Shown here piece after piece: positions 1 through 64,000 of a DNA stretch of 64,000 bases. Origin of the DNA: Sulfolobales archaeon HS-7 (lineage in GTDB: Archaea; Thermoproteota; Thermoprotei_A; Sulfolobales; Sulfolobaceae); the NCBI GenBank assembly GCA_019704295.1, contig AP024596.1, positions 558,001-622,000 on the forward strand, written 5' to 3'. The translations under genes and the position numbers were made by a program. Below the pieces are notes generated by a model that was not told the origin of the DNA, did no database searches, and was given only the letters and a program-made list of their open reading frames with translations. Within the stretch, counting starts at the first letter, position 1, and each line of letters starts with the position of its first letter.

Positions 1-378
1 ATAATAATTAATTGGGTTGGGAAGATCGTCCTCCTTATACATGCCTTTCTCACCATCAAAAACGTAGTCTGTGGAGAAGTGAACTAGGTAAGCCTCTATG
101 ACCTTCGCTATTCTGACTAAATTCCTTACGAAAAAACCGTTAGTTTGCATAGCGGTTTTCTTATCAATCTCGCACCTATCGACATCGGTCATAGCGACGG
201 CATTTATTATTACCTTTGGTCTTAATTTTAGTATGAGGTCTTCTAATAAAGGAGTATTGAGAACATCGAGTTTTAATCCACCCTCAACCTGTCCTGAACG
301 ATAAGTGATTGCGGCTTCGGGGATTATTTTCCTTAATGAACTCCCAAGTTGCCCGCTACCTATTATCAAATATTCCAT
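1..378 (-). CDS. dTDP-4-dehydrorhamnose reductase-like protein (RmlD family), C-terminal part cut off by window edge
   Basis: Translating the reverse strand from an ATG at 378 gives an open frame of 126 codons that runs off the left edge. It starts with MEYLIIGSGQLGSSL, a Rossmann nucleotide-binding turn, and carries TDVDRCE and the short-chain reductase segment HFSTDYVFDGE (about residues 98-108), typical of RmlD/MAT2B-like extended SDR proteins. Family members reduce dTDP-4-keto-rhamnose for surface glycan synthesis; some archaeal relatives are uncharacterised, so the exact substrate is inferred. The YxxxK catalytic segment would lie beyond the window. The start lies 33 bp downstream of the end of the glucose dehydrogenase gene, on the same strand, so co-transcription is possible. 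Family assignment is good; precise function is moderate. Confidence 0.8.
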   Translation of the reverse strand, partial: MEYLIIGSGQLGSSLRKIIPEAAITYRSGQVEGGLKLDVLNTPLLEDLILKLRPKVIINAVAMTDVDRCEIDKKTAMQTNGFFVRNLVRIAKVIEAYLVHFSTDYVFDGEKGMYKEDDLPNPINYY

Positions 379-410
379 ACTGTTTTAAATTCAGGTTAAT
401 TAAAAAATAA

Positions 411-1502
411 TTACTTCCATTCTATCCTAACTTTTATTTCTCCAGGTTCCTTTTTTGAGAGGACGTTTAGAACGGAATCCGGGTCTTCTATCCTTACCGT
501 TCTTGTTATTAGGCTAGACGTGATCTTAGGCCATATCGTCTTCCATGCAGCTAAGTGTAGTAAAGCCTGCTGATAATGCGGCTTTTGGCCATTAACTAGA
601 CCTACAATAACATTTGCATTAAGGACGAAATTCTGAACATCGTTAGCGTGCATTGAGACAATTCCTGTATGGGGAAACCCAAAGAGTCCTAAAACACCGT
701 TCCTCTTTAACATCCTGAAAGTGGGATTGAGAATTTCGGCTTCAGCACCAGTAGTGTCAATGATGAGATCGAATCCTTCTACTTTTGAGATAAGTTCATC
801 ATATCCTCTTGAGGAATTGAAAAAATTAAGCCCAGCAGTATCCACGACAGTTTGTTCCTCAGTGTTAAGTTCTCTTCTATTCACGAACCACACGTCGAAT
901 TGATAGCTCTTTAGAACTAGTGAGAATAAAGTGCCTATAGGACCAGTCCCTAAAATGAGCACTTTTCTGCAATCTAAAGTACCGTCATTACACGTCCAAA
1001 TTAACCTCCGTTGAACGTTTAAGATCTCCTCAACGGATTTCTCAATATCAGCCAACGGTTGAGCCAAAATAGCAATATCCTCTAATTCGTGAGGTACTTT
1101 AATAAGAAATCGTGGACTATCAAGCCAAAATTCCCTCATGAAACCATCAGCTCCTACGATTCCAGTTTCGACAAACTCACCCGTCTCACAAAAATCCGGT
1201 CTACCGGCAAGGCAGTTTATGTCCTTATTACACGGTCTCCTATTTACGGGCATAACTAAATCACCCTTTTTAAAATAGTCATTACCTTCTTCAACTACGC
1301 CCAAGGCCTCATGACCCAACACCGTTTCCTGTTTTCCTGGTGGCATTGTTATACCGATCCTCCTGCCATTCACTATCTCTCTATCAGTGCCACATACACC
1401 GTTATACAGTGCTCTTATCTTTACCTCTCCATAGTTTTCTGCGTCGTTTATCTCCTTAATTCTAGCTCCAACCTCTTTGGAAGTAACGACAATTGCTTTC
1501 AT
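411..1502 (-). CDS. gdh: Glucose 1-dehydrogenase (Sulfolobus-type medium-chain dehydrogenase)
   Basis: A 363-residue MDR-family sugar dehydrogenase closely resembling Sulfolobus glucose dehydrogenase, which oxidises glucose (and galactose) to the lactone with NAD(P)+ as first step of the branched non-phosphorylative Entner-Doudoroff pathway. Seen: NGVCGTDREIVNG with catalytic-zinc Cys37, GHE at 63-65, and a Rossmann turn VLILGTGPIG near residue 185. VNGQKPH and the terminal GEIKVRIEWK are typical of this subfamily. The structural zinc lobe has Cys91, Cys97 and Cys105, but the position that is Cys in the S. solfataricus enzyme is Asp94 here. Length is normal for the family. The ATG start at 1502 faces the PAP2 gene across about 170 bp that must hold both promoters. 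Confidence 0.92.
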   Translation of the reverse strand: MKAIVVTSKEVGARIKEINDAENYGEVKIRALYNGVCGTDREIVNGRRIGITMPPGKQETVLGHEALGVVEEGNDYFKKGDLVMPVNRRPCNKDINCLAGRPDFCETGEFVETGIVGADGFMREFWLDSPRFLIKVPHELEDIAILAQPLADIEKSVEEILNVQRRLIWTCNDGTLDCRKVLILGTGPIGTLFSLVLKSYQFDVWFVNRRELNTEEQTVVDTAGLNFFNSSRGYDELISKVEGFDLIIDTTGAEAEILNPTFRMLKRNGVLGLFGFPHTGIVSMHANDVQNFVLNANVIVGLVNGQKPHYQQALLHLAAWKTIWPKITSSLITRTVRIEDPDSVLNVLSKKEPGEIKVRIEWK

Positions 1503-1645
1503 TAGAGTTGAACTTCTTATTTTACATAAAAACTTGTTCTCTCAACATGGCGTTAAAGAATAGGAAATTATTACCTATACTTGAATATTCTAAAGTCTTT
1601 ATTGAAACTATATTGAACCCAGTAAGGGCTATGTGGCAAAAATAA

Positions 1646-1653
1646 TTTATATA
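1646..1653 (+). promoter_or_regulatory. TATA box for the PAP2 gene
   Basis: TTTATATA is centred 27 bp before ATG 1677. This is the spacing expected for a leaderless archaeal transcript, so ATG 1677 is preferred over the in-frame ATG at 1665. Confidence 0.55.
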
Positions 1654-1676
1654 GAATATTAGTTATGAGGTATAAA

Positions 1677-2339
1677 ATGGATTACGAAAGGAAAATAACT
1701 ATTACTGCTTTAGGTTTAATTGTTATATATTGTATCTTATCGGTTTTAGTAAAACTCTTTGGAGAACAAGGATTCCCTGGAAATATAGTAATTTTCAGAA
1801 TGATCAATAATAATCAAATATATTTACTCAACGGGTTGATGATATTTCTTAGCAAATACGGAAGAGAATACATATGGATTCCAGTCACGGCAGTTTTATT
1901 TGCATTAGGCGGAAAATATAGGAAATCCTCACTAATATTGGTAGGTGCCTTTTTACTTGCAATAGTTACAGGGGAGATCTCTAAGTTCGTGATGGCTCAA
2001 CCCAGACCTTTTCTCGTTCTACAGGGAGTTCACGTCATCGTACCTAAACCCCTAGACTATAGCTATCCATCAGGTCATGCCCTAATCGTCGGAACGGGTG
2101 CAATCGTCGTCATGCTTACTCTTCCGTATTATATTTCTTTCCCATTGACGGCTGAGGCAATCCTAGTCTCGTATTCAAGAGTGTATGTAGGTGTCCATTG
2201 GCCTGTTGATGTATTTGCGGGATGGATTTTAGGAGCAGGATTAGCGTTAGCCTCATTAAGATTATATCCTTTCATTTTAAGGATATACAAAGGCGTCTTG
2301 AGGATATTTGGACTTTCGGATAATTCTGTCCTAACTTGA
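1677..2339 (+). CDS. PAP2-family membrane phosphatase
   Basis: About 220 residues with several hydrophobic helices. It carries the three PAP2/acid phosphatase motifs: K-x6-RP (KFVMAQPRPF), PSGH (YSYPSGHALIV) and SR-x5-H-x3-D (SRVYVGVHWPVDV). These residues form the histidine-phosphatase site that works at the outer membrane face on lipid phosphates or polyprenyl pyrophosphates. In archaea a role in recycling dolichyl (pyro)phosphate or in phospholipid turnover is plausible, but no substrate is visible from sequence. An in-frame ATG exists 12 bp upstream; the shorter start fits the TATA spacing. It stands alone, divergent from glucose dehydrogenase. Confidence 0.85.
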   Translation: MDYERKITITALGLIVIYCILSVLVKLFGEQGFPGNIVIFRMINNNQIYLLNGLMIFLSKYGREYIWIPVTAVLFALGGKYRKSSLILVGAFLLAIVTGEISKFVMAQPRPFLVLQGVHVIVPKPLDYSYPSGHALIVGTGAIVVMLTLPYYISFPLTAEAILVSYSRVYVGVHWPVDVFAGWILGAGLALASLRLYPFILRIYKGVLRIFGLSDNSVLT

Positions 2340-2380
2340 ATTCTAGTATGAGATAGTATCCAATCCGTAATTAACACGAA

Positions 2381-2745
2381 TAATTAGATAAACTAAAAAG
2401 TTATGAAACATATTCGTCTACAATTGAGTTCGTGGACGATTCAGGTTTCCATTGCGAATTGTAATTATAGCAAAGATAGATTAAATAAAGGAAATTGTTA
2501 AGTGCGAATCTCTACCTAGTCCATACGATCGTATTCAATTAAATTCATTCCATCTTACTAAATAAAGTGAATTTGCAATGAACGCGTGAACGGCCCGAGT
2601 TCGTTTAATTACAAAAAAGATGATATTATAAAATAGATTTATTAAGTTTTGTAACATTAACAACTTAATTTTTCAAAATCTAGGCTCGAGGCGGGCTTTT
2701 ATCATGATGAGTTTAACGCTTACTGGTTGTTCTGACCTGTGAGTA
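2381..2745 (+). repeat. Diverged copy of repeat family R1
   Basis: The left edge (ATAAACTAAAAAGTTAT near 2388) and the later block TTTCAAAATCTAGGCTCGAGG through ACGCTTACTGG match the better-preserved copies at 45535-45835 and 50896-51220. The spacing between the blocks is larger here, so an insertion or strong decay is likely. The surrounding gap 2340-3126 has no ORF that looks coding. A sequence resembling a box C/D motif at about 2704 falls inside this repeat. Confidence 0.45.
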
Positions 2746-2976
2746 TTGTAATTCTATTGGATTAGCAAAGGTATTCAATCTCTCACAATCCACCCTAAGT
2801 ATTATCCACTAATTACACCTTCGCGGTATTTCCATAGCTTAAAATCCGTTTCTTTGTCTAACATTTACTGCTACAGTAGACGCTATTCCGTGAGAACGTT
2901 CAAGGTGATACGAAAGCCCTCACTTAAGCTTTTAGCAATATGTTGGTTTTGTATTTAGAATTGCTTTTATTATTAA

Positions 2977-3001
2977 TATCCTTATCATTGAAATAAGGAT
3001 A
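2977..3001. other. Perfect 9-bp inverted repeat (hairpin)
   Basis: TATCCTTAT and ATAAGGATA flank a 7-nt loop in an AT-rich gap about 125 bp before the 3127 gene. It may be a structural or protein-binding site, or a remnant of an element end. It has no T tract directly after it that would mark a clear terminator. Confidence 0.35.
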
Positions 3002-3126
3002 AACTAAGCTCATCTGCTGGTAAGGATGTATTCTCTTAACCCACATTAAGGTAAATCGTTACGGTATTCCCATAGGTTGTCCAGGTCGTCAGAACTTATT
3101 AACCAAAAAGTACCTACTCTCCTAAA

Positions 3127-4218
3127 ATGTCACTAATAACACCAAACTATGAACAAAGCTTATACTCCCTTGCATGCGGTATATCAAACTTCCTTGGGGT
3201 TAAGAGAGATTGTTCTAGTATGAACATATCAGGAAATAGAATTGTGTTGGCTCTCTTGGACGGCTTTGGGTGGTCTACAATGAGGAAAGCGGGTATTGAG
3301 GTAAAGGAGGCGAGGAAAATACATACTGTTTTTCCGTCTACAACGGCAACAGTTATTTCCACACTTTTCACTGCTATGACACCTGGAGAGCACGGAATAC
3401 TTGGGTTCAATACTTACTCCATGAGATTAGGTGGAATAGTTAACGCAATGAGGTATACTTATCCTGCAGTTAAAGAGAGAGATTCGATAAAGGACTCCTT
3501 ATCCTTCTCCACCGCGTTTCCTTCTCTACAAAGTTACTTAAAAGAGGTAAACGACGTAAAGACAGCTAGCGTCATTCCAAAGGGGCTAGAGGACGTTGAG
3601 TTCACTGGTGTAACTCATGGCTATGTGAGTGAGACCAAAACTTACATTGATTTCTGGGACGCTTTTTTCAACTTAGAGCAAACGTTACAAAAGGATTTCA
3701 AATTCATTTATTTTTACATACCTGATATAGATTCTCTGTCTCATAAATACGGCCCATACTCTGAAGTGACGTTAAAGGCTACGCGAGACATCTTCGAAAA
3801 CCTGTATAATATTGCTAAAAAACACACAGAATTCACCTTTCTTATAACAGCCGATCACGGCCATATGACAACTACAGAGACCATACTGCTCGATCAAATT
3901 CCAGAACTAATAAATAAACTCGAAATTCCACCCTACGGTGATTCTAGGGCGGTCTTTCTCAGAACCCGTAACGATATTCACGATTACTTATATACCAAAT
4001 TCGATAGCATAAGAGTTTTCAAGAAAAACGAAATTCCCTCTCTTTTAGGCAAAGTTAACGACGAGAAAATACTTCCGGATTACATAATGGTGCCGACTGA
4101 CGGGAGAGCGTATATATACCTTTTCAAGGAAAAGGATGAATACTATAAATTAGTTGGTCACCACGGAGGACTAACTCCAGACGAATTTGAGATTCCCCTC
4201 ATCACCGTAAACGGATAG
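3127..4218 (+). CDS. Alkaline-phosphatase-superfamily phosphodiesterase/nucleotide pyrophosphatase
   Basis: 363 residues of the type I phosphodiesterase/nucleotide pyrophosphatase fold. Metal-binding and catalytic motifs are present in order: LALLDGFGW (about residue 40), FPSTTATV with the probable nucleophile Thr (about 67), [12 protein letters not shown] (about 200), ITADHGH (about 241) and a late GHHGG. These coordinate two metal ions for hydrolysis of phosphodiester or phosphate bonds. There is no signal peptide, so a cytoplasmic location is likely. It is the first gene of a tight cluster, followed after 11 bp by a radical SAM enzyme. The region 26-30 bp before ATG is AT-rich (CTTATTAACC), compatible with a leaderless start. 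Family certain, substrate unknown. Confidence 0.88.
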
Positions 4219-4229
4219 GGGATAAGCGG

Positions 4230-5282
4230 TTGCTGTGGATAGTATTTACCACTGGAAAATGTAATTTGACTTGTAGGTATTGTGGGGGATCCTTTGAGAA
4301 AGAGGTCGTACCGTACGGGACAAAATATGATCTCAGAAAACTTAAAGTCCTAATAGAGTCGGATCCCAACTCCACAGTGGTTTTCTACGGGGGAGAACCG
4401 CTAGTTAATAGGGAATTCATTTCAAACTTTACCAGGGAAATAAGGGCCAAGCGATACGGCGTCCAAACTAACGGTACCCTTGTAAGATTACTCAAGCAGG
4501 AAGTTTGGAAAAGGATGGACTTCGCATTGTTATCTATTGATGGGAGAGAGGAAACTACTGATAAGATGAGGGGTAGGGGTATCTACTCTACCGTAGTTAG
4601 AAACGCTAAATACCTAAAGGAATTGGGACTGGAATTAATAGCTCGAATGACAGTCACCGAGCATTCTGACATATATGAAGACGTTACCCACTTATTATCG
4701 TTAGGACTCTTCGACAAGATCCACTGGCAGTTGAACGTTGTGTGGACTGAGAAATGGAATGTTAAAGAGTGGTCTACAAGGAATTACATTCCAGGAATAG
4801 AGAGGTTAATGGAACTTTTCATGAAGAACCTTATGGAGGGCAGAGTACTGAAAATTATACCAATATTAGGAGTTTTAAGTTCGCATTACTTCGAAGGATA
4901 CAGGGGATCACCTTGTGGTGCAGGATACGGTTCGGTATCGATAACTCCAGACGGTAGAGTTCTTTCATGCCCTATAGCAGTTAGGGAAAAGTGGGCCGAA
5001 CTCGGTACGGTAGAGGAATTCAAACTTTATGAGGAACCTCTCCCAGAGGAGTGCAGAAATTGTAAGTTTAATAGGTATTGTGGAGGGAGATGCTACTACT
5101 CGTCACAGGAAAAATACTGGGGAGAGGAGGGTTTCCAAGATGTAGATGAGATAACGAAGAAATACCTCTGCATAGTCTTGAAGTATATTCCAGTTATTGA
5201 TGAGGCCTTGAGAAAAGGCATAATTAAAAGGGAAATGCTGTATTACGATCCTAAAGAGGATTCAACGGAAGTCGTTCCCTAG
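4230..5282 (+). CDS. Radical SAM/SPASM protein, resembling the AF0577 putative peptide-modifying family
   Basis: 350 residues. The N-terminal radical SAM motif is [10 protein letters not shown] (CX3CX2C, Cys at about 12, 16, 19), followed by YGGEPL, the usual SAM-binding GGE. The C-terminal half has a SPASM-type Cys set: [22 protein letters not shown] and [17 protein letters not shown], expected to hold auxiliary 4Fe-4S clusters. Enzymes with this layout modify peptides or proteins; the N-terminal layout recalls the archaeal AF0577-like family (recalled, not searched). The start is TTG at 4230, 11 bp after the phosphodiesterase gene, and the transporter gene follows after 9 bp, so one operon is likely. 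No precursor peptide was recognised nearby. Confidence 0.82.
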
Positions 5283-5291
5283 GGGTATCCC

Positions 5292-5945
5292 TTGCTGAAT
5301 TTCGTAGCGCTAGGAATCATGATACTGGTTTACGTAATGATAGCGCTTAGAGGAGTTAGGGGTTTTGCCATCCCTCCCTGGGCCTCAATGCTAATGGGTG
5401 GAGTTCTGATGATAGCTACTTCGGTAGAGACCGTAAAACAGGCAATCCAATCAATAGATCTTAACGTTATCTTATTCCTCATATCGCTTTTCACAATATC
5501 TTCAGCACTAGAAGTCTCAGGTATACTCAGGTATATAGCAGGGGCAATAATAAGAAAGGCAAAGACTGGAAACCGACTTACTTTTCTCATAATGTTAGTT
5601 TCAGCCCTGTTATCCCTCTTCATCACTAATGATGGGGTCTCCACTACTTTCACACCTATCATAATAGAGAGTTCCAAACTTACGAAAACTGATCCTAAAC
5701 CCCTTCTTTTCTCACTAGCTTTCGGTGTAACGATAGGAAGTGTGATGATGCCTACAGGGAATCCTCAGAACCTCCTAATCGCCTTACAGTCTGGTTTGAG
5801 GACTCCTTTCATTTCCTTTGTTGAATTTCTCACCATACCTACTTTTTTAAATATTATTCTCACTTTTTACATGATTAAACTTTTCTTTAAACCTGAAGTG
5901 GTCATTAATGAAATTCCACCGTTATCAGTAAAGGATAGTTTTTAG
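5292..5945 (+). CDS. ArsB/NhaD-like (SLC13/IT superfamily) anion transporter, N-terminal half, ends at a frameshift
   Basis: 217 residues with about six hydrophobic segments. ITNDGVSTTFTPI and MMPTGNPQNLLI are the helix-hairpin motifs of the ArsB/ion-transporter superfamily. The product stops at TAG 5943-5945 within KDSF, half-way through the usual length of about 410-430 residues. The second half continues immediately in the -1 frame. The stop sits at T5-AG, so one extra T, or -1 ribosomal slippage on TTT, would fuse both halves into one normal-sized protein of about 418 residues. The TTG start lies 9 bp after the radical SAM gene. The substrate cannot be told. Confidence 0.72.
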   Translation: MLNFVALGIMILVYVMIALRGVRGFAIPPWASMLMGGVLMIATSVETVKQAIQSIDLNVILFLISLFTISSALEVSGILRYIAGAIIRKAKTGNRLTFLIMLVSALLSLFITNDGVSTTFTPIIIESSKLTKTDPKPLLFSLAFGVTIGSVMMPTGNPQNLLIALQSGLRTPFISFVEFLTIPTFLNIILTFYMIKLFFKPEVVINEIPPLSVKDSF

Positions 5946-5965
5946 GAGGACTTTCCGTCGCCGTT

Positions 5966-6547
5966 TTGCTTTTCCTCATTCCAATGTTTTTCATCACTGA
6001 GGTGATTCAGATAGGCCAATTCAATCCTGTATCCCTTTCCCTAATTGCCATGAGCGTAATCCTGCTCCTATCAAAGAGGAGAAGAGAAATTATCAAAAAC
6101 GTGGATTGGAGTACTATCGTTTTCTTCATTGGTTTATTCATATTTACCCAAGGAGTTCTATCCTCAGGAGTCATAAATCTATTAACAGATCTTTTCCCCC
6201 TCTCAGCAAGTATAGGGTATGTATTACTGATAAGCGTTCTTTACAGCCAAATCCTCAGCAACGTTCCCATGGTAGCAATATACATTCCGCTACTCAGAGG
6301 AGTACCTGGAGTGGGAACATTTACCTGGCTGGCACTAGCGGCAGGGAGCACAATAGCGGGAAATTTGACCTTGCTAGGCGCTGCGAGTAATATAATAATA
6401 TCGGAAATGTCAGAAACTAGAGATGGTCCCCCTCTTCACTTTCTGGAGTTCTCGAAATACGGGATTGCAGTTACGTTAGTTAACGTTATGATTTATTATT
6501 TATTTCTCATGCTCCCGAAAATCCCAATACATAGCTTATTACCATGA
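5966..6547 (+). CDS. ArsB/NhaD-like transporter, C-terminal half (frame -1 relative to first half)
   Basis: 193 residues from TTG 5966, but the frame is open back to 5939 (FLGGLSVAVLL), directly overlapping the stop of the first half. It contains VDWSTIVFFIGLFI, SNVPMVAIYIPLL and AAGSTIAGNLTLLGAASNIII, the second-repeat hairpin motifs expected in the C-terminal half of ArsB/NhaD proteins. Reading order and motif order show one ancestral gene. An AGGAGG at 5944-5949 lies between the halves but is about 16 nt from the TTG, so independent re-initiation is not well supported. The end overlaps the convergent treT gene by about 41 bp. Sequencing error, pseudogene or programmed frameshift are all possible. 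Confidence 0.65.
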   Translation: MLFLIPMFFITEVIQIGQFNPVSLSLIAMSVILLLSKRRREIIKNVDWSTIVFFIGLFIFTQGVLSSGVINLLTDLFPLSASIGYVLLISVLYSQILSNVPMVAIYIPLLRGVPGVGTFTWLALAAGSTIAGNLTLLGAASNIIISEMSETRDGPPLHFLEFSKYGIAVTLVNVMIYYLFLMLPKIPIHSLLP

Positions 6548-7718
6548 GATAGTCCCTAAGATGTCTTGTTATAAGAAAGTTATTCTTTACATGTTCACGT
6601 CCATTTTTCCCTAACTGTTCGGAGACTTCGCGCTTTCTTAGCAAGTATAAAGAGTAATGAGCCGCTTGTTCTACCGAGTTAACTAGATAACCTGTCACAC
6701 CGGGTATGACCTGAAGAGGGATGCCCCCAGTGTTTCCACCGATAACTGGCTTTGCTTTCCACAACGCCTCACTAACGGTTAACCCAAATCCCTCTTTCAC
6801 CGACTTCTGCATTATTACACTTCCTCCCCTCTGAAAAGCGTTTATTTCTAGATCACTAAAGGGAGGCAACATTAATAGGTGTATATCGGGATCCGAACCG
6901 GCTTCAGCCAAGGTTTTCCTGTACACTTCCTCCCCCTCAGGATCATCTGATGCAGGACTCCCCACATATGCTAACTGGACATCTACGTGATTCTTAACTA
7001 TTTTGTAGGCCTTTATAACCCCTACTGGGTCCTTAGCGTAGTCGAATCTAGATATTTGCACTATAAAAGGCCTTTCAGGATCTATATCATATTTCATGAC
7101 GATTCTCTTCACAGTTGTATCGGATATATACTGATTTTTCACTGACAATGGATCAATCGACGGGGGGATTACGAACTGGGGAACGCTTAAATCACCTCTT
7201 CCGAATATCGGAGAGGATATGATCATGGCGTCGTATTTATTTATTCTCTCCTTTAGGAAACCCCAGACTTCACTCTCAGGTGAGGATATATCTATATGGC
7301 AACGCCATATCCACTTGCCTTTCCTTCTATAATCTATTAACCCCAGAGGTTGTGGATCGTGAATAAACATTACGTCGTAATCTAGAGGTAATTCGGAGGA
7401 ATTTATTGACTGCCACTTTTCGTAAGTCTCCTTCCAACCCTGAGGAACGTATGAATTACCCGTTTGAAGTGAATTGTGTATTCCCTTTGTAACCCTAAAG
7501 AATTCCTGATCTCCTCTTATTATCTTCCAGTCTACGTTAATTCCGAGTTCCTTCATAAGAGGAACCATTTTGTGTAAAATCTCCGCAACGCCGCCTCCTT
7601 CCTTCGTCGAATTTACGTGAAGTACTGAGATTCCCCTTAATCTTTCGGCTATCTTAAATATGGAATCCATTTCGTTTTCTCCTATAATTGGGAGATACTT
7701 CTCTATCAAAGGAACCAC
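6507..7718 (-). CDS. treT: Trehalose synthase, glycosyl-transferring (TreT), GT4 family
   Basis: 403 residues of a GT-B glycosyltransferase. The N-terminal HVNSTKEGGGVAEILHKMVPLM is the nucleotide-sugar/acceptor loop typical of TreT, followed by IHDPQPLGLI, the donor-domain strand FIVQISRFDYAKDP, and the EX7E region KEGFGLTVSEALWKAKPVIGG. TreT joins glucose from a nucleotide sugar to glucose to give trehalose, reversibly. It overlaps the upstream DUF5752 gene by 13 bp on the same strand, a conserved TreT arrangement in Sulfolobales, and a GH15 enzyme lies just upstream. Trehalose is a main compatible solute in Sulfolobales, so a stress or storage role is expected. Its end overlaps the convergent transporter gene. 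Confidence 0.9.
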   Translation of the reverse strand: MVPLIEKYLPIIGENEMDSIFKIAERLRGISVLHVNSTKEGGGVAEILHKMVPLMKELGINVDWKIIRGDQEFFRVTKGIHNSLQTGNSYVPQGWKETYEKWQSINSSELPLDYDVMFIHDPQPLGLIDYRRKGKWIWRCHIDISSPESEVWGFLKERINKYDAMIISSPIFGRGDLSVPQFVIPPSIDPLSVKNQYISDTTVKRIVMKYDIDPERPFIVQISRFDYAKDPVGVIKAYKIVKNHVDVQLAYVGSPASDDPEGEEVYRKTLAEAGSDPDIHLLMLPPFSDLEINAFQRGGSVIMQKSVKEGFGLTVSEALWKAKPVIGGNTGGIPLQVIPGVTGYLVNSVEQAAHYSLYLLRKREVSEQLGKNGREHVKNNFLITRHLRDYLMVISYVLGFSGA

Positions 7719-8368
7719 CTCTCCAAAACTAACAGTATGTCGCGTCTCAATTTTGTCTCGTCAGTATAGGTTTGAGGATCTATTTTAGATAGTTCATTAG
7801 CAGGTCCGTTTAGTCCCATACTTTCTAGCCAATTCGAAAAATCGTTCTTGGTGGTATATCCCATAACTCTTCTGAATACGAAGTGGTAAACCAAACCTCT
7901 AGCTGTCATAGTTGAAACAGAGTCGAGCAACTGACCAGGTGTTTCCACCCTTATCCCTGTGTCGTAAACAATAGGTGTACAACTCAGAAATGAAAACGGG
8001 TATCTGGCAACCCTGCTCGCCGAAAATTGAGAGAGAATGTTTATGATGTCCTTTCTGACATCTTCAACAGTTCTGGGTTCTCCGCCGGATATGTCGGAAA
8101 CCATATCCGCTATATCCTCTTCTTCTAACTGTGTCCTAAACCAGAACGCGAAGTCGTTATGGAGATCATCAGGTATGATATGAGACGTAAATACTGGATG
8201 GAACACGTGATAGAATATGGATAAACCGTTTGCCTTCTTAAGTCCCTCTATGAACTCCTGTAGGGTATAAGCCCTTATTCCAGTGTATATGGGAGGATAA
8301 TACGCTGCCCTAATTTCTAAAGGAACGGGGGCCTTTTCATCCAACTTTGAAAATAGACTACTTCTCAT
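7706..8368 (-). CDS. DUF5752 family protein, partner of TreT
   Basis: 220 residues, mostly helical, with FYHVFHPVFTS, DFAFWFRTQL and ARGLVYHFVFRRVMGYTTKNDFSNWLESMGL, features of the archaeal DUF5752 family. Such genes commonly sit just before treT; here the stop overlaps the treT start by 13 bp, so the two are translated from one message. The biochemical role is unknown; a regulator or accessory of trehalose synthesis is an inference from context only. Conserved His pairs suggest possible ligand or metal binding, but no catalytic motif is recognised. It is separated from the GH15 gene by about 160 bp with no further ORF. Confidence 0.75.
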   Translation of the reverse strand: MRSSLFSKLDEKAPVPLEIRAAYYPPIYTGIRAYTLQEFIEGLKKANGLSIFYHVFHPVFTSHIIPDDLHNDFAFWFRTQLEEEDIADMVSDISGGEPRTVEDVRKDIINILSQFSASRVARYPFSFLSCTPIVYDTGIRVETPGQLLDSVSTMTARGLVYHFVFRRVMGYTTKNDFSNWLESMGLNGPANELSKIDPQTYTDETKLRRDILLVLERWFL

Positions 8369-8530
8369 CGCTTAGGATCTAGTATTTAAAAAAATTTAAA
8401 TCCATAATCTTCAGAGAATTACGTTGTACTCCACGAGAAGCCCAGCATCGACTTCTACTCAACACTTTACAGTATTAATGATAAACCCTAAAAGTGTATT
8501 ATACATAGCATTGAGTTCTGGAGTATCCAA

Positions 8531-10381
8531 TTAGATCAGATGAGAGGCTATTACGAATTCCGCATGGGACCAAACTAGCGGGATAACAGAGGACGATTTA
8601 TATGTATACGGGTCGACTTGTTCAGGTAAAAGACCGGCCGGGTTAGCCCTCTCTATAACCCAGTTTATCAGTGACAACGCTCCGCTTACGTTACCTAGCA
8701 TAGAGTTGTACTCAGCCATCCAGAGTGTACATATTATCCAAGGATTCGGTTTATCCGAAGTCCTCCTATATGGATCGTTCTCATACCTAGCAATTCCTCC
8801 TCCTGATGAGAGCAACGACTTAACCGCATTCATAGTTGCCTGCGACACCTTATCAAAAGGATCAAACATGCCGAAGAAGATTGAGGCGTAAACGCTCGAA
8901 TCAATAGTCTTATCTGGTACTAAATTTTCATCTAATCTCCTGATCATTCTTCCATCACTAACCATCCTCTTCATTGTTTCGCTCTTTACTTCCTCAGCAA
9001 CTGTCAACATATCCTTAGCCAATATGTCATCACCCATATCATTTACCAGCCTAGAAGCAGTCGTCAACGCGCCGTAGATGGTAGCAACAGTATAGGTATG
9101 TACACCGAACCTCTCCTCCCATAGATCAAAGGATGGCTTTGGAAGACCTTCTTCCATATAATTCATTATAAATCTGATAGCTGGCTTAGTGAATCTTTTG
9201 TAAATTTTTACTAATTCGTCTAAATCTTTGTAAAGTTCGTAATGTTTACCAATTGCCCAGACGGTTAATGCAGTCTCGTCCTCTTGAATAGGTAAGATCT
9301 CCTTTCCTGAGAAAACCCAGGGATGCCAGGAACTTGCCAACGTCATATCGGGATTGTATTTTTGAAATAGATAGCCCTCATCAGTAGCCATGCCCGAGAT
9401 GAAATTTAAGTACCGTAGACTCAAATCGCTATAACCCGCCACATCTAGCGCATAGCTTGCGTATGCCGCATCTCTAGGCCAAATATAATTATAAGTATCG
9501 CCATAGAGGTGGGCGAACGAGTAGTCAGAGGACGCTATTATTGAACCGTTGTCTCCGAGATGAGAACGAAGAACTAGGAGACTTATCTCGTATTCATTCT
9601 TTAAGGACTCTATGACTTTTTTCGCCCGCTTCATCCAGCTCTGCCAGAAAAGGTATGCCATTCCAAGTTCGCCCTCCATTAACGTTATGTCGATATTTTT
9701 GAGCCTAGATCTAATCGCCGAGAGATCTTCTGCTAACGTAAGCACGTGATAAAACCTGGAGGAGCCTGAGGGAGATAATTCAATTCTTACTTGAATTATA
9801 GACTCCACATCTCCTTGCGCTATTGGATAACTAAACACCTCCTCCTTTTTTACCATGTTCTCAATATCACTTTTACCCATCGCAAAAGAGAAAAATTGAG
9901 GTGATATCGGAGACATTACTTTCATGCCTACATATCTTCTAGATTTATAGTGTATTATGGAAAATGTCTTAGGATCGTAAAAAGAGGTATCGCCAATTGG
10001 ATTTCCGTAAAGATCAAAGTCATTAAGAAAAAACAATGAGATCTTCTGTTCCTTTTCAGACTTATTCTCAATTTTGAAAACCCTAAACAGAGTAGGCTGA
10101 TCAAGTTCTAAGTAAGAATGTGTAGTTAAGGTTACCCGTTTGTCTTTACATTCCGTGAACACAACAAAGGTATTTCTCTCGTACCTTGACTCGCAATTCC
10201 CTCCAGCGAAGTCAATTTCCTCCCCATTACTGAAGATTAATATCCTTTGGGTCTTTCCGTTTGTATGATTTTCCATTCCTACGTGTGGGTAATACAGATC
10301 GATAATCTCTCCTTTTAAATCGAAATTAATTAAGACCTTGCCGTTTCCAAGACTTATTGCCCTTTCATCAGTTAGCAACAT
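8531..10381 (-). CDS. Glycoside hydrolase family 15 (glucoamylase/trehalase-type)
   Basis: 616 residues, the usual length of archaeal GH15 enzymes. An N-terminal beta-rich super-sandwich domain (to about 260) is followed by an (alpha/alpha)6 catalytic barrel. Seen: YNYIWPRDAAYASYAL, the substrate-binding WPRD segment; PSFDLWEERFGVHTYT with the probable acid Glu; and GLLPEQVDPYT with the second carboxylate. GH15 members cleave alpha-1,4-glucans or, in some Sulfolobales and Thermoplasmatales, trehalose. Adjacency to treT makes a trehalase function possible, but sequence alone does not separate the two. The ATG lies 26-27 bp from a TTTAAA box, consistent with leaderless expression. No signal peptide, so probably intracellular. 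Confidence 0.88.
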   Translation of the reverse strand: MLLTDERAISLGNGKVLINFDLKGEIIDLYYPHVGMENHTNGKTQRILIFSNGEEIDFAGGNCESRYERNTFVVFTECKDKRVTLTTHSYLELDQPTLFRVFKIENKSEKEQKISLFFLNDFDLYGNPIGDTSFYDPKTFSIIHYKSRRYVGMKVMSPISPQFFSFAMGKSDIENMVKKEEVFSYPIAQGDVESIIQVRIELSPSGSSRFYHVLTLAEDLSAIRSRLKNIDITLMEGELGMAYLFWQSWMKRAKKVIESLKNEYEISLLVLRSHLGDNGSIIASSDYSFAHLYGDTYNYIWPRDAAYASYALDVAGYSDLSLRYLNFISGMATDEGYLFQKYNPDMTLASSWHPWVFSGKEILPIQEDETALTVWAIGKHYELYKDLDELVKIYKRFTKPAIRFIMNYMEEGLPKPSFDLWEERFGVHTYTVATIYGALTTASRLVNDMGDDILAKDMLTVAEEVKSETMKRMVSDGRMIRRLDENLVPDKTIDSSVYASIFFGMFDPFDKVSQATMNAVKSLLSSGGGIARYENDPYRRTSDKPNPWIICTLWMAEYNSMLGNVSGALSLINWVIERANPAGLLPEQVDPYTYKSSSVIPLVWSHAEFVIASHLI

Positions 10382-10404
10382 GGAAAAGATATATTAATAC
10401 ATCG

Positions 10405-10410
10405 TTTAAA
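10405..10410. promoter_or_regulatory. Palindromic TATA-like TTTAAA between GH15 and a small membrane protein gene
   Basis: TTTAAA is centred about 26 bp before the GH15 ATG on the minus strand and about 22-25 bp before ATG codons at 10429/10432 on the plus strand. Being palindromic, it could serve divergent leaderless transcripts. This is spacing evidence only. Confidence 0.4.
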
Positions 10411-10490
10411 ATATCTCTGTTGATAAAAATGATGACGAACCTCCGAGCTCTATGTATGGCTGAAACGCTCTGGGCTGAAGAGGGATTCCG

Positions 10491-10781
10491 GTGAGAAGAT
10501 TCCTTCTTTCCTCAAATAGGACCCTCACGTATGTAATAACGATAGTAGCTGGTATTATAACGAAGATCGGTACGGGTTCCGATAAACTGACCGCAGCCAT
10601 CTTTTTCATTTCACTATATCCCTTAATCTTTTTAGAGGTCTCAAACGAGGCAGAGTTGACACTAATGTTATTCAGATCTACCGGTTTGGTGCTTTTACTT
10701 AGCATATCACTTGTTTTCTTACTTATAGCACGAGGAGGCCAAAAAGTAGCTAGAATATTTAGAAAAGGGTTTTTAAAATAA
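10491..10781 (+). CDS. Small hypothetical membrane protein
   Basis: 96 residues from GTG 10491, with three hydrophobic stretches (about 13-27, 35-50, 68-82) and a basic tail ending ARIFRKGFLK, as expected of a small membrane protein with an inside C-terminus. No family recognised. A leaderless-looking ATG at 10429/10432 opens a short frame that ends at TGA 10492-10494, overlapping this GTG as GTGA. Either a leader ORF is translationally coupled to this gene, or a one-base change has split one gene of about 115 codons. An antisense ORF (10406-10705) is also open; the plus strand is preferred because of the TM/positive-inside pattern. Low-moderate certainty. Confidence 0.4.
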   Translation: MRRFLLSSNRTLTYVITIVAGIITKIGTGSDKLTAAIFFISLYPLIFLEVSNEAELTLMLFRSTGLVLLLSISLVFLLIARGGQKVARIFRKGFLK

Positions 10782-11035
10782 TAGTAGTTTTATCTTAAAT
10801 AAGGGTTAGGGGGAGGAAGCCACTTGATGAAACTCCCTGTGTCGTGATTGGTAGGTAGGCTTCCTAGCCTAAGGGAAGGAGTGATAAGGTTAAGTAACTA
10901 GTATTCACGAGAAGTAAGTGCTAATTACGATAAACGCAGAACTCTAATTTATGGCGGTAATACCCGGTGAAATATGCAAACAAGATTTTTCATTAACAGG
11001 AATTATTAACCTAATTTTTGAAATTCTTGATTATC
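10782..11035. other. Intergenic region without recognised gene
   Basis: About 250 bp. It has a purine-rich start (GGGTTAGGGGGAGGAAGCC) and imperfect GGAAGCC/GGCTTCC inverted repeats near 10815 and 10855, possibly the 3' hairpin of the upstream gene. No tRNA or convincing box C/D RNA seen. Confidence 0.3.
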
Positions 11036-12085
11036 TTATATCGAGTTTAATAGAACGTCTTCGACCTTTTCAATTTGCTCGTTTGTCCCTATCGATATTC
11101 TATAAAGTCCATCATTTACTCTCCTTATTGCAATTCCGTGAGAGAACAGCAGGGATTTCAGATCCCTAGCGTCCTTAATAAGTATAAAATTGGTAACGGA
11201 GTCATATACCTTAAATCCGGCGCGTCTAAGCTTCTCAGTGAAGTTAGACCTGATCTTCGATATTATCGTGGCGTTTTCTAGAGCATATGACGGATCCAGT
11301 AGGGCCTCTATTGCACCCTCCAAAGAAGGGGCTGACACATCAAAAGGTGTAGTCGCTTTTCTTAGCGCATTGGTTATGTTTTCATTAGTAACGAGATAAC
11401 CGACCCTGAAGCCCGCCATTCCAAAAGCTTTACTAAAAGTTCTAATTACTATTAGGTTATCGTATTTATCAACTAGTCTAGTTACAGAGTATCCGGCGAA
11501 CTCGTGATACGCTTCATCAACCACTACTAGCCCATTAGTGGTCTCCAGAATTTCCCTTATTTCCTCCTCTTTTCCACCGAATATTTTAGCGCCAGTAGGA
11601 TTATTGGGATCATCAATAAAGGTTACTTTAGCGTCTCTAACACTGTTAACCAAAGCGTCTGTGTCCGCTCTCCATGTGTAGTTTTCTTCAATCAGGTTCA
11701 CTTTAGTTAAACGCAACTCCTTAACAGAAGAATACACAGAGTACATTGAGTAGCTGGGGAAATTAACCACAGCCTTTTCTCCTCTCCTTAATAAGTTATT
11801 GACGATCAGGCGTATTGCACCATCCCCTCCAGGAGTAGGTATTACGTTTTCTGACTTAACCCCACAGTACCTCCCTGCGAGTACCTTAAACATTTCGACT
11901 CTTTCTGGATTGGGATATCTATTGCCTTCCCTCGCAACCTCAACTATTCTCTTAATCACTCTCTCAGATGGGGAAAAGGGTGATTCATTAAGGTGAAGCC
12001 GTATTATATCGTTATAATCTGTAAAATCGTAAGTCTGAAGTCCTCTTAGGTACTTCAACCTATTATCAAGTTCCTCATTTATCAT
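11036..12085 (-). CDS. hisC: Histidinol-phosphate aminotransferase
   Basis: 349 residues of the class I/II PLP aminotransferase fold, HisC branch. Seen: LHLNESPFSPSERV at the start, TPGGDGAIRLIV, FIDDPNNPTG, VVDEAYHEF and the PLP-lysine segment RTFSKAFGMAGFRVGY, then the late RVNDGLYRISIGT. HisC converts imidazole-acetol phosphate plus glutamate to histidinol phosphate in histidine synthesis. No other his genes are adjacent, so other acceptors (for example aromatic keto acids) cannot be excluded. ATG start at 12085, divergent from the HTH-containing gene at 12131 with a 45-bp shared promoter gap. Confidence 0.85.
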   Translation of the reverse strand: MINEELDNRLKYLRGLQTYDFTDYNDIIRLHLNESPFSPSERVIKRIVEVAREGNRYPNPERVEMFKVLAGRYCGVKSENVIPTPGGDGAIRLIVNNLLRRGEKAVVNFPSYSMYSVYSSVKELRLTKVNLIEENYTWRADTDALVNSVRDAKVTFIDDPNNPTGAKIFGGKEEEIREILETTNGLVVVDEAYHEFAGYSVTRLVDKYDNLIVIRTFSKAFGMAGFRVGYLVTNENITNALRKATTPFDVSAPSLEGAIEALLDPSYALENATIISKIRSNFTEKLRRAGFKVYDSVTNFILIKDARDLKSLLFSHGIAIRRVNDGLYRISIGTNEQIEKVEDVLLNSI

Positions 12086-12130
12086 GATCGAACATTAATG
12101 TTATTTACGTACATCGTAAAATAATTTTTG

Positions 12131-12697
12131 ATGTCGCTAGTAGAGAAGGTGACTAGTGAGAGGACTCAAATCGTCTCATATTATAATCTACCTAAGTTGA
12201 CTATTGTAATTGAGGTTGCAAAGGCTGTGTCTAAGGAAAAACCTGTCTGTATATTTAACTTTGAGATATTGCAGAATATGATAACAGGGGAGGATATCAA
12301 GCTCTCATGTGTACCGGACTCTTACATAATTCAGATAGAACCGGAAGTAGTCAACCCTCGTTCAAACCTCGTTACCCTGATCAAGCCGACTAAGGGGTTT
12401 TTCCTAATTTCAGTCTCAAAGGTAGGTGATAGTAGATATTTAGCAGAAGGTGAGGATGGGTGGAAATGCTATTTCAAAATAACCGGGAACAGGTTAGAGG
12501 AAATTAAGCCAAGTAACGTCCAAGTCGAAATACTGAAACTCATTAGGGAAAACGGTTCCATGAAGATGAGGGACATTGTGGAGATAGTATCGAGGAGAAG
12601 CGGTATAGATAGGCAATGCATTAGAGAGGAAATAGGTGAACTCCTAAGGCGAAAAGCCGTAAAAATGGAAAAAGGCGTGGTTACTCCAGAAGAATAG
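12131..12697 (+). CDS. Hypothetical protein with C-terminal winged-helix-like region
   Basis: 188 residues from ATG 12131 (a TTG directly upstream is also in frame). No named family recognised. The N-terminal two thirds is alpha/beta. The C-terminal 60 residues (QVEILKLIRENGSMKMRDIVEIVSRRSGI through LLRRKAVKMEKG) read like a winged helix-turn-helix with recognition helix and wing. A DNA-binding regulator is possible, but a protein-interaction wHTH is equally so. It is divergent from hisC and its 3' end overlaps the convergent leuS gene by 17 bp. It may be one of the conserved but uncharacterised Sulfolobales proteins. Confidence 0.6.
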   Translation: MSLVEKVTSERTQIVSYYNLPKLTIVIEVAKAVSKEKPVCIFNFEILQNMITGEDIKLSCVPDSYIIQIEPEVVNPRSNLVTLIKPTKGFFLISVSKVGDSRYLAEGEDGWKCYFKITGNRLEEIKPSNVQVEILKLIRENGSMKMRDIVEIVSRRSGIDRQCIREEIGELLRRKAVKMEKGVVTPEE

Positions 12698-15506
12698 CAG
12701 GTCTCAAGGGTATAGCAACTTTTCCAGTAAGATTTGTACCCTCACTTATTTCTATCTTATCCATTCCCGTTCTTCGCTTTATGAATTCGAGATTATCCCT
12801 TATGATATTATACTCGTTAAATTCATTTTCTAATAGGAACTTTCTGAACTCGGGTTCTAACTGGGTTACGACGTCGTAAAGTCTTTGAAGTGCCTTTACG
12901 TCAATCCTCTCCTCTTTTACGACTTCCCTTACGAACTCCTTAAATCCTCCTCCTTTTTCTAGGGAGTTAATGCACGTCCTGAGCAGTTTCATGTTATCCG
13001 AGAACGTTAATTTAGCAGTTTTCCCCTTCTTAATTTCCATTATCGACTGTATATCGGAAATGACCGAGTCGATATAATACTTAATCAGGAGCACATTAAC
13101 ATCGTACTCCTTATTCTCTGGCCATTTAGCATTGATGACAAAACCCTGTCCACCGTAAAGGTGCCATATTTCCTCCGATATATATGGAGCGAAGGGGGAT
13201 AACATAATCGCTAAGTTTTCGAAGAATTCCCTGATAACCTCTTGATTGGGTTCTTGACCAACAGATCTAACCCACTCGAGGTACTCATCATAGTACCTTT
13301 CCATCATGAAAAACGCGTCATTAACAGCTCCTCTGAAATCAAGGGTTTCCATTTCATCACTTACCTTTTTCACCGTTTTCTTTACAATAGAACTTAACCA
13401 CTTATCCTGAAGAGTGCAATACCGTTTTCTATTAGTGTCAAGTCCCTCTTTTGCCGATTGATAGATTTTCTTCAATTTACTGTTAATACTCTTGGCTAGA
13501 TCATCAGTGAAGTTTGCGTCAGACCACAAATCCGCTACACCTACTAACACAAGTCTGACCGTGTCAGGTCCGTACTTCTTAATAGCCTGTTCCAGAGGGA
13601 CGATATTCCTAAGTGATTTACTCATCTTTTTTCCCTCATACAGAATAAAGCCGTTTACGACTATTGACTTTGGCCATAGTTCCCTTGGAAACACCGCCAC
13701 GTGGTTAAACACGAAAAACGAAAGGTGATTAGCTATTAAGTCCTTTCCGCTGTGCCTGGAATCCAAGGGATACCAGTAGACGAATTCATCTCTCATCCTT
13801 TCCAACAATTGCCTATCGATCTTGTTCTCCTCAGACACCTTAACCGGGTCGCCTATACCAAGGAAAACGTAATCCCATAGGGATTGACTTAACTGAGAAG
13901 CCCTTATCTCATTCTCCTTTATTATGTGTGCAACGCAGTAAAAGGCCATGTAAATCGTAGAATCACTTAGGCTTTCTATTATCCACTTTCTATCCCATGG
14001 AAAGGGAGTTCCCAATCCTCTCGTTCTAGCACATGCCCTTCTATCAAGCCAATCGAAAACTGCCTCGAACTCCTTCCTTGCCTCTTGAGGGAATATCTGC
14101 ATTGCACTAAGGTATTCCTTTGCAGTCTTTTTCCACTCCGCGTTCCCGTAGTCTATAAACCACTGATCTTTAACCACATGAACTACAATCTCATTCCCGC
14201 ACCTACAGTAAACAGGCCTGTTCATTATCTCTAAAACTTTCGTACCGAGGCCTTTCTCAAGGATAAATTTCTTTACCACATCCCTAGCCTTTGGGACAGG
14301 CTGTTCAGCGATCATTGACGTTAATTCAGTATTTCCATTAACCAGTTTGCCGAGATCTTTTCTCATTTTTCCTGTGTTAAACTCCAACCTGTATAACTCC
14401 TTAGTTGCCTCCTCCAACTGTTCGTCGTTTTTGGGCTTCTTATCCTCCACTATTTTCTTAGCCGGAATCTCCCCTAGCGAATTCACTTCTATTACGGGAA
14501 TTGGGTTTACGTTCTTTCCCTCTTTAAGCAAGTAGTAATAGTCGAATGGCGCATGGGCGGGGACGCTCATAACTACCCCTGTCGCAGTTTTCGGATCAAC
14601 GAACGATGCGCCAATCACCTTCACTTTATTACCAGTTACCGGATTCATTACCTCCCTTCCGACCAGTTCTGCTCCCTTTAGGGCGACGCCCGTTTCCTTC
14701 ATATTCATCTGAAAGGAGAGTCTCTGGAAAGCCTTCCTAGAGATCCACCAATTACTTCCGTCTACTTCTACTTTAATGTAATCCTCCTTGGGATTGATCC
14801 AAAGGTTCGTTGCTCCGAATATCGTTTCTGGTCTTAACGTAGCAACGGGAAACACTCCATCTTCCGATTGAAAGAAAATAACTGTAAACTCGCCTATTTC
14901 AGGTTCCACATCGGACTTGGTATCATGCATGCCCACTGGCGTGTTATGAATAGGACACCAACCTACTGGATGTTCTCCCGTGACGATGAAGTTTTTTCCC
15001 TTCAGTTTAGAGAATTGCCATACAACCATCGCTGAGAACTCCGGATTGATGGAGGTAAATTCCCTTCTCCAATCTATGGAAAGACCTAGTTTTCTAAATC
15101 CCCTTTCAAATTCTCCCTTAAAGTAGTTAGCCATATATAGCGGATCGGCAAGCTTGGGTATTACGTCTTTGGGGATTTTATACAAGTTCTCGAAGATATC
15201 TATAAGCTCCTTGTCCCCCTTAGCTATATCATCAGCCATAGTAATAATCGGTGTCCCAGTAAAGTGAAAACCCATGGGAAAGAGGACGTTATACCCTCTA
15301 CTTCTCTTGTATCTCGCGAGGACGTCAGCTGTTACATATGTTCTGCCATGACCTATATGAGGTGGGCTGTTAGGATAGGGAAAGGCTGCCGTTACAAAGA
15401 ACTTCTTTCTTCCAGGTTCAGGTTCGGCATTGTGCACTCTGTTCTTTTCCCATTCGGCCTCCCATTTTCCGTAAATTGAAGAAAATTCGTCAATGTCATT
15501 CGTCAT
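12681..15506 (-). CDS. leuS: Leucyl-tRNA synthetase
   Basis: 941 residues, the archaeal/eukaryal LeuRS size. HIGH motif PPHIGHGRTYVT at residues 50-53 and KMSKS (GKKMSKSLRNI) at about 627 are both intact. The CP1 editing domain shows TLRPETIFGATNLW and VPAHAPFDYYYL, with the threonine-rich and Asp editing signatures. Sulfolobales carry two leuS paralogues, one fully functional and one idiosyncratic. Intact catalytic and editing motifs argue for the functional type, but this cannot be settled without the second copy. ATG at 15506; the adjacent plus-strand gene begins 55 bp away, so promoters are shared. The 3' end overlaps the convergent gene by 17 bp. Confidence 0.95.
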   Translation of the reverse strand: MTNDIDEFSSIYGKWEAEWEKNRVHNAEPEPGRKKFFVTAAFPYPNSPPHIGHGRTYVTADVLARYKRSRGYNVLFPMGFHFTGTPIITMADDIAKGDKELIDIFENLYKIPKDVIPKLADPLYMANYFKGEFERGFRKLGLSIDWRREFTSINPEFSAMVVWQFSKLKGKNFIVTGEHPVGWCPIHNTPVGMHDTKSDVEPEIGEFTVIFFQSEDGVFPVATLRPETIFGATNLWINPKEDYIKVEVDGSNWWISRKAFQRLSFQMNMKETGVALKGAELVGREVMNPVTGNKVKVIGASFVDPKTATGVVMSVPAHAPFDYYYLLKEGKNVNPIPVIEVNSLGEIPAKKIVEDKKPKNDEQLEEATKELYRLEFNTGKMRKDLGKLVNGNTELTSMIAEQPVPKARDVVKKFILEKGLGTKVLEIMNRPVYCRCGNEIVVHVVKDQWFIDYGNAEWKKTAKEYLSAMQIFPQEARKEFEAVFDWLDRRACARTRGLGTPFPWDRKWIIESLSDSTIYMAFYCVAHIIKENEIRASQLSQSLWDYVFLGIGDPVKVSEENKIDRQLLERMRDEFVYWYPLDSRHSGKDLIANHLSFFVFNHVAVFPRELWPKSIVVNGFILYEGKKMSKSLRNIVPLEQAIKKYGPDTVRLVLVGVADLWSDANFTDDLAKSINSKLKKIYQSAKEGLDTNRKRYCTLQDKWLSSIVKKTVKKVSDEMETLDFRGAVNDAFFMMERYYDEYLEWVRSVGQEPNQEVIREFFENLAIMLSPFAPYISEEIWHLYGGQGFVINAKWPENKEYDVNVLLIKYYIDSVISDIQSIMEIKKGKTAKLTFSDNMKLLRTCINSLEKGGGFKEFVREVVKEERIDVKALQRLYDVVTQLEPEFRKFLLENEFNEYNIIRDNLEFIKRRTGMDKIEISEGTNLTGKVAIPLRPAILLE

Positions 15507-15561
15507 GGTGTTAATAATATAACAAGCAAAATTTAAAGATATACTTCCGTGTTAGTTCACA

Positions 15562-16014
15562 TTGAGTAAATACATACCAAGAGATTCAAACCTCTTCTCA
15601 ATAATTAATGATATAGAAGAGCTTATTGCTAGGATTGAGCTAGCAAAGATAAAGGGTAACGATGAACAACTCTCCCAGGAATTATACAAAGTCCAAGGAG
15701 AGCTATTGCTAATTCAGAGAAAACTGTTAGGAGGTAATGAGGATATCAAGCAGTTAGTGAACAGGATTCGCGATAAGGTGGATGACTACAAGTCCAAAAT
15801 ATCCCCACCCAATCGATACGTAATGCCGAGCTCTTCCGAGAGCTTGATTTATCTGGATCTGACAAGGATATTTGCCAGGAAAATTGAAAATTCCCTTCTC
15901 AAATATAGAAAGGAGGATCAGGGAGTTGATACGTTTATAATAACATACATGGAAATGCTTTCACTACTTCTATTTTACATGCGCCTCTACATCGAAGGGA
16001 AAAAGGAAATTTAG
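15562..16014 (+). CDS. Hypothetical helical protein
   Basis: 150 residues, TTG start (MSKYIPRDSNLF). Strongly helical with charged heptad-like stretches (IEELIARIELAKIKGNDEQLSQELYKVQGELLLIQRKLL), so a coiled coil or helical bundle is likely. No cysteines, no membrane segment and no catalytic motif are visible, and no family is recognised. It is divergent from leuS across 55 bp. Codon use and length support a real gene. Function unknown. Confidence 0.6.
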   Translation: MSKYIPRDSNLFSIINDIEELIARIELAKIKGNDEQLSQELYKVQGELLLIQRKLLGGNEDIKQLVNRIRDKVDDYKSKISPPNRYVMPSSSESLIYLDLTRIFARKIENSLLKYRKEDQGVDTFIITYMEMLSLLLFYMRLYIEGKKEI

Positions 16015-16376
16015 GTTTAACTGGGAATAATGAGGTACACTTTTAAGTAAATTATTTCGATCTTACGTACATGGCATCTACACATAGCGATTTCTTGTTT
16101 CTCACTAAAATCTAGATCCTGTAGAGGAGATTGGACAGAACCTTTCTATCACGACTTTCGGAAGACGGGTTTACGAAAGAGTCCAAACCCTTGAGTTCCC
16201 CATTCCATCGATATAACTTAGCTTTTAGGGCTAAGATCTAAGACATGTTACGGTTTCTCGTGTGATAATAGTATTTCCAATACAAGCTGTCCATCCTTAC
16301 GGATCTTTCCTTTTCCCTAACCTTCGTCATAGATAAAAGATAAAATTAACATTTACGTATAGTATAGGGATATATT
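16015..16376. other. Intergenic region with hairpins, no gene recognised
   Basis: About 360 bp without a credible ORF. Two short stem-loops stand out: GGGTTT...AAACCC around 16167-16190 and CTTAGC/GCTAAG around 16218-16233. They could belong to an uncharacterised RNA or to a decayed element end. A short match to other relics (TCCATCCTTACGG near 16290) suggests element debris. Confidence 0.3.
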
Positions 16377-16643
16377 GTGGCAGTGAAGAAGTTAGTGCTC
16401 GATGTTCTGAAACCGATAAAAGGGAGAACAATAATATCGATAGCGGATAGGTTGGCTAATTTAGACGGAATAACGACAGTTAACATATCGGTTACCGACA
16501 TGGATGTAGAGACAATGGGATTGAGCATCTTAATTGAGGGAGAGAATATAGTTTTTGATAAAATAGCTGAGGTACTAGAGGAGGAGGGGTGTGCAATACA
16601 TAGCATAGATCAAGTTATAAGTCAAGGAACCCGTGGGAAATAA
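16377..16643 (+). CDS. DUF211 family protein
   Basis: 88 residues, GTG start. It matches the archaeal DUF211 pattern: [73 protein letters not shown]. This is a ferredoxin-like alpha/beta fold of small oligomeric proteins with unknown role. The stop TAA overlaps the ATG of the tRNA thiolation gene by one base (TAATG), so the two are coupled in an operon. That context hints at a link to tRNA thiolation, which is inference only. Confidence 0.85.
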
Positions 16644-17596
16644 TGATTTGTGATAAATGCAAAAATAAGAATGCGGTCGTATATCAGCCTCACATCAGAT
16701 CAAACTTGTGCAGAGAATGTTTCATTAATGATATCAGAGAAAGAGTTAAGAACGAGCTAAGGCAGGCAGGAGTAAATAAGAATTCGAAGGTTCTATTAGC
16801 TGTCTCGGGAGGGAAGGACAGTTACGTTCTTATGGATGTGTTGTCGGACTATTTTGAGCCAAGTAATATCATCGCTTTGAACATAACGGAAGGAATAAAC
16901 GGATATAACAGGAGAGAACATGCGGAACAGTTAAAGAGAATTTCAAAGGAGAATGGAGTTGATATTTCCTTTACTAGTTTTAAGGAAGAAATTGGTAAGT
17001 CCTTAGACGAGATAATGGTTAGAAACCAAAGCGTGTCTGCATGTACCTTTTGTGGAGGATTCAGAAGGAAAATAATTAACTCAACGGCTAGGAACGCTTC
17101 TGCAGATTACGTTGCAACGGGGCATAATCTAGATGATGAGGCTCAAACGGTTATTATTAATATTCTTCGCGGCGACCTAATTCGCCTAGTAAGGTTTGGC
17201 GACCTCCCATTGAAAGTTTCAGATAAATTCGTTACCCGGATAAAACCCCTTAGAAAGATTTACGAATGGGAAACTACTATGTACTCTTTTCTGAACGGCT
17301 ATAAGTTTCAGGAAGTGGAATGTCCTTACATATCGAGAAGACCAACCCTAAGAGCCAAAGTAAGAGAATTGCTATATTCCATTGAGGAAGAAGATCCAGG
17401 TGCATTACTTAAAATCGTGGATAATTTCGATAGAATAGCGGAAGGGCTGAGGAAGACTATTAGTCTTGATAGCAATTTACCTACATGTAAAATTTGCGGA
17501 GAGCCTACAAGCTATGGACGTGATATATGTAAGAATTGCGAGCTTTTGCTAGAATCGGGTATATTGCAGGGAGAGTTACTCCGCCTTAATCGATAG
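16643..17596 (+). CDS. ttuA: tRNA 2-thiolation protein, TtuA/Ncs6 (TIGR00269-like) family
   Basis: 317 residues. N-terminal zinc finger Cys3-Cys6/Cys23-Cys26; PP-loop ATP-pyrophosphatase motif VSGGKDS at 54-60; CTFCGG with Cys134 and Cys137 plus Cys227 (VECPY), the three ligands of the catalytic Fe-S cluster in Ttu[11 protein letters not shown]; and a C-terminal zinc finger Cys282-Cys285/Cys296-Cys299. The enzyme adenylates and thiolates a uridine in tRNA (U54 for TtuA, or U34 for NcsA/Ncs6), taking sulfur from a ubiquitin-like carrier. A MoaD-like protein ending in GG at 25217-25459 is a candidate carrier. Residue choice between U54 and U34 cannot be decided here. It is co-transcribed with DUF211. 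Confidence 0.85.
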
Positions 17597-17976
17597 CTCC
17601 GAAACAGTTTTTCCCTTTTATGATTAAAATAGCAATATACTCCTCATATCATATTAGTTCCCATATTGGCCAAAATTGCTTATACCTGAGGTTTATGAGT
17701 AGGGAATTAGACCCAGTTCGTAACAACTCCGCGTCAAGCTGTCCTTTTGAAGGAGTTCATACGGGAGACGGTCCCTTCCGCCTGAAGCGTCTGGTAAGAT
17801 AAGAAACCCTACGGGCATAAGCTATTTGTGGAACTTCTCTTAACTATCCGTTTGTTGAAAGGTCCCGCAACCTTAGCTAACATTATGCTCGAAATCCTCC
17901 CAAAACGTTTAAATGCTAAATTTCACTATTAAGTTAAACCTAATTTTAATAGAGTATAAGAAATAGGATAAGGACA
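17597..17976. other. Intergenic region, probable element debris and promoter
   Basis: A 60-codon frame at 17620-17802 (ending RLKRLVR, then ETLRA after a stop) resembles the low-complexity C-termini of Sulfolobales TnpB relics more than a gene. The last 80 bp is AT-rich and carries the promoter of the debranching enzyme gene. Confidence 0.3.
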
Positions 17977-19803
17977 ATGCCCTTTGATTTGAGCGAATGT
18001 TATGAACAGGAATGGCTTATAACATTTGAAAACGGAGGCTACTCCTCATCTTCCCCATGTGGGATTAATACCAGAACTTACCACGGTTATCTAGTCCTAC
18101 CCCAAAACTCTGCAGAAAATAGATATGTTTTCCTTTCTAAGGTAGAAGATTTCATTGTAGGAGATGAACCGCTGCCTCTTTCTACGAATGAGTACTTAGG
18201 AGCTGTATATCCTCAGGGTTATAAATTCCTTGACTCGTTTGATTGGGAATCCAACTATGTGGAGTGGAATTACTCGTTCCCTGAAGGTAAGGTGAGGAAA
18301 AGGTTGATAGTAGACACAAAGTCAGCAACAGTATCATTAGAATACGGTGTAGAGGGGGATTGGAAACTAAGGATTTGCCCTTTAATTACCTTCAGAAGTC
18401 ACCATACTGTGAAACCCAGCGGATTTACTTACTTTACCTACAAGAAGGAAAACAACTTGTTAACAATATTTAGAGAACAGACGATTAAATTCCTTAACAT
18501 CCATGTACAAGGAAATTTCAACATGGAGGATACAGGTTATTGGTATTATAACATGCTCTATAGAAAGGACAAGGAAAACGGTAATAACTACCTCGATAAC
18601 GTATTTAATCCGTTTTGTATTGAAATATCAAGGAATAGTACTATTACGTTCTTCACAAATAAGTATAAACTAATCGAAATAAAAAAGAAACCGATGGATC
18701 CCTTGTCACTGCTTCGTCAGGCTGCCCTCTCATTTATAGTTAAGGATACCAATTACTCAATAATAGCTGGTTACCATTGGTTTGGAGAATGGGGAAGAGA
18801 TTCGCTGATCTCATTAGAGGGAATAGCGCTTCTAAACTCGCAATTCGAGGTGGCTAAAAACGTTCTGGAAAGGTATATAGCTAATAGTAATAGAGGGCTT
18901 TTGCCTAACTCCTTTGACAGCGAAGGGAATCCCACATATAGGGGAGTTGACGTATCGCTATGGTGGTTTATCGCCGCGTATAAGTACTACCAATACTCTC
19001 ATGATTTAGAGTTCATAAGAAAAAATCTTCCGCTAATGCAAGACGTTATTGAAAACTACATTAAGGGCAACGGAGTCGTTAAGTTCAGGAATGGTCTAAT
19101 CGAGCATATTGGAGCTCCGCGAACGTGGATGGATGCTGAATTCGAGGGTAATGTATACACACCACGAGAGGGATTTGCAGTAGAAATTAATGCCCTATGG
19201 TATAACGCGTTAAGGATCTTTGACTATTTCTATTATCTAGTAAATAAAACGCAAATTTATACCGAGATCTCCCAAAAAACCTTTGCCAAGTTTAACGAGT
19301 TGTTCGAGAGCGATTGGGGGTTGTACGATTACCTGACTTCTAATCTTAAAGGTGATACGTCAGTAAGACCAAATCAAATTTTTGCTGTATCCCTCCCTTT
19401 TCTCGTCGTTACCGAGAGGTTAGGGAAGAAGATACTCTACAATATTGAGAAGTTCCTGCTCAGACCTTATGGATTAAGTACGCTAAATGCAAATGATCCC
19501 AAATATAGGCCAGTCTACGAAGGGGATAGAAAAAGCAGAGATGCGGCATACCATAACGGACCTATATGGCCCTGGCTTATCGGAGGTTATATTGAGGCAA
19601 AAATTAAGCTCGAAAACGATGAGATACAGACGAAGCAATTAATGAGCAGATTGGAGACCCTTATAAAGTACGCTTACAAAAACAACGGATATATTCCAGA
19701 GCTCTTTGATGACGTACCACCATATAGACCAAGAGGATGTATAGCGCAAGCTTGGAGTGTAGCAGAGGTACTAAGATCGATTGATCTTATATCAAAGTAT
19801 TGA
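17977..19803 (+). CDS. Archaeal glycogen debranching enzyme (amylo-alpha-1,6-glucosidase, GH133-like)
   Basis: 608 residues. N-terminal domain (about 1-240) with CGINTRTYHGYLV, the signature of the GDE N-terminal family, and a C-terminal (alpha/alpha)6 glucosidase domain with WFGEWGRDSLISLEG, GVDVSLWWFIAAYKYY, HIGAPRTWMDAEFEG and DAAYHNGPIWPWL. It removes alpha-1,6-linked branches or residues of glycogen, releasing glucose for central metabolism. With GH15 and TreT nearby, the region is rich in glucan and trehalose functions. It is transcribed alone. ATG start; full family length. Confidence 0.88.
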   Translation: MPFDLSECYEQEWLITFENGGYSSSSPCGINTRTYHGYLVLPQNSAENRYVFLSKVEDFIVGDEPLPLSTNEYLGAVYPQGYKFLDSFDWESNYVEWNYSFPEGKVRKRLIVDTKSATVSLEYGVEGDWKLRICPLITFRSHHTVKPSGFTYFTYKKENNLLTIFREQTIKFLNIHVQGNFNMEDTGYWYYNMLYRKDKENGNNYLDNVFNPFCIEISRNSTITFFTNKYKLIEIKKKPMDPLSLLRQAALSFIVKDTNYSIIAGYHWFGEWGRDSLISLEGIALLNSQFEVAKNVLERYIANSNRGLLPNSFDSEGNPTYRGVDVSLWWFIAAYKYYQYSHDLEFIRKNLPLMQDVIENYIKGNGVVKFRNGLIEHIGAPRTWMDAEFEGNVYTPREGFAVEINALWYNALRIFDYFYYLVNKTQIYTEISQKTFAKFNELFESDWGLYDYLTSNLKGDTSVRPNQIFAVSLPFLVVTERLGKKILYNIEKFLLRPYGLSTLNANDPKYRPVYEGDRKSRDAAYHNGPIWPWLIGGYIEAKIKLENDEIQTKQLMSRLETLIKYAYKNNGYIPELFDDVPPYRPRGCIAQAWSVAEVLRSIDLISKY

Positions 19804-19888
19804 ACCTATGCTTTAGAGTTTTTTGTTCCCTTTAACCGCTTCCGCCTTGATATTATTACTTGTTAATTTTATTTCATGAATGCTGATG

Positions 19889-20160
19889 TGAACAGTTTCA
19901 GATAAACTGTAAAGTTTATATACTTTATATATAAAACATATTTCATAAATCTTATCATCATATGTGGATGAGTTTTCTCGAAAGGTAATAGACTACACAA
20001 GATGTGCGCGTTTCCCCACATCTATGTGCATGTATGAGTTGGGGTTATCCGCTAGAGGGACGAAGACGCATGAACGGGGCAAACTTTGTGACTTTAATGA
20101 AGTCCAAGGACAGAGGATTGAGATGAAATATGAAATCTTATGAAGCGCAAACCCCAACTG
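19889..20160 (+). ncRNA. RNA-like repeat, copy A (possible structured RNA or non-autonomous IS605-type element)
   Basis: Homologous along its length to 24228-24497. It begins with a hairpin (ACAGTTT 19892-19898 / AAACTGT 19904-19910), then a strong TATA-like tract (TTTATATATAAAA type near 19924-19935). A region follows closed by AGTTGGGGTT (about 20037-20046) pairing with AACCCCAACT (about 20150-20159). Inside is a 5-bp hairpin GACTT/AAGTC (20090-20104) whose stem is kept while the loop differs from copy B. It ends before the TATA box of thi4. A TPP riboswitch was considered and not seen. RNA gene versus element derivative is unresolved. Confidence 0.45.
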
Positions 20161-20184
20161 TTTATAACTATTCTTATAACTAAC

Positions 20185-20190
20185 TTATAA
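20185..20190 (+). promoter_or_regulatory. TATA box for thi4
   Basis: TTATAA centred about 25 bp before ATG 20213, indicating a leaderless transcript that excludes the upstream repeat and hence a 5' UTR riboswitch. Confidence 0.5.
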
Positions 20191-20212
20191 CTTCTTAATG
20201 GTATACTAATGT

Positions 20213-20998
20213 ATGAAACAGGTAAACGAGGTTAGAATTAGTAAATATATAATAAAGGAAACTATGGAAGATTGGTTAGACTTCATCGATCAAGACGTCA
20301 TTATAGTTGGGGCCGGGCCGGCTGGAATGTCAGCAGCCTACTATTTAGCCTCTGCAGGATTAAAGACTACTATCTTCGAAAGGAGACTAGGATTCGGTGG
20401 TGGTATAGGAGGAGGTGCGATGCTGTTTCATAAAATTATAATTGAAGAGCCAGCAAACCAAATACTAGACGAGATTCACGTTAAATACAAAAGGCTTGAG
20501 GAAGGAATTTACGTCGTTGATACCGCAGAGTTAATGGCGAAACTTGCCTCAGCGGCTATTGACGCAGGTGCTAGAATTATAAATGGGGTTTCCGTCGACG
20601 ACGTAATATTCAGGGAAAACCCACTGAGAGTAGCAGGGGTTGCGGTAGAGTGGACTGCGACTCAAATCGCAAACCTTCACGTGGATCCAATTTTTATTTC
20701 GGCAAAGGCAGTGATTGACGCCACAGGACATGATGCCGAAATAATATCGGTAGCATCAAGAAAGTTGCCTGAGCTCAACATAATGATTCCTGGAGAGAAA
20801 CCAGCTTATTCGGAAATAGCTGAGGAATTAACAGTGGAGAATACGGGTATGGTAGCCCCGGGTCTCTACGCTGCCGGTATGGCTGTAACTGAGGTTAAGG
20901 CGTTACCAAGAATGGGACCGATATTCGGTTCGATGTTAATGTCAGGTAAAAGAGTAGCTGAACTTATAATAAGTGATTTGCAAATTGTAAAGAAGTGA
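20213..20998 (+). CDS. thi4: Sulfide-dependent thiazole synthase (Thi4/Thi1 family)
   Basis: 261 residues. FAD/NAD-binding [14 protein letters not shown] at about 33-46, then [28 protein letters not shown] and the C-terminal [26 protein letters not shown], all classic Thi4 segments. The enzyme makes ADP-thiazole, the thiazole precursor of thiamine, from NAD and glycine. The suicidal Cys of fungal and plant Thi4 is not seen in the region after DATGHD, which matches the archaeal sulfide-dependent catalytic type. It is followed after 4 bp by a small zinc-ribbon gene, which overlaps UbiX, so the three may form one operon. Confidence 0.9.
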
Positions 20999-21002
20999 TA
21001 AT

Positions 21003-21197
21003 ATGCCAATGGAACTTCACACGCAGGTCAACTCTTTACGATGCTACCAATGCGGAACCATAATCAGATCAAATCCTGTAGTTATAAAGACTTGCTGTGA
21101 TAATAAACCGAAAGTTTTTTGCAGTAAAAGATGTTATGAAGTTTGGTTAGGAAGATGGATGAGAAATCAGGAACAGGCCAGAGGCCGCTCGTTATAG
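21003..21197 (+). CDS. Small zinc-ribbon/TRASH-like protein
   Basis: 64 residues (in-frame ATG also at 21009). Cysteines in CYQCGTII, KTCCDNKPKVFCSKRCYEVWL suggest a zinc-binding treble clef like TRASH/FCS domains, which bind metals or proteins. The gene is 4 bp after thi4 and its last 43 bp overlap the start of the ubiX gene, a compact operon arrangement. Function unknown; metal sensing or a cofactor-handling role would be guesswork. Confidence 0.65.
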   Translation: MPMELHTQVNSLRCYQCGTIIRSNPVVIKTCCDNKPKVFCSKRCYEVWLGRWMRNQEQARGRSL

Positions 21198-21784
21198 CAA
21201 TATCTGGTGCAAGCGGTATTCAATACGGATTAAGAGCAGTTTACCTTTTAAAGGAAATGGGGGAGAATTTCTCCGTAATAATAACAGAAGGAGCGAAAAA
21301 GGTTACTAAATCGGAATGCAGCGTGGATTTAAGAGAGGAGATCGAGAAAATTAGCGTAAAGGTTTTTGAGGATTCGGAATTAGACGCACCTTTCTCTAGT
21401 TCGAGTTATCTAATAAGGGGAATGATTGTTATACCCTGTAGTCTTGACGTATTAGCAATGATAGCTAGCGGGATAACTTCTACTTTAGTGGGGAGAGTTG
21501 CGGCTAACGTACTAAGGATGAGGTGGAGGTTAGTTCTAGTATTAAGGGAGACTCCCTTGGGTGTGATAGAATTGAGCAATGCATTAAAAGTGGCAAAAGC
21601 CGGTGGCATAATTCTTCCAACTTCTCCTGGATTTTATTCAGGAATGAGAACTGTGCGGGATGTAATAGACTTCGTTGTGGGAAAAACGTTTGATGCCTTT
21701 GGTATAGAGCACTCGATATATAAAAGGTGGTCTAAATATAATCAGCATCCTTGTGACCTAGCCTCTTTGACAGAATCTTCTTAG
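21155..21784 (+). CDS. ubiX: Flavin prenyltransferase UbiX/Pad1
   Basis: About 209 residues from ATG 21155; an in-frame TTG at 21143 is less likely. VIAISGASGIQYGLRAVYLL near the start is the FMN-binding motif. CSLDVLAMIASGITSTLVGRVA, LVLVLRETPLGVIELSNAL and LPTSPGFYSG follow in UbiX order. UbiX makes prenylated FMN for UbiD-type decarboxylases, which act in quinone or aromatic metabolism; no ubiD lies in the window. It overlaps the zinc-ribbon gene by 43 bp. The 3' end overlaps the convergent Cys-rich gene by 53 bp. Confidence 0.88.
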   Translation: MDEKSGTGQRPLVIAISGASGIQYGLRAVYLLKEMGENFSVIITEGAKKVTKSECSVDLREEIEKISVKVFEDSELDAPFSSSSYLIRGMIVIPCSLDVLAMIASGITSTLVGRVAANVLRMRWRLVLVLRETPLGVIELSNALKVAKAGGIILPTSPGFYSGMRTVRDVIDFVVGKTFDAFGIEHSIYKRWSKYNQHPCDLASLTESS

Positions 21785-22127
21785 CTGCCTTATCTATTTC
21801 ATCCTCGTATTCCATATCACTTTCCTCCTTTTTACCGTCATCCCTCTTTTCAATGGCGAAAGCACACTTATTTCCTGGAAGTAATGCCCTCTTATCGCAG
21901 TAAGCATACTGGCAATCTCCTGTAATACAGGTATCCCCGGCCCACCTACAGAAGCCAATTTTGTATGGATTTCCTTTCATATATTTGGTAGTTATCATAA
22001 GGGCTTTCTTATTACATCTAAAATAAGGGCAGAGATAGCTACATTTCTCCCCTAAAGGCATTGGTTTAAGTTCCCCATCAGAAATCTGAGGAGGTCTTCT
22101 CCCTATCAAATCATCACGTCTTGACAA
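21732..22127 (-). CDS. Cys-rich conserved hypothetical protein
   Basis: 131 residues with eight or more cysteines in paired motifs (CSYLCPYFRC, FCRWAGDTC, DCQYAYCDKRAL, KCAF), then an acidic, charged C-terminal tail (DDGKKEESDMEYEDEID). The spacing suggests two metal sites, zinc or Fe-S. It lies upstream of UbiX in convergent orientation with 53 bp overlap and 36 bp downstream of the EndA gene on the same strand, so a link to tRNA processing is possible. No named family recognised. Confidence 0.65.
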   Translation of the reverse strand: MSRRDDLIGRRPPQISDGELKPMPLGEKCSYLCPYFRCNKKALMITTKYMKGNPYKIGFCRWAGDTCITGDCQYAYCDKRALLPGNKCAFAIEKRDDGKKEESDMEYEDEIDKAAKKILSKRLGHKDADYI

Positions 22128-22163
22128 ACTCGTAAACCTCCAATACTCTTTCCTATTTCATTA

Positions 22164-22718
22164 TTATAATCTTACCCATTTAAATGTTACGTATCTTACA
22201 GTATTAAATTTTGAATTGACAAAAGCAAGTATAAGTTTTTTTCTAACACTATGAGATACTCTACCGAAGCCCATTATCTCGTTTGCAAGAAGATTACGAT
22301 CATCCTTCAACGCTATTACTAAATATGGTGCATGTTCTAGCCCCGGTCCTAAGTTGTATAGTGCGTAATCAGCTCCGTATTTTAATCCAGATCTTACAAT
22401 AAATCCCTTTTCTCTTAGAGATTTGTATACTGTAAAAAGTTCATCAAAACGCCTGTTGTAACCCTTTGCCTTCTCCATTAATTCACTATATCCTATCACC
22501 CTATTATCTATATCCCTTACCCTGAGCATCGAGCGCTCACTTAGGTAAACCGCTTCGACGAGTGAAAGCTCCAACGGCGTATTGACATCCTTTGCTTTAT
22601 TTACTCCTACTGGTTTTCCGAAGTAGCTGTAAATGTAAAGTCGTTTTGAGCTCTGAATATCGAATACTACAACTTTATCGCCGATTAGAACTCCATCGAT
22701 TGTCTGCTCACTTGCCAA
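22164..22718 (-). CDS. endA: tRNA splicing endonuclease, catalytic subunit EndA
   Basis: 184 residues, N-terminal EndA domain plus C-terminal nuclease domain. The nuclease domain shows GLKYGADYALYNLGPGLEHAPYLV with catalytic Tyr and His, and RKKLILAF with the catalytic Lys. It cuts bulge-helix-bulge introns from pre-tRNAs; Crenarchaeota pair it with a structural paralogue encoded elsewhere. The window itself holds a substrate, the intron-bearing tRNA-Trp. It lies between the FBP aldolase/phosphatase and the Cys-rich gene, all on the minus strand with short gaps, possibly one operon. Confidence 0.92.
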   Translation of the reverse strand: MASEQTIDGVLIGDKVVVFDIQSSKRLYIYSYFGKPVGVNKAKDVNTPLELSLVEAVYLSERSMLRVRDIDNRVIGYSELMEKAKGYNRRFDELFTVYKSLREKGFIVRSGLKYGADYALYNLGPGLEHAPYLVIALKDDRNLLANEIMGFGRVSHSVRKKLILAFVNSKFNTVRYVTFKWVRL

Positions 22719-22749
22719 AGAATTCCCCGACTTGGGAGCACTGTGAAAT

Positions 22750-23898
22750 TCAATCGCTACTAGTTTCGTTTACATGCTTTGATTCCTTGCCCCCTTTGAC
22801 GTCCTCCGCCTTCTTAAACCTTCCCTTTAATCTCTCCATGATTTTAGGCAACGTTGTATATTCCATTTCCGAAGGTTCTAATCTATGAGGCATAAAGGGT
22901 CCATGTCTTCTCATGTACTCTGTTACAATGTTCGCAGTTCTTCGGGTTTCGTCAAATGCCGGATCATCAAATAAGTCGCTAGGTCCTACCAGTTTCCCAT
23001 CTTTTATATTAAACCCTAACCCTATAAGACGGGGAGGGCCATCAAATCTAGTTGCCCTAGCATCCCTCTGTGATACCGGCATTAATGGTCCATAATGACT
23101 CCCCCTCATCCACCCTGCTACGAGATGAGGAAATGAAAAGGCTTCTAGGGCCTCTCCAAGGGCAGGAAATCCGTGTTGAAGCCTAACTATAAGCACTGGA
23201 TCGTCCTTTCCTACGTATTTCCCAGCTATCAGATTTAGTCTATCTACGGTTACAACAGTCGCCTGTTCGTCATCACCTCTTCTAAAGACTTTCCTAACTA
23301 TATACCTGCTCGGTGTTCCAATTAATGCTAGGATATCGTAAAGTTCCTCTGGGGATGATAAAGTTACGCTTTCCCCTTCGTATACGTCTAAAATTTCGAA
23401 ATTAAAACCTACATGCATTAGGGGGTCTATGACGAGCCCCGCCGTGTTAAAGGGATCAGCAAACATTTTGTATACTGGCAAATTGAACGCTCCAGGTTCT
23501 GTTTTATCCGCCATGAATATAGCTATAGGTTCCGACTTTCTCTCCTCAAATTCCATTTCAGCTACTCCTGGTCCCATACCTCTAATGTTTCCCGAAAAGG
23601 AATCCGATAATAGGTCTTGGCCTGCTGCATACAAACCTAATTCCTGAGCAACTTTTGTTGCTTCCTTAAATGCATTCCACGCTACCTCATGGACTTTTGA
23701 GTCATAAACTCCCCGGGTGTGAGTCATTATTAGCTCCATGTCATCTCCAACGTTAGTAATGTAAAAATCTCCAATTATCCCATCCTTTTTCGCCTGTGAT
23801 AACACTTTACTTGCGACGGCCATAGTATCTGGATGTGTTACATGATGTCCAGCTAATGAACCTATATCAGCCTTTATTACACTTATTGTAACCTTCAT
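22750..23898 (-). CDS. fbp: Fructose-1,6-bisphosphate aldolase/phosphatase (bifunctional)
   Basis: 382 residues. The N-terminus KVTISVIKADIGSLAGHHVTHP, and DADMELIMTHTRG-like GDDMELIMTHTRGV, AAGQDLLSDSFSGN, MADKTEPGAFNLP and GSHYGPLMPV are diagnostic of this archaeal ancestral gluconeogenic enzyme. It condenses triose phosphates to FBP and dephosphorylates it to fructose 6-phosphate in one active site, making gluconeogenesis one-way. The C-terminal tail (FKKAEDVKGGKESKH) is charged and variable. Full length, ATG start. The downstream gene is endA after 31 bp. Confidence 0.95.
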   Translation of the reverse strand: MKVTISVIKADIGSLAGHHVTHPDTMAVASKVLSQAKKDGIIGDFYITNVGDDMELIMTHTRGVYDSKVHEVAWNAFKEATKVAQELGLYAAGQDLLSDSFSGNIRGMGPGVAEMEFEERKSEPIAIFMADKTEPGAFNLPVYKMFADPFNTAGLVIDPLMHVGFNFEILDVYEGESVTLSSPEELYDILALIGTPSRYIVRKVFRRGDDEQATVVTVDRLNLIAGKYVGKDDPVLIVRLQHGFPALGEALEAFSFPHLVAGWMRGSHYGPLMPVSQRDARATRFDGPPRLIGLGFNIKDGKLVGPSDLFDDPAFDETRRTANIVTEYMRRHGPFMPHRLEPSEMEYTTLPKIMERLKGRFKKAEDVKGGKESKHVNETSSD

Positions 23899-24227
23899 AC
23901 CAACTTATTGAGTACTAGAATTAAATAGTTAGTCTGTGAGAATCGTCAATGGACTTTATGAACGTGCTACCCCAAACCGTGATTTCCTGCTTCTGTGGGT
24001 AACCTGGATTCCTAACAAGGGTTTCATTTAAGGTATCCTGTAAGTATTGTACTAGAGAGATTATGAAGGGTCTTAACCGATGTAATTTACCGACTCAATT
24101 GGAACAACGTAGCTCAAGCAACCCAGGTCTTAGACACATTGTGTTTTTTACATTATAGAAACAATAAAGGGATTATCCTCCATGGAGCTTACATCCCCTA
24201 GTCCCCCTTCTTATTGAAGTGTCGTTG
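23899..24227. other. Intergenic region, possible element debris
   Basis: About 330 bp with no credible ORF. A reverse-strand stretch near 23970-23990 (ACAGAAGCAGGAAATCACGG) resembles the EAG-type tail of TnpB relics. It includes the fbp promoter at its left end. Confidence 0.3.
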
Positions 24228-24497
24228 TCAACAGTTTCGAATAAACAGTAAAGTTAATGTATTTTATATATAAAATATATTTTTTAATCCAGTTACCGGT
24301 AAATGAGCTTCCCGGAAGGGTGACAGGGCACTAGATGCGCGTATGTTCCCATACATACATGAGCAGGTGTGGGTTAAGGTTATCCCGCTAAAGGGATAAG
24401 GGAGGATGAATAGGACAAACCCCCCTGACTTCGGCGAAGTCCAAGGGCTGAGGATTGGGAACAAATATCGTGAAATCCTAGAAAGCCCAACCTCCGT
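24228..24497 (+). ncRNA. RNA-like repeat, copy B
   Basis: Homologous to 19889-20160. It has ACAGTTT 24231-24237 facing AAACAGT 24243-24249, a TATA-like TTTTATATATAAAATAT near 24262, a perfect 7-bp stem TTATCCC/GGGATAA (24380-24386 / 24393-24399) and GACTT/AAGTC around CGGCG (24427-24441). A closing stem joins TGGGTT near 24370 with AGCCCA near 24484. Stem sequences differ from copy A partly in a pairing-preserving way. A 68-codon frame overlaps but is not conserved in copy A. It sits 120 bp before a tnpB relic, so an element origin is plausible. Confidence 0.45.
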
Positions 24498-24614
24498 AGG
24501 CAAAACCCTTACAAGATTTTCAATATATCTCTGGAACATAATAATGAAACTAATGTTTTTCACATTTAAACTTAGGAAACCCCTTTACTTTTCAACGTTT
24601 ATCTTCATTTAGTG

Positions 24615-24915
24615 GTTCAATGGACTATCCATCCTCACGAGTCTTTCGCCCCCTTTGTATTAGCCTTTGTATTAGTTTGATTACCGTTCGCAGTCTGATA
24701 TCAATAACATTCATCGACAAAATAAGCATCACCTAGACGCCTAAGCGAAGATCGATGTGGTATGCCTCTGCTCCGATTACAGTCCCACGCTAGACACTAA
24801 ATGTTAACTACTGGTTGCGACTCTCAGAGCTAGTGGACCCCCATGTGTAAGGTGAAACCAAGAAACAAGAAGCTCCTTCTCTAGAGAGGGGTGGGCTCAC
24901 ATTATCGTGCGACAG
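24615..24915 (+). pseudogene. Relic of tnpB 3' end (IS200/IS605-type)
   Basis: Plus-strand translation with stops and shifts gives TPKRRSMWYASAPITVPR, then TLNVNYWLRLSELVDP and a final KKQEAPSLERG, the tail pattern shared by the relics at 39110, 50690, 53320 and 60100. No intact reading frame remains. It lies just upstream of the S17e promoter. Confidence 0.6.
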
Positions 24916-24990
24916 TTAATAATGTTTCCGCTCTTTTTGGAAACCTCCACATTTATAACTTAGATCTGCTTGATCTTACTGGGAAGGAAA

Positions 24991-25224
24991 ATGGGCAACA
25001 TATATACTAATGATATAAAGCGTATAGCGCAAAAAATATATGAGGAGCATAAAGCTGAGGTTACAAAAAAATTTGAGGATAACAAGAAACTTGTTTCAAA
25101 ATATCTAATTACGCCGTCAAAAAAGGTACGGAATAGAGTTGCCGGTTACTTGACTAGATACGCTAAGGTTGCTGAATCCTTAGCTAATAGGGAAATAAAG
25201 TACGAAGAGGAAGATAATGGTTAA
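24991..25224 (+). CDS. rps17e: 30S ribosomal protein S17e
   Basis: 77 residues from ATG 24991 (an upstream in-frame start at 24970 adds a non-conserved extension). MGNIYTNDIKRIAQKIYEEH and SKKVRNRVAGYLTRYAKV match archaeal/eukaryal S17e throughout. It is a component of the small ribosomal subunit. A TATA-like TTTATAA lies near 24952. The stop overlaps the next gene's start by 8 bp, placing a ribosomal protein, a ubiquitin-like protein and a KEOPS subunit in one operon. Confidence 0.93.
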   Translation: MGNIYTNDIKRIAQKIYEEHKAEVTKKFEDNKKLVSKYLITPSKKVRNRVAGYLTRYAKVAESLANREIKYEEEDNG

Positions 25225-25459
25225 GGTAAACTTTTACGGACCTCTTAAGAACTATTTTGGTAACACTGCGGAAGTAAAGGGAAGAACACTACTCGAAATT
25301 CTAAGCTCTATAGATGCTAATAACGTGCTCATAGAAAGGAAACAAAATAAAATAAAATCGGGAATCATAATACTAATTGATGGAATGGACTGGAGAATAA
25401 ACAGTGCTATCAACGATGAAAGTCAAATAGATATAATTCCCGTCAATCACGGTGGTTAA
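25217..25459 (+). CDS. MoaD/ThiS-like beta-grasp (ubiquitin-like) protein
   Basis: 80 residues. VKVNFYGPLKNYFG is the first beta hairpin and helix of a MoaD/ThiS fold, and the chain ends IIPVNHGG with a C-terminal di-glycine as needed for adenylation and thiocarboxylate or conjugate formation. Possible roles are sulfur carrier for molybdopterin, tRNA thiolation, or protein tagging (SAMP/Urm1-like). The overlap with S17e upstream and Cgi121 downstream favours a translation-related carrier over molybdopterin synthesis. A TtuA-like enzyme at 16643-17596 and a JAMM-type protein at 61362-61685 are potential partners; both links are inference. Confidence 0.75.
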   Translation: MVKVNFYGPLKNYFGNTAEVKGRTLLEILSSIDANNVLIERKQNKIKSGIIILIDGMDWRINSAINDESQIDIIPVNHGG

Positions 25460-25829
25460 ATTAAGTCAAATAGAAGTTGAGCGTATATCGTTAAGTGATA
25501 TTCGCTATGACGACGAGTGCGTAACGCAGATTGTAAGGGAAAAATCCCCTGAATTACTAATTAGGCAGGCGTGCTATATACTATGGAAAGAGATAGAGGG
25601 GAAAAAAACAATATTGAAAAATCCCACTGCAGAGCTTCTAATACTACTAGCAGGTACGAGAAATCTCAAGGAGGCTATGAATAAATTAGGAGCAAGCGAA
25701 GGGGAAAGGGGATTTTTAACACAGTGTTGCAAAGTTCACTTATCAACATTTAACCAAATGGATTACGTGATTAGTATGGAAGAAAGGCTAAAACTTTCAG
25801 CTAATGCCATCCTTCACGTGGAGATGTAA
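25452..25829 (+). CDS. cgi121: KEOPS complex subunit Cgi121-like
   Basis: 125 residues, GTG start overlapping the preceding stop by 8 bp. SPELLIRQACYILWKEIEGKKTILKNPTAELLILLAGTRNLKEAMNKLGASEG is the Cgi121 core, where Asn-Pro-x-AELL-x-LL-AGTRN-I-x-EA-x-x-x-x-G is characteristic. Cgi121 binds Bud32 and the tRNA 3' tail within KEOPS, which makes t6A37. A C-terminal CCKVH contains paired Cys not typical of the family. Role inferred from family; no other KEOPS gene is in the window. Confidence 0.75.
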   Translation: MVKLSQIEVERISLSDIRYDDECVTQIVREKSPELLIRQACYILWKEIEGKKTILKNPTAELLILLAGTRNLKEAMNKLGASEGERGFLTQCCKVHLSTFNQMDYVISMEERLKLSANAILHVEM

Positions 25830-25985
25830 AATTATATTTCCTATCTGAAACTCCGCGATGTCATTAATTCTGTCTTCTTAATAGTTCAAGATATTTCGAT
25901 TTATGACCTAATTTCCGCTTCTGATCACAATTTTATTAATCATGTATAACACTTAAATAACTAAATCCCTAACTTTATAAGGAAC

Positions 25986-27017
25986 ATGTCCGCGAACATT
26001 GGGATATTTATAATTAGGAGAATTATCAACGCTATAATAACTTTGATATTACTGATAGTGATACTATTTATCTTAATTCATATTATAGCGCCATCTCCTT
26101 TAGCCCTAGCGAGAATATATGCAGCAAATCCTCATGCCCCATATTCAGAACTCGATCAGATCATCAAAGAATACGGCCTAAATAAACCCCTTTACGTTCA
26201 GATTATAAACTACATAATAAACGTGTTACATGGAAATTTAGGTTTCGATCCAATATATAAAGTCCCAGAGATCAGCCTTATAGGGCAATATCTACCTATA
26301 ACTCTCGAATTAGTTATCCCCGCAACGATATTAGCCGTAGTAATAGGCCTATTATCGGGAGCAGTTGCTGCATCGAATAGGAACAAACCCCTAGATTACT
26401 TTGTCAAGGGAGTTTACCTAGTCACTTGGGCGTCTCCTCCTTTTCTCGTTGCAACTGCATTGCTTATATTTTTTGCATTTGACCTACACTTATTGCCGAG
26501 TAACGGCGTCGTAAATCCAACCCTTACTGCGCCCCCAAAATATACGCCTTTTCCAGTCCTCAACTCGATAGTTGCGGGTGACTGGACTTATTTCGCGAGT
26601 CTCGTTCATCATATGGTCTTACCGGTTTTGTCTCTATCTCTAGTAAGTTTCGGAATAGTTACCAGATTAACCAGGGCTTCAATGTTAGATTATATGGATA
26701 CAGATTTCGCTAGATTAAGTCTAATGAAGGGATTGAGCCGAAGACGCGTGATTTACGGTGTGGTCCTGAGAAATGCCTCTATACCATTAATAACTCTTAT
26801 AGCGTTACTTTTCGGATACTCGGTCGCAGGAGCAGTAGTTATAGAGGATATATATCACTATTTCGGAATGGGATACTTTATAACTCAGGCCATATTTAAT
26901 CTCGATTACATAGCTATACTAGATACCACGTTGATAATCGGAATATCAATAATAGCAGCCAACCTAATAGCAGATATATTATATGGAGTTGTTGATCCAA
27001 GGGTGAGACTAGAATGA
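25986..27017 (+). CDS. ABC transporter permease, OppB/DppB type
   Basis: 343 residues with six predicted membrane helices and a large loop after the first, as in OppB/DppB. The cytoplasmic EAA-type loop is DTDFARLSLMKGLSRRRVIYGVVLRNASIPLI. It is the first of four genes (permease, permease, two ATPases) with 4-bp, 1-bp and 8-bp overlaps, a complete importer minus its binding protein. In Sulfolobales such Opp-type systems take up oligosaccharides as well as peptides, so the substrate is open. A leaderless-type AT-rich promoter precedes the ATG. Confidence 0.88.
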   Translation: MSANIGIFIIRRIINAIITLILLIVILFILIHIIAPSPLALARIYAANPHAPYSELDQIIKEYGLNKPLYVQIINYIINVLHGNLGFDPIYKVPEISLIGQYLPITLELVIPATILAVVIGLLSGAVAASNRNKPLDYFVKGVYLVTWASPPFLVATALLIFFAFDLHLLPSNGVVNPTLTAPPKYTPFPVLNSIVAGDWTYFASLVHHMVLPVLSLSLVSFGIVTRLTRASMLDYMDTDFARLSLMKGLSRRRVIYGVVLRNASIPLITLIALLFGYSVAGAVVIEDIYHYFGMGYFITQAIFNLDYIAILDTTLIIGISIIAANLIADILYGVVDPRVRLE

Positions 27018-27937
27018 CAGAGCAGGAGGAAGTTGAGAAGACCGTTCCCACCCAGGGGATCAGATTCTACATAAGAGCTCTCACAAAAGATCCTCTAGCC
27101 ATAGTGGGTTTAATAATAGTCGGCTTGTTTTTCATTTGGGGAGTAATACAGGGAATATTAGAGATCTTAGCAGGTTACCTTAGAAAACCCTATCTAGGGT
27201 ACATCTTACTTCCGCACGACCCCTTTGCTCTTGACATTAAATACTCTTTAATGCCGCCATCCAGTGAATTCTTATTAGGAACGAATACTGCCGGAGAGGA
27301 TATACTCTCCAGGATGCTTTATGCCATGCCCCGCGATGCATTCGTTTCAGTTGCAGTCGTATTCTCAGCGATAGCAATTGGTGGAATAATCGGTATTATA
27401 GCGGGGTATATCGGAAAATGGGCTGATGAGGTGCTTATGCGTGTTACCGATGCCTTTCTTTCGCTCCCCGCACTAATCTTAGTAATTGCTATAGCTGTAC
27501 CCCTTAAGGCAGGATTCGATGCAACATTAGCTGGATTAATGGTTGTATGGTGGCCAACTTATGCTAGATTCTTTAGGGCACAAACCCTTAAAATTAAGAG
27601 CATGGATTTCATTGATGCAGCGAAATTAAGCAATGTATCTAGGTTTAAACTGCTGTTTAGGTATATTTTCATGAATTCAATTGACCCAATAATCGCCTAT
27701 GCAGCCTTAGATTTCGGTAACGTGATACTTACTTACTCCACCCTTGCCTTTCTAGGAATTGGAATTCAGCCCCCCTATCCTGAACTTGGAGCCATGGCAT
27801 CAAATGGTGTAGATAACTTGCCTACTGCATGGTGGTACGCGTTATTCCCAGGGGTGGCAATACTAATAATCGTAGTGGGATTCGTGTTAATAGGGGATAG
27901 ACTTCAGGACATAATAGGGGGTAGAATCACCTACTAG
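27014..27937 (+). CDS. ABC transporter permease, OppC/DppC type
   Basis: 307 residues. An N-terminal helix, then FLLGTNTAGEDILSRMLYAMP, the OppC periplasmic signature, and EAA loop SMDFIDAAKLSNVSRFKLLFRYIFMNSIDPII. Five to six helices with the family's second binding-protein-dependent transport domain. The ATG overlaps the upstream stop by 4 bp and its stop overlaps the next start by one base. Confidence 0.88.
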   Translation: MTEQEEVEKTVPTQGIRFYIRALTKDPLAIVGLIIVGLFFIWGVIQGILEILAGYLRKPYLGYILLPHDPFALDIKYSLMPPSSEFLLGTNTAGEDILSRMLYAMPRDAFVSVAVVFSAIAIGGIIGIIAGYIGKWADEVLMRVTDAFLSLPALILVIAIAVPLKAGFDATLAGLMVVWWPTYARFFRAQTLKIKSMDFIDAAKLSNVSRFKLLFRYIFMNSIDPIIAYAALDFGNVILTYSTLAFLGIGIQPPYPELGAMASNGVDNLPTAWWYALFPGVAILIIVVGFVLIGDRLQDIIGGRITY

Positions 27938-28911
27938 TGATAAAGATGTTGTTAAAGGCCAAAGATCTCACCGTATACTACAGCACCATAATTGGAAAAA
28001 CAAAGATCCTCGACTCTTTAAACTTAAATATTGAAAAAGGGGAGTTGGTTGGAATTGTTGGTGAGTCGGGTTCAGGAAAATCTACACTAGGATTTGCCGT
28101 TGCGGGACTCATGCCACCTAATGCTGAGGTTAAGGGAAATCTAGAGATTGAGGGCAAAGATGTAGTCGGAATGAAGGAAAAGGAATTACAACAACTGAGA
28201 GGTACGGAGGTCTTCATGATATTTCAGAATCCGCTAAACAGCCTTAACCCGGTAAAGACGGTCGGGTTCCAATTGTTAGAGGCAGTTAGGGTAAGGGAGG
28301 AAAGGAAAAAGCTGAAATATAATGAAGAAAAGGCAGTGCAAGAAGTCATAGAAGTTCTCAAGGAACTCAGGTTTCCAGATCCTGAAAGGATATTGTCAAG
28401 GTATCCGCATCAACTTTCAGGGGGTCAAGTGCAAAGAATAGTAATTGCTATGGCTTTGTTACTTAAACCGAAGTTACTAATTGCGGACGAACCTACCTCA
28501 GCACTTGACGTTACAATCCAAGCTCAGGTGATCTCTTTGATAAGGCAATTAAATCAAGAGTATGGCATAGCGCTTATCTTCATTACGCACGATATAGCAC
28601 TTGCCAATGTGGTTTCAGACAGGTTAATAGTCATGTATGCAGGAAGATTGATGGAAGATGGTCCAACTGACAAGATCTTGAAAAATCCGCTTCATCCCTA
28701 TACTGCTGGACTTATATCAAGCATCCCAAAAATAAGAAAGGAAGATGGTGAATTACCTTCAATTAGGGGCGCGCCCCCATCCTTCTTAGTGCTTCCTAAA
28801 GGATGCAAGTTCTCACCTAGATGTGCGAAAGTAATGCAAGTATGTAAGGAAAGAGAACCTAGTGAGATTGAGGTAGAGGGAAGAAAAGTCAGGTGCTGGT
28901 TATATGGATGA
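27937..28911 (+). CDS. ABC transporter ATPase, OppD/DppD type
   Basis: 324 residues. Walker A GESGSGKST, Q-loop FMIFQNPLNSLNP, signature LSGGQVQR, Walker B LLIADEPTSALDV and H-switch FITHD. The C-terminal oligopeptide-type domain has CKFSPRCAKVMQVCKEREP, the Cys motif that binds a 4Fe-4S cluster in DppD-like ATPases. It energises uptake together with the following ATPase. GTG start. Confidence 0.9.
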   Translation: MIKMLLKAKDLTVYYSTIIGKTKILDSLNLNIEKGELVGIVGESGSGKSTLGFAVAGLMPPNAEVKGNLEIEGKDVVGMKEKELQQLRGTEVFMIFQNPLNSLNPVKTVGFQLLEAVRVREERKKLKYNEEKAVQEVIEVLKELRFPDPERILSRYPHQLSGGQVQRIVIAMALLLKPKLLIADEPTSALDVTIQAQVISLIRQLNQEYGIALIFITHDIALANVVSDRLIVMYAGRLMEDGPTDKILKNPLHPYTAGLISSIPKIRKEDGELPSIRGAPPSFLVLPKGCKFSPRCAKVMQVCKEREPSEIEVEGRKVRCWLYG

Positions 28912-29869
28912 GGTCTTCAAATTAGAACGGGTGAAGAAATACTATCTAGCAACTAAGAGAGGCATCCTCGACTCTCTATTTGGAAGACCTAAATTTTTTG
29001 TTAAGGCGGTAGATGACGTTTCTTTCTCGATTTATAAGGGAGAAGTTTTGGGATTGGTTGGAGAAAGCGGTTCGGGCAAAACTACCTTAGGCAAAATCTT
29101 AGCCACTTTAGAAGAACCCACAGACGGAAAAATGTACTTTAATGGAAAATTAGTTGCTGGCGACGTAAAAAAGGAAATTAGAAAACAAGTACATATGGTA
29201 TTTCAGAATCCAATGAGCTCTTTAAACCCCAGATTAAGGGTAAAGAGTATTGTTGCAGAACCGCTAAGGAAATTCAACGAACCTTTAGTTAAGAAATCTC
29301 TCGAGATGGTCGGTTTAGATTACACATACATAAAGGACAAACTTCCGCGAGAGTTGTCAGGTGGTCAGCTACAGAGGGTAGCTATAGCTAGAGCGCTAGT
29401 AAAAAACCCAACATTTCTTGTGCTTGACGAACCGACCTCCGCTTTAGACGCATCAGTCCAATCGCAGATACTGAATCTCCTAGCTAAGATACAAAGGGAA
29501 CTTAATATTACCTACTTGTTCATTACTCACAACATATCTGTGGCAAGATATATCGCAGATAGAATAGTAGTGTTATACGCGGGGAAAATTGCGGAGGAAG
29601 GAAATACTGAAGACGTTCTTACCTCTCCTGCTCATCCCTACACTCAGGCTCTGCTGGACTCAGTACCAACAATTACAAAAAAGGATATAAAACCACCCAC
29701 TGGCGAAGTACCAAGTTTGATAAACCCCCCAAGTGGGTGCAGATTTCATCCTAGATGTCCTTTCGTCATGGAGATATGTAGGAAAAACGAACCTCCTCTT
29801 GTAGAAAAGGGTAGACAGAGAGTTGCGTGCTGGCTATATAAAGGTAGAGTGGAGAAAAACACTAGTTAA
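28904..29869 (+). CDS. ABC transporter ATPase, OppF/DppF type
   Basis: 321 residues. Walker A GESGSGKTT, VFQNPMSSLNPR, signature LSGGQLQRVAIARAL, Walker B FLVLDEPTSALDA, H-loop FITHNIS and the C-terminal CRFHPRCPFVMEICRKNEP motif. It overlaps the OppD gene by 8 bp and is overlapped by the next gene by 47 bp. The four genes form a full import motor; the likely binding protein is at 33718-35865 on the other strand. Confidence 0.9.
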   Translation: MDEVFKLERVKKYYLATKRGILDSLFGRPKFFVKAVDDVSFSIYKGEVLGLVGESGSGKTTLGKILATLEEPTDGKMYFNGKLVAGDVKKEIRKQVHMVFQNPMSSLNPRLRVKSIVAEPLRKFNEPLVKKSLEMVGLDYTYIKDKLPRELSGGQLQRVAIARALVKNPTFLVLDEPTSALDASVQSQILNLLAKIQRELNITYLFITHNISVARYIADRIVVLYAGKIAEEGNTEDVLTSPAHPYTQALLDSVPTITKKDIKPPTGEVPSLINPPSGCRFHPRCPFVMEICRKNEPPLVEKGRQRVACWLYKGRVEKNTS

Positions 29870-30236
29870 GAGCACCATAATTCTTCTAATTTTTTCTCTT
29901 TTCTTAGAAATAACAGATGTAGTGAACTACCTTATCTTTGTAGCGGTGTGGTACGGGTTCGTAGGGATTTACACTTTTTGGAAAACATCGTTTAAATATA
30001 ATATAGGGCAGAAAGAGATCGAGATCTGTGGTCTTCTCACCAGAAAAAGAATAAGCTATTCCTCAATTAAGGACTTGTTTGTATCTCAGGGGTTCCTAGC
30101 CAAGAGGTTTCATTGCGGATCTATCTACATAGTGACTAAAAATGGAGTAAATATTATACGAGATGTGAAGGAACCAGAGAGAATTTACACTGAGATCGCG
30201 AACATTATCAATAGAAATAACAAGTCAATTGAGTGA
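29823..30236 (+). CDS. Small membrane protein with PH-like (bPH2) domain
   Basis: 137 residues, TTG start inside the end of the ATPase gene (47 bp overlap). Two hydrophobic helices (about 17-35 and 37-55) are followed by an 80-residue region FKYNIGQKEIEICGLLTRKRISYSSIKDLFVSQGFLAKRFHCGSIYIVTKNGVNIIRDVKEPERIYTEIANII. This resembles bacterial/archaeal PH-like bPH2 (DUF304-type) domains, including the motif around the 'RISYSSIKDL' strand. Function unknown, perhaps membrane-envelope related. It may be co-expressed with the transporter by overlap rather than by function. Confidence 0.65.
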   Translation: MRAGYIKVEWRKTLVKSTIILLIFSLFLEITDVVNYLIFVAVWYGFVGIYTFWKTSFKYNIGQKEIEICGLLTRKRISYSSIKDLFVSQGFLAKRFHCGSIYIVTKNGVNIIRDVKEPERIYTEIANIINRNNKSIE

Positions 30237-30339
30237 ACTGTCCTCACTAAACTTCAAGCTCTACAGTCTGGATCGCTGAAATAGCTTTACAGACTCCTGG
30301 ATCCTCCGCTCTCGTAATCCACATCAAGGTGAACTCACT

Positions 30340-31090
30340 CAGCCCTAAACGGGGCTTCCTGCTTCTCAGCTACACCTTGCCAGTACCGAAGTACTAGTAG
30401 AAGGTGGAACTACACAGGCCCTAAGGATCGCACCGACTGCGATCAGCGTAAGATTTTTAGGGAGGCGTTGTAATCGGGATCGGCTACCCATTCGCATTGA
30501 GGACAAGGAGAGCGCTCATTCAAAGAGGGTTAAATCTCCTCTCACACGACTACATTTAGCGCAGGTTTTGGATCCGTATGCGGGATCTACAAGGGTCAGT
30601 TCCCTGCGGCGCTTCTCCAACTGGTACTTCAAGACTAAATTCAGCTCATCGAAGGCGACATCGCGGAGCCTCATCCTCATTTTTCGGAGGGATCTGCCTA
30701 CAAGTTTCTTGACGTTTATGTCACCCACGACGACAACATCATAGTTTTCAGCGAAGTATTCACTAACTTCATATAGAGATCCCTCCTAAGGTTCTTAAGG
30801 TGCTCGTTGGCCTTGAACAACTTCATCTTTGCCTTGAACCAGTTTTTGGAGAGGAACTTCTTCCTCGATAAGATCGTAATTGAGTACCTCACCTTCCACA
30901 GAGCCCCTTCGTAAGGCTCGTGTTGGGGGAAATACTCCCCGTCTTACGTCGCAATGAGGTTCTTAATGCCCATGTCCGCACCACAACCTTATTGACTTTA
31001 GGTAGCCTAGGGAACTCGTAACTCTCGACTACGAAAAAGATGAAATCATCCTTCCGGGTTTTCTGCCCCCTTTTGAACCTATATAGAACG
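30340..31090 (-). pseudogene. tnpB relic (IS200/IS605-type OrfB), frameshifted
   Basis: The reverse strand reads as fragments of TnpB in several frames: RFKRGQKTRK, then [34 protein letters not shown], a preserved 70-codon block at 30516-30728 ([19 protein letters not shown] to [20 protein letters not shown], the RuvC/zinc-ribbon region), and the tail KQEAPFRAE. Several stops and shifts show it is dead. The 30237-30340 stretch between it and the upstream gene holds its presumed right flank. It separates the ABC operon from the lipoylation genes and is the longest of the relics in the window. Confidence 0.85.
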
Positions 31091-31108
31091 CCTCAATTAA
31101 GATAAAGA

Positions 31109-31118
31109 TAAAAATATT
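31109..31118 (+). promoter_or_regulatory. TATA-like box for the lipoylation operon
   Basis: TAAAAATATT lies about 24 bp before ATG 31137, giving a leaderless or nearly leaderless message for the three downstream genes. Confidence 0.45.
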
Positions 31119-31136
31119 TCTGACGAATTATCTTAC

Positions 31137-31373
31137 ATGGAGATAAAGGTATCTGACGAATTGTGGCCTAGGAGGAAGGATTGGTCGGGAGAAGTAGTCG
31201 AAGTTTTAGTTAAAGAAGGGCAAAGAGTAAAAAAAGGAGATGTAATATGCGAGATAGAAATCGAGAAGGCAGTCTTACAACTCGAATCCCCAATTGATGG
31301 GATTATCAGGAAGGTTTTCATAAAGTCTGGTGACGAGGTAAAACCTAACACTTTGCTAATGGTGATAGAGTGA
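31137..31373 (+). CDS. Stand-alone lipoyl (biotinyl-lipoyl attachment) domain protein
   Basis: 78 residues, a single lipoyl domain. VVEVLVKEGQRVKKGDVICEIEIEKAVLQLESPIDGIIRKVFIKSGDEVKP fits the swinging-arm fold with the lipoylated Lys44 in EIEKA. There is no E2 catalytic domain, so it is a free carrier, either for a 2-oxoacid dehydrogenase complex with split E2 or for another lipoate-dependent process. The stop overlaps the lipA start (GTGA), and its own protein is the obvious substrate of the next two enzymes. Confidence 0.88.
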   Translation: MEIKVSDELWPRRKDWSGEVVEVLVKEGQRVKKGDVICEIEIEKAVLQLESPIDGIIRKVFIKSGDEVKPNTLLMVIE

Positions 31374-32215
31374 CAAAACCGGTAATTAGGGTACAAAATA
31401 GTGAAAAATTAAGGAAAATTGCTCTTATTGCAAGGGAAAGCCAAGTATCAACGGTTTGCGAAGAGGCCTTATGCCCTAATCTAGCAGAGTGCTGGTCTTC
31501 GGGTACGGCTACGTTCATGTTAATGGGAGATGTCTGTACGAGAGGATGTAGGTTCTGCTACGTTAAAAAAGGGAAACCCCAATCCCTAGACCTCGAGGAA
31601 CCACGCAGACTAATAAAGGCTATTAAGGAAATGAACTTAGACTACGTTACCTTAACTTCCGTTGATAGGGACGATCTTCCTGACGGGGGGGCCTCTTATC
31701 TATCGGAGACGATCATGATGATAAAGAATGAGGTTCCAAATACAATTGTGGAACTTTTAGCCCCCGACTTTCAAGGTGACACCTCGTTAGCGGAACAGGT
31801 AATTAGTGCTGGTGTTGACGTATTCGCTCATAATATAGAAACAGTACCAAGTCTGCAAAAACTGGTAAGAGATAATAGAGCTAATTTTGAAAACAGCACA
31901 TTAATTCTGAAATACGCTAAGAAAAGAGGAGTCGTTACTAAATCCTCCATACTCCTAGGATTCGGTGAGACTCAGGAAGAAATATATGAAACGTTTAGGA
32001 AAATCGTTGAGTTCATTGATATTTTAGTTATATCGCAGTATTTAAGACCAAGTGCTAAACAGCTCCCCGTTAAGAAAATTTACACTGAGGACGAATTCCG
32101 CGAGTTAGAAAGAAAAGCCTATGAAACGGGATTTAAGGCGGTAGTAGCAGGCAAGTTAGCGCGAACGTCCTACAGAGCAAAGGAGGCATACCTTAAGGCG
32201 ATTCAAAAATGTTAA
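31370..32215 (+). CDS. lipA: Lipoyl synthase
   Basis: 281 residues. It has the LipA-specific auxiliary-cluster motif CEEALCPNLAECW (CX4CX5C, about residues 25-37), the radical SAM motif CTRGCRFCYV, the SAM-binding segments and a late RTSY (about 265), where LipA has RSSY for its serine ligand. It inserts two sulfurs into octanoyl-lysine on the carrier domain. GTG start overlaps the lipoyl-domain gene by 4 bp, and its stop overlaps the next gene by 7 bp, giving a coupled operon. Confidence 0.93.
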   Translation: MTKPVIRVQNSEKLRKIALIARESQVSTVCEEALCPNLAECWSSGTATFMLMGDVCTRGCRFCYVKKGKPQSLDLEEPRRLIKAIKEMNLDYVTLTSVDRDDLPDGGASYLSETIMMIKNEVPNTIVELLAPDFQGDTSLAEQVISAGVDVFAHNIETVPSLQKLVRDNRANFENSTLILKYAKKRGVVTKSSILLGFGETQEEIYETFRKIVEFIDILVISQYLRPSAKQLPVKKIYTEDEFRELERKAYETGFKAVVAGKLARTSYRAKEAYLKAIQKC

Positions 32216-32961
32216 GGGTTTTGCTAGACCTCTTTAGGGATCCTTACTGGAATATGGCAGTAGACGAGGCTATGTTAAATAAGGTGAAAGATACTGGCAA
32301 ACTAACATTGCGCATTTACGGATGGCAACCATATGCCGTGTCTCTAGGAAGAGGACAAAAAATGATGGATACGGTAGATCTCGAATTAGCTAAAAATATG
32401 GGATTGAAAATCGTGAGAAGACCTACAGGAGGTGGAGCACTAATTCACTCTCACGAAATTACTTACTCTGTTATTGCCCCTCCACGGCACGAGTTACTAA
32501 GGATGGATGTAGAGTCTTCAGCTATTTATATCGCTAATGGCATCGCAAAAGGCCTGAGGAAGTTAGGAATTAAGGCAGAGGTACGCGGATTCGCTGACAA
32601 ATCTAAATATAATCTTTGCTACATGAGAGTAGGTGCTAGTGATGTTATTGTAGATGATCTGAAAATATCTGGTAGCGCTCAAACCAGGAAGGATGGTCTT
32701 CTCCAGCATGGGACATTACTACTTTCGATTAGTGAAGAGGAATGGAATGTAATTAAGGGCGCGGATATTAGCGGAAAACTCACTTACTTAAATAATTATG
32801 GAAATTTTCAGATAGATGAGATAATTACTGCATTAATCTCAGGTTTTTCAGAAATATTTGGAGATTATGAGTTTGGGTCTCTGACACCCATAGAGGTGAA
32901 GGAGTCGATCGAGTTATATCAGCACAAATATTCAAGAAGTGAATGGAACACAGTCCCTTAA
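32209..32961 (+). CDS. Lipoate ligase/octanoyltransferase family protein (LipM-like)
   Basis: 250 residues of the biotin/lipoate protein ligase fold. Seen: LGRGQKMMDTVD, VRRPTGGGALIHSHEITYSV and the Lys segment DDLKISGSAQTRKDGLLQHGTLLL. A Cys in YNLCYMRVG, placed just before the KISGSAQ block, matches the position of the catalytic Cys of LipM octanoyltransferases. With LipA next door this would give octanoyl transfer followed by sulfur insertion, de novo lipoylation. Lipoate ligase A function is the main alternative. Coupled to lipA by a 7-bp overlap. Confidence 0.8.
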   Translation: MLRVLLDLFRDPYWNMAVDEAMLNKVKDTGKLTLRIYGWQPYAVSLGRGQKMMDTVDLELAKNMGLKIVRRPTGGGALIHSHEITYSVIAPPRHELLRMDVESSAIYIANGIAKGLRKLGIKAEVRGFADKSKYNLCYMRVGASDVIVDDLKISGSAQTRKDGLLQHGTLLLSISEEEWNVIKGADISGKLTYLNNYGNFQIDEIITALISGFSEIFGDYEFGSLTPIEVKESIELYQHKYSRSEWNTVP

Positions 32962-33680
32962 ATTCGAGAGAAAATGAATTTATTGCTTTTAAATTTCTCG
33001 ACGTATTCATTTGCTAGGTACATTTCTTGCTCATGATAGGTTCTTATTTGGTAACCTTCTCCAAACCAAGACGAATAGGAGGAAATTATTTTGTCAATAA
33101 GTTGTTCACGATTTACTCTAATGAAATCAGTTAAATTAGCTGGTCTGTATTTGACCATATCAATGTTTTGTCTAACCTTACGCGGAGGAATTACGAGTGA
33201 TTTATACATCTCGTTAATGTCGGCGTTCAGAAGAATACTTCCATGAAGTAAACATTTCTTTCCAGATAAATATGCTGAATTACCACATATTTTCTTGTTA
33301 GAGTATACTATATCCGTATCATTTCTAATTTCTGTTTTAATCCCTAATGAATGGAAAGCGTTTACAATTCCCTGAAGAAGATTTGCGTATAGTTTATTCA
33401 CGTCGTAATCGCTACAAAAAGTAATTACGCTGTAATTAAGTACGCCATTATCATGATAAACTGTACCGCCTCCTGAGAATCTCCTGACTAGCTTAATTTT
33501 CGCTTTGTTTACATAGGATAGGTGAACTTCATCTGTTATTGCTGACATTACACCTAGTACAACTGATTTATCATTAATCCAAATTCTTAGTAAAGGGGGA
33601 GTAGCTATCCTAACTAAAGAATAATCAATTGCTATGTTAAGGTAAGGATCTTTAATTTCTTTGTCCAAAAGAACCTCCAT
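32958..33680 (-). CDS. lplA: Lipoate-protein ligase A-like protein
   Basis: 240 residues. VVLGVMSAITDEVHL, VRRFSGGGTVYHDNGVLNYSVI and NKKICGNSAYLSGKKCLLHGSILLNAD are the LplA sugar/adenylate-binding and Lys motifs. There is no obvious Cys in the LipM position, so an ATP-dependent lipoate ligase is favoured, salvaging free lipoate. It converges with and overlaps the LipM-like gene by 4 bp. The C-terminal accessory domain of long LplA forms is absent, as usual in archaea, where it is a separate LplB when present; none is seen here. Confidence 0.78.
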   Translation of the reverse strand: MEVLLDKEIKDPYLNIAIDYSLVRIATPPLLRIWINDKSVVLGVMSAITDEVHLSYVNKAKIKLVRRFSGGGTVYHDNGVLNYSVITFCSDYDVNKLYANLLQGIVNAFHSLGIKTEIRNDTDIVYSNKKICGNSAYLSGKKCLLHGSILLNADINEMYKSLVIPPRKVRQNIDMVKYRPANLTDFIRVNREQLIDKIISSYSSWFGEGYQIRTYHEQEMYLANEYVEKFKSNKFIFSRI

Positions 33681-33717
33681 TGCGTTTTATACTAAAAAGA
33701 AAAATAAAGAAAAAATT

Positions 33718-35865
33718 TTACCTTCTTCTCAAGAACACTACTGCTATTGCAATTATTACTATAATTACTATGACTATAGCAACAATTTCTAAGGTACTAA
33801 CAGATGATGGGTGAGTTGTTGTAGTGACGGGAGGTACTGTCGATGTTGTGGTCACGGGAGGTGTGGTAGTTGTTGTGGTCACGGGAGGTGTGGTAGTTGT
33901 TGTGGTCACGGGAGGTGTGGTAGTATATGGTTGATAGTACATCATGTTATAGTAATAACCAGCAAATTCGTTATACTGAAAGTTCTTCACATAAGGTTGT
34001 ACAAAGTAATACGTGTAAGGAACTGGTAGCCATAGATATGGCGCCTGATGATATGTAATATTGTATATCTTAGCAGCCATTTCTATCTGTTCTGTAGCAT
34101 TCGTGATAAATGGAACTTGGTTATCCATTTGATTTACTACCGAATTATTTAACCACGCTAGATCTCCTGAAAGGCCTCCGTCCAATACGTTAGTTTGTAC
34201 GTCAAGTTGCTGGAAGATAGGATCTGGCCAATCGGGCACCCATCCAAGATCAACAAGGTCTGGAGTTCCACTGGGAGTACTCCAACCATCAGTGACTGAA
34301 GCGGTTACCAATTTTATAGAGGTAGGTATACCGATTTGCTCTAGATTCTGCTGGATAATTTCTAGTTCCTCTTGTACAAGGGGAGTTATGGGCGTTAGAG
34401 TGTATATTGCAAGTGTAGATAAAGGTGTAGCTGAAGAATTGCCTACAGTTGTTCCATTCGGAAGAGTTACGTAGAAGTGTCCCTCATATCCTGCCTCGTT
34501 GAGATAGGTCAACGCTAGTGATACATTATATGAATATGGCTGAATATGATCCATAGAGACTATCTGGTTATACACGGGGAACTGCGGAGAGATTGGACCC
34601 ACGAACTCACTAGCGAGTATCGTCCCATTATATGAGAAAATATGGAGAAGTGCAGAATAGTTAACAGCATGTACTAGTGCTAACCTAAATGCAGTTATGT
34701 TTGTTGGATACTCTTCCGTATTCATGGCAATATATAGCACTTCTGGCTGACTTCCAAAGTTAGCGAATATTCCAGATAGCGGAACAGTGTATTGGTAACC
34801 CGTGTATATTGAACCTATGTAGGGAACGCTAACGAAGGATATCTGAGCCTCATTTTTATCGAACTCCTCGACCCTTGCGGTATGACTCAGTCCGTATTCT
34901 ATCTCTATAATCGAAATGTGAGCTGGTTGGGCTACTGCTGGAACGCTTTCGCTAACCCCCCAGTAGTTGGGTACTGCTTTTAGAACAATTGTTGAGAACC
35001 CCTCAGCCACTGACACTATCTCATAAGGTCCTGTACCTGGCATTCCGTGAAGGTTTATGTAGGAGTTTGGAGTGTTCGGTTGGACCCCTCCGTGCTGATC
35101 AACGAAGACAGGGTCCTGTATTGCTCCCCACCACGCAGCAATGTCGTATAGGAAATACCTGTACGGTATCAAAGTACTTATCTCTACCTCGTAAGCACTC
35201 TTAACGACTACAGCCTGATATGGGTACTCCATTATCTTCTGGATGGTTGCGTTGTTAGCATTGAAGTTCGAGAGTATTGAGGCTAGCACGTCAGCGGCCA
35301 AAGTCGCGTTGGTATTAGTTGGCAATCCAGTGACGTTGTGTATAGCGTTCGCGACTCCCCAGGGTAACGCATATCCCGTCTGACCGTATTGAGTTGCGTT
35401 AAAGAGGAGGGTAATATAGTTCGAAACGCCGGGTCCCTGTCCCATAAGTATCATTCTGTAGAATGAGAACCAAACTGTTGAGGCGTTAACTTGAACGCCG
35501 TCGCTGAAGTGAACTCCTTGCCTTATGTAGAACGTGTAGTTCTCGTAGTTGGTCGTGGAGTAGTTCTGGGCAATTACGGGAACGAGTTGAAGGAAGTTAG
35601 AACCGTTGAACTCCACTAGTTCCTGGTAAACTGCAGTAAAAAGAGGACCGTCTTGAACATAAAAGCCAGTTGCAGGATCTAGAGCGTCAGGTGCAGCTGT
35701 TTGGGATACATCAACAAGTACAGAACTATTCGGAGGAACTATGGTAACTCCTTGTGCACTAACGTGTATAGGTATGAAGGCTAGAAGTCCTATTGACGCT
35801 ATCCCTACCAAAAATAGTAGTACATATCCTTCCAATTTATTATAATTATATACCTGACTATTCAT
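33718..35865 (-). CDS. ABC transporter substrate-binding protein, family 5 (Opp/Dpp type)
   Basis: 715 residues. An N-terminal hydrophobic signal or anchor (about 13-33, ending in VSA), a large family-5 solute-binding domain with many N-glycosylation sequons (NGSN, NNAT, NYT), a Thr-Pro linker (repeats of PPVTTTTTT, about 650-690), and a C-terminal membrane anchor STLEIVAIVIVIIVIIAIAVVFLRRR. This layout is typical of Sulfolobales cell-surface binding proteins. The substrate (oligosaccharide or peptide) is not visible. It probably partners the permease/ATPase operon at 25986-29869, now separated by a dead tnpB and the lipoylation cassette. ATG at 35865. Confidence 0.88.
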   Translation of the reverse strand: MNSQVYNYNKLEGYVLLFLVGIASIGLLAFIPIHVSAQGVTIVPPNSSVLVDVSQTAAPDALDPATGFYVQDGPLFTAVYQELVEFNGSNFLQLVPVIAQNYSTTNYENYTFYIRQGVHFSDGVQVNASTVWFSFYRMILMGQGPGVSNYITLLFNATQYGQTGYALPWGVANAIHNVTGLPTNTNATLAADVLASILSNFNANNATIQKIMEYPYQAVVVKSAYEVEISTLIPYRYFLYDIAAWWGAIQDPVFVDQHGGVQPNTPNSYINLHGMPGTGPYEIVSVAEGFSTIVLKAVPNYWGVSESVPAVAQPAHISIIEIEYGLSHTARVEEFDKNEAQISFVSVPYIGSIYTGYQYTVPLSGIFANFGSQPEVLYIAMNTEEYPTNITAFRLALVHAVNYSALLHIFSYNGTILASEFVGPISPQFPVYNQIVSMDHIQPYSYNVSLALTYLNEAGYEGHFYVTLPNGTTVGNSSATPLSTLAIYTLTPITPLVQEELEIIQQNLEQIGIPTSIKLVTASVTDGWSTPSGTPDLVDLGWVPDWPDPIFQQLDVQTNVLDGGLSGDLAWLNNSVVNQMDNQVPFITNATEQIEMAAKIYNITYHQAPYLWLPVPYTYYFVQPYVKNFQYNEFAGYYYNMMYYQPYTTTPPVTTTTTTPPVTTTTTTPPVTTTSTVPPVTTTTHPSSVSTLEIVAIVIVIIVIIAIAVVFLRRR
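33850..33924. repeat. 27-bp tandem repeat in the binding-protein gene
   Basis: About 2.8 identical copies of a 27-bp unit (GGTCACGGGAGGTGTGGTAG plus TTGTTGT) encode the PPVTTTTTT linker on the minus strand. The unit is a multiple of three, so copy number changes only linker length. Confidence 0.85.
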
Positions 35866-36088
35866 TATTTAGAAACTGACTGCTTCTACTTATATGTCTT
35901 TTGCTAACGCTTACTACCTATTACTTGAAATTAGATATCTAGATAGTGGTTTATTCTAATTAATCATTATTAGTGTAGATAATTTCGCCAAAAATGCCAT
36001 TTTTTCACCTATTCAAGGTGTCCTTAGCGTTAACCAACACGTACAGTTAATTTGGAAGAGTATCGCCATACCCCACATAATGTAAGCT

Positions 36089-37081
36089 TCATCCACTCTT
36101 TGATTCTATATCTTGATAAATGCGCTTTAGTTTACTCCCTAGTATTTCTGGGGAATTCCTGGACGTAACTACTTCAATCTCCTTCTTGCTTACGGAGGTT
36201 CTGAAGTCCTCAGAATAAAGCAATTCCTTAGAGTAATTGATGAAGCAACCTATATCATCTGTTGAACATTTTAGATTATTGCTAGCTACTTCTGGAAGAG
36301 GTCCATAATCAGAAGTGACTACTGGTATTCCCATAGACATAGCTTCGAGTACGGTTATTCCATATGCCTCTTTTCTCGACGGAAAGATTAACAAGTCTAC
36401 ATCTCTAAGTAATTCGATTATTTTGGAATGGGGGAGCTTCTCTACATACTCAACGCCGTCCCTTTCTCTAGGTGTATTTCCGACGAACACTTTCCTAACA
36501 TTTCCGGGAAGCCTTTCAAATACTGCCTCGGCTATGTCACCCCCTTTTCTTTCATAATCAACTCCAATATAGGCTATAGTCTTATTCGATATTTCTTTGG
36601 GTGTGGGAGTTATAGGAGGTGGAAGGACTTCTACTCTCTTTATTCCCTCCTCTCTAAGACCTTTTGCACACCAATTAGTCCATCCAATTACTGTAGTACC
36701 GCGCATATTAAATACGTCTTTCATTAATTCTATCACTCTTTCCCGTAAAGAACCGATCTTAAGATAATCTGAAAAAACATTTGATAACGGCTGATCCAGT
36801 TCCTGAACCCAGGGACCTCGTGGTAAATACGCATTCAAAAAGAACGAATGAACAATTCCAGTTAACCTCAAGGATAGAATTGGCTCACCTAATAGTTTTA
36901 AAACCCACTTTAAGACGGTTTTTGAATTTATAACATAATCGTTAAATTCTGGACCTAATTTAGGAAACTCCTCCACTAATCTGTAACGTATGTCCTTAGG
37001 CGCGTATCTTAATCTGAGTTCGATCCCGCTTCTTAAGGTGTTGTCGATTCTGTTTCGCTGCACTATCGCAGAAACTTCCAT
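36089..37081 (-). CDS. Glycosyltransferase, GT4 family
   Basis: 330 residues, GT-B fold. The C-terminal half shows IAYIGVDYERKGGDIAEAVF, NVRKVFVGNTP, LPHSKIIELLRDVDLLIFPSRKEAYGITVLEAMSMGIPVVTSDYGPLPEV, i.e. donor-binding EX7E region. It transfers a sugar from a nucleotide-sugar to an unknown acceptor, possibly a glycolipid or N-glycan. The N-terminal acceptor domain is shorter than usual. The gene stands alone; neighbours give no pathway. Confidence 0.82.
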   Translation of the reverse strand: MEVSAIVQRNRIDNTLRSGIELRLRYAPKDIRYRLVEEFPKLGPEFNDYVINSKTVLKWVLKLLGEPILSLRLTGIVHSFFLNAYLPRGPWVQELDQPLSNVFSDYLKIGSLRERVIELMKDVFNMRGTTVIGWTNWCAKGLREEGIKRVEVLPPPITPTPKEISNKTIAYIGVDYERKGGDIAEAVFERLPGNVRKVFVGNTPRERDGVEYVEKLPHSKIIELLRDVDLLIFPSRKEAYGITVLEAMSMGIPVVTSDYGPLPEVASNNLKCSTDDIGCFINYSKELLYSEDFRTSVSKKEIEVVTSRNSPEILGSKLKRIYQDIESKSG

Positions 37082-37224
37082 GACAACTATTTGTTGTAGT
37101 TACCCTTTATATTTATTTCCACACGTTATTTCAATACTGACCAGTGCTTTAATCCCCATTAGGCAAAAATTCTATATATTAATAAAGTATATATTTAATC
37201 TTCTAAAAGTGACTTCACTGCATC

Positions 37225-37617
37225 CTAAATATTACCTATCGTCGATTTATTAATAGTGTTTTCTTTATTCTCACTTAAACTGAAGTATACCTCTTCCAGT
37301 ATTTCCATAACTCTTATCAGCCAACTATGAATTATCTCAGGTTTTTCTCCCTCTATGTTGTTTACAAATTCGATAACATCAATTAATTGACCTATTAATT
37401 CTGGATTTATCATTTTATTTTTCATGAGGAAAAATATCATGCCGTGCATGTCATCGGTGGAGATCCCGTAATAAGACTTTATCTTCATTAATACCTCGTT
37501 GAGAAGACGCTTTGTCGCATTAACCGTGTCGGTTATAACCAAAGGACTCGTCGAGAACGTTTCCTCATCAATTAATGCAGCCTTTTCTATAATCTTATAA
37601 TCCTCCCAAAATCCCAT
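37225..37617 (-). CDS. Hypothetical helical protein paired with RHH protein
   Basis: 130 residues, all helical: two long helices (NATKRLLNEVLMKIKSYYGI, PELIGQLIDVIEFVNNI), with DDMHGMIFFLMKNKMI in between. This recalls HEPN/DUF86-type helical bundles, but the RX4-6H nuclease motif is absent, so toxin activity is not supported. It follows the RHH gene by 10 bp and is the last gene of a guaA-RHH-hypothetical run. Function unknown. Confidence 0.55.
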   Translation of the reverse strand: MGFWEDYKIIEKAALIDEETFSTSPLVITDTVNATKRLLNEVLMKIKSYYGISTDDMHGMIFFLMKNKMINPELIGQLIDVIEFVNNIEGEKPEIIHSWLIRVMEILEEVYFSLSENKENTINKSTIGNI

Positions 37618-37627
37618 ACGTTCTCCT

Positions 37628-37858
37628 CTATTGCGCCTCTCTCTCTATGATTTGTAATGCCGCTTTGAGTTTATCTCCTCTTCTCTTTGCATACTCCTTT
37701 ATGGCTTCGGTTGCTACTAAATTAAGCTTTTTCCTCTCAACCGCCGCCACAGTTACTAATAGATAATATATGTCTTCATCTATGTATAGGTTAAGGCGAT
37801 GCTTTTTCTTTTTATCTTCAGTTGGCACAAACCTCACCTTATGTATATTAAGTTCCAA
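37628..37858 (-). CDS. Ribbon-helix-helix (CopG-like) DNA-binding protein
   Basis: 76 residues. HRLNLYIDEDIYYLLVTVAAVERKKLNLVATEAIKEYAKRRGDKL has the RHH pattern: a beta-strand with alternating basic/hydrophobic residues, then two helices. The N-terminal KKKKHR is basic. RHH proteins are dimeric repressors, often autoregulatory. It lies 14 bp after guaAb and 10 bp before a helical hypothetical gene on the same strand, so it may regulate its own operon or be one half of a two-gene module. Confidence 0.65.
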   Translation of the reverse strand: MELNIHKVRFVPTEDKKKKHRLNLYIDEDIYYLLVTVAAVERKKLNLVATEAIKEYAKRRGDKLKAALQIIEREAQ

Positions 37859-37872
37859 AGTTAAAAGTGTTC

Positions 37873-38979
37873 TTACTCAAATTCTATTGTTGCAGGCGGT
37901 TTTGATGTAATATCATACATAACTTCACCAACGTCAGCAATGGTTATTATCCGTCTAGCGAGTGATTCTAGTTGTTCAATCGGTAATAACGGAACATCCG
38001 CCGTCATATAGTCTTCGGTATCTACTACCCTGATGACGACAGCGTATCGTCCGTTACTCTCTCTAATGGTATAAAGAGCGTGAGTTATATCATAGGCAAA
38101 TAATGCTCTTGCTGTATAACCTATATTGGGATATGGTGCACCTCTAGATATGGAGACTACTGATCCATATTGCCTGACATCTCCTTTTACCCCAGTGGCC
38201 TTAACTCTATATCTTTTGACCTGGTAGCCAACTATACTACTGAGCTTATCGTCGGGTATTGCATCATTCTCAAAAACTACTCCAAAAGTTTGAGAATGTC
38301 CGCTTATTTCATTTTCAATTATTCCAGTGACTTCCCTACACAGATTCAGTTTTTCAACGTTTATGGATCCAGGAACTCTAACGAGAAGACCAGGACCAGG
38401 AAACGGTTGTCTAAATATTATCTCTTTAGGTAAACCTAATCTCTCTGCAACAATCCTTACTTCGTTTTTGTATAGGTCCGCTAAAGGCTCAATAACGCTA
38501 AATCCGTACTCCCTTCTCGGATCTAACCCAATCTGAGTCAGAACATTATGTTGTGTTTTAATCCCCCCTTGGGTTTCAACCCAATCAGCAGCAATAGTAC
38601 CTTGAACGAGGTATTTAGCGCCTATTTCTCTCGCAATACTAGATAACGTTTCATAAAACGTTTTCCTGAAAACCTTTCTTTTTTGCTCAGCATCATAAAT
38701 TCCTTCTAATCTCCGATAAAATTCAGCTGATCTGTCAATCACGTTAACGTCCATAATTCCCTTAAGAAGTCTCTTCACATTATTCCCTTCGTTTTTCCTG
38801 AGCATTCCGGTATCTATTATTACGGGAAATACTTTTTCCCCTAATGCCTTATAAGTCAAAGCGACGGCGGTTGTGCTATCAACTCCTCCGCTTACCGCGG
38901 CTAAAATTCTACCCTTGTCCCCATAGTTATTCCTTAATTCCCTTATTGTCTCCTCAATGAACTTATCCGGATTGAACAT
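37873..38979 (-). CDS. guaAb: GMP synthase subunit B (ATP-pyrophosphatase)
   Basis: 368 residues: the ATP-PPase and dimerisation domains only, without the glutamine amidotransferase, which archaea encode separately. PP-loop AVSGGVDSTTAV at about 28-39, QGTIAADWVET, the conserved QPFPGPGLLVRVPG and the C-terminal DITSKPPATIEFE tail are diagnostic. It aminates XMP to GMP using ammonia from subunit A. It is transcribed upstream of the RHH and helical genes with short gaps. ATG at 38979. Confidence 0.95.
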   Translation of the reverse strand: MFNPDKFIEETIRELRNNYGDKGRILAAVSGGVDSTTAVALTYKALGEKVFPVIIDTGMLRKNEGNNVKRLLKGIMDVNVIDRSAEFYRRLEGIYDAEQKRKVFRKTFYETLSSIAREIGAKYLVQGTIAADWVETQGGIKTQHNVLTQIGLDPRREYGFSVIEPLADLYKNEVRIVAERLGLPKEIIFRQPFPGPGLLVRVPGSINVEKLNLCREVTGIIENEISGHSQTFGVVFENDAIPDDKLSSIVGYQVKRYRVKATGVKGDVRQYGSVVSISRGAPYPNIGYTARALFAYDITHALYTIRESNGRYAVVIRVVDTEDYMTADVPLLPIEQLESLARRIITIADVGEVMYDITSKPPATIEFE

Positions 38980-39109
38980 TAACTTAATGAAGGCATACTT
39001 TCTGATAAGTTTTTAGTTCTTTTTACACTTTTCCATAGTAAAGGACAAATTTATCGAAGCTAATTCAAGGTTAACCGGATTTAGCAATCACAAGCATTCG
39101 GTTAACCGT

Positions 39110-39450
39110 ACTCCTCATAAACTTCAACATATTCAATGTGAACTAACTCCGCTACCGGCAGGACTTTCTAATTCGTTACCCACCTTGCCTAAAGGGTGAC
39201 GGTCACATGTTAAGGTGGTTCCCAACATGCATTAAACTTTATGTCTAGGGTATCTCATACTATTACTGGAGCAGAGACTTACCGCATCAACCCTAGCCTA
39301 GGCGTCTTGATGACTCTATCAGCGGTTACCAGTAAATCCGCGTCTCTTTTTTTGTAGTTAAACTTAACTACAAAGCGATTCTCATCTCTACCTTAAAGAT
39401 GGAGTTTTCGCCTCATTTAAACACTCAATAAAATTCTAGAGAGTTATACT
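39110..39450 (-). pseudogene. tnpB 3'-end relic
   Basis: The reverse strand carries the shared tail region: (I)KTPRLGLMR, then SAPVIV and DTLDIKFNA in one frame with stops, followed by a Cys/Val-poor degenerate tail. It matches the TPKRG-MRYASAP block of other relics. No open frame is left. It fills most of the 590-bp gap between guaAb and tRNA-Trp. Confidence 0.5.
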
Positions 39451-39567
39451 AACGCTTTCTATCCTGAAGTAAACTAACAATGAACCTGTAGCCTAGGTTT
39501 AAGATGATGGAAGGCTTTATTAACAGTATAAACTAAGGGAAATATTGATAAGCAGATGAGTTGGGAT

Positions 39568-39696
39568 GGGCCCGTAGCTCAGTTAGGCAGAGCGTTGGGC
39601 TCCAGATAATCTTTGGGTCTTCCGACCATAAAGGGATGATATATATCTGGAGCGGGAGAGACCCAAAGGTCGCGGGTTCAAATCCCGTCGGGCCCA
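39568..39696 (+). tRNA. tRNA-Trp (CCA), with a 55-nt intron
   Basis: Acceptor GGGCCCG (39568-39574) pairs with CGGGCCC (39689-39695), discriminator A at 39696; no CCA encoded. D arm GCTCAGTTAGGCAGAGC; anticodon stem TTGGG/CCCAA around loop CTCCAGA with anticodon CCA at 39602-39604; T arm CGGGTTCAAATCCCG. The anticodon arm is interrupted after position 37 by 39606-39660, the standard archaeal intron site, with complementary TCCAGATA/TATCTGGA at its borders suggesting a BHB fold for EndA. A 115-codon ORF over it is spurious. Confidence 0.95.
39606..39660 (+). other. Intron of tRNA-Trp
   Basis: Inferred from the tRNA fold: removing these bases restores TTGGG-CTCCAGA-CCCAA. Exact borders could shift by one base. 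The intron ends AGCGGGAGAG before the 3' exon. Confidence 0.8.
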
Positions 39697-39697
39697 T

Positions 39698-40765
39698 TCA
39701 TCGAACGAGGGAGAGAAGTATTGCGATGGCAAGAAGCGCTAAGAATATACTTTGCAACGAATTCAAGGTCTTCGTATTACTTATTAGCCTTCCTAATACT
39801 TCATTGAATAGTTTTCCTCCGTCTGTTATTATTAACGGAAGAGCGTTAAGAGCAGCTAAACTAAAGTTAACCACGTACATCCAGAAAACGAAATTGACTA
39901 TAGGGTAAAATGAAGCCGATATATCGTCTTCAACATAAATTCCGAGCTTTCCGCCCTTTGTAGTTAAGTTCCTTAATGTCATGACAGTACCGTTGGTCAA
40001 GATCGTGAGACTCACCTTAGGAGGTAAAGGCTCAACAGAAGAGAGTTGATTTACATCTCTGATCGTGATGTTATTTACCCTGACAATCACGTCTCCAGGA
40101 TGAAGAAATTCACCCGCAGGGTAAGTTGAATTAACGGAGACGATTAACACCCCATTTGAAGCCGTGTTGACTAAAGGGGTAAATAAAGCGAGAAAAAGTA
40201 AAGCCATTATTAAGTTAATGGCTATACCTGCCGATATGATTCTAATCCGTGATGAGCGCTTAGCTAAATTAAGTCCCTCCTCATCCGGTTCTACAAAAGC
40301 TCCAGGAAAAACAGCTAAAACGAATAGTCCTATTGACTTCACGGTAATTCCCTCCGATGTCGAAGCCAGTGCATGCATTAACTCATGTATTGTTATCGAT
40401 AAAACTAGGGCAATGGCTATATAGAGAAACTGATATATGGAGACGGTCACTCCAGGGATAATAGGCACTAACTTGGCTGAGGAATGAGACATGGTAAAAG
40501 AGGACAGGATAACGCTTACTACTAAGTATATGCCTAACGCCATCGATATAAACGCTACACCAGTTAATATATTATTAAATACTTTGAAAGCCCTGCTTCT
40601 AGTTAAGGTGGGTAACCACTCACTCCTACTTTTCCTTCTCCATATTAATAGAAGAGGAAGAAGTGTGATACCCTTTTTACTAAGGTATTCTGCTTTTTTA
40701 CTAAGTGCAACAGACAGCAGAATCCACGCTAGTAATATTAGCTCTACTATAATCAAGGATTGCAT
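39698..40765 (-). CDS. Site-2 protease-like membrane metalloprotease (M50)
   Basis: 355 residues with about six to seven membrane helices. Zinc motif TIHELMHALAST (HEXXH) and the C-terminal NALPLIITDGG, equivalent to the NXXPXXXXDG site. A PDZ-like segment sits between (PAGEFLHPGDVIVRVNNITIRDV). Such proteases cleave transmembrane regulators or signal peptides. Substrate unknown. The 3' end abuts the tRNA-Trp gene (1 bp gap) in convergent orientation. ATG at 40765, divergent from the nucleotidyltransferase gene. Confidence 0.87.
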   Translation of the reverse strand: MQSLIIVELILLAWILLSVALSKKAEYLSKKGITLLPLLLIWRRKSRSEWLPTLTRSRAFKVFNNILTGVAFISMALGIYLVVSVILSSFTMSHSSAKLVPIIPGVTVSIYQFLYIAIALVLSITIHELMHALASTSEGITVKSIGLFVLAVFPGAFVEPDEEGLNLAKRSSRIRIISAGIAINLIMALLFLALFTPLVNTASNGVLIVSVNSTYPAGEFLHPGDVIVRVNNITIRDVNQLSSVEPLPPKVSLTILTNGTVMTLRNLTTKGGKLGIYVEDDISASFYPIVNFVFWMYVVNFSLAALNALPLIITDGGKLFNEVLGRLISNTKTLNSLQSIFLALLAIAILLSLVR

Positions 40766-40784
40766 ATATTAACTCATCTTATGA

Positions 40785-41429
40785 ATGATTATATCGTTTA
40801 TGGAAAGAAGCTATTCTCCAGAACATTGGAGTCTACTAAACTCACTAAGGAGAAGGGCGATAGCCATACTAGAGGAGTTGTCGCGAATGGGTATGCGGGG
40901 CAATGTTTACGGTTCGATAGCTAGGGGTGACGTAAACCAGCACAGTGATATAGACGTGGTTGTAGAGAATCCCGACTTTATAAAGCTTGATATGATACCC
41001 TATTCTCATAGATTCGTCGTACAAGCCACCCCTAAATCTACCCCTAAGGTATACATATCGCTTGATCCTGAGGAAAAGGAAATAATATCCTTTCCAATAG
41101 GTAAATTAACTAGAGATGAATACTTCTTCTTTAAATTCGGAGGTATGATTTCGCTTGATGAAATGAAAGAAGGGAAAAGGGTTCCAGGTATCAATAAGCA
41201 ATTACTTTTAATAATCCCGAGAAAGGATGGTCATACCTCCGTAGAAGTTAATGGAAACGAGGCCTACGTTTCAAAGGTAATTGGAATTCCTCTTTCCACA
41301 GTTAAGGAAAGGGAAAGAGTATTGCAGAAGAGGAAAGAACAGGGAAGAACTGGAGTCTTCTTTAAATATGAGTTGTATCCTAACGAGAGCATTTTGGAGG
41401 CCTTAAACAACATTAAGAGGAGAAGGTAA
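40785..41429 (+). CDS. Archaeal nucleotidyltransferase domain protein
   Basis: 214 residues (in-frame ATG also at 40800). NVYGSIARGDVNQHSDIDVVV is the GSXXRG...DXD motif of Pol beta-type nucleotidyltransferases, with two metal-binding Asp. The rest (FKFGGMISLDEMKEGKRVPG, LLLIIPRKDG) resembles a family of archaeal DNA polymerase beta-domain proteins of unknown role. It is followed by DUF1122 (one-base overlap) and a radical SAM gene in one operon, whose common task is unknown. Confidence 0.78.
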   Translation: MIISFMERSYSPEHWSLLNSLRRRAIAILEELSRMGMRGNVYGSIARGDVNQHSDIDVVVENPDFIKLDMIPYSHRFVVQATPKSTPKVYISLDPEEKEIISFPIGKLTRDEYFFFKFGGMISLDEMKEGKRVPGINKQLLLIIPRKDGHTSVEVNGNEAYVSKVIGIPLSTVKERERVLQKRKEQGRTGVFFKYELYPNESILEALNNIKRRR

Positions 41430-41944
41430 TGATTGAGTGTGTTGGCAAGAGGAAATATTATCTATCGGGAAGCTACGTTTGTGAGTTTAATCTTTTCGGG
41501 AAGAGGGTTGGATTATTAACGTTTTTTCCTAGAAGAGAAGTTTACTCACCCTGGGCCGACCTAGACTACTCGCCATGGCCACGTAAGTATAATAAGGAAG
41601 TAGATATAGTCACTTATCTAGTGAATCTAGTAGGACCTGGAGGGAAGGTAATGATCTCCTATGAAAGCGATGAAGAGACGAGAAAGTTGCTATTAAGGGG
41701 TATTCCACCTCAAATAACCCCCCTTGGTTTCTCAATGGTTAAAAGTGGGATAACCTGGTTTAAGGATTGGTACTTCGCAGAGGGAGGTAATGAGGGAAAC
41801 GTGAAATTACAAGGAAATGTGCCCCTGCATGAATCGGAGAGAAAGAGACAACTTTTAGAATTGCTAGAGGAAATTAAGAATTACGGTGACGCGTTAAGCG
41901 TTAAAGTAAAGAGGTATATAAATGATGAACTCAATCGTAGGTAA
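41429..41944 (+). CDS. DUF1122 family protein
   Basis: 171 residues. YSPWADLDYSPWPRKYNKEVDIVTYLVNLVGPGGKVMISYESDEETRKLLLRGIPPQITPLGFSM has the look of DUF1122, small archaeal proteins with a GNAT-like or methyltransferase-like alpha/beta fold and no proven function. Start ATG overlaps the upstream stop. Its end overlaps the next gene by 23 bp. Assignment from memory of the family; moderate. Confidence 0.65.
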   Translation: MIECVGKRKYYLSGSYVCEFNLFGKRVGLLTFFPRREVYSPWADLDYSPWPRKYNKEVDIVTYLVNLVGPGGKVMISYESDEETRKLLLRGIPPQITPLGFSMVKSGITWFKDWYFAEGGNEGNVKLQGNVPLHESERKRQLLELLEEIKNYGDALSVKVKRYINDELNRR

Positions 41945-42950
41945 TCCGGAAGTTGGAATATACAGAGGACGCTTGCCAATTGGATGCGAATTATGTAGGA
42001 TTGGGGCTAAGCTGGTTATTTTCGTTACAGGAGAATGCGGAGATAACTGCTTCTATTGTCCAGTTAGTGAGAAGCGATTCGGAAAAGATCGGATTTTCGC
42101 GAATGAGAGTGAGGTTAATGACACTAACGAGATTATTTGGGAAGCGTATAGGATGTCAGCACTAGGAGCTAGTATAACTGGAGGCGATCCTTTACTTCAT
42201 TTGGATAGGACAGTCAAGATCGTTACTGCGCTAAAGGAGGAATTCGGTTCTCAATTTCACATACACCTCTATACAAGTGGAAGATATGCAACGACAGACG
42301 CGATAAGGGAATTAGCTTACGCTGGATTAGACGAAATCAGGTTCCACCCTATAAACGAGAAATACCTCAAATTTGCGGAGAGAGCCACTACATTTGATAT
42401 TGACGTAGGAATAGAAATACCAGCTGTTCCAGGTCAGGAAAAGTTTATAATTGATGTTATAAAATGGGCCGAAAATAACAAAGTGAAATTCGTTAACATA
42501 AACGAACTTGAAGTCACTGAAAGGAATTACACTAATCTTTTGCCCATGGGGATCAAAGTCGAACATGGAATAGCTGGGGGGAGTAAAAGTGCGGAATTAG
42601 CTATAGGAATAGTAAAAGAATTAGAACCTTCTAAAATATCACTACATTATTGCAGTTCAGTTTACAAGGATATAGTAGAAACTCGAACAAGGTTCATTCG
42701 GACAGCGAAGAACGTCAGAAAACCCTATGAAGAAATAACTGGCGAGGGAACCATAATAAGACTAGTTACCAAAAAATGGAACAGAGACCTTGAAACATAC
42801 GGGGAAGTAATAGGCAACGAGCTTCACCTTTCGCCTAATCTTGATAAGGAGATTTTACATAGCATAGATGAGGCGTGGTTAGTGGAAACGCACCCAGACG
42901 CGAGAAGACTTGAAATATCAAGAACTCGCATACGTTATCCTGAATCTTAA
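41922..42950 (+). CDS. Radical SAM protein, unknown substrate
   Basis: 342 residues. A CELCRIGAKLVIFVTGECGDNCFYCPVSEKR region holds CGDNCFYC (CX3CX2C cluster) preceded by CELC, which could bind another metal. SAM-binding TGGDPLLH is the GGE equivalent, and a late CSS (HYCSSVYKD) occurs. Family resembles uncharacterised archaeal radical SAM proteins co-encoded with DUF1122. The last 33 bp overlap the convergent pelota gene. Two ATG codons in tandem at 41922. Confidence 0.8.
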   Translation: MMNSIVGNPEVGIYRGRLPIGCELCRIGAKLVIFVTGECGDNCFYCPVSEKRFGKDRIFANESEVNDTNEIIWEAYRMSALGASITGGDPLLHLDRTVKIVTALKEEFGSQFHIHLYTSGRYATTDAIRELAYAGLDEIRFHPINEKYLKFAERATTFDIDVGIEIPAVPGQEKFIIDVIKWAENNKVKFVNINELEVTERNYTNLLPMGIKVEHGIAGGSKSAELAIGIVKELEPSKISLHYCSSVYKDIVETRTRFIRTAKNVRKPYEEITGEGTIIRLVTKKWNRDLETYGEVIGNELHLSPNLDKEILHSIDEAWLVETHPDARRLEISRTRIRYPES

Positions 42951-43946
42951 TGTAGATGCGATTCCTCCTAGTGACTTTATCTTATCATACGCGTTTGATT
43001 CCTTAGGAACTATTCTTACCTTACCTCTCTGCTTCTCAACTTCCCTAAGGAGACTCTCAATTTTCCCTGATTCGTCAGATGTTATAATATCTTCTACGAC
43101 AAATAACGTATCTATAGCACCCAATTCAGAGGCTTTACTAACTTCCTCTAAGCCGTATGCGTAAAGCCCGGTGTCCCTCGACATCAAGTAAAATAACATC
43201 TCTACCTCTTTTTCGGTCTCGGAAAGTTCGTAATCTCTAATTGCTATGCTAACTATGTCTTTTTTCAATAGTTCGTAAAGTCCGCTCCTATCGGCATTAC
43301 TTACCCTATCCTCGTATATGGAGAGGGAGGCAAGATGTCGCTTAACCTTGTCCTTAAACGTACCGGGACCGGCAAGTATGACTTTGGTGATACCCCTATT
43401 CTTGGCATAAGAGATTATTCTCTTAGCTAACTCTAACGCGTTGTCCTCAGAGTAATCCAAATCGTCTGACGGCGGCTTTAGCGTCCCCTCCTCAATTACT
43501 TTCACCCCTTGGATCATGGGAATTGCAAATAGGTATTCATCATAATCGACTAGCACAATCATAACTCCCTCCCTCCTCTCCTCAGCCTTTCTTAACCTTT
43601 CCAATTCGAAGGTCGTCCACTTGGATTTGATTATCACTAATGGGTTTCCTAAATCTAGGTTTATTGTATGATGAAATCCTTTAATTCCGTATCTTTCAGG
43701 CGCTTCAATTATTATTCCATGGATTCTGAGTCTAGTCGTGAATTCCTGAAACTCGACTTTCTCTACCCTTAATCTAATGATGATGGGGATTCTTTTACTG
43801 GAAGTCTCATTACTTATATCCCTAGTTGTTTTCGCAATTACCTCATCGCCTCGCCTTAATATCACCTTAATTGTCCACAGATCGTCCTCAACTTCGGGCA
43901 AAATCTCCATTTCCCCCGTTTTTTCGTTAAAACTCAAAATCCTCAT
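42918..43946 (-). CDS. pelA: mRNA surveillance protein Pelota
   Basis: About 342 residues from ATG 43946 (MRILSFNEKTGEMEILPE). The upstream in-frame ATG at 43973 would overlap the divergent rimI gene and adds a non-family extension. An N-terminal Sm-like domain (LWTIKVILRRGDEVIAKTTRD), a middle domain with INLDLGNPLVIIKS, VLVDYDEYLFAI, and the C-terminal eRF1-like part with YGLEEVSKASELGAIDTLFVVED. It rescues stalled ribosomes with ABCE1, also encoded in this window. ATG 43946 is preferred from the conserved start. Confidence 0.93.
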   Translation of the reverse strand: MRILSFNEKTGEMEILPEVEDDLWTIKVILRRGDEVIAKTTRDISNETSSKRIPIIIRLRVEKVEFQEFTTRLRIHGIIIEAPERYGIKGFHHTINLDLGNPLVIIKSKWTTFELERLRKAEERREGVMIVLVDYDEYLFAIPMIQGVKVIEEGTLKPPSDDLDYSEDNALELAKRIISYAKNRGITKVILAGPGTFKDKVKRHLASLSIYEDRVSNADRSGLYELLKKDIVSIAIRDYELSETEKEVEMLFYLMSRDTGLYAYGLEEVSKASELGAIDTLFVVEDIITSDESGKIESLLREVEKQRGKVRIVPKESNAYDKIKSLGGIASTLRFRITYASS

Positions 43947-43962
43947 TGGATAATACAGTACT

Positions 43963-44424
43963 ATGGAAATCAAAATTAATAAGGCTAAACAGGAAGATTT
44001 GGAAGAAATTTACAATATAGAACTTCAGAGCTTCTCAACACCTTACCCTTACATGCTGTTAAGATCATTAATGATACTCTTTGGAGAACTTTTCATAGTT
44101 GCAAGAGACGAGGAAAATATAGCGGGCTACGCGATTGGTGCAATTAGACATAGGTACATGGGACACGTCATTTCCATCGCAGTCAAACCAGAATACAGAA
44201 ACAGAGGAATTGGTAAGTCGCTTCTTAGAACTTTGGAAACGTATTTTAGAAGCATGAATGCGCTGTATTCTTATCTAGAGGTTGACACAAGTAATTCCAT
44301 AGCGCTTAATCTATACAGGAAAGCTTCATATTTAGTTATGGGAACCCATAAGGATTATTATGGGAAAGGTAAGCATGCGTTTGTTATGATAAAGAACCTT
44401 CATCATAACCTAGATTTAGAATGA
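43963..44424 (+). CDS. rimI: RimI/Ard1-type N-alpha-acetyltransferase (GNAT)
   Basis: 153 residues. EIYNIELQSFSTPYPYMLLRSL and ISIAVKPEYRNRGIGKSLLRTLE (acetyl-CoA binding RNRGIG), then LEVDTSNSIALNLYRKASYLVMGTHKDYYGKGKHAFVM. In Sulfolobus the homologue acetylates protein N-termini. The start lies 16 bp from the pelota start, sharing a short divergent promoter. Function from family. Confidence 0.85.
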   Translation: MEIKINKAKQEDLEEIYNIELQSFSTPYPYMLLRSLMILFGELFIVARDEENIAGYAIGAIRHRYMGHVISIAVKPEYRNRGIGKSLLRTLETYFRSMNALYSYLEVDTSNSIALNLYRKASYLVMGTHKDYYGKGKHAFVMIKNLHHNLDLE

Positions 44425-44890
44425 CACTGGACCGTTTCTCTTAAGAGTTACACAATTTTAGAGTTAGGCCTTTCGCCGTAATTATTAGTTATCCGTCCTC
44501 ATCACCCTCCTCTCTTGCCATCTACGGAACTGACTCGCATTTAGGACATGTGGAGTTTCGTTGAATGTTTCCCTTTCACATTGTTCATTTAATTCATTAA
44601 GGCGCCCTCCGTTTTAACATCTGCGTAAAAGTTTGAAAATTTCGGCTCTTGCCCTTATGGAGCGAACGGATTCCGGATCAGCAGTAGAGTAAGTACGGAA
44701 AAAGGAGTGGTATAACAATATCCTCAAAACTGGGGGATAAGGGAAAAATACAGGGTAAGAAGTGAATTATAATTGGTATCTTACCAGATTAGGAGGAGTA
44801 GTCTGATTTACTATAGGGAGGCACTTTAGGACCTCCTATTCGTTAGCGTGAACGACTAGATCGATTTTGAAGTTATTAAAGGACTCCGAA
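44425..44890. other. Gene-free stretch with relic of a zinc-ribbon coding sequence
   Basis: On the minus strand around 44480-44560 a frame reads RNSTCPKCES...MAREEGDED, the look of a decayed TnpB zinc ribbon. The rest has no ORF. The AT-rich right end may include the promoter of neighbouring genes. Confidence 0.35.
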
Positions 44891-45247
44891 TTATTGCTTG
44901 GATAGATATCCCGACATATAGGCAAAATTGGAAAGAACACCCAAAGCCAAAGCTAAATGTATGTAAGGGACTACAATACTGTATAAAGAAGAAGAAATCA
45001 GTACAAATCCAACGCCTAATAAACCGTTCAAGGCAATTATTATTGCATTGCCTAAGGACATACGTTTTATAATGGGGAATCTAGCATTTGAGTAAACCAT
45101 TATTGAAGCGAAAAATAGAATTAGCCCCAGAACGACATGTATAACAAGAATATAATTAAGGAATGAATTGCTTAAGATAAACCCTACAATAATGTCAATT
45201 AACGTTAACCAAGTTAGGTAAAAAGGGAGTTTAGCTTCACTGTTCAT
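44891..45247 (-). CDS. Small four-helix membrane protein, unknown
   Basis: 118 residues with four predicted transmembrane segments (about 10-28, 31-51, 68-88, 90-113). Histidines lie inside helix 2 (VIHVVLGLILF) and helix 4 (YIHLALALGVL), which can be heme- or quinone-binding in small membrane redox proteins. No family recognised. It stands alone among element relics. Function unknown. Confidence 0.55.
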   Translation of the reverse strand: MNSEAKLPFYLTWLTLIDIIVGFILSNSFLNYILVIHVVLGLILFFASIMVYSNARFPIIKRMSLGNAIIIALNGLLGVGFVLISSSLYSIVVPYIHLALALGVLSNFAYMSGYLSKQ

Positions 45248-45289
45248 AAAAACGTGTCTTTCTCCTGTTTATTAAGTTGTTGTACAAAG

Positions 45290-45530
45290 GGGTGTATTTG
45301 GCGCTCATATATGAACTCATTCCTTCCTAAAGGAAGCGACTTCCTACTTCTCAGACCCACCTTGTCAGTAATATAGGGTGGAGCTCTACGGGCCCTGAGG
45401 GTCGCACCGATCTACGTAAGATTTTCAGGGAATCGTTGTAATCTAGATCGGTTCCCTACCTACAATGGGAACAGAAAAAGATTCGATCGGAGAGGGTAAG
45501 GTGTTCCCTCGCTTGACAGTATTTAACGTG
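45290..45530 (-). pseudogene. tnpB 3'-end relic
   Basis: The reverse strand aligns with the other tails: CTGACAAGGTGGGTCTGAGA region, GCGACCCTCAGGGCCCGTAG and AAGTAGGAAGTCGCTTCC match 30350-30480. No open frame. It directly adjoins the R1 copy at 45535. Confidence 0.55.
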
Positions 45531-45534
45531 CAAT

Positions 45535-45835
45535 AAATGTAATTTACTTTAAAAACTAACTTTTAGTACTTAGAAATAGCTACCTTAAAACGCTCAATTG
45601 GGGCAATAATACAGGGGACTATAAGGAATTAAACGGCTTGGTTTACTTCATAGGCTTGAAATATCCAGCAGTACCCTCAGTAAACGTCGACCTCATTGCC
45701 CTGAAAACCTCGTTTTTAGCCTTGATCCTTGAAAGATATGCTTAATAAACTAATTTTATATTATCTCTCCTCGCAAGCAAGCGAATTTAAATTCTAGATA
45801 GATTGTTTTATAACTTTTTAGTTTATTTAGTTATT
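45535..45835 (-). repeat. Repeat family R1, copy b
   Basis: Reverse complement of the plus-strand copy at 50896-51220. It shares AATAAACTAAAAAGTTAT, a central TAATATAAAAT..TTTATTA, a decayed coding block IKAKNEVFRAMRSTFTEG, and the edge TTTTTAAAGTAAATTACATT. Inside the first 100 bp, AATAAACTAA and TTAGTTTATT form an inverted pair. Confidence 0.6.
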
Positions 45836-46355
45836 CATGTTAATTATGCATTGAGCGCAATCCCAGGCCTTTAATGCCGTCAACTTTTATCGACGTAAGT
45901 CCTAAACTTAAATCCCACATCGGACACTGGGAGAACACTACGTCATGATTTGTTATTCTTTAGGACAAGGAGATATCCATTCCGTGCGGGTTTTTCGCCA
46001 CCTTTGAACCCTCTATTATAATATTATTAAGGTATTATCGTCGCAGAACCTATATTGTTAGTATTGCCTTACTTAATGACACGACCTAAGGGTTTAACAA
46101 TTTTAGTGAGATTTACAGGTCTGAGCTCAAAACTATCTCATCTACTCTTAATTTCTTGAAAATTCAGGAATTATAGAGAGGAAGATAGTGAACACTAGCC
46201 CGTTTAAAGCAAATTATGTCCTTAAGGAAAGGAACTAGGGTAATTTTTAACAACACAATAAATCGAGGGAACAAGTGAACAAAAAAGTAACTGCCTGTTT
46301 AGCTGTCATAGCGGATTTTAAAGTGATTATCTCAGTACAATTTGCAATTAGATAG
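45836..46355. other. Gene-free region with further element debris
   Basis: A minus-strand stretch around 45900-46010 contains GAGGGTTCAAAGGTGGCGAAAA, matching the start of the 31080-type tnpB relic. The rest (46060-46355) shows no ORF or RNA gene. Confidence 0.35.
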
Positions 46356-46751
46356 TCATGGGATTACCGTTACTTGCACTTTCCTTTTCCTGGGACCATC
46401 AAACTCCAGTAATATAATCCTTTGCCAAGTTCCTAGATCTAATTTACCGTGACTAATGTTTACAGTTCTGGAGTTTCCAACAAGCGAACATATTAAGTGA
46501 GCGTGACCGTTGTTATCAATCTCGTTATGCTTATATCTGAAATCTACTGGAAAAAGTCTGATGTACTGTTCTATGAGATCATTCAAGAGACCCTTTTCCG
46601 CCTCATTAATTGTAATACAACAAGTAGTATGCTTTACTGAAATTAAGGCTATCCCATTTGTTACCGATTTAATTTTCTCTTCTACAAATTGAGTTATGTC
46701 AATAGCTTGGAATCTATAATTGGTATCTAATTCAATTTCGTCTATTAACAT
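46356..46751 (-). CDS. YjbQ family protein (UPF0047)
   Basis: 131 residues. ISVKHTTCCITINEAEKGLLNDL, HAHLICSLVGNSRTVNISHGKLDLGTWQRIILLEFDGPRKRKVQVTVI is the complete YjbQ signature, with metal-binding His/Cys. Family members show weak thiamine-phosphate synthase activity in bacteria, but the real role is uncertain. It is divergent from the Nudix gene, 96 bp apart. Confidence 0.88.
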   Translation of the reverse strand: MLIDEIELDTNYRFQAIDITQFVEEKIKSVTNGIALISVKHTTCCITINEAEKGLLNDLIEQYIRLFPVDFRYKHNEIDNNGHAHLICSLVGNSRTVNISHGKLDLGTWQRIILLEFDGPRKRKVQVTVIP

Positions 46752-46847
46752 TCCTCTTCATAATAATTGCCCCTTATTATACGAAAAGTTTTTCTCATAA
46801 CCAAATCAGAAAATGTTATAACCCTGAGTGGAGGAAAGTGAAGGAAA

Positions 46848-47315
46848 TTGAAGTGGTGTTCAGTAATCATCAGAAATGGAAATCAGGTTTTATTACTTCA
46901 TAAGTCAAGGGGGTTGGGAACTGGCCTCATTACTTTTCCAGGGGGTAAAATAGAGGCGAATGAGACGGAAGAAGAGTGCGCTACTAGAGAGTCCAAGGAA
47001 GAAACTGGCGTTATGCCTAACGAACTAAGACAGGTTGCTAAAATAAACTTTAAAAGAGGAAATGAGGTTGACGTGATGTACGTATTTATAGGGACTGCTA
47101 CTGTTAAGAAAATTTACGAAAGTGACGAGGGTGTTACAGAATGGTATAATACCGATAACCTTCCCTTTGATAAGATGTGGCCTGACACCAGATTCTGGGT
47201 AGATTGCATATTAAAAGATAAATTCGTAAACTGTTTATTCGAATTCTCTGAAGATTATTCAAAATTCTTCGGAGGTGAATGTATCGCGACTCCTATAGAA
47301 TTGACAAATAATTAA
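46848..47315 (+). CDS. Nudix hydrolase (MutT-like)
   Basis: 155 residues, TTG start (GTG at 46838 is not in frame). Nudix box GGKIEANETEEECATRESKEETG is intact (GX5EX7REUXEEXGU). FPG before it and the acidic residues afterwards fit an NTP-sanitising, 8-oxo-dGTP-type hydrolase similar to MutT/MTH1. It stands alone upstream of GT2. Substrate not provable. Confidence 0.85.
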   Translation: MKWCSVIIRNGNQVLLLHKSRGLGTGLITFPGGKIEANETEEECATRESKEETGVMPNELRQVAKINFKRGNEVDVMYVFIGTATVKKIYESDEGVTEWYNTDNLPFDKMWPDTRFWVDCILKDKFVNCLFEFSEDYSKFFGGECIATPIELTNN

Positions 47316-47389
47316 GAACGAGAGGTTTCCTATACGGCCTTCGACAACACACTTTAATAACAAAGAAATATTATACTGTTCCCTGAAAG

Positions 47390-48778
47390 ATGTCGTTAGG
47401 ACTACTACTGTCTGGTATTATATTTATTCCGGCTATTGTTGTGATATTATTACAGATTGGTTTCTATATGTTAGGTCTAAAGAATACAATAAACGTTAAG
47501 CATGTAACAACCTTACCCTCTATCTCAGTGATAATGCCCATTAAGAATGAAGATGTAAATGTTATTCAAGGAGCACTTAATAATATAGCAGAACTGGATT
47601 ATCCAAAAGAGAAAGTTGAACTCGTGATCATATCCGATGATGATCAAGAACGTTTCAACTACATAATGAAGTCCTTAAACTTTCCTTTGGGTCTGGAAGT
47701 TAAGATTGTTAGGAGGGAGGAGAGGAAAGGATTCAAGAGTGGAGCTTTACAATACGGTCTCTACTTATCATCTGGTGAACTTATTCTCTCACTTGATGTA
47801 GACGGCAGACTTAAAAAGAACTCGTTGAGGCGAGCGGTATCAATAATGGAAGATCGAGGATGTGATGCAGTTGTCATGGATTGGAGAGGGTACTCCACAA
47901 ACAACAGTACGCTTTCTAAAGGATTGATAATTGGTACTACACTCGCCAGTGTTTCAGGAATTAAGGGAAGGGATAGGATTGGATTTCAGGTTTTCCCAGT
48001 CGGTTCAGGAACTTTATTCAAAAGGAGTGCTATTGTTGATGTAGGAGGTTGGAATCCATACATAGTTCAAGAGGATTTGGAGATAGGATGCAGAATGTTT
48101 TCTGGTGGGAAGAAGATATGTGGTTCGGACATACCGATAGAAGTTGAAGTACCATCAAGCTTTGAGGCATTCTATATACAACAAACTAGATGGGCCATGG
48201 GATGTATTGAGACAATAGCGCGAAGACTTAAAGATGTAGTGAATTCCAAGATTAGCATACTGAATAAGATAGATGCCATAATTTATCTATTACAATATCT
48301 ACCGGTTTCGTTAACTTTCGTTGGCACTTCCCTACTTGCTATGTTCACCTTATTAGGGTACGCAACATCCATCTCATTACCGTTATTCCTCGTTTGGATA
48401 GCGGTACTGGCGATATACGGTTATCTTTTCTTAAGAGTAGGAAAAAATATAGGCTTCCCCATTAAAGATATTTTATTCTCAATGGGAAGAGTGTCAGCCT
48501 TTACAGCGTCCCTATCTCCTTTTGTATTCTATTGGTCGCTAAAAGGTTTCTCCCGTAAAAGAGAATTTAGAATAACGCCTAAAGGAGGTTCGAGCGTTAA
48601 TTCAAAACTCAACGTTAAACTAATAATTGTAGGATTAGGTTTTCTATATATTTCAACCTCCGTAGTGGCAATAATTAGGGGGGAATTGCTGAGCGGATTG
48701 TGGCTATTTTACTATAGTTCAGCATACATTTACACTGGATTGGTCTCCCTATTAGAAAGTAAATTTAGTAAGAATTGA
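47390..48778 (+). CDS. Membrane glycosyltransferase, GT2 family
   Basis: 462 residues. An N-terminal membrane helix, then the GT2 catalytic domain: SVIMPIKNEDVNV, LSLDVDGRLKKN (DXD), VQEDLEIGCRMFSGGKK (ED) and QQTRWAMG (QXXRW) as in processive or cellulose-synthase-like enzymes. Four or more C-terminal helices (about 285-450). It could build an exopolysaccharide or a glycolipid. It ends 1 bp before the convergent tRNA-Ser gene. Confidence 0.85.
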   Translation: MSLGLLLSGIIFIPAIVVILLQIGFYMLGLKNTINVKHVTTLPSISVIMPIKNEDVNVIQGALNNIAELDYPKEKVELVIISDDDQERFNYIMKSLNFPLGLEVKIVRREERKGFKSGALQYGLYLSSGELILSLDVDGRLKKNSLRRAVSIMEDRGCDAVVMDWRGYSTNNSTLSKGLIIGTTLASVSGIKGRDRIGFQVFPVGSGTLFKRSAIVDVGGWNPYIVQEDLEIGCRMFSGGKKICGSDIPIEVEVPSSFEAFYIQQTRWAMGCIETIARRLKDVVNSKISILNKIDAIIYLLQYLPVSLTFVGTSLLAMFTLLGYATSISLPLFLVWIAVLAIYGYLFLRVGKNIGFPIKDILFSMGRVSAFTASLSPFVFYWSLKGFSRKREFRITPKGGSSVNSKLNVKLIIVGLGFLYISTSVVAIIRGELLSGLWLFYYSSAYIYTGLVSLLESKFSKN

Positions 48779-48779
48779 A

Positions 48780-48863
48780 CGCCGGGAGTGGGATTTGAAC
48801 CCACGCGGGGTTTCCCCCAACGGCTTAGCAGGCCGCCGCCCTACCAGGCTAGGCGATCCCGGC
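48780..48863 (-). tRNA. tRNA-Ser (GCU)
   Basis: Reverse-strand cloverleaf: acceptor GCCGGGA pairs with TCCCGGC, discriminator G; anticodon loop CTGCTAA flanked by GCGGC/GCCGT, anticodon GCT (codons AGC/AGT). A long variable arm (TTGGGGGAAACCCCGC) confirms class II tRNA-Ser. T arm GTGGGTTCAAATCCCAC. No intron, no CCA encoded. Confidence 0.96.
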
Positions 48864-49360
48864 TTACAAGAATGTATAGAAAGAAAATAATTAAAAACCT
48901 TTCACTCCGTTTTGAAAGAGTTAGGTTAAAATATTATAACCAGTTTGCGAAGAGAAACTAATACTACGTTTGAAGGAACTTCCAATCTATCAACATTTCC
49001 TGACCTTAAGTATAACGGAGTTAATACGTCTTAAGAGGTTGTATCTCTCATTTGGTGGGCATAGGTATAGCTGACGAGATACGTGAAATAAGGGTCTTTC
49101 GTTAACAACCTCTATTCGCCTAAGGGGGAAGTGTTAAATGACCCCTCCACAGTCCCATTAAGCCCTCACTAATGCTGAGGAATGGTTAGTAGCCCTAATG
49201 GATTTTTATAAATATGGTGGGTTATCTACCCTAACGGATCTACCACCCCATTAACCCATCTTTATAAGGTGATGAAGAGTATAAGGGTGAAAGGTCAACC
49301 TATACAATTATTTCCGTATTGTTACCTGGTGAAAAGTTGTCGAACTTCTTATAGAGATCA
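48864..49360. other. Intergenic region, no gene recognised
   Basis: About 500 bp containing several stop-ridden frames, two TTTATAA-like boxes (near 49210, 49262), and GGTGGGTTATCTACCC... / GATCTACCACC that can form an imperfect hairpin (about 49219-49250). A GTGATGA at about 49272 lacks a partner D box, so a C/D RNA is not claimed. Confidence 0.25.
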
Positions 49361-50008
49361 TCACCTAACCCCTAATATCTTGTGAAACTGGGGCAGAACT
49401 CTAAAGTTATATCCTAACTTGGTAACCCATTCAGAGAGTTCTAATAACGCGTTAATATAGTCGCTACGGTTACCGTCAGGTTGAACTATTACCTTTTGTT
49501 CGCTAATTCCCTGGAATTGCACGAACTCCTTTATCTCCTTTAAATCGAATTCCGGATTTACAACAACGAACTTATAATAGGTGGCCCAATCGTCGTTTCT
49601 AAAGTCATATTTAGGTTTAAATCCACTATTACTCAGCTTAGGCGATACTGAGAAGAAATCAACGTACTTTCTAAGTTCCTCTCGGGGTTTTATAGTGCCA
49701 CTAGTTTCTAGTGCTACGATATATCCAGCTTGTTTTAGTTTAACAACGAGTTCGACAATATCTTGAAGTAGGGGTTCACCCCCAGTTATCGTCGTTAATT
49801 TAACTTCTGGAGAAATTTGACTTAGGATTTCTTCACTATTCATTTTCTTCCCATCCCGCATGTACCAAGAATACTTAGTATCGCACCAAACACATCTTAG
49901 ATTACAGCCCGCAAGCCTAACAAAATTTGACGGTCTTCCTATGAGAAGACCCTCTCCCTGTATAGACGTAAATATCTCTATAATATAGTAGTACCTTCTT
50001 TCGCCCAA
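49361..50008 (-). CDS. queE: 7-carboxy-7-deazaguanine synthase
   Basis: 215 residues. SIQGEGLLIGRPSNFVRLAGCNLRCVWCDTKYSW includes the CX3CX2C cluster; TITGGEPLLQ, LETSGTIK and VSPKLSNSG are family specific. QueE rearranges CPH4 to CDG on the way to preQ0, the archaeosine precursor in archaeal tRNA. It is on the same strand as nuoB 20 bp upstream. Assignment strong. Confidence 0.92.
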   Translation of the reverse strand: MGERRYYYIIEIFTSIQGEGLLIGRPSNFVRLAGCNLRCVWCDTKYSWYMRDGKKMNSEEILSQISPEVKLTTITGGEPLLQDIVELVVKLKQAGYIVALETSGTIKPREELRKYVDFFSVSPKLSNSGFKPKYDFRNDDWATYYKFVVVNPEFDLKEIKEFVQFQGISEQKVIVQPDGNRSDYINALLELSEWVTKLGYNFRVLPQFHKILGVR

Positions 50009-50028
50009 TTTTCCTTACACTGGCCTCA

Positions 50029-50592
50029 TTAAATTGTAGCAACTAGATGTTCAGCGCCCTCTTCCTTCAGTAGATTTCTCAGCGCACCCTCTCCCCTTAT
50101 CCTCTTTTGTAGCATTAATAATCCTCTAGCTAAGGCTTCGGGTCGAGTTGGGCATCCCGGCATGTAAATGTCCACTGGTAATCCTATTTCGCTAGGTAAA
50201 ACTAAATTGTAACTATTCCAGAAAATCCCTCCTTCTAGGGAACATGCGCCCATAGCTATAACGTATTTGGGCTCAGGCATTTGTTCCCATACAATCCTAA
50301 CGGCTCTAGCCATTTTCCTAGTCATAGTTCCCTCAATCACAAGTAGGTTAGATTGTCTGGCAGATGAAAAAGGAAGCATTCCAAATCTCTCAGAGTCGAA
50401 CCGAGAAGCTGCAAAAGATCCAAATTCGGTTCCGCAGCAGCTAGTTGTCATGTGCGGGGGCCAAAGTGAGAACGACACCCCCCAGTCAATTAAGCTTCTT
50501 ATAGGTTTCTTATTCAATAACCACCGTGCAGCTTTCCTAGCCGCGGTATTTGCGTCCCCTTGAAGTAATATTTCCTGTGTCAAAGAAATCAC
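50029..50592 (-). CDS. nuoB: NADH-quinone oxidoreductase subunit B (NuoB-like)
   Basis: 187 residues. TTSCCGTEFGSFAASRFDSERFGMLPFSSARQSNLLVIEGTMTRKMA, YVIAMGACSLEGGIFW and YMPGCPTRPEALARGLL hold the four Cys that bind cluster N2 in NuoB/PSST. It is a peripheral membrane arm subunit of complex I-like dehydrogenases. No nuoA, C or D is next to it; the next genes are QueE downstream and element debris upstream, so it is an isolated copy. ATG at 50592. Confidence 0.9.
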   Translation of the reverse strand: MISLTQEILLQGDANTAARKAARWLLNKKPIRSLIDWGVSFSLWPPHMTTSCCGTEFGSFAASRFDSERFGMLPFSSARQSNLLVIEGTMTRKMARAVRIVWEQMPEPKYVIAMGACSLEGGIFWNSYNLVLPSEIGLPVDIYMPGCPTRPEALARGLLMLQKRIRGEGALRNLLKEEGAEHLVATI

Positions 50593-50689
50593 ACCTTCAT
50601 TATATATTAGACAGCTAGCTAAATAAATATTAGCTACAAGCTTTTGAAAGGTAGATATTAAACATTCGATTTATCTTCACTGAGGATTA

Positions 50690-50890
50690 AAGGGAAGCCA
50701 TCTGGGAGGATGGGTGTCCCCCTTTGTATAACTTTGACTATCGTTTTGCAGTAGTATATAAATGACGGTAGTCGATGAGATAAGTGTCGTCGCGACCCCT
50801 AAGAGAGGGTGGATGCGGTATGCCTCTGATCCAATCGGCGGTCCCCACAATACCATTATGTTAACTCGACACAGTATTAAATGCACGATT
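50690..50890 (+). pseudogene. tnpB 3'-end relic, degraded
   Basis: A plus-strand frame from about 50764 reads ATPKRGWMRYASDPIGG, the same block as other tnpB tails. It then drifts into AT-rich sequence. Upstream GGGAAGCCATCTGGGAGG may be a remnant of the preceding part. Confidence 0.45.
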
Positions 50891-50895
50891 AATGT

Positions 50896-51220
50896 TAATA
50901 ACTAAATAAACTAAAAAGTTATAGAATACGACTCTCTAGAATTAAATTCGCTTAATTATAATATAGAAGATAATATAAAATAAGTTTATTAGGAGTAGTT
51001 ACAAGTAATCATATGTTTCTCAAAAATCAAGGCCAAAAAGAGGTTTTCGACTTGATTAGTTCAAAGTTTACAGAGGGAACAATAGGATATTTTTAAGCTT
51101 AGGAAATTAACAAATGAGTTTAATCTCCCGTAATTCACCTATATAATCGCCATAATTATCCGATATATGCCTGGTTATTCCAATATCCTAAAATCTAGTT
51201 TTTAAAGTAAATTACATTTG
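50896..51220 (+). repeat. Repeat family R1, copy c
   Basis: Best-preserved plus-strand copy: TAATAACTAAATAAACTAAAAAG, AATTCGCTTAATTATAATATAG, TAATATAAAATAAGTTTATTAG, a coding-like KEVF...TEGTIGYF block and TTTTTAAAGTAAATTACATT. Homologous to 45535-45835 (minus). It lies after a tnpB relic in a 800-bp stretch without genes. Confidence 0.6.
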
Positions 51221-51406
51221 TTATATTCGACATCATTTCATGTTATCCGATTTTTCGACCTTTTTCCCTTTATAATTTACGCAATAGGTGAATCATTTTT
51301 TCATTATCTTGAGATACCTTCAACGAGAAATTCCTAACCGCCTTGAATCTAAAGCTAGGAAAGGGGGACTTTCACCCTATCCTTGTCAAATTAAATTCAA
51401 AAATTC

Positions 51407-51589
51407 CTATATCCACCACCCTGTGACAGACCAACAGCCATATCTTTCATTAAGTTTGACACATTGTGAACTATCCTTATTACATTCCTCACATAGCTTC
51501 TGATACTCCTTGACTGTTTCATTATCACATATTATTTGATTACAAATTCTCACACACTTTCTTCCAGCAATGTATATGTAGCATTCCAT
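51407..51589 (-). CDS. 60-residue cysteine-rich protein, unknown
   Basis: ATG 51589 gives 60 residues with eight Cys at 3, 12, 16, 21, 33, 36, 43 and 52, in the order C-x8-C-x3-C-x4-C-x11-C-x2-C-x6-C-x8-C, and an aromatic end GCWSVTGWWI. A TTTAAA (51614-51619) is centred 27 bp before this ATG, ideal for a leaderless transcript, so the longer TTG start at 51607 is rejected. No signal peptide is seen. Eight Cys may form disulfides or metal sites. No family recognised; the lone position supports independent expression. Could also be chance, but the promoter match argues against it. Confidence 0.5.
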   Translation of the reverse strand: MECYIYIAGRKCVRICNQIICDNETVKEYQKLCEECNKDSSQCVKLNERYGCWSVTGWWI

Positions 51590-51613
51590 ATACCTTTTTT
51601 CCCTCAATGATCA

Positions 51614-51619
51614 TTTAAA
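51614..51619 (-). promoter_or_regulatory. TATA box for the cysteine-rich small protein
   Basis: TTTAAA centred 27 bp upstream of the ATG at 51589 on the minus strand. Confidence 0.45.
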
Positions 51620-51699
51620 GCGTTTCTCATAACGGGCAAGCTATGAGATTCCAATTCGTGACCTTAACTATATTGTAAATTTTTTATATGTAATACGTT

Positions 51700-52569
51700 T
51701 TAGAAAAGACGCGATATCATAATAAGGATAAATATTAGAGCTAGATATGGAGAGGATAGTTTGAATGATTCCCACGCTTCCTCTTTAGTCGGATTAATAA
51801 GAAGCTTTACGGAGGAATATATAATTAGCATAGAAAGTATTACGCATCCATACAAGTAGATTATATTTGTGTAAAAATAAAGAGAAAATGCTAAAGGTAG
51901 CATGAGGAAATTGGAAATTGCTATAGCTAGAGCTGAATTCCTCTCAGTAGTAAGCGATGGAAGCATTGGATAGTTGGCGTTAATATAATCCTCTCTCATT
52001 CTTAATGCCAATGACCAGAAATGTCCGGGAGTCCACATGAATATAAGAAGTCCTAGTAAAAACGCTTGAACGGAAAAACTACCTGTTATTGCAGAGAATC
52101 CCGCCCATGCCGCAGCGCTCCCAGCAAATCCCCCTATCACTATATTCCACCAGGTTCTCGGTTTAAGATACATGGTATATAGAAAAACATATATCAGAAC
52201 TCCTAGAGCTATAAAAAGTGCGGTAAGTGGATTTATAAGTAAACCTAAAATAACTCCAACTACTGATTGAATAGCCCCGATTAATATTGAGACATTTGGT
52301 GTAACACTGCCGACAACAGTAGGTCTTTTGGAAGTTCTTTTCATGACCCTGTCCCTATCAACCTCTAGTCCTTCATTAATCATTCCTGCGCCGCCTGACG
52401 CAAGACTCCCTGCTATTAGTAAAAGTACCATAATGATAAGTTGCTTAAGACTAAATGGTAATCTAATCCCAAGGAAAGCACCTGCTAGTGCAGCCAAGTC
52501 AAGCAACACTAATATTCGCGGTTTATTCAGCGTTAAGTAGTCCTTCAATGATATAGTGAGCGTATTCAT
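51700..52569 (-). CDS. ctaB: Heme O synthase (protoheme IX farnesyltransferase, UbiA superfamily)
   Basis: 289 residues with about eight or nine membrane helices. The first Asp-rich region is NEGLEVDRDRVMKRTSKRPTV, the NX..D..D..M.RT..RP pattern of CtaB/CyoE that separates it from UbiA quinone enzymes. TPGHFWSLALRMREDYINANYPMLPS is the second conserved loop. It farnesylates heme B to heme O, and then heme A, for terminal oxidases. It is not in a cluster with oxidase genes. ATG at 52569. Confidence 0.88.
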   Translation of the reverse strand: MNTLTISLKDYLTLNKPRILVLLDLAALAGAFLGIRLPFSLKQLIIMVLLLIAGSLASGGAGMINEGLEVDRDRVMKRTSKRPTVVGSVTPNVSILIGAIQSVVGVILGLLINPLTALFIALGVLIYVFLYTMYLKPRTWWNIVIGGFAGSAAAWAGFSAITGSFSVQAFLLGLLIFMWTPGHFWSLALRMREDYINANYPMLPSLTTERNSALAIAISNFLMLPLAFSLYFYTNIIYLYGCVILSMLIIYSSVKLLINPTKEEAWESFKLSSPYLALIFILIMISRLF

Positions 52570-52905
52570 ATCGATTTAAATACCTCTACATCAGCGAAAT
52601 TATAAACATTGGTATGAATTTTATTTAACTGTGTTACAAACTAAAGTTAATTCGGAAAAAACCCGCTCGATCTAAGGTAGTTTAGTTAAGCGGTTTCCAA
52701 CCGTGAATTGCTTACGAACCTTAACGTAAAAACTCGATCTGCCAGGAGGACGTATAACAAGGTAAGTTATGAAAACATAAGAGAGCCCTTGTACTCAATT
52801 AAAGAACTCTCCTCTTTTAATTCGTGCTTACGCGTTAACTAAGGCCCTCACATAAATATCATACCATAAATTATAATTACCTCTAATGTAAGGTTACCCA
52901 TGGTG
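52570..52905. other. Gene-free upstream region
   Basis: About 330 bp with no convincing ORF or RNA. It ends with CATAAATTATAATTACC (52866-52880), a TATA-like sequence for the following short ORF. Confidence 0.3.
52871..52876 (+). promoter_or_regulatory. TATA-like box upstream of the acidic-repeat ORF
   Basis: TTATAA is centred 26.5 bp before an ATG at 52900 and 36.5 bp before ATG 52910. Position fits transcription starting at or just before 52900. Confidence 0.4.
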
Positions 52906-52909
52906 TTTA

Positions 52910-53038
52910 ATGTTGGAGGAAGAGGATTGGGAAGAAGAGGACTTTGAGGAAGAGGATTGGGAAGAAGAGGACTTTGAGGAAGAGGATTGGGAAGAAGAGG
53001 ACTTTGAGGAAGAGGATTGGGAAGAAAACGAATGGTAA
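52910..53038 (+). CDS. 42-residue highly acidic repeat peptide, unknown
   Basis: ATG 52910 to TAA 53036-53038 encodes Met-Leu followed by four decapeptides EEEDWEEEDF; the last one ends EENEW. Glu+Asp exceed 75% of residues, and Trp and Phe alternate every five residues. The DNA is a perfect 30-bp repeat, a multiple of three, so copy changes keep the frame. Other frames are also open: a +1 frame reads KRIGKKRTLR repeats and the minus strand reads Ser-rich repeats from an ATG at 53052, so coding in this frame is not proven. An ATG at 52900 in another frame gives a 15-codon ORF starting at the expected leaderless position. No family is recognised. Confidence 0.45.
   Translation: MLEEEDWEEEDFEEEDWEEEDFEEEDWEEEDFEEEDWEENEW
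52916..53025 (+). repeat. 30-bp perfect tandem repeat, about 3.7 copies
   Basis: Unit starts GAGGAAGAGGATTGGGAAGA and ends AGAGGACTTT; copies at 52916, 52946 and 52976 are identical, and a fourth is partial to about 53025. It is purine-rich on the plus strand. Period and absence of unique spacers rule out a CRISPR array. Confidence 0.95.
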
Positions 53039-53319
53039 TAATGCCTCATCATACTAAGAAGACATTATCTATTTTTGGAGTAGTTTTACTAGTAAAGTGA
53101 GCTATTCTCATCCTGAATGGTTAGATCAAAAGTAGCTTATCTGAGTTTGAATTATTATAGTAAAATAATCTTGGAATTGATGTAAATAGTGTTCTAGTTA
53201 TTAGAATAAGCTTGTTGGAGTTAAGGGTCTTCAATTGCTTTCCGATAAATATTGTATAGTCTTCTAAAAATCAGACAGTGCAGCTTATTACCTAACGTTT
53301 CTAGCAAGATATAAATTCA
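53039..53319. other. Gene-free region after the repeat
   Basis: AT-rich, no ORF or RNA gene recognised. A minus-strand ATG at 53052 reads into the repeat (Ser-rich frame). Confidence 0.3.
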
Positions 53320-53610
53320 CCCCATCTTGGCAAAAGGAGGCTTCCTGTTTCACTGCTCCGCCTTGCGTGTAGTAAAGGGCGGAACTTCACAGGCCGTGAG
53401 GGTCGCCCCAGAAGTGAGCTTAACGTTAGTGTTTCACGCGGAACTGTAGCTGGAGTGTAGGCGTACCACATTTACCCTCACTTAGGTGTCTTGGTAACAT
53501 TCACCTAGCCGAATGCTATCACTGATGTACTGGCCGCGAATTGACTTAAACAGAAGAAGCTATCCATCCCCTCGCATATTCCGCCCTTTTGAACCTCTGA
53601 TAAAGATAAG
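53320..53610 (-). pseudogene. tnpB 3'-end relic
   Basis: Reverse-strand fragments: FKRAEYARGW near the upstream end, TPK-G-MWYAYTPATVPRETLT in the middle and a KQEAS-like tail, with several stops. Same block order as the 24615, 39110 and 60100 relics. Confidence 0.6.
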
Positions 53611-53719
53611 AAAACTTTATCGATTCTCTACTTAATATTAGATGCAAATATACCTGGTGGTTAATTAATGCCTTACTTTAGAAATAATAGTTTGTCCTTT
53701 AAATTCGGGAGGAATTGAC

Positions 53720-55522
53720 ATGAGATTAGCTGTAGTTAATTTAGATCTGTGTAAGCCTACTAAGTGTAATTACGAGTGTATAAACTTCTGTCCAGTTAAT
53801 AGGTCAGGCACTACTGCAATTGAAGCGCTAAATGAACTCAAGGGAAAACCAAGGATCTATGAGGAGACCTGTATAGGATGCGGTATTTGTGTAAAGAAAT
53901 GTCCCTTTGAGGTTATTTCAATAATAAACCTTCCTGATCAGTACGAGGGAGAAGTAGTCCACCGATATGGTGCAAATGGGTTTAAGCTCTTCGGTCTTCC
54001 GACACCAAAGACTGGAAAAGTTATAGGGATTTTGGGACGAAATGGTTCCGGTAAAACGACAATACTTAAAATACTCAGTGGAGAGATCATGCCTAATTTT
54101 GGCATAGTAGACCAGAATCCGACAATAGACTCTGTCCTAGATAACTTTCGCGGGAAAGAGATCTACGACTACTTCAGGAAGTTATACAATAGAGAATTAA
54201 AGGTAGTTCATAAAATACAGTATGTCGATCTCGTCGGGAAAAGATTATCAGGAAATGTAGCGTCTCTGTTAACCAAAGTGAACGAAAGCGGTAAGTTAGA
54301 TGAGATAAGAGAATTATTGAACATGAATTCCTTTTGGAATAAGGAAGTGAAGACACTAAGTGGGGGAGAGCTTCAGAAACTTCTGATAGCTGCTACTCTA
54401 GCGAGAGAGGCCGACGTATACGTACTCGATGAGCCGTCGTCTTACTTAGATGTAAGGGAGAGACTGAACATGGCTAGAGCAATTTTAACTCTTACGAAGA
54501 ACAAATTCGTTTTATTAGTAGAACATGACCTAGTAGTGTTAGATTACCTATCGGATCTAGTTCACATAGTCTATGGAGAACCGGCTGTTTACGGTAAGGT
54601 ATCCAAGCCATACTCCTCAAGAGTAGGAATAAATTACCTAATAGAGGGATATCTCCCCGCGGAGAACGTAAAGTTTAGGGACGATAAAATAATCTTCGAA
54701 TTAAAAGAGCTTAATGAAGAAAATAAAAAGGGGAAAGAAAAGAGGGTAGAGTGGTCGTCATTAAATGTAATTCTCTCTGGATTTCAACTTAGGGTGGAGG
54801 AAGGATATGCCTTTAGTGGGGAGATTATCGGCATCTTGGGACCTAACGGAATTGGAAAAACGACATTTATGCGTGTTCTAGTCGGAGAAGTAATGCCTTC
54901 CTCGGGATATGTTATAGTGTCAAACCTCACTATGGCGTACAAACCCCAAAAGATAACACCAGAATTTCCAGGGACAGTTAGAGAACTATTAATCGCATCA
55001 AGTGAAGACGCGTTATCCAACTCCTCTTGGTTTTACGTGGAAGTAATAAGGAAATTCGGACTCCACAAACTACTTGACTCTGAAATATCAACACTAAGTG
55101 GGGGAGAGCTTCAGAAACTTCTGATAGCTGCTACTCTAGCGAGAGAGGCCGACGTATACGTACTCGATGAGCCGTCGTCTTACTTAGATGTAGAAGATAG
55201 ATATACAATGGCTAAGGCAGTAAAAAGAGTTACCTTAGAAAGGGGGGCAGTAACCTTCATAGTTGAACACGATATCTCAATTCATGATTACATTGCGGAT
55301 AGGTTAATGGTTTTTACTGGACAACCAGGAATCAATGGTCGTGCGTCATCGCCCCTATCGAGGAAAGTCGGAATGAATAGCTTTCTCAAAGAGATGGATA
55401 TAACCTTTAGAAGAGATCCCGATACTGGTAGACCCAGAGTTAACAAACCAGATAGCTATCTAGATCGGGAGCAAAAGAGAAAGGGAGAGTATTACTTCGT
55501 GGAAAGTAAAGTTCTAGAATGA
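53720..55522 (+). CDS. abce1: ABCE1/Rli1 ribosome recycling ATPase
   Basis: 600 residues. N-terminal Fe-S domain with LCKPTKCNYECINFCPVNRSG and CIGCGICVKKCPF (two 4Fe-4S clusters), NBD1 with Walker A GRNGSGKTT, NBD2 with Walker A GPNGIGKTT, signatures TLSGGELQKLLIAATL in both NBDs, Walker B VYVLDEPSSYLDV in both, and H-loops VEHD. It splits ribosomes after termination or Pelota-mediated rescue; pelA is in this window. A GGAGG at 53708-53712 sits 7 bp before ATG. The NBD1 and NBD2 signature/Walker B segments are identical in DNA over 102 bp. The 3' end overlaps the convergent MDR-like gene by 31 bp. Confidence 0.95.
   Translation: MRLAVVNLDLCKPTKCNYECINFCPVNRSGTTAIEALNELKGKPRIYEETCIGCGICVKKCPFEVISIINLPDQYEGEVVHRYGANGFKLFGLPTPKTGKVIGILGRNGSGKTTILKILSGEIMPNFGIVDQNPTIDSVLDNFRGKEIYDYFRKLYNRELKVVHKIQYVDLVGKRLSGNVASLLTKVNESGKLDEIRELLNMNSFWNKEVKTLSGGELQKLLIAATLAREADVYVLDEPSSYLDVRERLNMARAILTLTKNKFVLLVEHDLVVLDYLSDLVHIVYGEPAVYGKVSKPYSSRVGINYLIEGYLPAENVKFRDDKIIFELKELNEENKKGKEKRVEWSSLNVILSGFQLRVEEGYAFSGEIIGILGPNGIGKTTFMRVLVGEVMPSSGYVIVSNLTMAYKPQKITPEFPGTVRELLIASSEDALSNSSWFYVEVIRKFGLHKLLDSEISTLSGGELQKLLIAATLAREADVYVLDEPSSYLDVEDRYTMAKAVKRVTLERGAVTFIVEHDISIHDYIADRLMVFTGQPGINGRASSPLSRKVGMNSFLKEMDITFRRDPDTGRPRVNKPDSYLDREQKRKGEYYFVESKVLE
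54353..54454 (+). repeat. 102-bp direct repeat in ABCE1, copy in NBD1
   Basis: Codon-aligned, 34 codons covering signature to Walker B/D-loop (codons 212-245). Identical to 55091-55192 at every base, unlike the flanking sequence. Confidence 0.97.
55091..55192 (+). repeat. 102-bp direct repeat in ABCE1, copy in NBD2
   Basis: Codons 458-491, identical to 54353-54454. Bases after the block differ at once (AGGGAG versus GAAGAT). Confidence 0.97.
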
Positions 55523-56352
55523 TTTTTTATATTATTTATAACTTTGTCTAAATCAACGATCACTCCGGCTCTCCTCGTAGGTATAGACGATAGAACGTCG
55601 TCTGATCGTCCAATCAGGTCGTTAATTTTGCCTAATATTTTCCTGACTTCATTGGCATTTCCTACATCTCCTGAAGGCTTAACGTATTCGACCTTTCTGT
55701 CTGAAATCATGAATGATGGCCAACTTTTTGCAACTTTAGGAAGTACTACAATTCCGTTGTCTCTAAGAAATGCAGGTACTTTAGCCCTAATCCATCCTCT
55801 CAGGGAAAATAAAACTAAAACGTCCCATTGCTCTTTAACTTCTCGGATCTGTCTAATTTCCTTAGGCAATTGAAATGAGGAATCGTCTCTAAACACTGCC
55901 AGATCTCTGACTTTATCTTGTAAATATAACGCAGTTATCGCGGAAAAAAGTCCTGTACCTAATATGAGTACGCTTTTTCCTTCTCCAATTTCTGCTACCT
56001 GTTTTGCAATAGATATGTGTGGAAGAAAGAGGTTATCCTCGTCATTGTTACCGACTACACGTATAACATCTAAAGGAATAGAAGAATATTCGCTCATTAC
56101 ACCATTAGCATCTATTCCTATTCCTCCATAACGCTCAGAATAGGGAAAGATAACTACCTTTTTCCCTATTAATGATTGTTCTACCTGGACCCCAACGTCT
56201 TCGCATACTCCCATACCAATACTTCCTAATATCCTGGACGGCTCTACCCACAGAAATCCTAAGTATATAGCGTTCTCAATACCATCTAATAATACCTTTT
56301 GCGGTTTTACTAATACGTGATCTTTTTCAATAAGCGGATTAGGCAAGTCCAT
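55492..56352 (-). CDS. MDR-like (zinc-independent alcohol dehydrogenase-related) protein
   Basis: 286 residues. An N-terminal GroES-like part (ENAIYLGFLWVEPSRILGSIGMGVCEDVG, KVVIFPYSERYGGIGIDANGVMSEY) and a Rossmann part (SVLILGTGLFSAITALYLQ), i.e. the medium-chain dehydrogenase layout, but shortened and without the GHE or zinc Cys set. A catalytic role is doubtful; it may be a divergent member of unknown function. Its 3' end overlaps ABCE1 by 31 bp. ATG start, divergent from the HTH gene at 56448. Confidence 0.6.
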   Translation of the reverse strand: MDLPNPLIEKDHVLVKPQKVLLDGIENAIYLGFLWVEPSRILGSIGMGVCEDVGVQVEQSLIGKKVVIFPYSERYGGIGIDANGVMSEYSSIPLDVIRVVGNNDEDNLFLPHISIAKQVAEIGEGKSVLILGTGLFSAITALYLQDKVRDLAVFRDDSSFQLPKEIRQIREVKEQWDVLVLFSLRGWIRAKVPAFLRDNGIVVLPKVAKSWPSFMISDRKVEYVKPSGDVGNANEVRKILGKINDLIGRSDDVLSSIPTRRAGVIVDLDKVINNIKNHSRTLLSTK

Positions 56353-56447
56353 ATAAGTGATACCCTGGTTGAATACGACGCCTATTATACTGTATCACCG
56401 TAATTATTCATATAATAACATAACTGGTTATAAAGATAAGTGATTAA

Positions 56448-56807
56448 ATGAAAATCATTCATAACATAAGCAAAAGCGCCAGGAGTCAAATAATTTCACT
56501 TATGTTAAGGGAGAGGACGGAAAAGGAACTAGCGGAGGCATTGGATATAAGTCCGGCGTCTATCACCAAGTATATTAAGGAAGTTACGCATCCTAGCGAT
56601 AAAATAATAGAAAAGTGCTTAGAAATAGCTAATGACTATGAGGCCGAACAAATAGTTTCAATAATTCTTTCGGATGTGTTTGAGGCCCTTGTCGAATTCC
56701 TGAAAGTAGCCGGTGATAAAATACCTAATGAGGAAGTTAACATCTTAGTAAGTAAAATAAGAAATGCTAAGAGAGACTCAAGACTTCTCCTTAATCAGGT
56801 CTCCTAA
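56448..56807 (+). CDS. HTH transcriptional regulator
   Basis: 119 residues. ISLMLRERTEKELAEALDISPASITKYIKEVTHPSDKII is a helix-turn-helix with recognition helix SPASITKYIKEV. The C-terminal half (EALVEFLKVAGDKIPNEEVNILVSKIRNAKRDSRLL) is a helical, probably dimerising, part. It may regulate the divergent MDR-like gene or itself. The end overlaps the convergent aminotransferase gene by 30 bp. Confidence 0.78.
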   Translation: MKIIHNISKSARSQIISLMLRERTEKELAEALDISPASITKYIKEVTHPSDKIIEKCLEIANDYEAEQIVSIILSDVFEALVEFLKVAGDKIPNEEVNILVSKIRNAKRDSRLLLNQVS

Positions 56808-57986
56808 TATTCTTATTCCCTCTTTTATCTCGTCGGGTGTGGGATAACTAAAGTTCAGCCTCATGGTATTCCTACCACTGTTATCGTAGAAGAAACCAGA
56901 ACCTGGTACATACGCTACTCCTCGTTCTAACGACTCAGCTAATAATTTTCCTGTATCAATTTTGTCACCTACTTTAGCAAATATGAACATACCTCCAACA
57001 GGACGACTCCACTCACAACCTTCAGGGAAGCTTTTTTCTAATTCGTCAAGCATTAGATCTCTCTTTTCTTTGTACATTTTTCTAATTCGTGGCAGATTCT
57101 TCTGTATTACTCCTCTCTTTATCGCTTCAAGTGCAATGTATTGTGTAAAAGTTGAGGAATGAAGGTCAACGCTTTGTTTCATCATTTCCATTTCCTTAAT
57201 AATATCTTCATCTGCAACAACCCATCCCAATCTTAATCCAGGAGACAGGATCTTGCTCATGGTTGACGTATATATTACTCTATTTTCCTCGTCTAGCGAT
57301 TTAATTGACGGAGGTGCCTCACCATCAAATACTACGTGTCCGTAAGCATCGTCCTCTATTATTAAGAAATTATATTTCGAGGCTAATTCAATTAAGTGTT
57401 TTCTCTTTTCCAAGCTCATCGTCACGCCGGCAGGGTTATGAGCCGTAGGTATTGTATAAAGGAATTTAACTCTCTTCCCTTCGTTATATAAGCGTTTTAA
57501 GTTCTCCTCGAGTTCCTCCATATTCATCCCGTCACTTTCTAATGTAATCCCGATAAAGGTAGGATAGTTCAGCCTGAATGAGTTAAGGGCAGCAAGATAC
57601 GTGGGATGTTCTATGATGAGAATGTCGCCAGGATCAAGTAGTAATTGACCTAAAATGTAAATCGATTCTTGGCTTCCGGTAGATACGAAAACGTTTTTAT
57701 AACTTATGCCACGTATTCCTCTTGATACCGAGAAATCGGCTATAGCTTTCCTAAATTCTGTAACACCTGCAGTTGTAGTATATTGGAGGGGTGCATAATC
57801 GTATTTATCTAGAATCTCCGAGGAAATCTGCTTTATATCTTCTGCCGGAAACGTATGTGGATCGGGTAGACCGCCAGCAAAGCTTATAACCTTCCTGCCC
57901 TCAGTAATTTTTAATATATCTCTAATCTCTGAGGCTCTGAGGTGTTTAGTTCTACTTGAGAAAACGTTTTGAAGAACGGTCTTCAT
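56778..57986 (-). CDS. PLP aminotransferase of the LysN/KAT-like class
   Basis: 402 residues. VISFAGGLPDPHTFP, VSTGSQESIYILGQLL, IPTAHNPAGVTMSLEKR, IIEDDAYGHVVF and the PLP-lysine TMSKILSPGLRLGWVV are typical of the class I subgroup that includes 2-aminoadipate aminotransferase LysN (lysine/arginine synthesis via LysW in Sulfolobales) and kynurenine-type enzymes. LysN function is plausible, not proven; no lysine genes are nearby. ATG at 57986, 9 bp from the divergent CinA-like gene. Confidence 0.82.
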   Translation of the reverse strand: MKTVLQNVFSSRTKHLRASEIRDILKITEGRKVISFAGGLPDPHTFPAEDIKQISSEILDKYDYAPLQYTTTAGVTEFRKAIADFSVSRGIRGISYKNVFVSTGSQESIYILGQLLLDPGDILIIEHPTYLAALNSFRLNYPTFIGITLESDGMNMEELEENLKRLYNEGKRVKFLYTIPTAHNPAGVTMSLEKRKHLIELASKYNFLIIEDDAYGHVVFDGEAPPSIKSLDEENRVIYTSTMSKILSPGLRLGWVVADEDIIKEMEMMKQSVDLHSSTFTQYIALEAIKRGVIQKNLPRIRKMYKEKRDLMLDELEKSFPEGCEWSRPVGGMFIFAKVGDKIDTGKLLAESLERGVAYVPGSGFFYDNSGRNTMRLNFSYPTPDEIKEGIRILGDLIKEKS

Positions 57987-57995
57987 AAATAATAT

Positions 57996-58820
57996 TTGGT
58001 GATCGTCGTTAATAAATTCACGATCGACTGGGTGGAAATAATAACAGTAGGAAATGAGGTTGTTTCTGGAAGGACTGTAAATTCTAATGCTACAAATATA
58101 GCTAGGCGAATGCAGAGCCTAGGGTTTACAATTAATCGAGTAACTTCGGTCAGAGATGAAGAGGACGAAATAGTCGATGTTATTACATCTGCCTTAAGGA
58201 GAAAAAATAAAGTGATTATAATAACAGGAGGTTTAGGTCCCACTTACGACGATATAACGTCTCAATCTTTAGCAAAAGCTCTGAACAGAAAGCTTGAACA
58301 GAACGTAAAGGCCCTAGAACAAATAAAGGAGAAGTATAGGAAAAGGAATCTTGAGTTAACGCCAGAGAGAATTAAAATGGCATTTATCCCAGAAGGAGCT
58401 CAACCTGTAGATAATAATAAGGGAATTGCCCCAGGTATATATGTTAATGTAGAGGGGGTCGAAATATTAGCTACCCCTGGTGTTCCTAGCGAGATGGAAG
58501 ACGTTTTAGAGAACTTTATTAGGAGTTTCCTTAAATATCGCCCAGCTTTCAAATATTACGAGGCTAATTTGGAAGTACAGGGAGTAATGGAATCTGCAAT
58601 AGCCCCCCATATTGCTGAATTAGTCAAAAAGTACTTCCCTATATATATTAAAACTCACCCCCAAGGAAAGGAATTGGAAAAACCAGTGTTAAGGATCCAA
58701 ATAGCATTGAGTTCTGATAACGAGATGGAGGCCAAAAAGAAAATAGAGGACAGCAAAAGAGAGTTACTTAACGTCATTCACGCATTACACGGCACTGTGA
58801 CTGATCAGGGAACGTCATAG
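57996..58820 (+). CDS. CinA-like/MoCF-domain protein (NMN deamidase-related)
   Basis: 274 residues, TTG or GTG start (57996/57999). EIITVGNEVVSGRTVNSNATNIARRMQSLGF, VIIITGGLGPTYDDITSQSLA and ATPGVPSEMEDVLE are the molybdopterin-binding-like (COG1058) domain of CinA. The C-terminal NMN amidohydrolase domain of bacterial CinA is absent, as usual in archaea. A role in pyridine nucleotide metabolism is inferred from the family only. It overlaps the convergent coiled-coil gene by 16 bp. Confidence 0.82.
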   Translation: MVIVVNKFTIDWVEIITVGNEVVSGRTVNSNATNIARRMQSLGFTINRVTSVRDEEDEIVDVITSALRRKNKVIIITGGLGPTYDDITSQSLAKALNRKLEQNVKALEQIKEKYRKRNLELTPERIKMAFIPEGAQPVDNNKGIAPGIYVNVEGVEILATPGVPSEMEDVLENFIRSFLKYRPAFKYYEANLEVQGVMESAIAPHIAELVKKYFPIYIKTHPQGKELEKPVLRIQIALSSDNEMEAKKKIEDSKRELLNVIHALHGTVTDQGTS

Positions 58821-59254
58821 AGAGGACAAGAAATACATAAGTAGGGAAACACTGAAACGATTACTTTTCTTCCAGATTCCGTCACCTGTATTGCGTCTTG
58901 GGGGATACCAAATATTTCAGGCTCGCTAATGTTCCATGCGCTACATATACCGCCCTTAGCATGCTTACAAGTTTGGGATTTCCATATTCCTTGGGATTTA
59001 GCTAAACTTAACCAAGAGAGCTGTTCATACTTAACTTCAAGACCTTTAACTTTTTCTTCCAACGTGGCAATTTTCTCATCGGTAGTTTTTTTGAACTCCA
59101 AATCCCCTATAATCTTATTGTTTATCTCTTCTTTTATTTCCTCGATCTCGCTCTTTACTGAAGATATTTCCTGATGTACTGAAGAGGAAGATACCAGAAT
59201 TACATCGGCTTTTAACGGATTATTAAATTGAGCTTCCATGAGTAATATCTTCAT
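58805..59254 (-). CDS. Coiled-coil protein with C-terminal Cys motif
   Basis: 149 residues (in-frame ATG at 59239 also possible). A central coiled coil (HQEISSVKSEIEEIKEEINNK to EEKVKGLEVKYEQLSWL) precedes QTCKHAKGGICSAWNI and FPYLCISCPLYDVP, four or five Cys that may bind metal. No family recognised; probably a conserved Sulfolobales protein. It is divergent from the helical gene at 59294, 39 bp apart. Confidence 0.6.
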   Translation of the reverse strand: MKILLMEAQFNNPLKADVILVSSSSVHQEISSVKSEIEEIKEEINNKIIGDLEFKKTTDEKIATLEEKVKGLEVKYEQLSWLSLAKSQGIWKSQTCKHAKGGICSAWNISEPEIFGIPQDAIQVTESGRKVIVSVFPYLCISCPLYDVP

Positions 59255-59293
59255 AACCTTATCCTTTTAAGCAAGTTATCACAATAAGACTCC

Positions 59294-60034
59294 ATGAATA
59301 AAGAGCTATATAAAGATAGGGTATCTGCCCTTGTTGACGTTATGGGTACTGTCTTAAAACAATGGCCAAGTATTGATAGGGATAACGTAATAAAAATCCT
59401 TGAGGAAACTTATAAAAGTAAGGGGATAAGACCGATTAGAGGCTTTAGAGCAGAGAATCTCTACGAAAAGGAAATGACCAGCTTGTACCTTATAGGAAAA
59501 TATGGATTAGGTCTTGCTGAAGAACACGATCAACTTTTTCAATTAATTTTTTATAGGGAGATTAAATACGACGAGATAGCAACCGCTTTAATTAACGGAA
59601 ATGTTGAAACCGGAATTAGAGATTCAATGAACGACTCCGATACTCTATCACGGGCATTGAGATTGATTTTCATTTCGACACTCTTTTCATTTCAGGATGA
59701 GGAAGCGCTATTTAGAGTTATTAGAGAATTAGGAAACAACGCTAACGAGGAGATCCGACATGTTTCGAGGAGTTTTGCTAGGTTTTTCACCGCCTTTAAA
59801 ATAGCAGAAGCCATAGCTGAAAGAACAGTAAGGGATAAGGTTACAGCCGAGGTTCTGGAGAAAGCTATAAGGATACGACTTGGAGCCGACTTCTTCTACC
59901 CGAAAAGAGAATACATAGCGCTAATAGCTAGGGAGGTTTTCGGCATAAATCCAAAGTACTTAAGGCGTGTTCTCGACTCAGATGGTTCAGAATTACTACA
60001 GAAAACTGTTTACAATTCTGGAAGAGAGAGTTGA
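59294..60034 (+). CDS. Helical protein, DUF2192-like
   Basis: 246 residues, entirely alpha-helical (DRVSALVDVMGTVLKQWPSIDRDNVIKILEETYKSKGIRPIRGF, SLYLIGKYGLGLAEEHDQLFQLIFYREIKYDEIATALI). It has no catalytic motif, no Cys and no membrane helix. The layout resembles the crenarchaeal family DUF2192, recalled with moderate confidence. Function unknown. Confidence 0.6.
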   Translation: MNKELYKDRVSALVDVMGTVLKQWPSIDRDNVIKILEETYKSKGIRPIRGFRAENLYEKEMTSLYLIGKYGLGLAEEHDQLFQLIFYREIKYDEIATALINGNVETGIRDSMNDSDTLSRALRLIFISTLFSFQDEEALFRVIRELGNNANEEIRHVSRSFARFFTAFKIAEAIAERTVRDKVTAEVLEKAIRIRLGADFFYPKREYIALIAREVFGINPKYLRRVLDSDGSELLQKTVYNSGRES

Positions 60035-60099
60035 CTCCGACCCCCGGCTAACTTTTTGTTTCAATCCCATATCCTAACGTAAACTCTACCTAGTCATAA

Positions 60100-60400
60100 C
60101 GGAGAGGTTTTACCACGTCAAGGTAAGGATTTCCTGCTTCACACCTCCACTTTGCCCAGGGGACTCCTTAGGCATTAAGGGTAGCACCGACTTCGAGTTA
60201 ACATGATGGCGTTCTGAGGACCGTTGATTAGAGACGAGGCGTACCGCAGTGACCCCCGCTTAGGCGTCCCGATTACGCTTACTCCATCAATGAGTATGAT
60301 TGATATGTTGCCTGCGAACCAATATTTAAACTAATACGAAAAGGGTCATCCATCCTCAAAGGTCTTCAGCCCACTTAACCCCCTATTAAAATATAAACCG
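60100..60400 (-). pseudogene. tnpB 3'-end relic
   Basis: Reverse strand: TPKRGSLRYASS in the middle, a GVKQEILTL-like tail near 60120, and GAGGATGGATGACCC at the upstream end. Stops throughout. Most of the 430-bp gap between two genes. Confidence 0.6.
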
Positions 60401-60462
60401 TCTTCGTTCTGAGGAAAATATTTAATAATTTTTTCAGACTATTCACTTAATGTGAATTATAA

Positions 60463-61365
60463 TTGCAAAATCTTTCAATGACGCAAAGAGAAATTTTACT
60501 AGCCTTAATAGAACTGTATAACAAAGGGAAATCAATGATTAAGAGCAAGGAGGTTGCAGATATGATAGGCAAAGACGAAGGCACTGTAAGAAATGTTATT
60601 ATCAGTTTAAAGGTTCTAGGATTAGTTGAATCAAAGCCCGGTCCCAATGGCGGATACATGCCGACACTTAAAGCCTTCGAGTATATAAGGAATCCAAGTG
60701 TAGTTCCTGTTTACGATAAATTGAGCATTTATAGGAATGGTATAGAGACTGACATTAAAGTTTCCAATATTGAGATCCTAGACATAACTAACCCTAAGGG
60801 AAATAGAGTTCTACTAAAAGTAACTGGCGATATAGGAAAACTGAGGATTGGAGAAACTATAAGGATAGGACCAACACCTTACAGTAGGCTTGTGGTTGAG
60901 GGACTTATCATGCATATTGATGAAGTTAGAAAGGAGATAATAATTGACGTATCGAGGATGGTTAGCATACCTAAGGAAAGGATAGGAAACTTATTGTCTA
61001 GGAAATTAATAACAGTTAAAGGGGACATGAGCATAATGGACGTTGCATCAACTTTCTACAGAGAGGCTATCAGAGGAGCTCCAGTAGTCAATAACGACGG
61101 AAAGTTAGTTGGAATTATAACAACTGCAGATATAATGAAAGCCTTTTATGAGAGAAAGTTTGATGCCAAAGTTGAAGATTTTATGAGAACTAATGTAATT
61201 ACGATTACAGAGGATGAGGACATATTCGACGCAATAAGGAAAATGATAGCAAACGAGGTTGGAAGACTTTTAGTAGTGAGCAATAGCAATTCGCTTGTGG
61301 GCATTATAACCAGGACTGACATTCTGAGAAGGATAGCTGGTCTCGAGGGAAGCTGGGCCATATGA
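60463..61365 (+). CDS. HTH-CBS domain regulator
   Basis: About 300 residues from TTG 60463 (ATG 60478 is an alternative, giving MTQREILLALIELYN). N-terminal winged helix (SKEVADMIGKDEGTVRNVIISLKVLGLVESKPGPNGGYMPT), a middle linker, then two CBS motifs: MSIMDVASTFYREAIRGAPVVNNDGKLVGIITTADIMKAF and DIFDAIRKMIANEVGRLLVVSNSNSLVGIITRTDILRRI. CBS pairs bind adenine nucleotides or SAM, so this is probably a metabolite-responsive transcription factor. Its stop overlaps the JAMM gene start (ATGA), indicating coupled translation. Confidence 0.85.
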   Translation: MQNLSMTQREILLALIELYNKGKSMIKSKEVADMIGKDEGTVRNVIISLKVLGLVESKPGPNGGYMPTLKAFEYIRNPSVVPVYDKLSIYRNGIETDIKVSNIEILDITNPKGNRVLLKVTGDIGKLRIGETIRIGPTPYSRLVVEGLIMHIDEVRKEIIIDVSRMVSIPKERIGNLLSRKLITVKGDMSIMDVASTFYREAIRGAPVVNNDGKLVGIITTADIMKAFYERKFDAKVEDFMRTNVITITEDEDIFDAIRKMIANEVGRLLVVSNSNSLVGIITRTDILRRIAGLEGSWAI

Positions 61366-61685
61366 AGGAGAGATGTTGGTTACTTCTAGATGATGGAGTT
61401 ATAGAAGTAAGTAACAAAAGTGAAAATGGCTTTTCATTTGATCCTGAGGAATTTCATGATGTATTGACCAACCATAAGGTTCTCGGAATAATTCATACCC
61501 ACGAAAAGAATTGTGCTCCCAGTATTCATGATATTGAGGGCATGATGTGGTGGAATTTCCCGTGGATTATTATGGCGCCTACATGCATTAAGGGATATAT
61601 TTTAGATTTGGGTGTAAAGGAGATTAACATTAATCCCTTTTTTCTTGAGATGCTCAAGGACCTTTTCATGAAGCTGAGCGATTAA
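61362..61685 (+). CDS. JAMM/MPN-like metalloprotease-type protein
   Basis: 107 residues. GIIHTHEKNCAPSIHDIEGMMWW carries H-x-H-x7-S-x2-D-like residues of the JAB/MPN+ zinc site (here six residues between HTH and S, one shorter than usual), with a Glu at about 15 as possible partner. Family members cleave ubiquitin-like conjugates (or Cys/sulfur carriers). Small size and short spacing make activity uncertain. It is translationally coupled to the HTH-CBS gene and its last 84 bp overlap the convergent lhr gene. A MoaD-like GG protein at 25217 is a potential substrate class. Confidence 0.68.
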   Translation: MKERCWLLLDDGVIEVSNKSENGFSFDPEEFHDVLTNHKVLGIIHTHEKNCAPSIHDIEGMMWWNFPWIIMAPTCIKGYILDLGVKEININPFFLEMLKDLFMKLSD

Positions 61686-64000
61686 GTTCCTTTTATCAGA
61701 AGCTAGCACTACATCCGAATATTCCTTTATAATTATTGAATGAGCAAATGGACTCGGCACCTCCTCTGGACCAGTTGTTACAATGCTTATTTCTTTATTG
61801 GCAATTTTTTTCATTATTTCCTTAGCGTGAGCTATATCCATATAGTCTTCCAGTATTTCCCTTATCGTCTCCTTTAAAACCGGAAAGTTTGGTATATCCT
61901 TTACTACGTTTATCAGAGTATAAGAATTAAGTTGCCTTCTTTCGATGCTAGTTTCCCTTCCTTTATATCTCTTCAGTAACATGAAAGATCTTTCTGCAAC
62001 GTGTCTAAATCTCCTCCTTAACATTTCAGTCCTAAGTATAACGTTGGCTAAAACTTCCTCCGCATCACTCGTAACTGACCACGTTATAATATCATTGATA
62101 TTAACGTTAATCCTACCAGGAAGGGTTAATACAAATCCATTATCGTTAACTCCTATCCTTACGTCTACGCCATACTCGTTACTTATCGCATATGCAAAGA
62201 TTTTTGAAATGGCTTCAACAGTTCTTCTACCGAAAAGCATGTGAAATATGAGGTTTCTATTTCCTTCACTATCATCGTAAATCTCTACCACTATTGTTTT
62301 TTCTGAAGGGACTATACCATTAGTAAACAAGAATTGTTCTCCCACATATTCAAAAATAGCCCTTGCTGAATTCATCGTCAGTTGATAATTATCGACAATG
62401 TAGTTTATGATCTCCTTAGGATTTACTCCCTTCTTGATCATATCTCCTATTTCGCCCCGAAATTTACCTATTTCTAATGCCGAATCGTAAGCTAAAGGTA
62501 ACATTTCGGAGATCCAGCTGGGAACCGTGGGCCTTTTTCCCATTGCGTCTCTTATTATAATTGAACTTCCCTTACTAGTTAGGAATTGATACGTTTTACC
62601 CCCGAGCACAAAAATATCTCCCGGTACTAAATTTTCGACGAATTCCTCCTCTAGCGTTCCTATGACTTTTCCTTTCTCATCTCTAGCCAAAATCTTAGTT
62701 TCGTCAGGGATAGTTCCACTATTCATGAAAAACATCATTCTAAGTCCTCTCTTGTTTTTTAAGATACCCGCGTCCTCTCTGAGTTTCGAATATACATTCC
62801 TATCCTCTAAGGAATAGTCTCCTAAAAGGTAACTTATTACACTATCAAAATCCTTCCGCGGCAGTTCGGAAAATGTGTAGCTTTTCTTTAACACCTGAAA
62901 CAACTCGTCCTTATTAGGAGTTGACGCAAGAGTAGCAACTATAATAAGTTGAGTTAGGACGTCCAAGGGATTTCTAGGTATATGGATACTATCTATCTTT
63001 CTTTCTAAAGCCAGTTTTGCGAGAACGGAGCACTCTACTAAATCATCCCTATCAACAACTATTATCTTTCCCTTACTAGTCGTCCTTATATGATGACCAG
63101 ATCTGCCTATTCTTTGAAGAAGACGGCTTACGCTTTTAGGACTACTTAACAGAATCACTATATCGATATAGCCTATATCTATCCCCAATTCTAGACTTGT
63201 AGACGAAACAACTACTTTTAATTGTCCATTCTTTAATTTCTCCTCAACGTCAAGTCTTACATCCCTGCCTAGACTACTGTGATGGGCTCCAACTAAATCA
63301 GAATCGAAAAGTTTCTCCTCTGAAACGATATTTCTCAACTTATACGATACTCGTTCAGCTGCACTTCTAGTGTTTGTAAAGACTAGGGTAGTTCTATGCT
63401 TTTTCACCTCCTCTATAAGCGTACTATATATTCCCTCACTAACTTCCTGATCGTCGGCGTGAATTAAATCCTTAACAGGGGACATTACCTTAATGTCTAT
63501 GGGTTTTGCGAACCTAGCATCGGCAATTAGACAATCCCTATCAATCCCTACTAAAAACTCGGCGACTTTTTCTAAGGGGGAAACAGTAGCGCTCAATCCT
63601 ATTCTTGCAAAGGGGCTTTTTGAGAGATAATGTGAGAATATTTCAATCCCCCCCATGAGGTAACTTCCCCTCTTACTACTCGCTAGTTCATGGATCTCGT
63701 CTATCACAAACCAATTAACGTTAGTTAGTTTTTCCTTAAACTTTAATGAAGCAAGGGATATTACAAACGACTCGGGTGTTGTTATTAGGATATGCGGGGG
63801 ATTTCTTAACATCTTTTGCTTCTGATAAGAGGGAGTATCGCTTGTTCTTACTCCTATTCTTATTTCTTGAAGTTTTATTGAATTAGCTTCTGCAATCTGA
63901 TATATTTCATTAAGGGGCTGTAACAGGTTTCTATTCATATCGTTATTTAAAGCCCTTAGCGGAGATATGTAAACTGCGTAAATTTTATCTTCTAGTCTTC
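61602..64000 (-). CDS. lhr: Lhr-type large helicase-related protein, N-terminus beyond window
   Basis: The frame is open past 63938 to the window end: before that ATG it reads VYISPLRALNND, helicase motif Ia, so the true start is outside. Seen: VIDEIHELA (motif II), IGLSATVSP (motif III), SSTSLELGIDIGYIDIVILL and LLQRIGRSGHH (motifs V-VI), then a long C-terminal winged-helix/beta region. Lhr proteins are 3'-5' SF2 helicases linked to DNA repair and recombination. The 3' end overlaps the JAMM gene by 84 bp. About 800 codons are visible. Confidence 0.92.
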   Translation of the reverse strand, partial: RLEDKIYAVYISPLRALNNDMNRNLLQPLNEIYQIAEANSIKLQEIRIGVRTSDTPSYQKQKMLRNPPHILITTPESFVISLASLKFKEKLTNVNWFVIDEIHELASSKRGSYLMGGIEIFSHYLSKSPFARIGLSATVSPLEKVAEFLVGIDRDCLIADARFAKPIDIKVMSPVKDLIHADDQEVSEGIYSTLIEEVKKHRTTLVFTNTRSAAERVSYKLRNIVSEEKLFDSDLVGAHHSSLGRDVRLDVEEKLKNGQLKVVVSSTSLELGIDIGYIDIVILLSSPKSVSRLLQRIGRSGHHIRTTSKGKIIVVDRDDLVECSVLAKLALERKIDSIHIPRNPLDVLTQLIIVATLASTPNKDELFQVLKKSYTFSELPRKDFDSVISYLLGDYSLEDRNVYSKLREDAGILKNKRGLRMMFFMNSGTIPDETKILARDEKGKVIGTLEEEFVENLVPGDIFVLGGKTYQFLTSKGSSIIIRDAMGKRPTVPSWISEMLPLAYDSALEIGKFRGEIGDMIKKGVNPKEIINYIVDNYQLTMNSARAIFEYVGEQFLFTNGIVPSEKTIVVEIYDDSEGNRNLIFHMLFGRRTVEAISKIFAYAISNEYGVDVRIGVNDNGFVLTLPGRINVNINDIITWSVTSDAEEVLANVILRTEMLRRRFRHVAERSFMLLKRYKGRETSIERRQLNSYTLINVVKDIPNFPVLKETIREILEDYMDIAHAKEIMKKIANKEISIVTTGPEEVPSPFAHSIIIKEYSDVVLASDKRNLIAQLHEKVLEHLKKKGINVNLLYTQI

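Follow-up and report, generated by a model that had tools for sequence, protein, structure and literature searches.

The enzyme ABCE1, which splits ribosomes for reuse, ranks with the most conserved proteins that archaea and eukaryotes have. How it is controlled, and how it is released from the small subunit, is an open question on which the microprotein described here may bear. Recycling by ABCE1 is assisted by eIF3j, and the role of ABCE1 in initiation is described as still to be elucidated (PMC7196836). The binding of eIF3j/Hcr1 to eIF3b depends chiefly on one Trp that stands among acidic residues (PMC2824034).

Two other described systems involve short acidic sequences or C-terminal aromatic residues. 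Acidic residues in the first 30 amino acids cause ribosome pausing or drop-off, and an E. coli gene is controlled by an acidic leader peptide via the ABC-F protein EttA (PMC11282234). Acidic runs discontinue translation in eukaryotes too (PMC9718836). The yeast protein Rli1 requires the adaptor Yae1-Lto1, which contacts the CIA targeting complex through a conserved C-terminal Trp; certain organisms have Phe at this place (PMC4523923).

Acidic microORF in the window

The window, i.e., the whole stretch of 64 kb that was analysed, lies in a 2.15-Mb single-contig genome of Sulfolobales archaeon HS-7 (G000:C1:558001-622000), and the microORF region occurs there only once. The 42-codon acidic ORF built of perfect 30-bp units was present as in the preliminary description, by translation and by Tandem Repeats Finder (Table 1). 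Its full translation is MLEEEDWEEEDFEEEDWEEEDFEEEDWEEEDFEEEDWEENEW*. The last 20 residues before the stop include 19 that are E, D, W or F. By the same score, no other stretch of the window exceeded 9, and the maximum among 60 copies of the 64 kb simulated by a first-order Markov model was 10.

The TATA-like box mentioned earlier was found, and so were an ATG at 52900, which is out of frame, and the Ser-rich ORF of the minus strand (52894-53052). The alternative frames, i.e., the KRIGKKRTLR frame, the one from ATG 52900 and the Ser-rich one, were rejected as incidental, the last being incidental to the purine-rich unit. The preliminary description missed the conserved linkage to ABCE1, which is the main point.

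Table 1. Features of the microORF locus in the window (positions are those of the window)
Feature	Position	Strand	Basis or remark
TATA-box-like sequence TTATAATTA	52871..52879	+	About 30 nt upstream of GGTG; by eye
GGTG, Shine-Dalgarno-like, 4 nt before ATG	52902..52905	+	By eye; also ahead of the ORF in many relatives
Acidic/Trp microprotein ORF, 42 aa, MLEEEDWEEEDF...EENEW*	52910..53038	+	Frame kept in 117 copies
3.7 perfect copies of 30-bp unit (EEEDWEEEDF) inside the ORF	52916..53026	+	Tandem Repeats Finder, period 30, 100% matches
Spacer between microORF and ABCE1, 681 bp	53039..53719		Elsewhere in this family 38-76 bp
T5 tract (TTTTT) shortly past the ORF stop	53072..53076	+	Matches the T-run of related genomes
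Relic of tnpB 3'-end/right-end region of an IS200/IS605-type element, in the spacer	53314..53495	-	DNA similarity
ABCE1/Rli1, ribosome-recycling ATPase, next gene on the same strand	53720..55522	+	Pfam Fer4_RLI and two ABC stretches

The relic in the spacer is 77% similar to positions 2124845-2125026 of its own genome and 72-77% similar, over 58-82 nt, to DNA of other genomes. In one of these (G108; L198, L199), the similar stretch overlaps a tnpB gene at its 3' end. The relic possibly includes the guide-RNA region of the element.

Another tandem repeat of the window, with a 27-bp unit in 4.1 copies at 89% (33814-33924), looks ordinary. In translation it gives a stalk rich in Thr and Pro, close to the C-terminal end of a protein of substrate-binding type that is secreted (33718-35865, minus strand).

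Microprotein family and codon-level constraint

The window region was searched as DNA in 197 genomes of the same order. Many of these genomes gave matches, and the matches translate to short ORFs in the same acidic frame as the window ORF. The members, e.g., MVKVLVFEEDWEEEFDEFDEEEDWEEEDFEEEEW*, MFEEEWWEEEEEEEWWEEEEEWEEEEW* and MKWLILDEEEEWWEEEEEEEEWWEEEEEEWEEEEW*, follow one pattern, i.e., Met, a few hydrophobic or basic residues, then runs of E/D in which Trp (in some members Phe) recurs at regular places, with Trp as the usual last residue. The 117 copies taken together consist of 57% E, 14% W and 6% D. The residue just before the stop was W in 96 copies and F in 4, i.e., W or F in 100/117. 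The terminal Trp is absent in several clades, which end in E or WE (f2 subclades, g9 and f6), and internal Trp residues are conserved besides the terminal one. Most ORFs are 20-45 aa long (20-67 aa by a generous start rule) and acidic throughout; the starts were picked by rule and some lineages have GTG or TTG candidates only, so the N-termini are uncertain.

Codons were compared in same-length pairs that differ by up to 25%, which are not independent of each other. In these close pairs, changes at codon positions 1, 2 and 3 numbered 106, 81 and 512 (73% at the third position), with 423 synonymous vs 167 non-synonymous codon changes. With one nearest neighbour for each copy (41 pairs), the counts were 73, 56 and 262, with 193 synonymous vs 111 non-synonymous changes. 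Judged by this comparison, the microORF is a conserved microprotein gene, with protein-level constraint over its whole length.

Relatives show other spacings than the 30-bp unit of the window. Because the acidic frame is kept with mostly synonymous change across the copies, the perfect repeat is a lineage-specific homogenised form of an old coding pattern and not a non-coding minisatellite. The preliminary description had proposed that repeats breaking the acidic frame in related strains would speak against coding. The comparison of relatives gave the opposite, i.e., repeat number and unit differ and the E/D/W frame is kept. The earlier suggestion that an expressed peptide, extremely acidic, with aromatics at regular intervals and so far undescribed, could be encoded here has strong support, with the acidic frame conserved across the phylum.

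Five representatives hit no family in Pfam or in NCBIfam, where profile searches are weak on low-complexity sequence. One representative matched no chain in a PDB sequence search, and an Rfam search of the microORF region gave nothing. In open-access papers, no description of such a family was found. The microORFs appear to form an undescribed protein family, although databases may list individual members under the label of hypothetical protein. A profile-HMM search of 250 genomes gave no match even in the window's own genome and was uninformative, with the handling of low-complexity sequence as the probable cause. Low-complexity filtering can thus hide a deeply conserved gene family.

Linkage to ABCE1 within the order

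ABCE1 was located in 178 of the 197 order genomes, and 100 of the ABCE1 loci were taken and scanned for the microORF on both strands. Five families (f1, f2, f3, f8 and f11) contributed 71 loci, and in 59 of them the microORF immediately precedes ABCE1 on the same strand. All 100 loci together gave 68 forward vs 5 reverse matches, where the forward matches include six downstream of ABCE1 (f2 and f10). A named Candidatus Aramenus locus (L126) has the microORF 52 bp upstream of ABCE1. In f8 and f10, a KEOPS Cgi121 gene was suspected beside the ORF, and Pfam gave no confirmation of it.

In the window's own family (f1), the spacer to ABCE1 is mostly 41-56 bp. By eye, a TATA-like AT-rich sequence and GGTG precede the microORF in most f1 genomes, and AT-rich TATA-like counterparts stand at a similar place in related genera. 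A T-run of at least five was found between the ORF stop and the ABCE1 start in 23 of 23 f1 stretches; for one of these (G050), which lacks an intact ORF, a chance stop served as the anchor. Shuffled stretches gave a mean of 8.1 and a maximum of 14. The T-run fits a putative short transcription unit with an oligo-U terminator, in which case ABCE1 would be read through or separately initiated.

Distribution over the phylum and beyond

The profile-HMM search was replaced by a stop-anchored DNA pattern, i.e., [ED]2-W-[ED]4-W-stop with one mismatch allowed, and the reversed pattern served as control. Outside the order, the pattern matched in 115 of 397 phylum genomes vs 3 for the reversed control. 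Of 30 loci fetched there, 28 have the ORF followed closely by ABCE1 on the same strand; the two exceptions are a locus without an intact ORF (L169) and one without ABCE1 in view (L178). Among five named Bathyarchaeota loci, three (L127, L130 and L136) have the ORF 121-621 bp upstream of ABCE1. A scan of genome contigs yielded 19 loci, of which 15 were archaeal ABCE1 and only one came from Sulfolobales. Thirty further ABCE1 loci, mostly from families with few or no pattern matches, showed the ORF upstream on the same strand in nine cases and on the opposite strand in none. ABCE1-linked copies are thereby found in about 17 families, i.e., five of the order and about twelve further families of the phylum including Bathyarchaeota.

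In the sampled members of six families (f13, f18, f19, f27, f28 and f47), no ORF was found beside ABCE1, so ABCE1 is not universally dependent on the microprotein. In two families (f14 and f31; L226, L229 and L225), ABCE1 is preceded by an ORF of about 100 aa whose C-terminal part is acidic (..KGKKRKEEERELMADYYEVFLENF..).

In an Asgard sample, the pattern occurred in 11 of 148 genomes, with no ABCE1 in any fetched locus. Several of the Asgard loci (L211-L215, L208, L202 and L210) hold short acidic/Trp ORFs, e.g., FDDEDLWEEEDWDDDEWEDDDDW*, that are not near ABCE1 and look similar to the Thermoproteota family. In a Thermoplasmatota sample, the pattern occurred in 5 of 117 genomes, again with no ABCE1 in any fetched locus. 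These matches lie within long unrelated proteins and were rejected as family members.

Copies unlinked from ABCE1

The microORF is also kept away from ABCE1. Genus g5 belongs to the window's family, and an intact ORF is missing upstream of ABCE1 in six of its seven genomes; two of the six (G155 and G136) show an acidic-looking remnant there by eye. By DNA matches independent of the pattern, an intact ORF was found elsewhere (L145-L149) in all of five g5 genomes, four of them without the copy beside ABCE1. One genome (G175) carries both a linked and an unlinked microORF, which suggests that duplication preceded the loss of the copy beside ABCE1. In family f10, the ORF is 0.75-5.7 kb from ABCE1 or oppositely oriented. 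In f4, f5 and f6, it lies away from ABCE1, and in f6 it sits between a UPF0004/radical-SAM/TRAM protein gene and a methyltransferase-like gene. That the ORF survives when unlinked speaks for the peptide as the selected product, one that would act in trans.

Proposed role and alternative explanations

The microprotein, which was ancestrally encoded together with ABCE1 and is predicted to be disordered, may serve ABCE1, or the 30S-ABCE1 post-splitting complex, as a trans-acting acidic/Trp peptide cofactor. From the sequence comparisons and the analogy with eIF3j, we regard this proposal as having about an even chance of being correct. If the ORF is translated, hydrophobic pockets would take up the Trp residues of the peptide, while a basic surface on ABCE1, on a ribosomal protein or on a partner factor would be held by its carboxylates. 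The bound peptide could then tune splitting, ABCE1 release or anti-association, and it would work like the acidic-Trp motif of eIF3j/Hcr1, a eukaryotic recycling accessory factor. The relocated copies no longer adjoin ABCE1, and the linkage could therefore be historical.

A natural microORF-ABCE1 read-through chain was modelled with AF2, with a 42-nt gap, stops read as Gly, and 6 fused and 26 ABCE1-only rows. ABCE1 was modelled well (mean pLDDT 85.8 overall), and the peptide was disordered and undocked, with pLDDT 22-46. The predicted disorder is consistent with a disordered linear motif. A single-chain AF2 model says little on the docking of a low-complexity peptide and gives no support either way.

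The strongest mechanistic rival is a cis-acting leader peptide. Translation of the acidic ORF would sense recycling capacity and control ABCE1 expression, and the behaviour of ribosomes on the ORF, beside the T-run, would decide between transcript read-through and re-initiation on ABCE1. The short and nearly constant spacer of the f1 genomes fits such a leader, and so do their T-runs, which resemble an archaeal oligo-U terminator. The MgtL-type leaders modulated by EttA are likewise short ORFs that precede a regulated gene and contain acidic residues with a destabilising effect (PMC11282234), and one family of microORFs is followed by a T-run. The destabilisation of ribosomes by acidic runs (PMC11282234, PMC9718836) would need no regular placement of Trp, however, and the window's own spacer is long and interrupted by the relic of an insertion element. 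Unlike a leader, moreover, the microORF is kept when it is unlinked from the downstream gene (g5, f4, f5, f6 and f10) and shows protein-level constraint over its whole length. A leader function is thus considered unlikely.

The microprotein could also serve ribosomal proteins, chromatin proteins or RNA-binding factors in general, as a polyanionic chaperone or a mimic of nucleic acid, so that the linkage to ABCE1 would reflect a shared expression unit only. Extreme acidity combined with aromatics would suit this role, as would the relocation from ABCE1 in several families, the position of the f6 copy and the similar Asgard ORFs. The linkage in about 17 families reaching to Bathyarchaeota, however, is above what is expected for a random housekeeping partner, and such a role appears rather improbable. 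The ideas of a DNA mimic or a modified-peptide precursor, put forward in the preliminary description, gained no specific support.

As an adaptor for iron-sulfur maturation, the peptide would use its C-terminal acidic-Trp tail to bring apo-ABCE1 together with the machinery for cluster insertion, a task that in eukaryotes falls to the C-terminal Trp of Lto1 in the case of Rli1. ABCE1 has Fer4-type domains, and the frequent terminal Trp or Phe of the microprotein recalls the C-terminal aromatic of Lto1, which is dedicated to ABCE1/Rli1 (PMC4523923). Lto1 differs in having the deca-GX3 motif, which occurs in none of the 117 copies, whereas the microprotein has many conserved internal Trp residues and, in the clades ending in E or WE, lacks the terminal Trp. 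The C-terminal tripeptide code is reported to be specific for CIA clients and missing from the archaeal orthologues examined (PMC10623007), and we hold this function to be very unlikely.

Finally, a non-coding minisatellite with a fortuitous open frame, which the perfect 30-bp copies of the window and their period, a multiple of three, might suggest, is rejected, since the counterparts in other genomes are not perfect repeats, and yet their amino-acid pattern is unchanged and most of their codon differences are synonymous.

Comparison with eIF3j/Hcr1

Among the closest described systems is eIF3j/Hcr1. Its N-terminal acidic (NTA) motif has Trp among acidic residues, is a short linear motif and belongs to a factor that aids recycling by ABCE1/Rli1 (PMC2824034, PMC7196836), and the acidic/aromatic composition is found in all microprotein copies, as low-complexity sequence with no alignable homology. 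In contrast, eIF3j/Hcr1 is a protein of full length, the microprotein has nothing that corresponds to its C-terminal half, and the known partner of its NTA, eIF3b, is a subunit of eukaryotic eIF3. The resemblance lies in composition and in the proposed partner, and no family membership is claimed. A small, ancient and overlooked protein beside ABCE1, in a phylum with Sulfolobales models, is a directly testable candidate regulator. We tentatively suggest, as a possibility that is somewhat doubtful at present, that the phylum-wide acidic/Trp microprotein, encoded together with ABCE1, assists ribosome recycling in archaea as an accessory factor and is a functional counterpart, and possibly an ancestral form, of the acidic-Trp motif of eIF3j.
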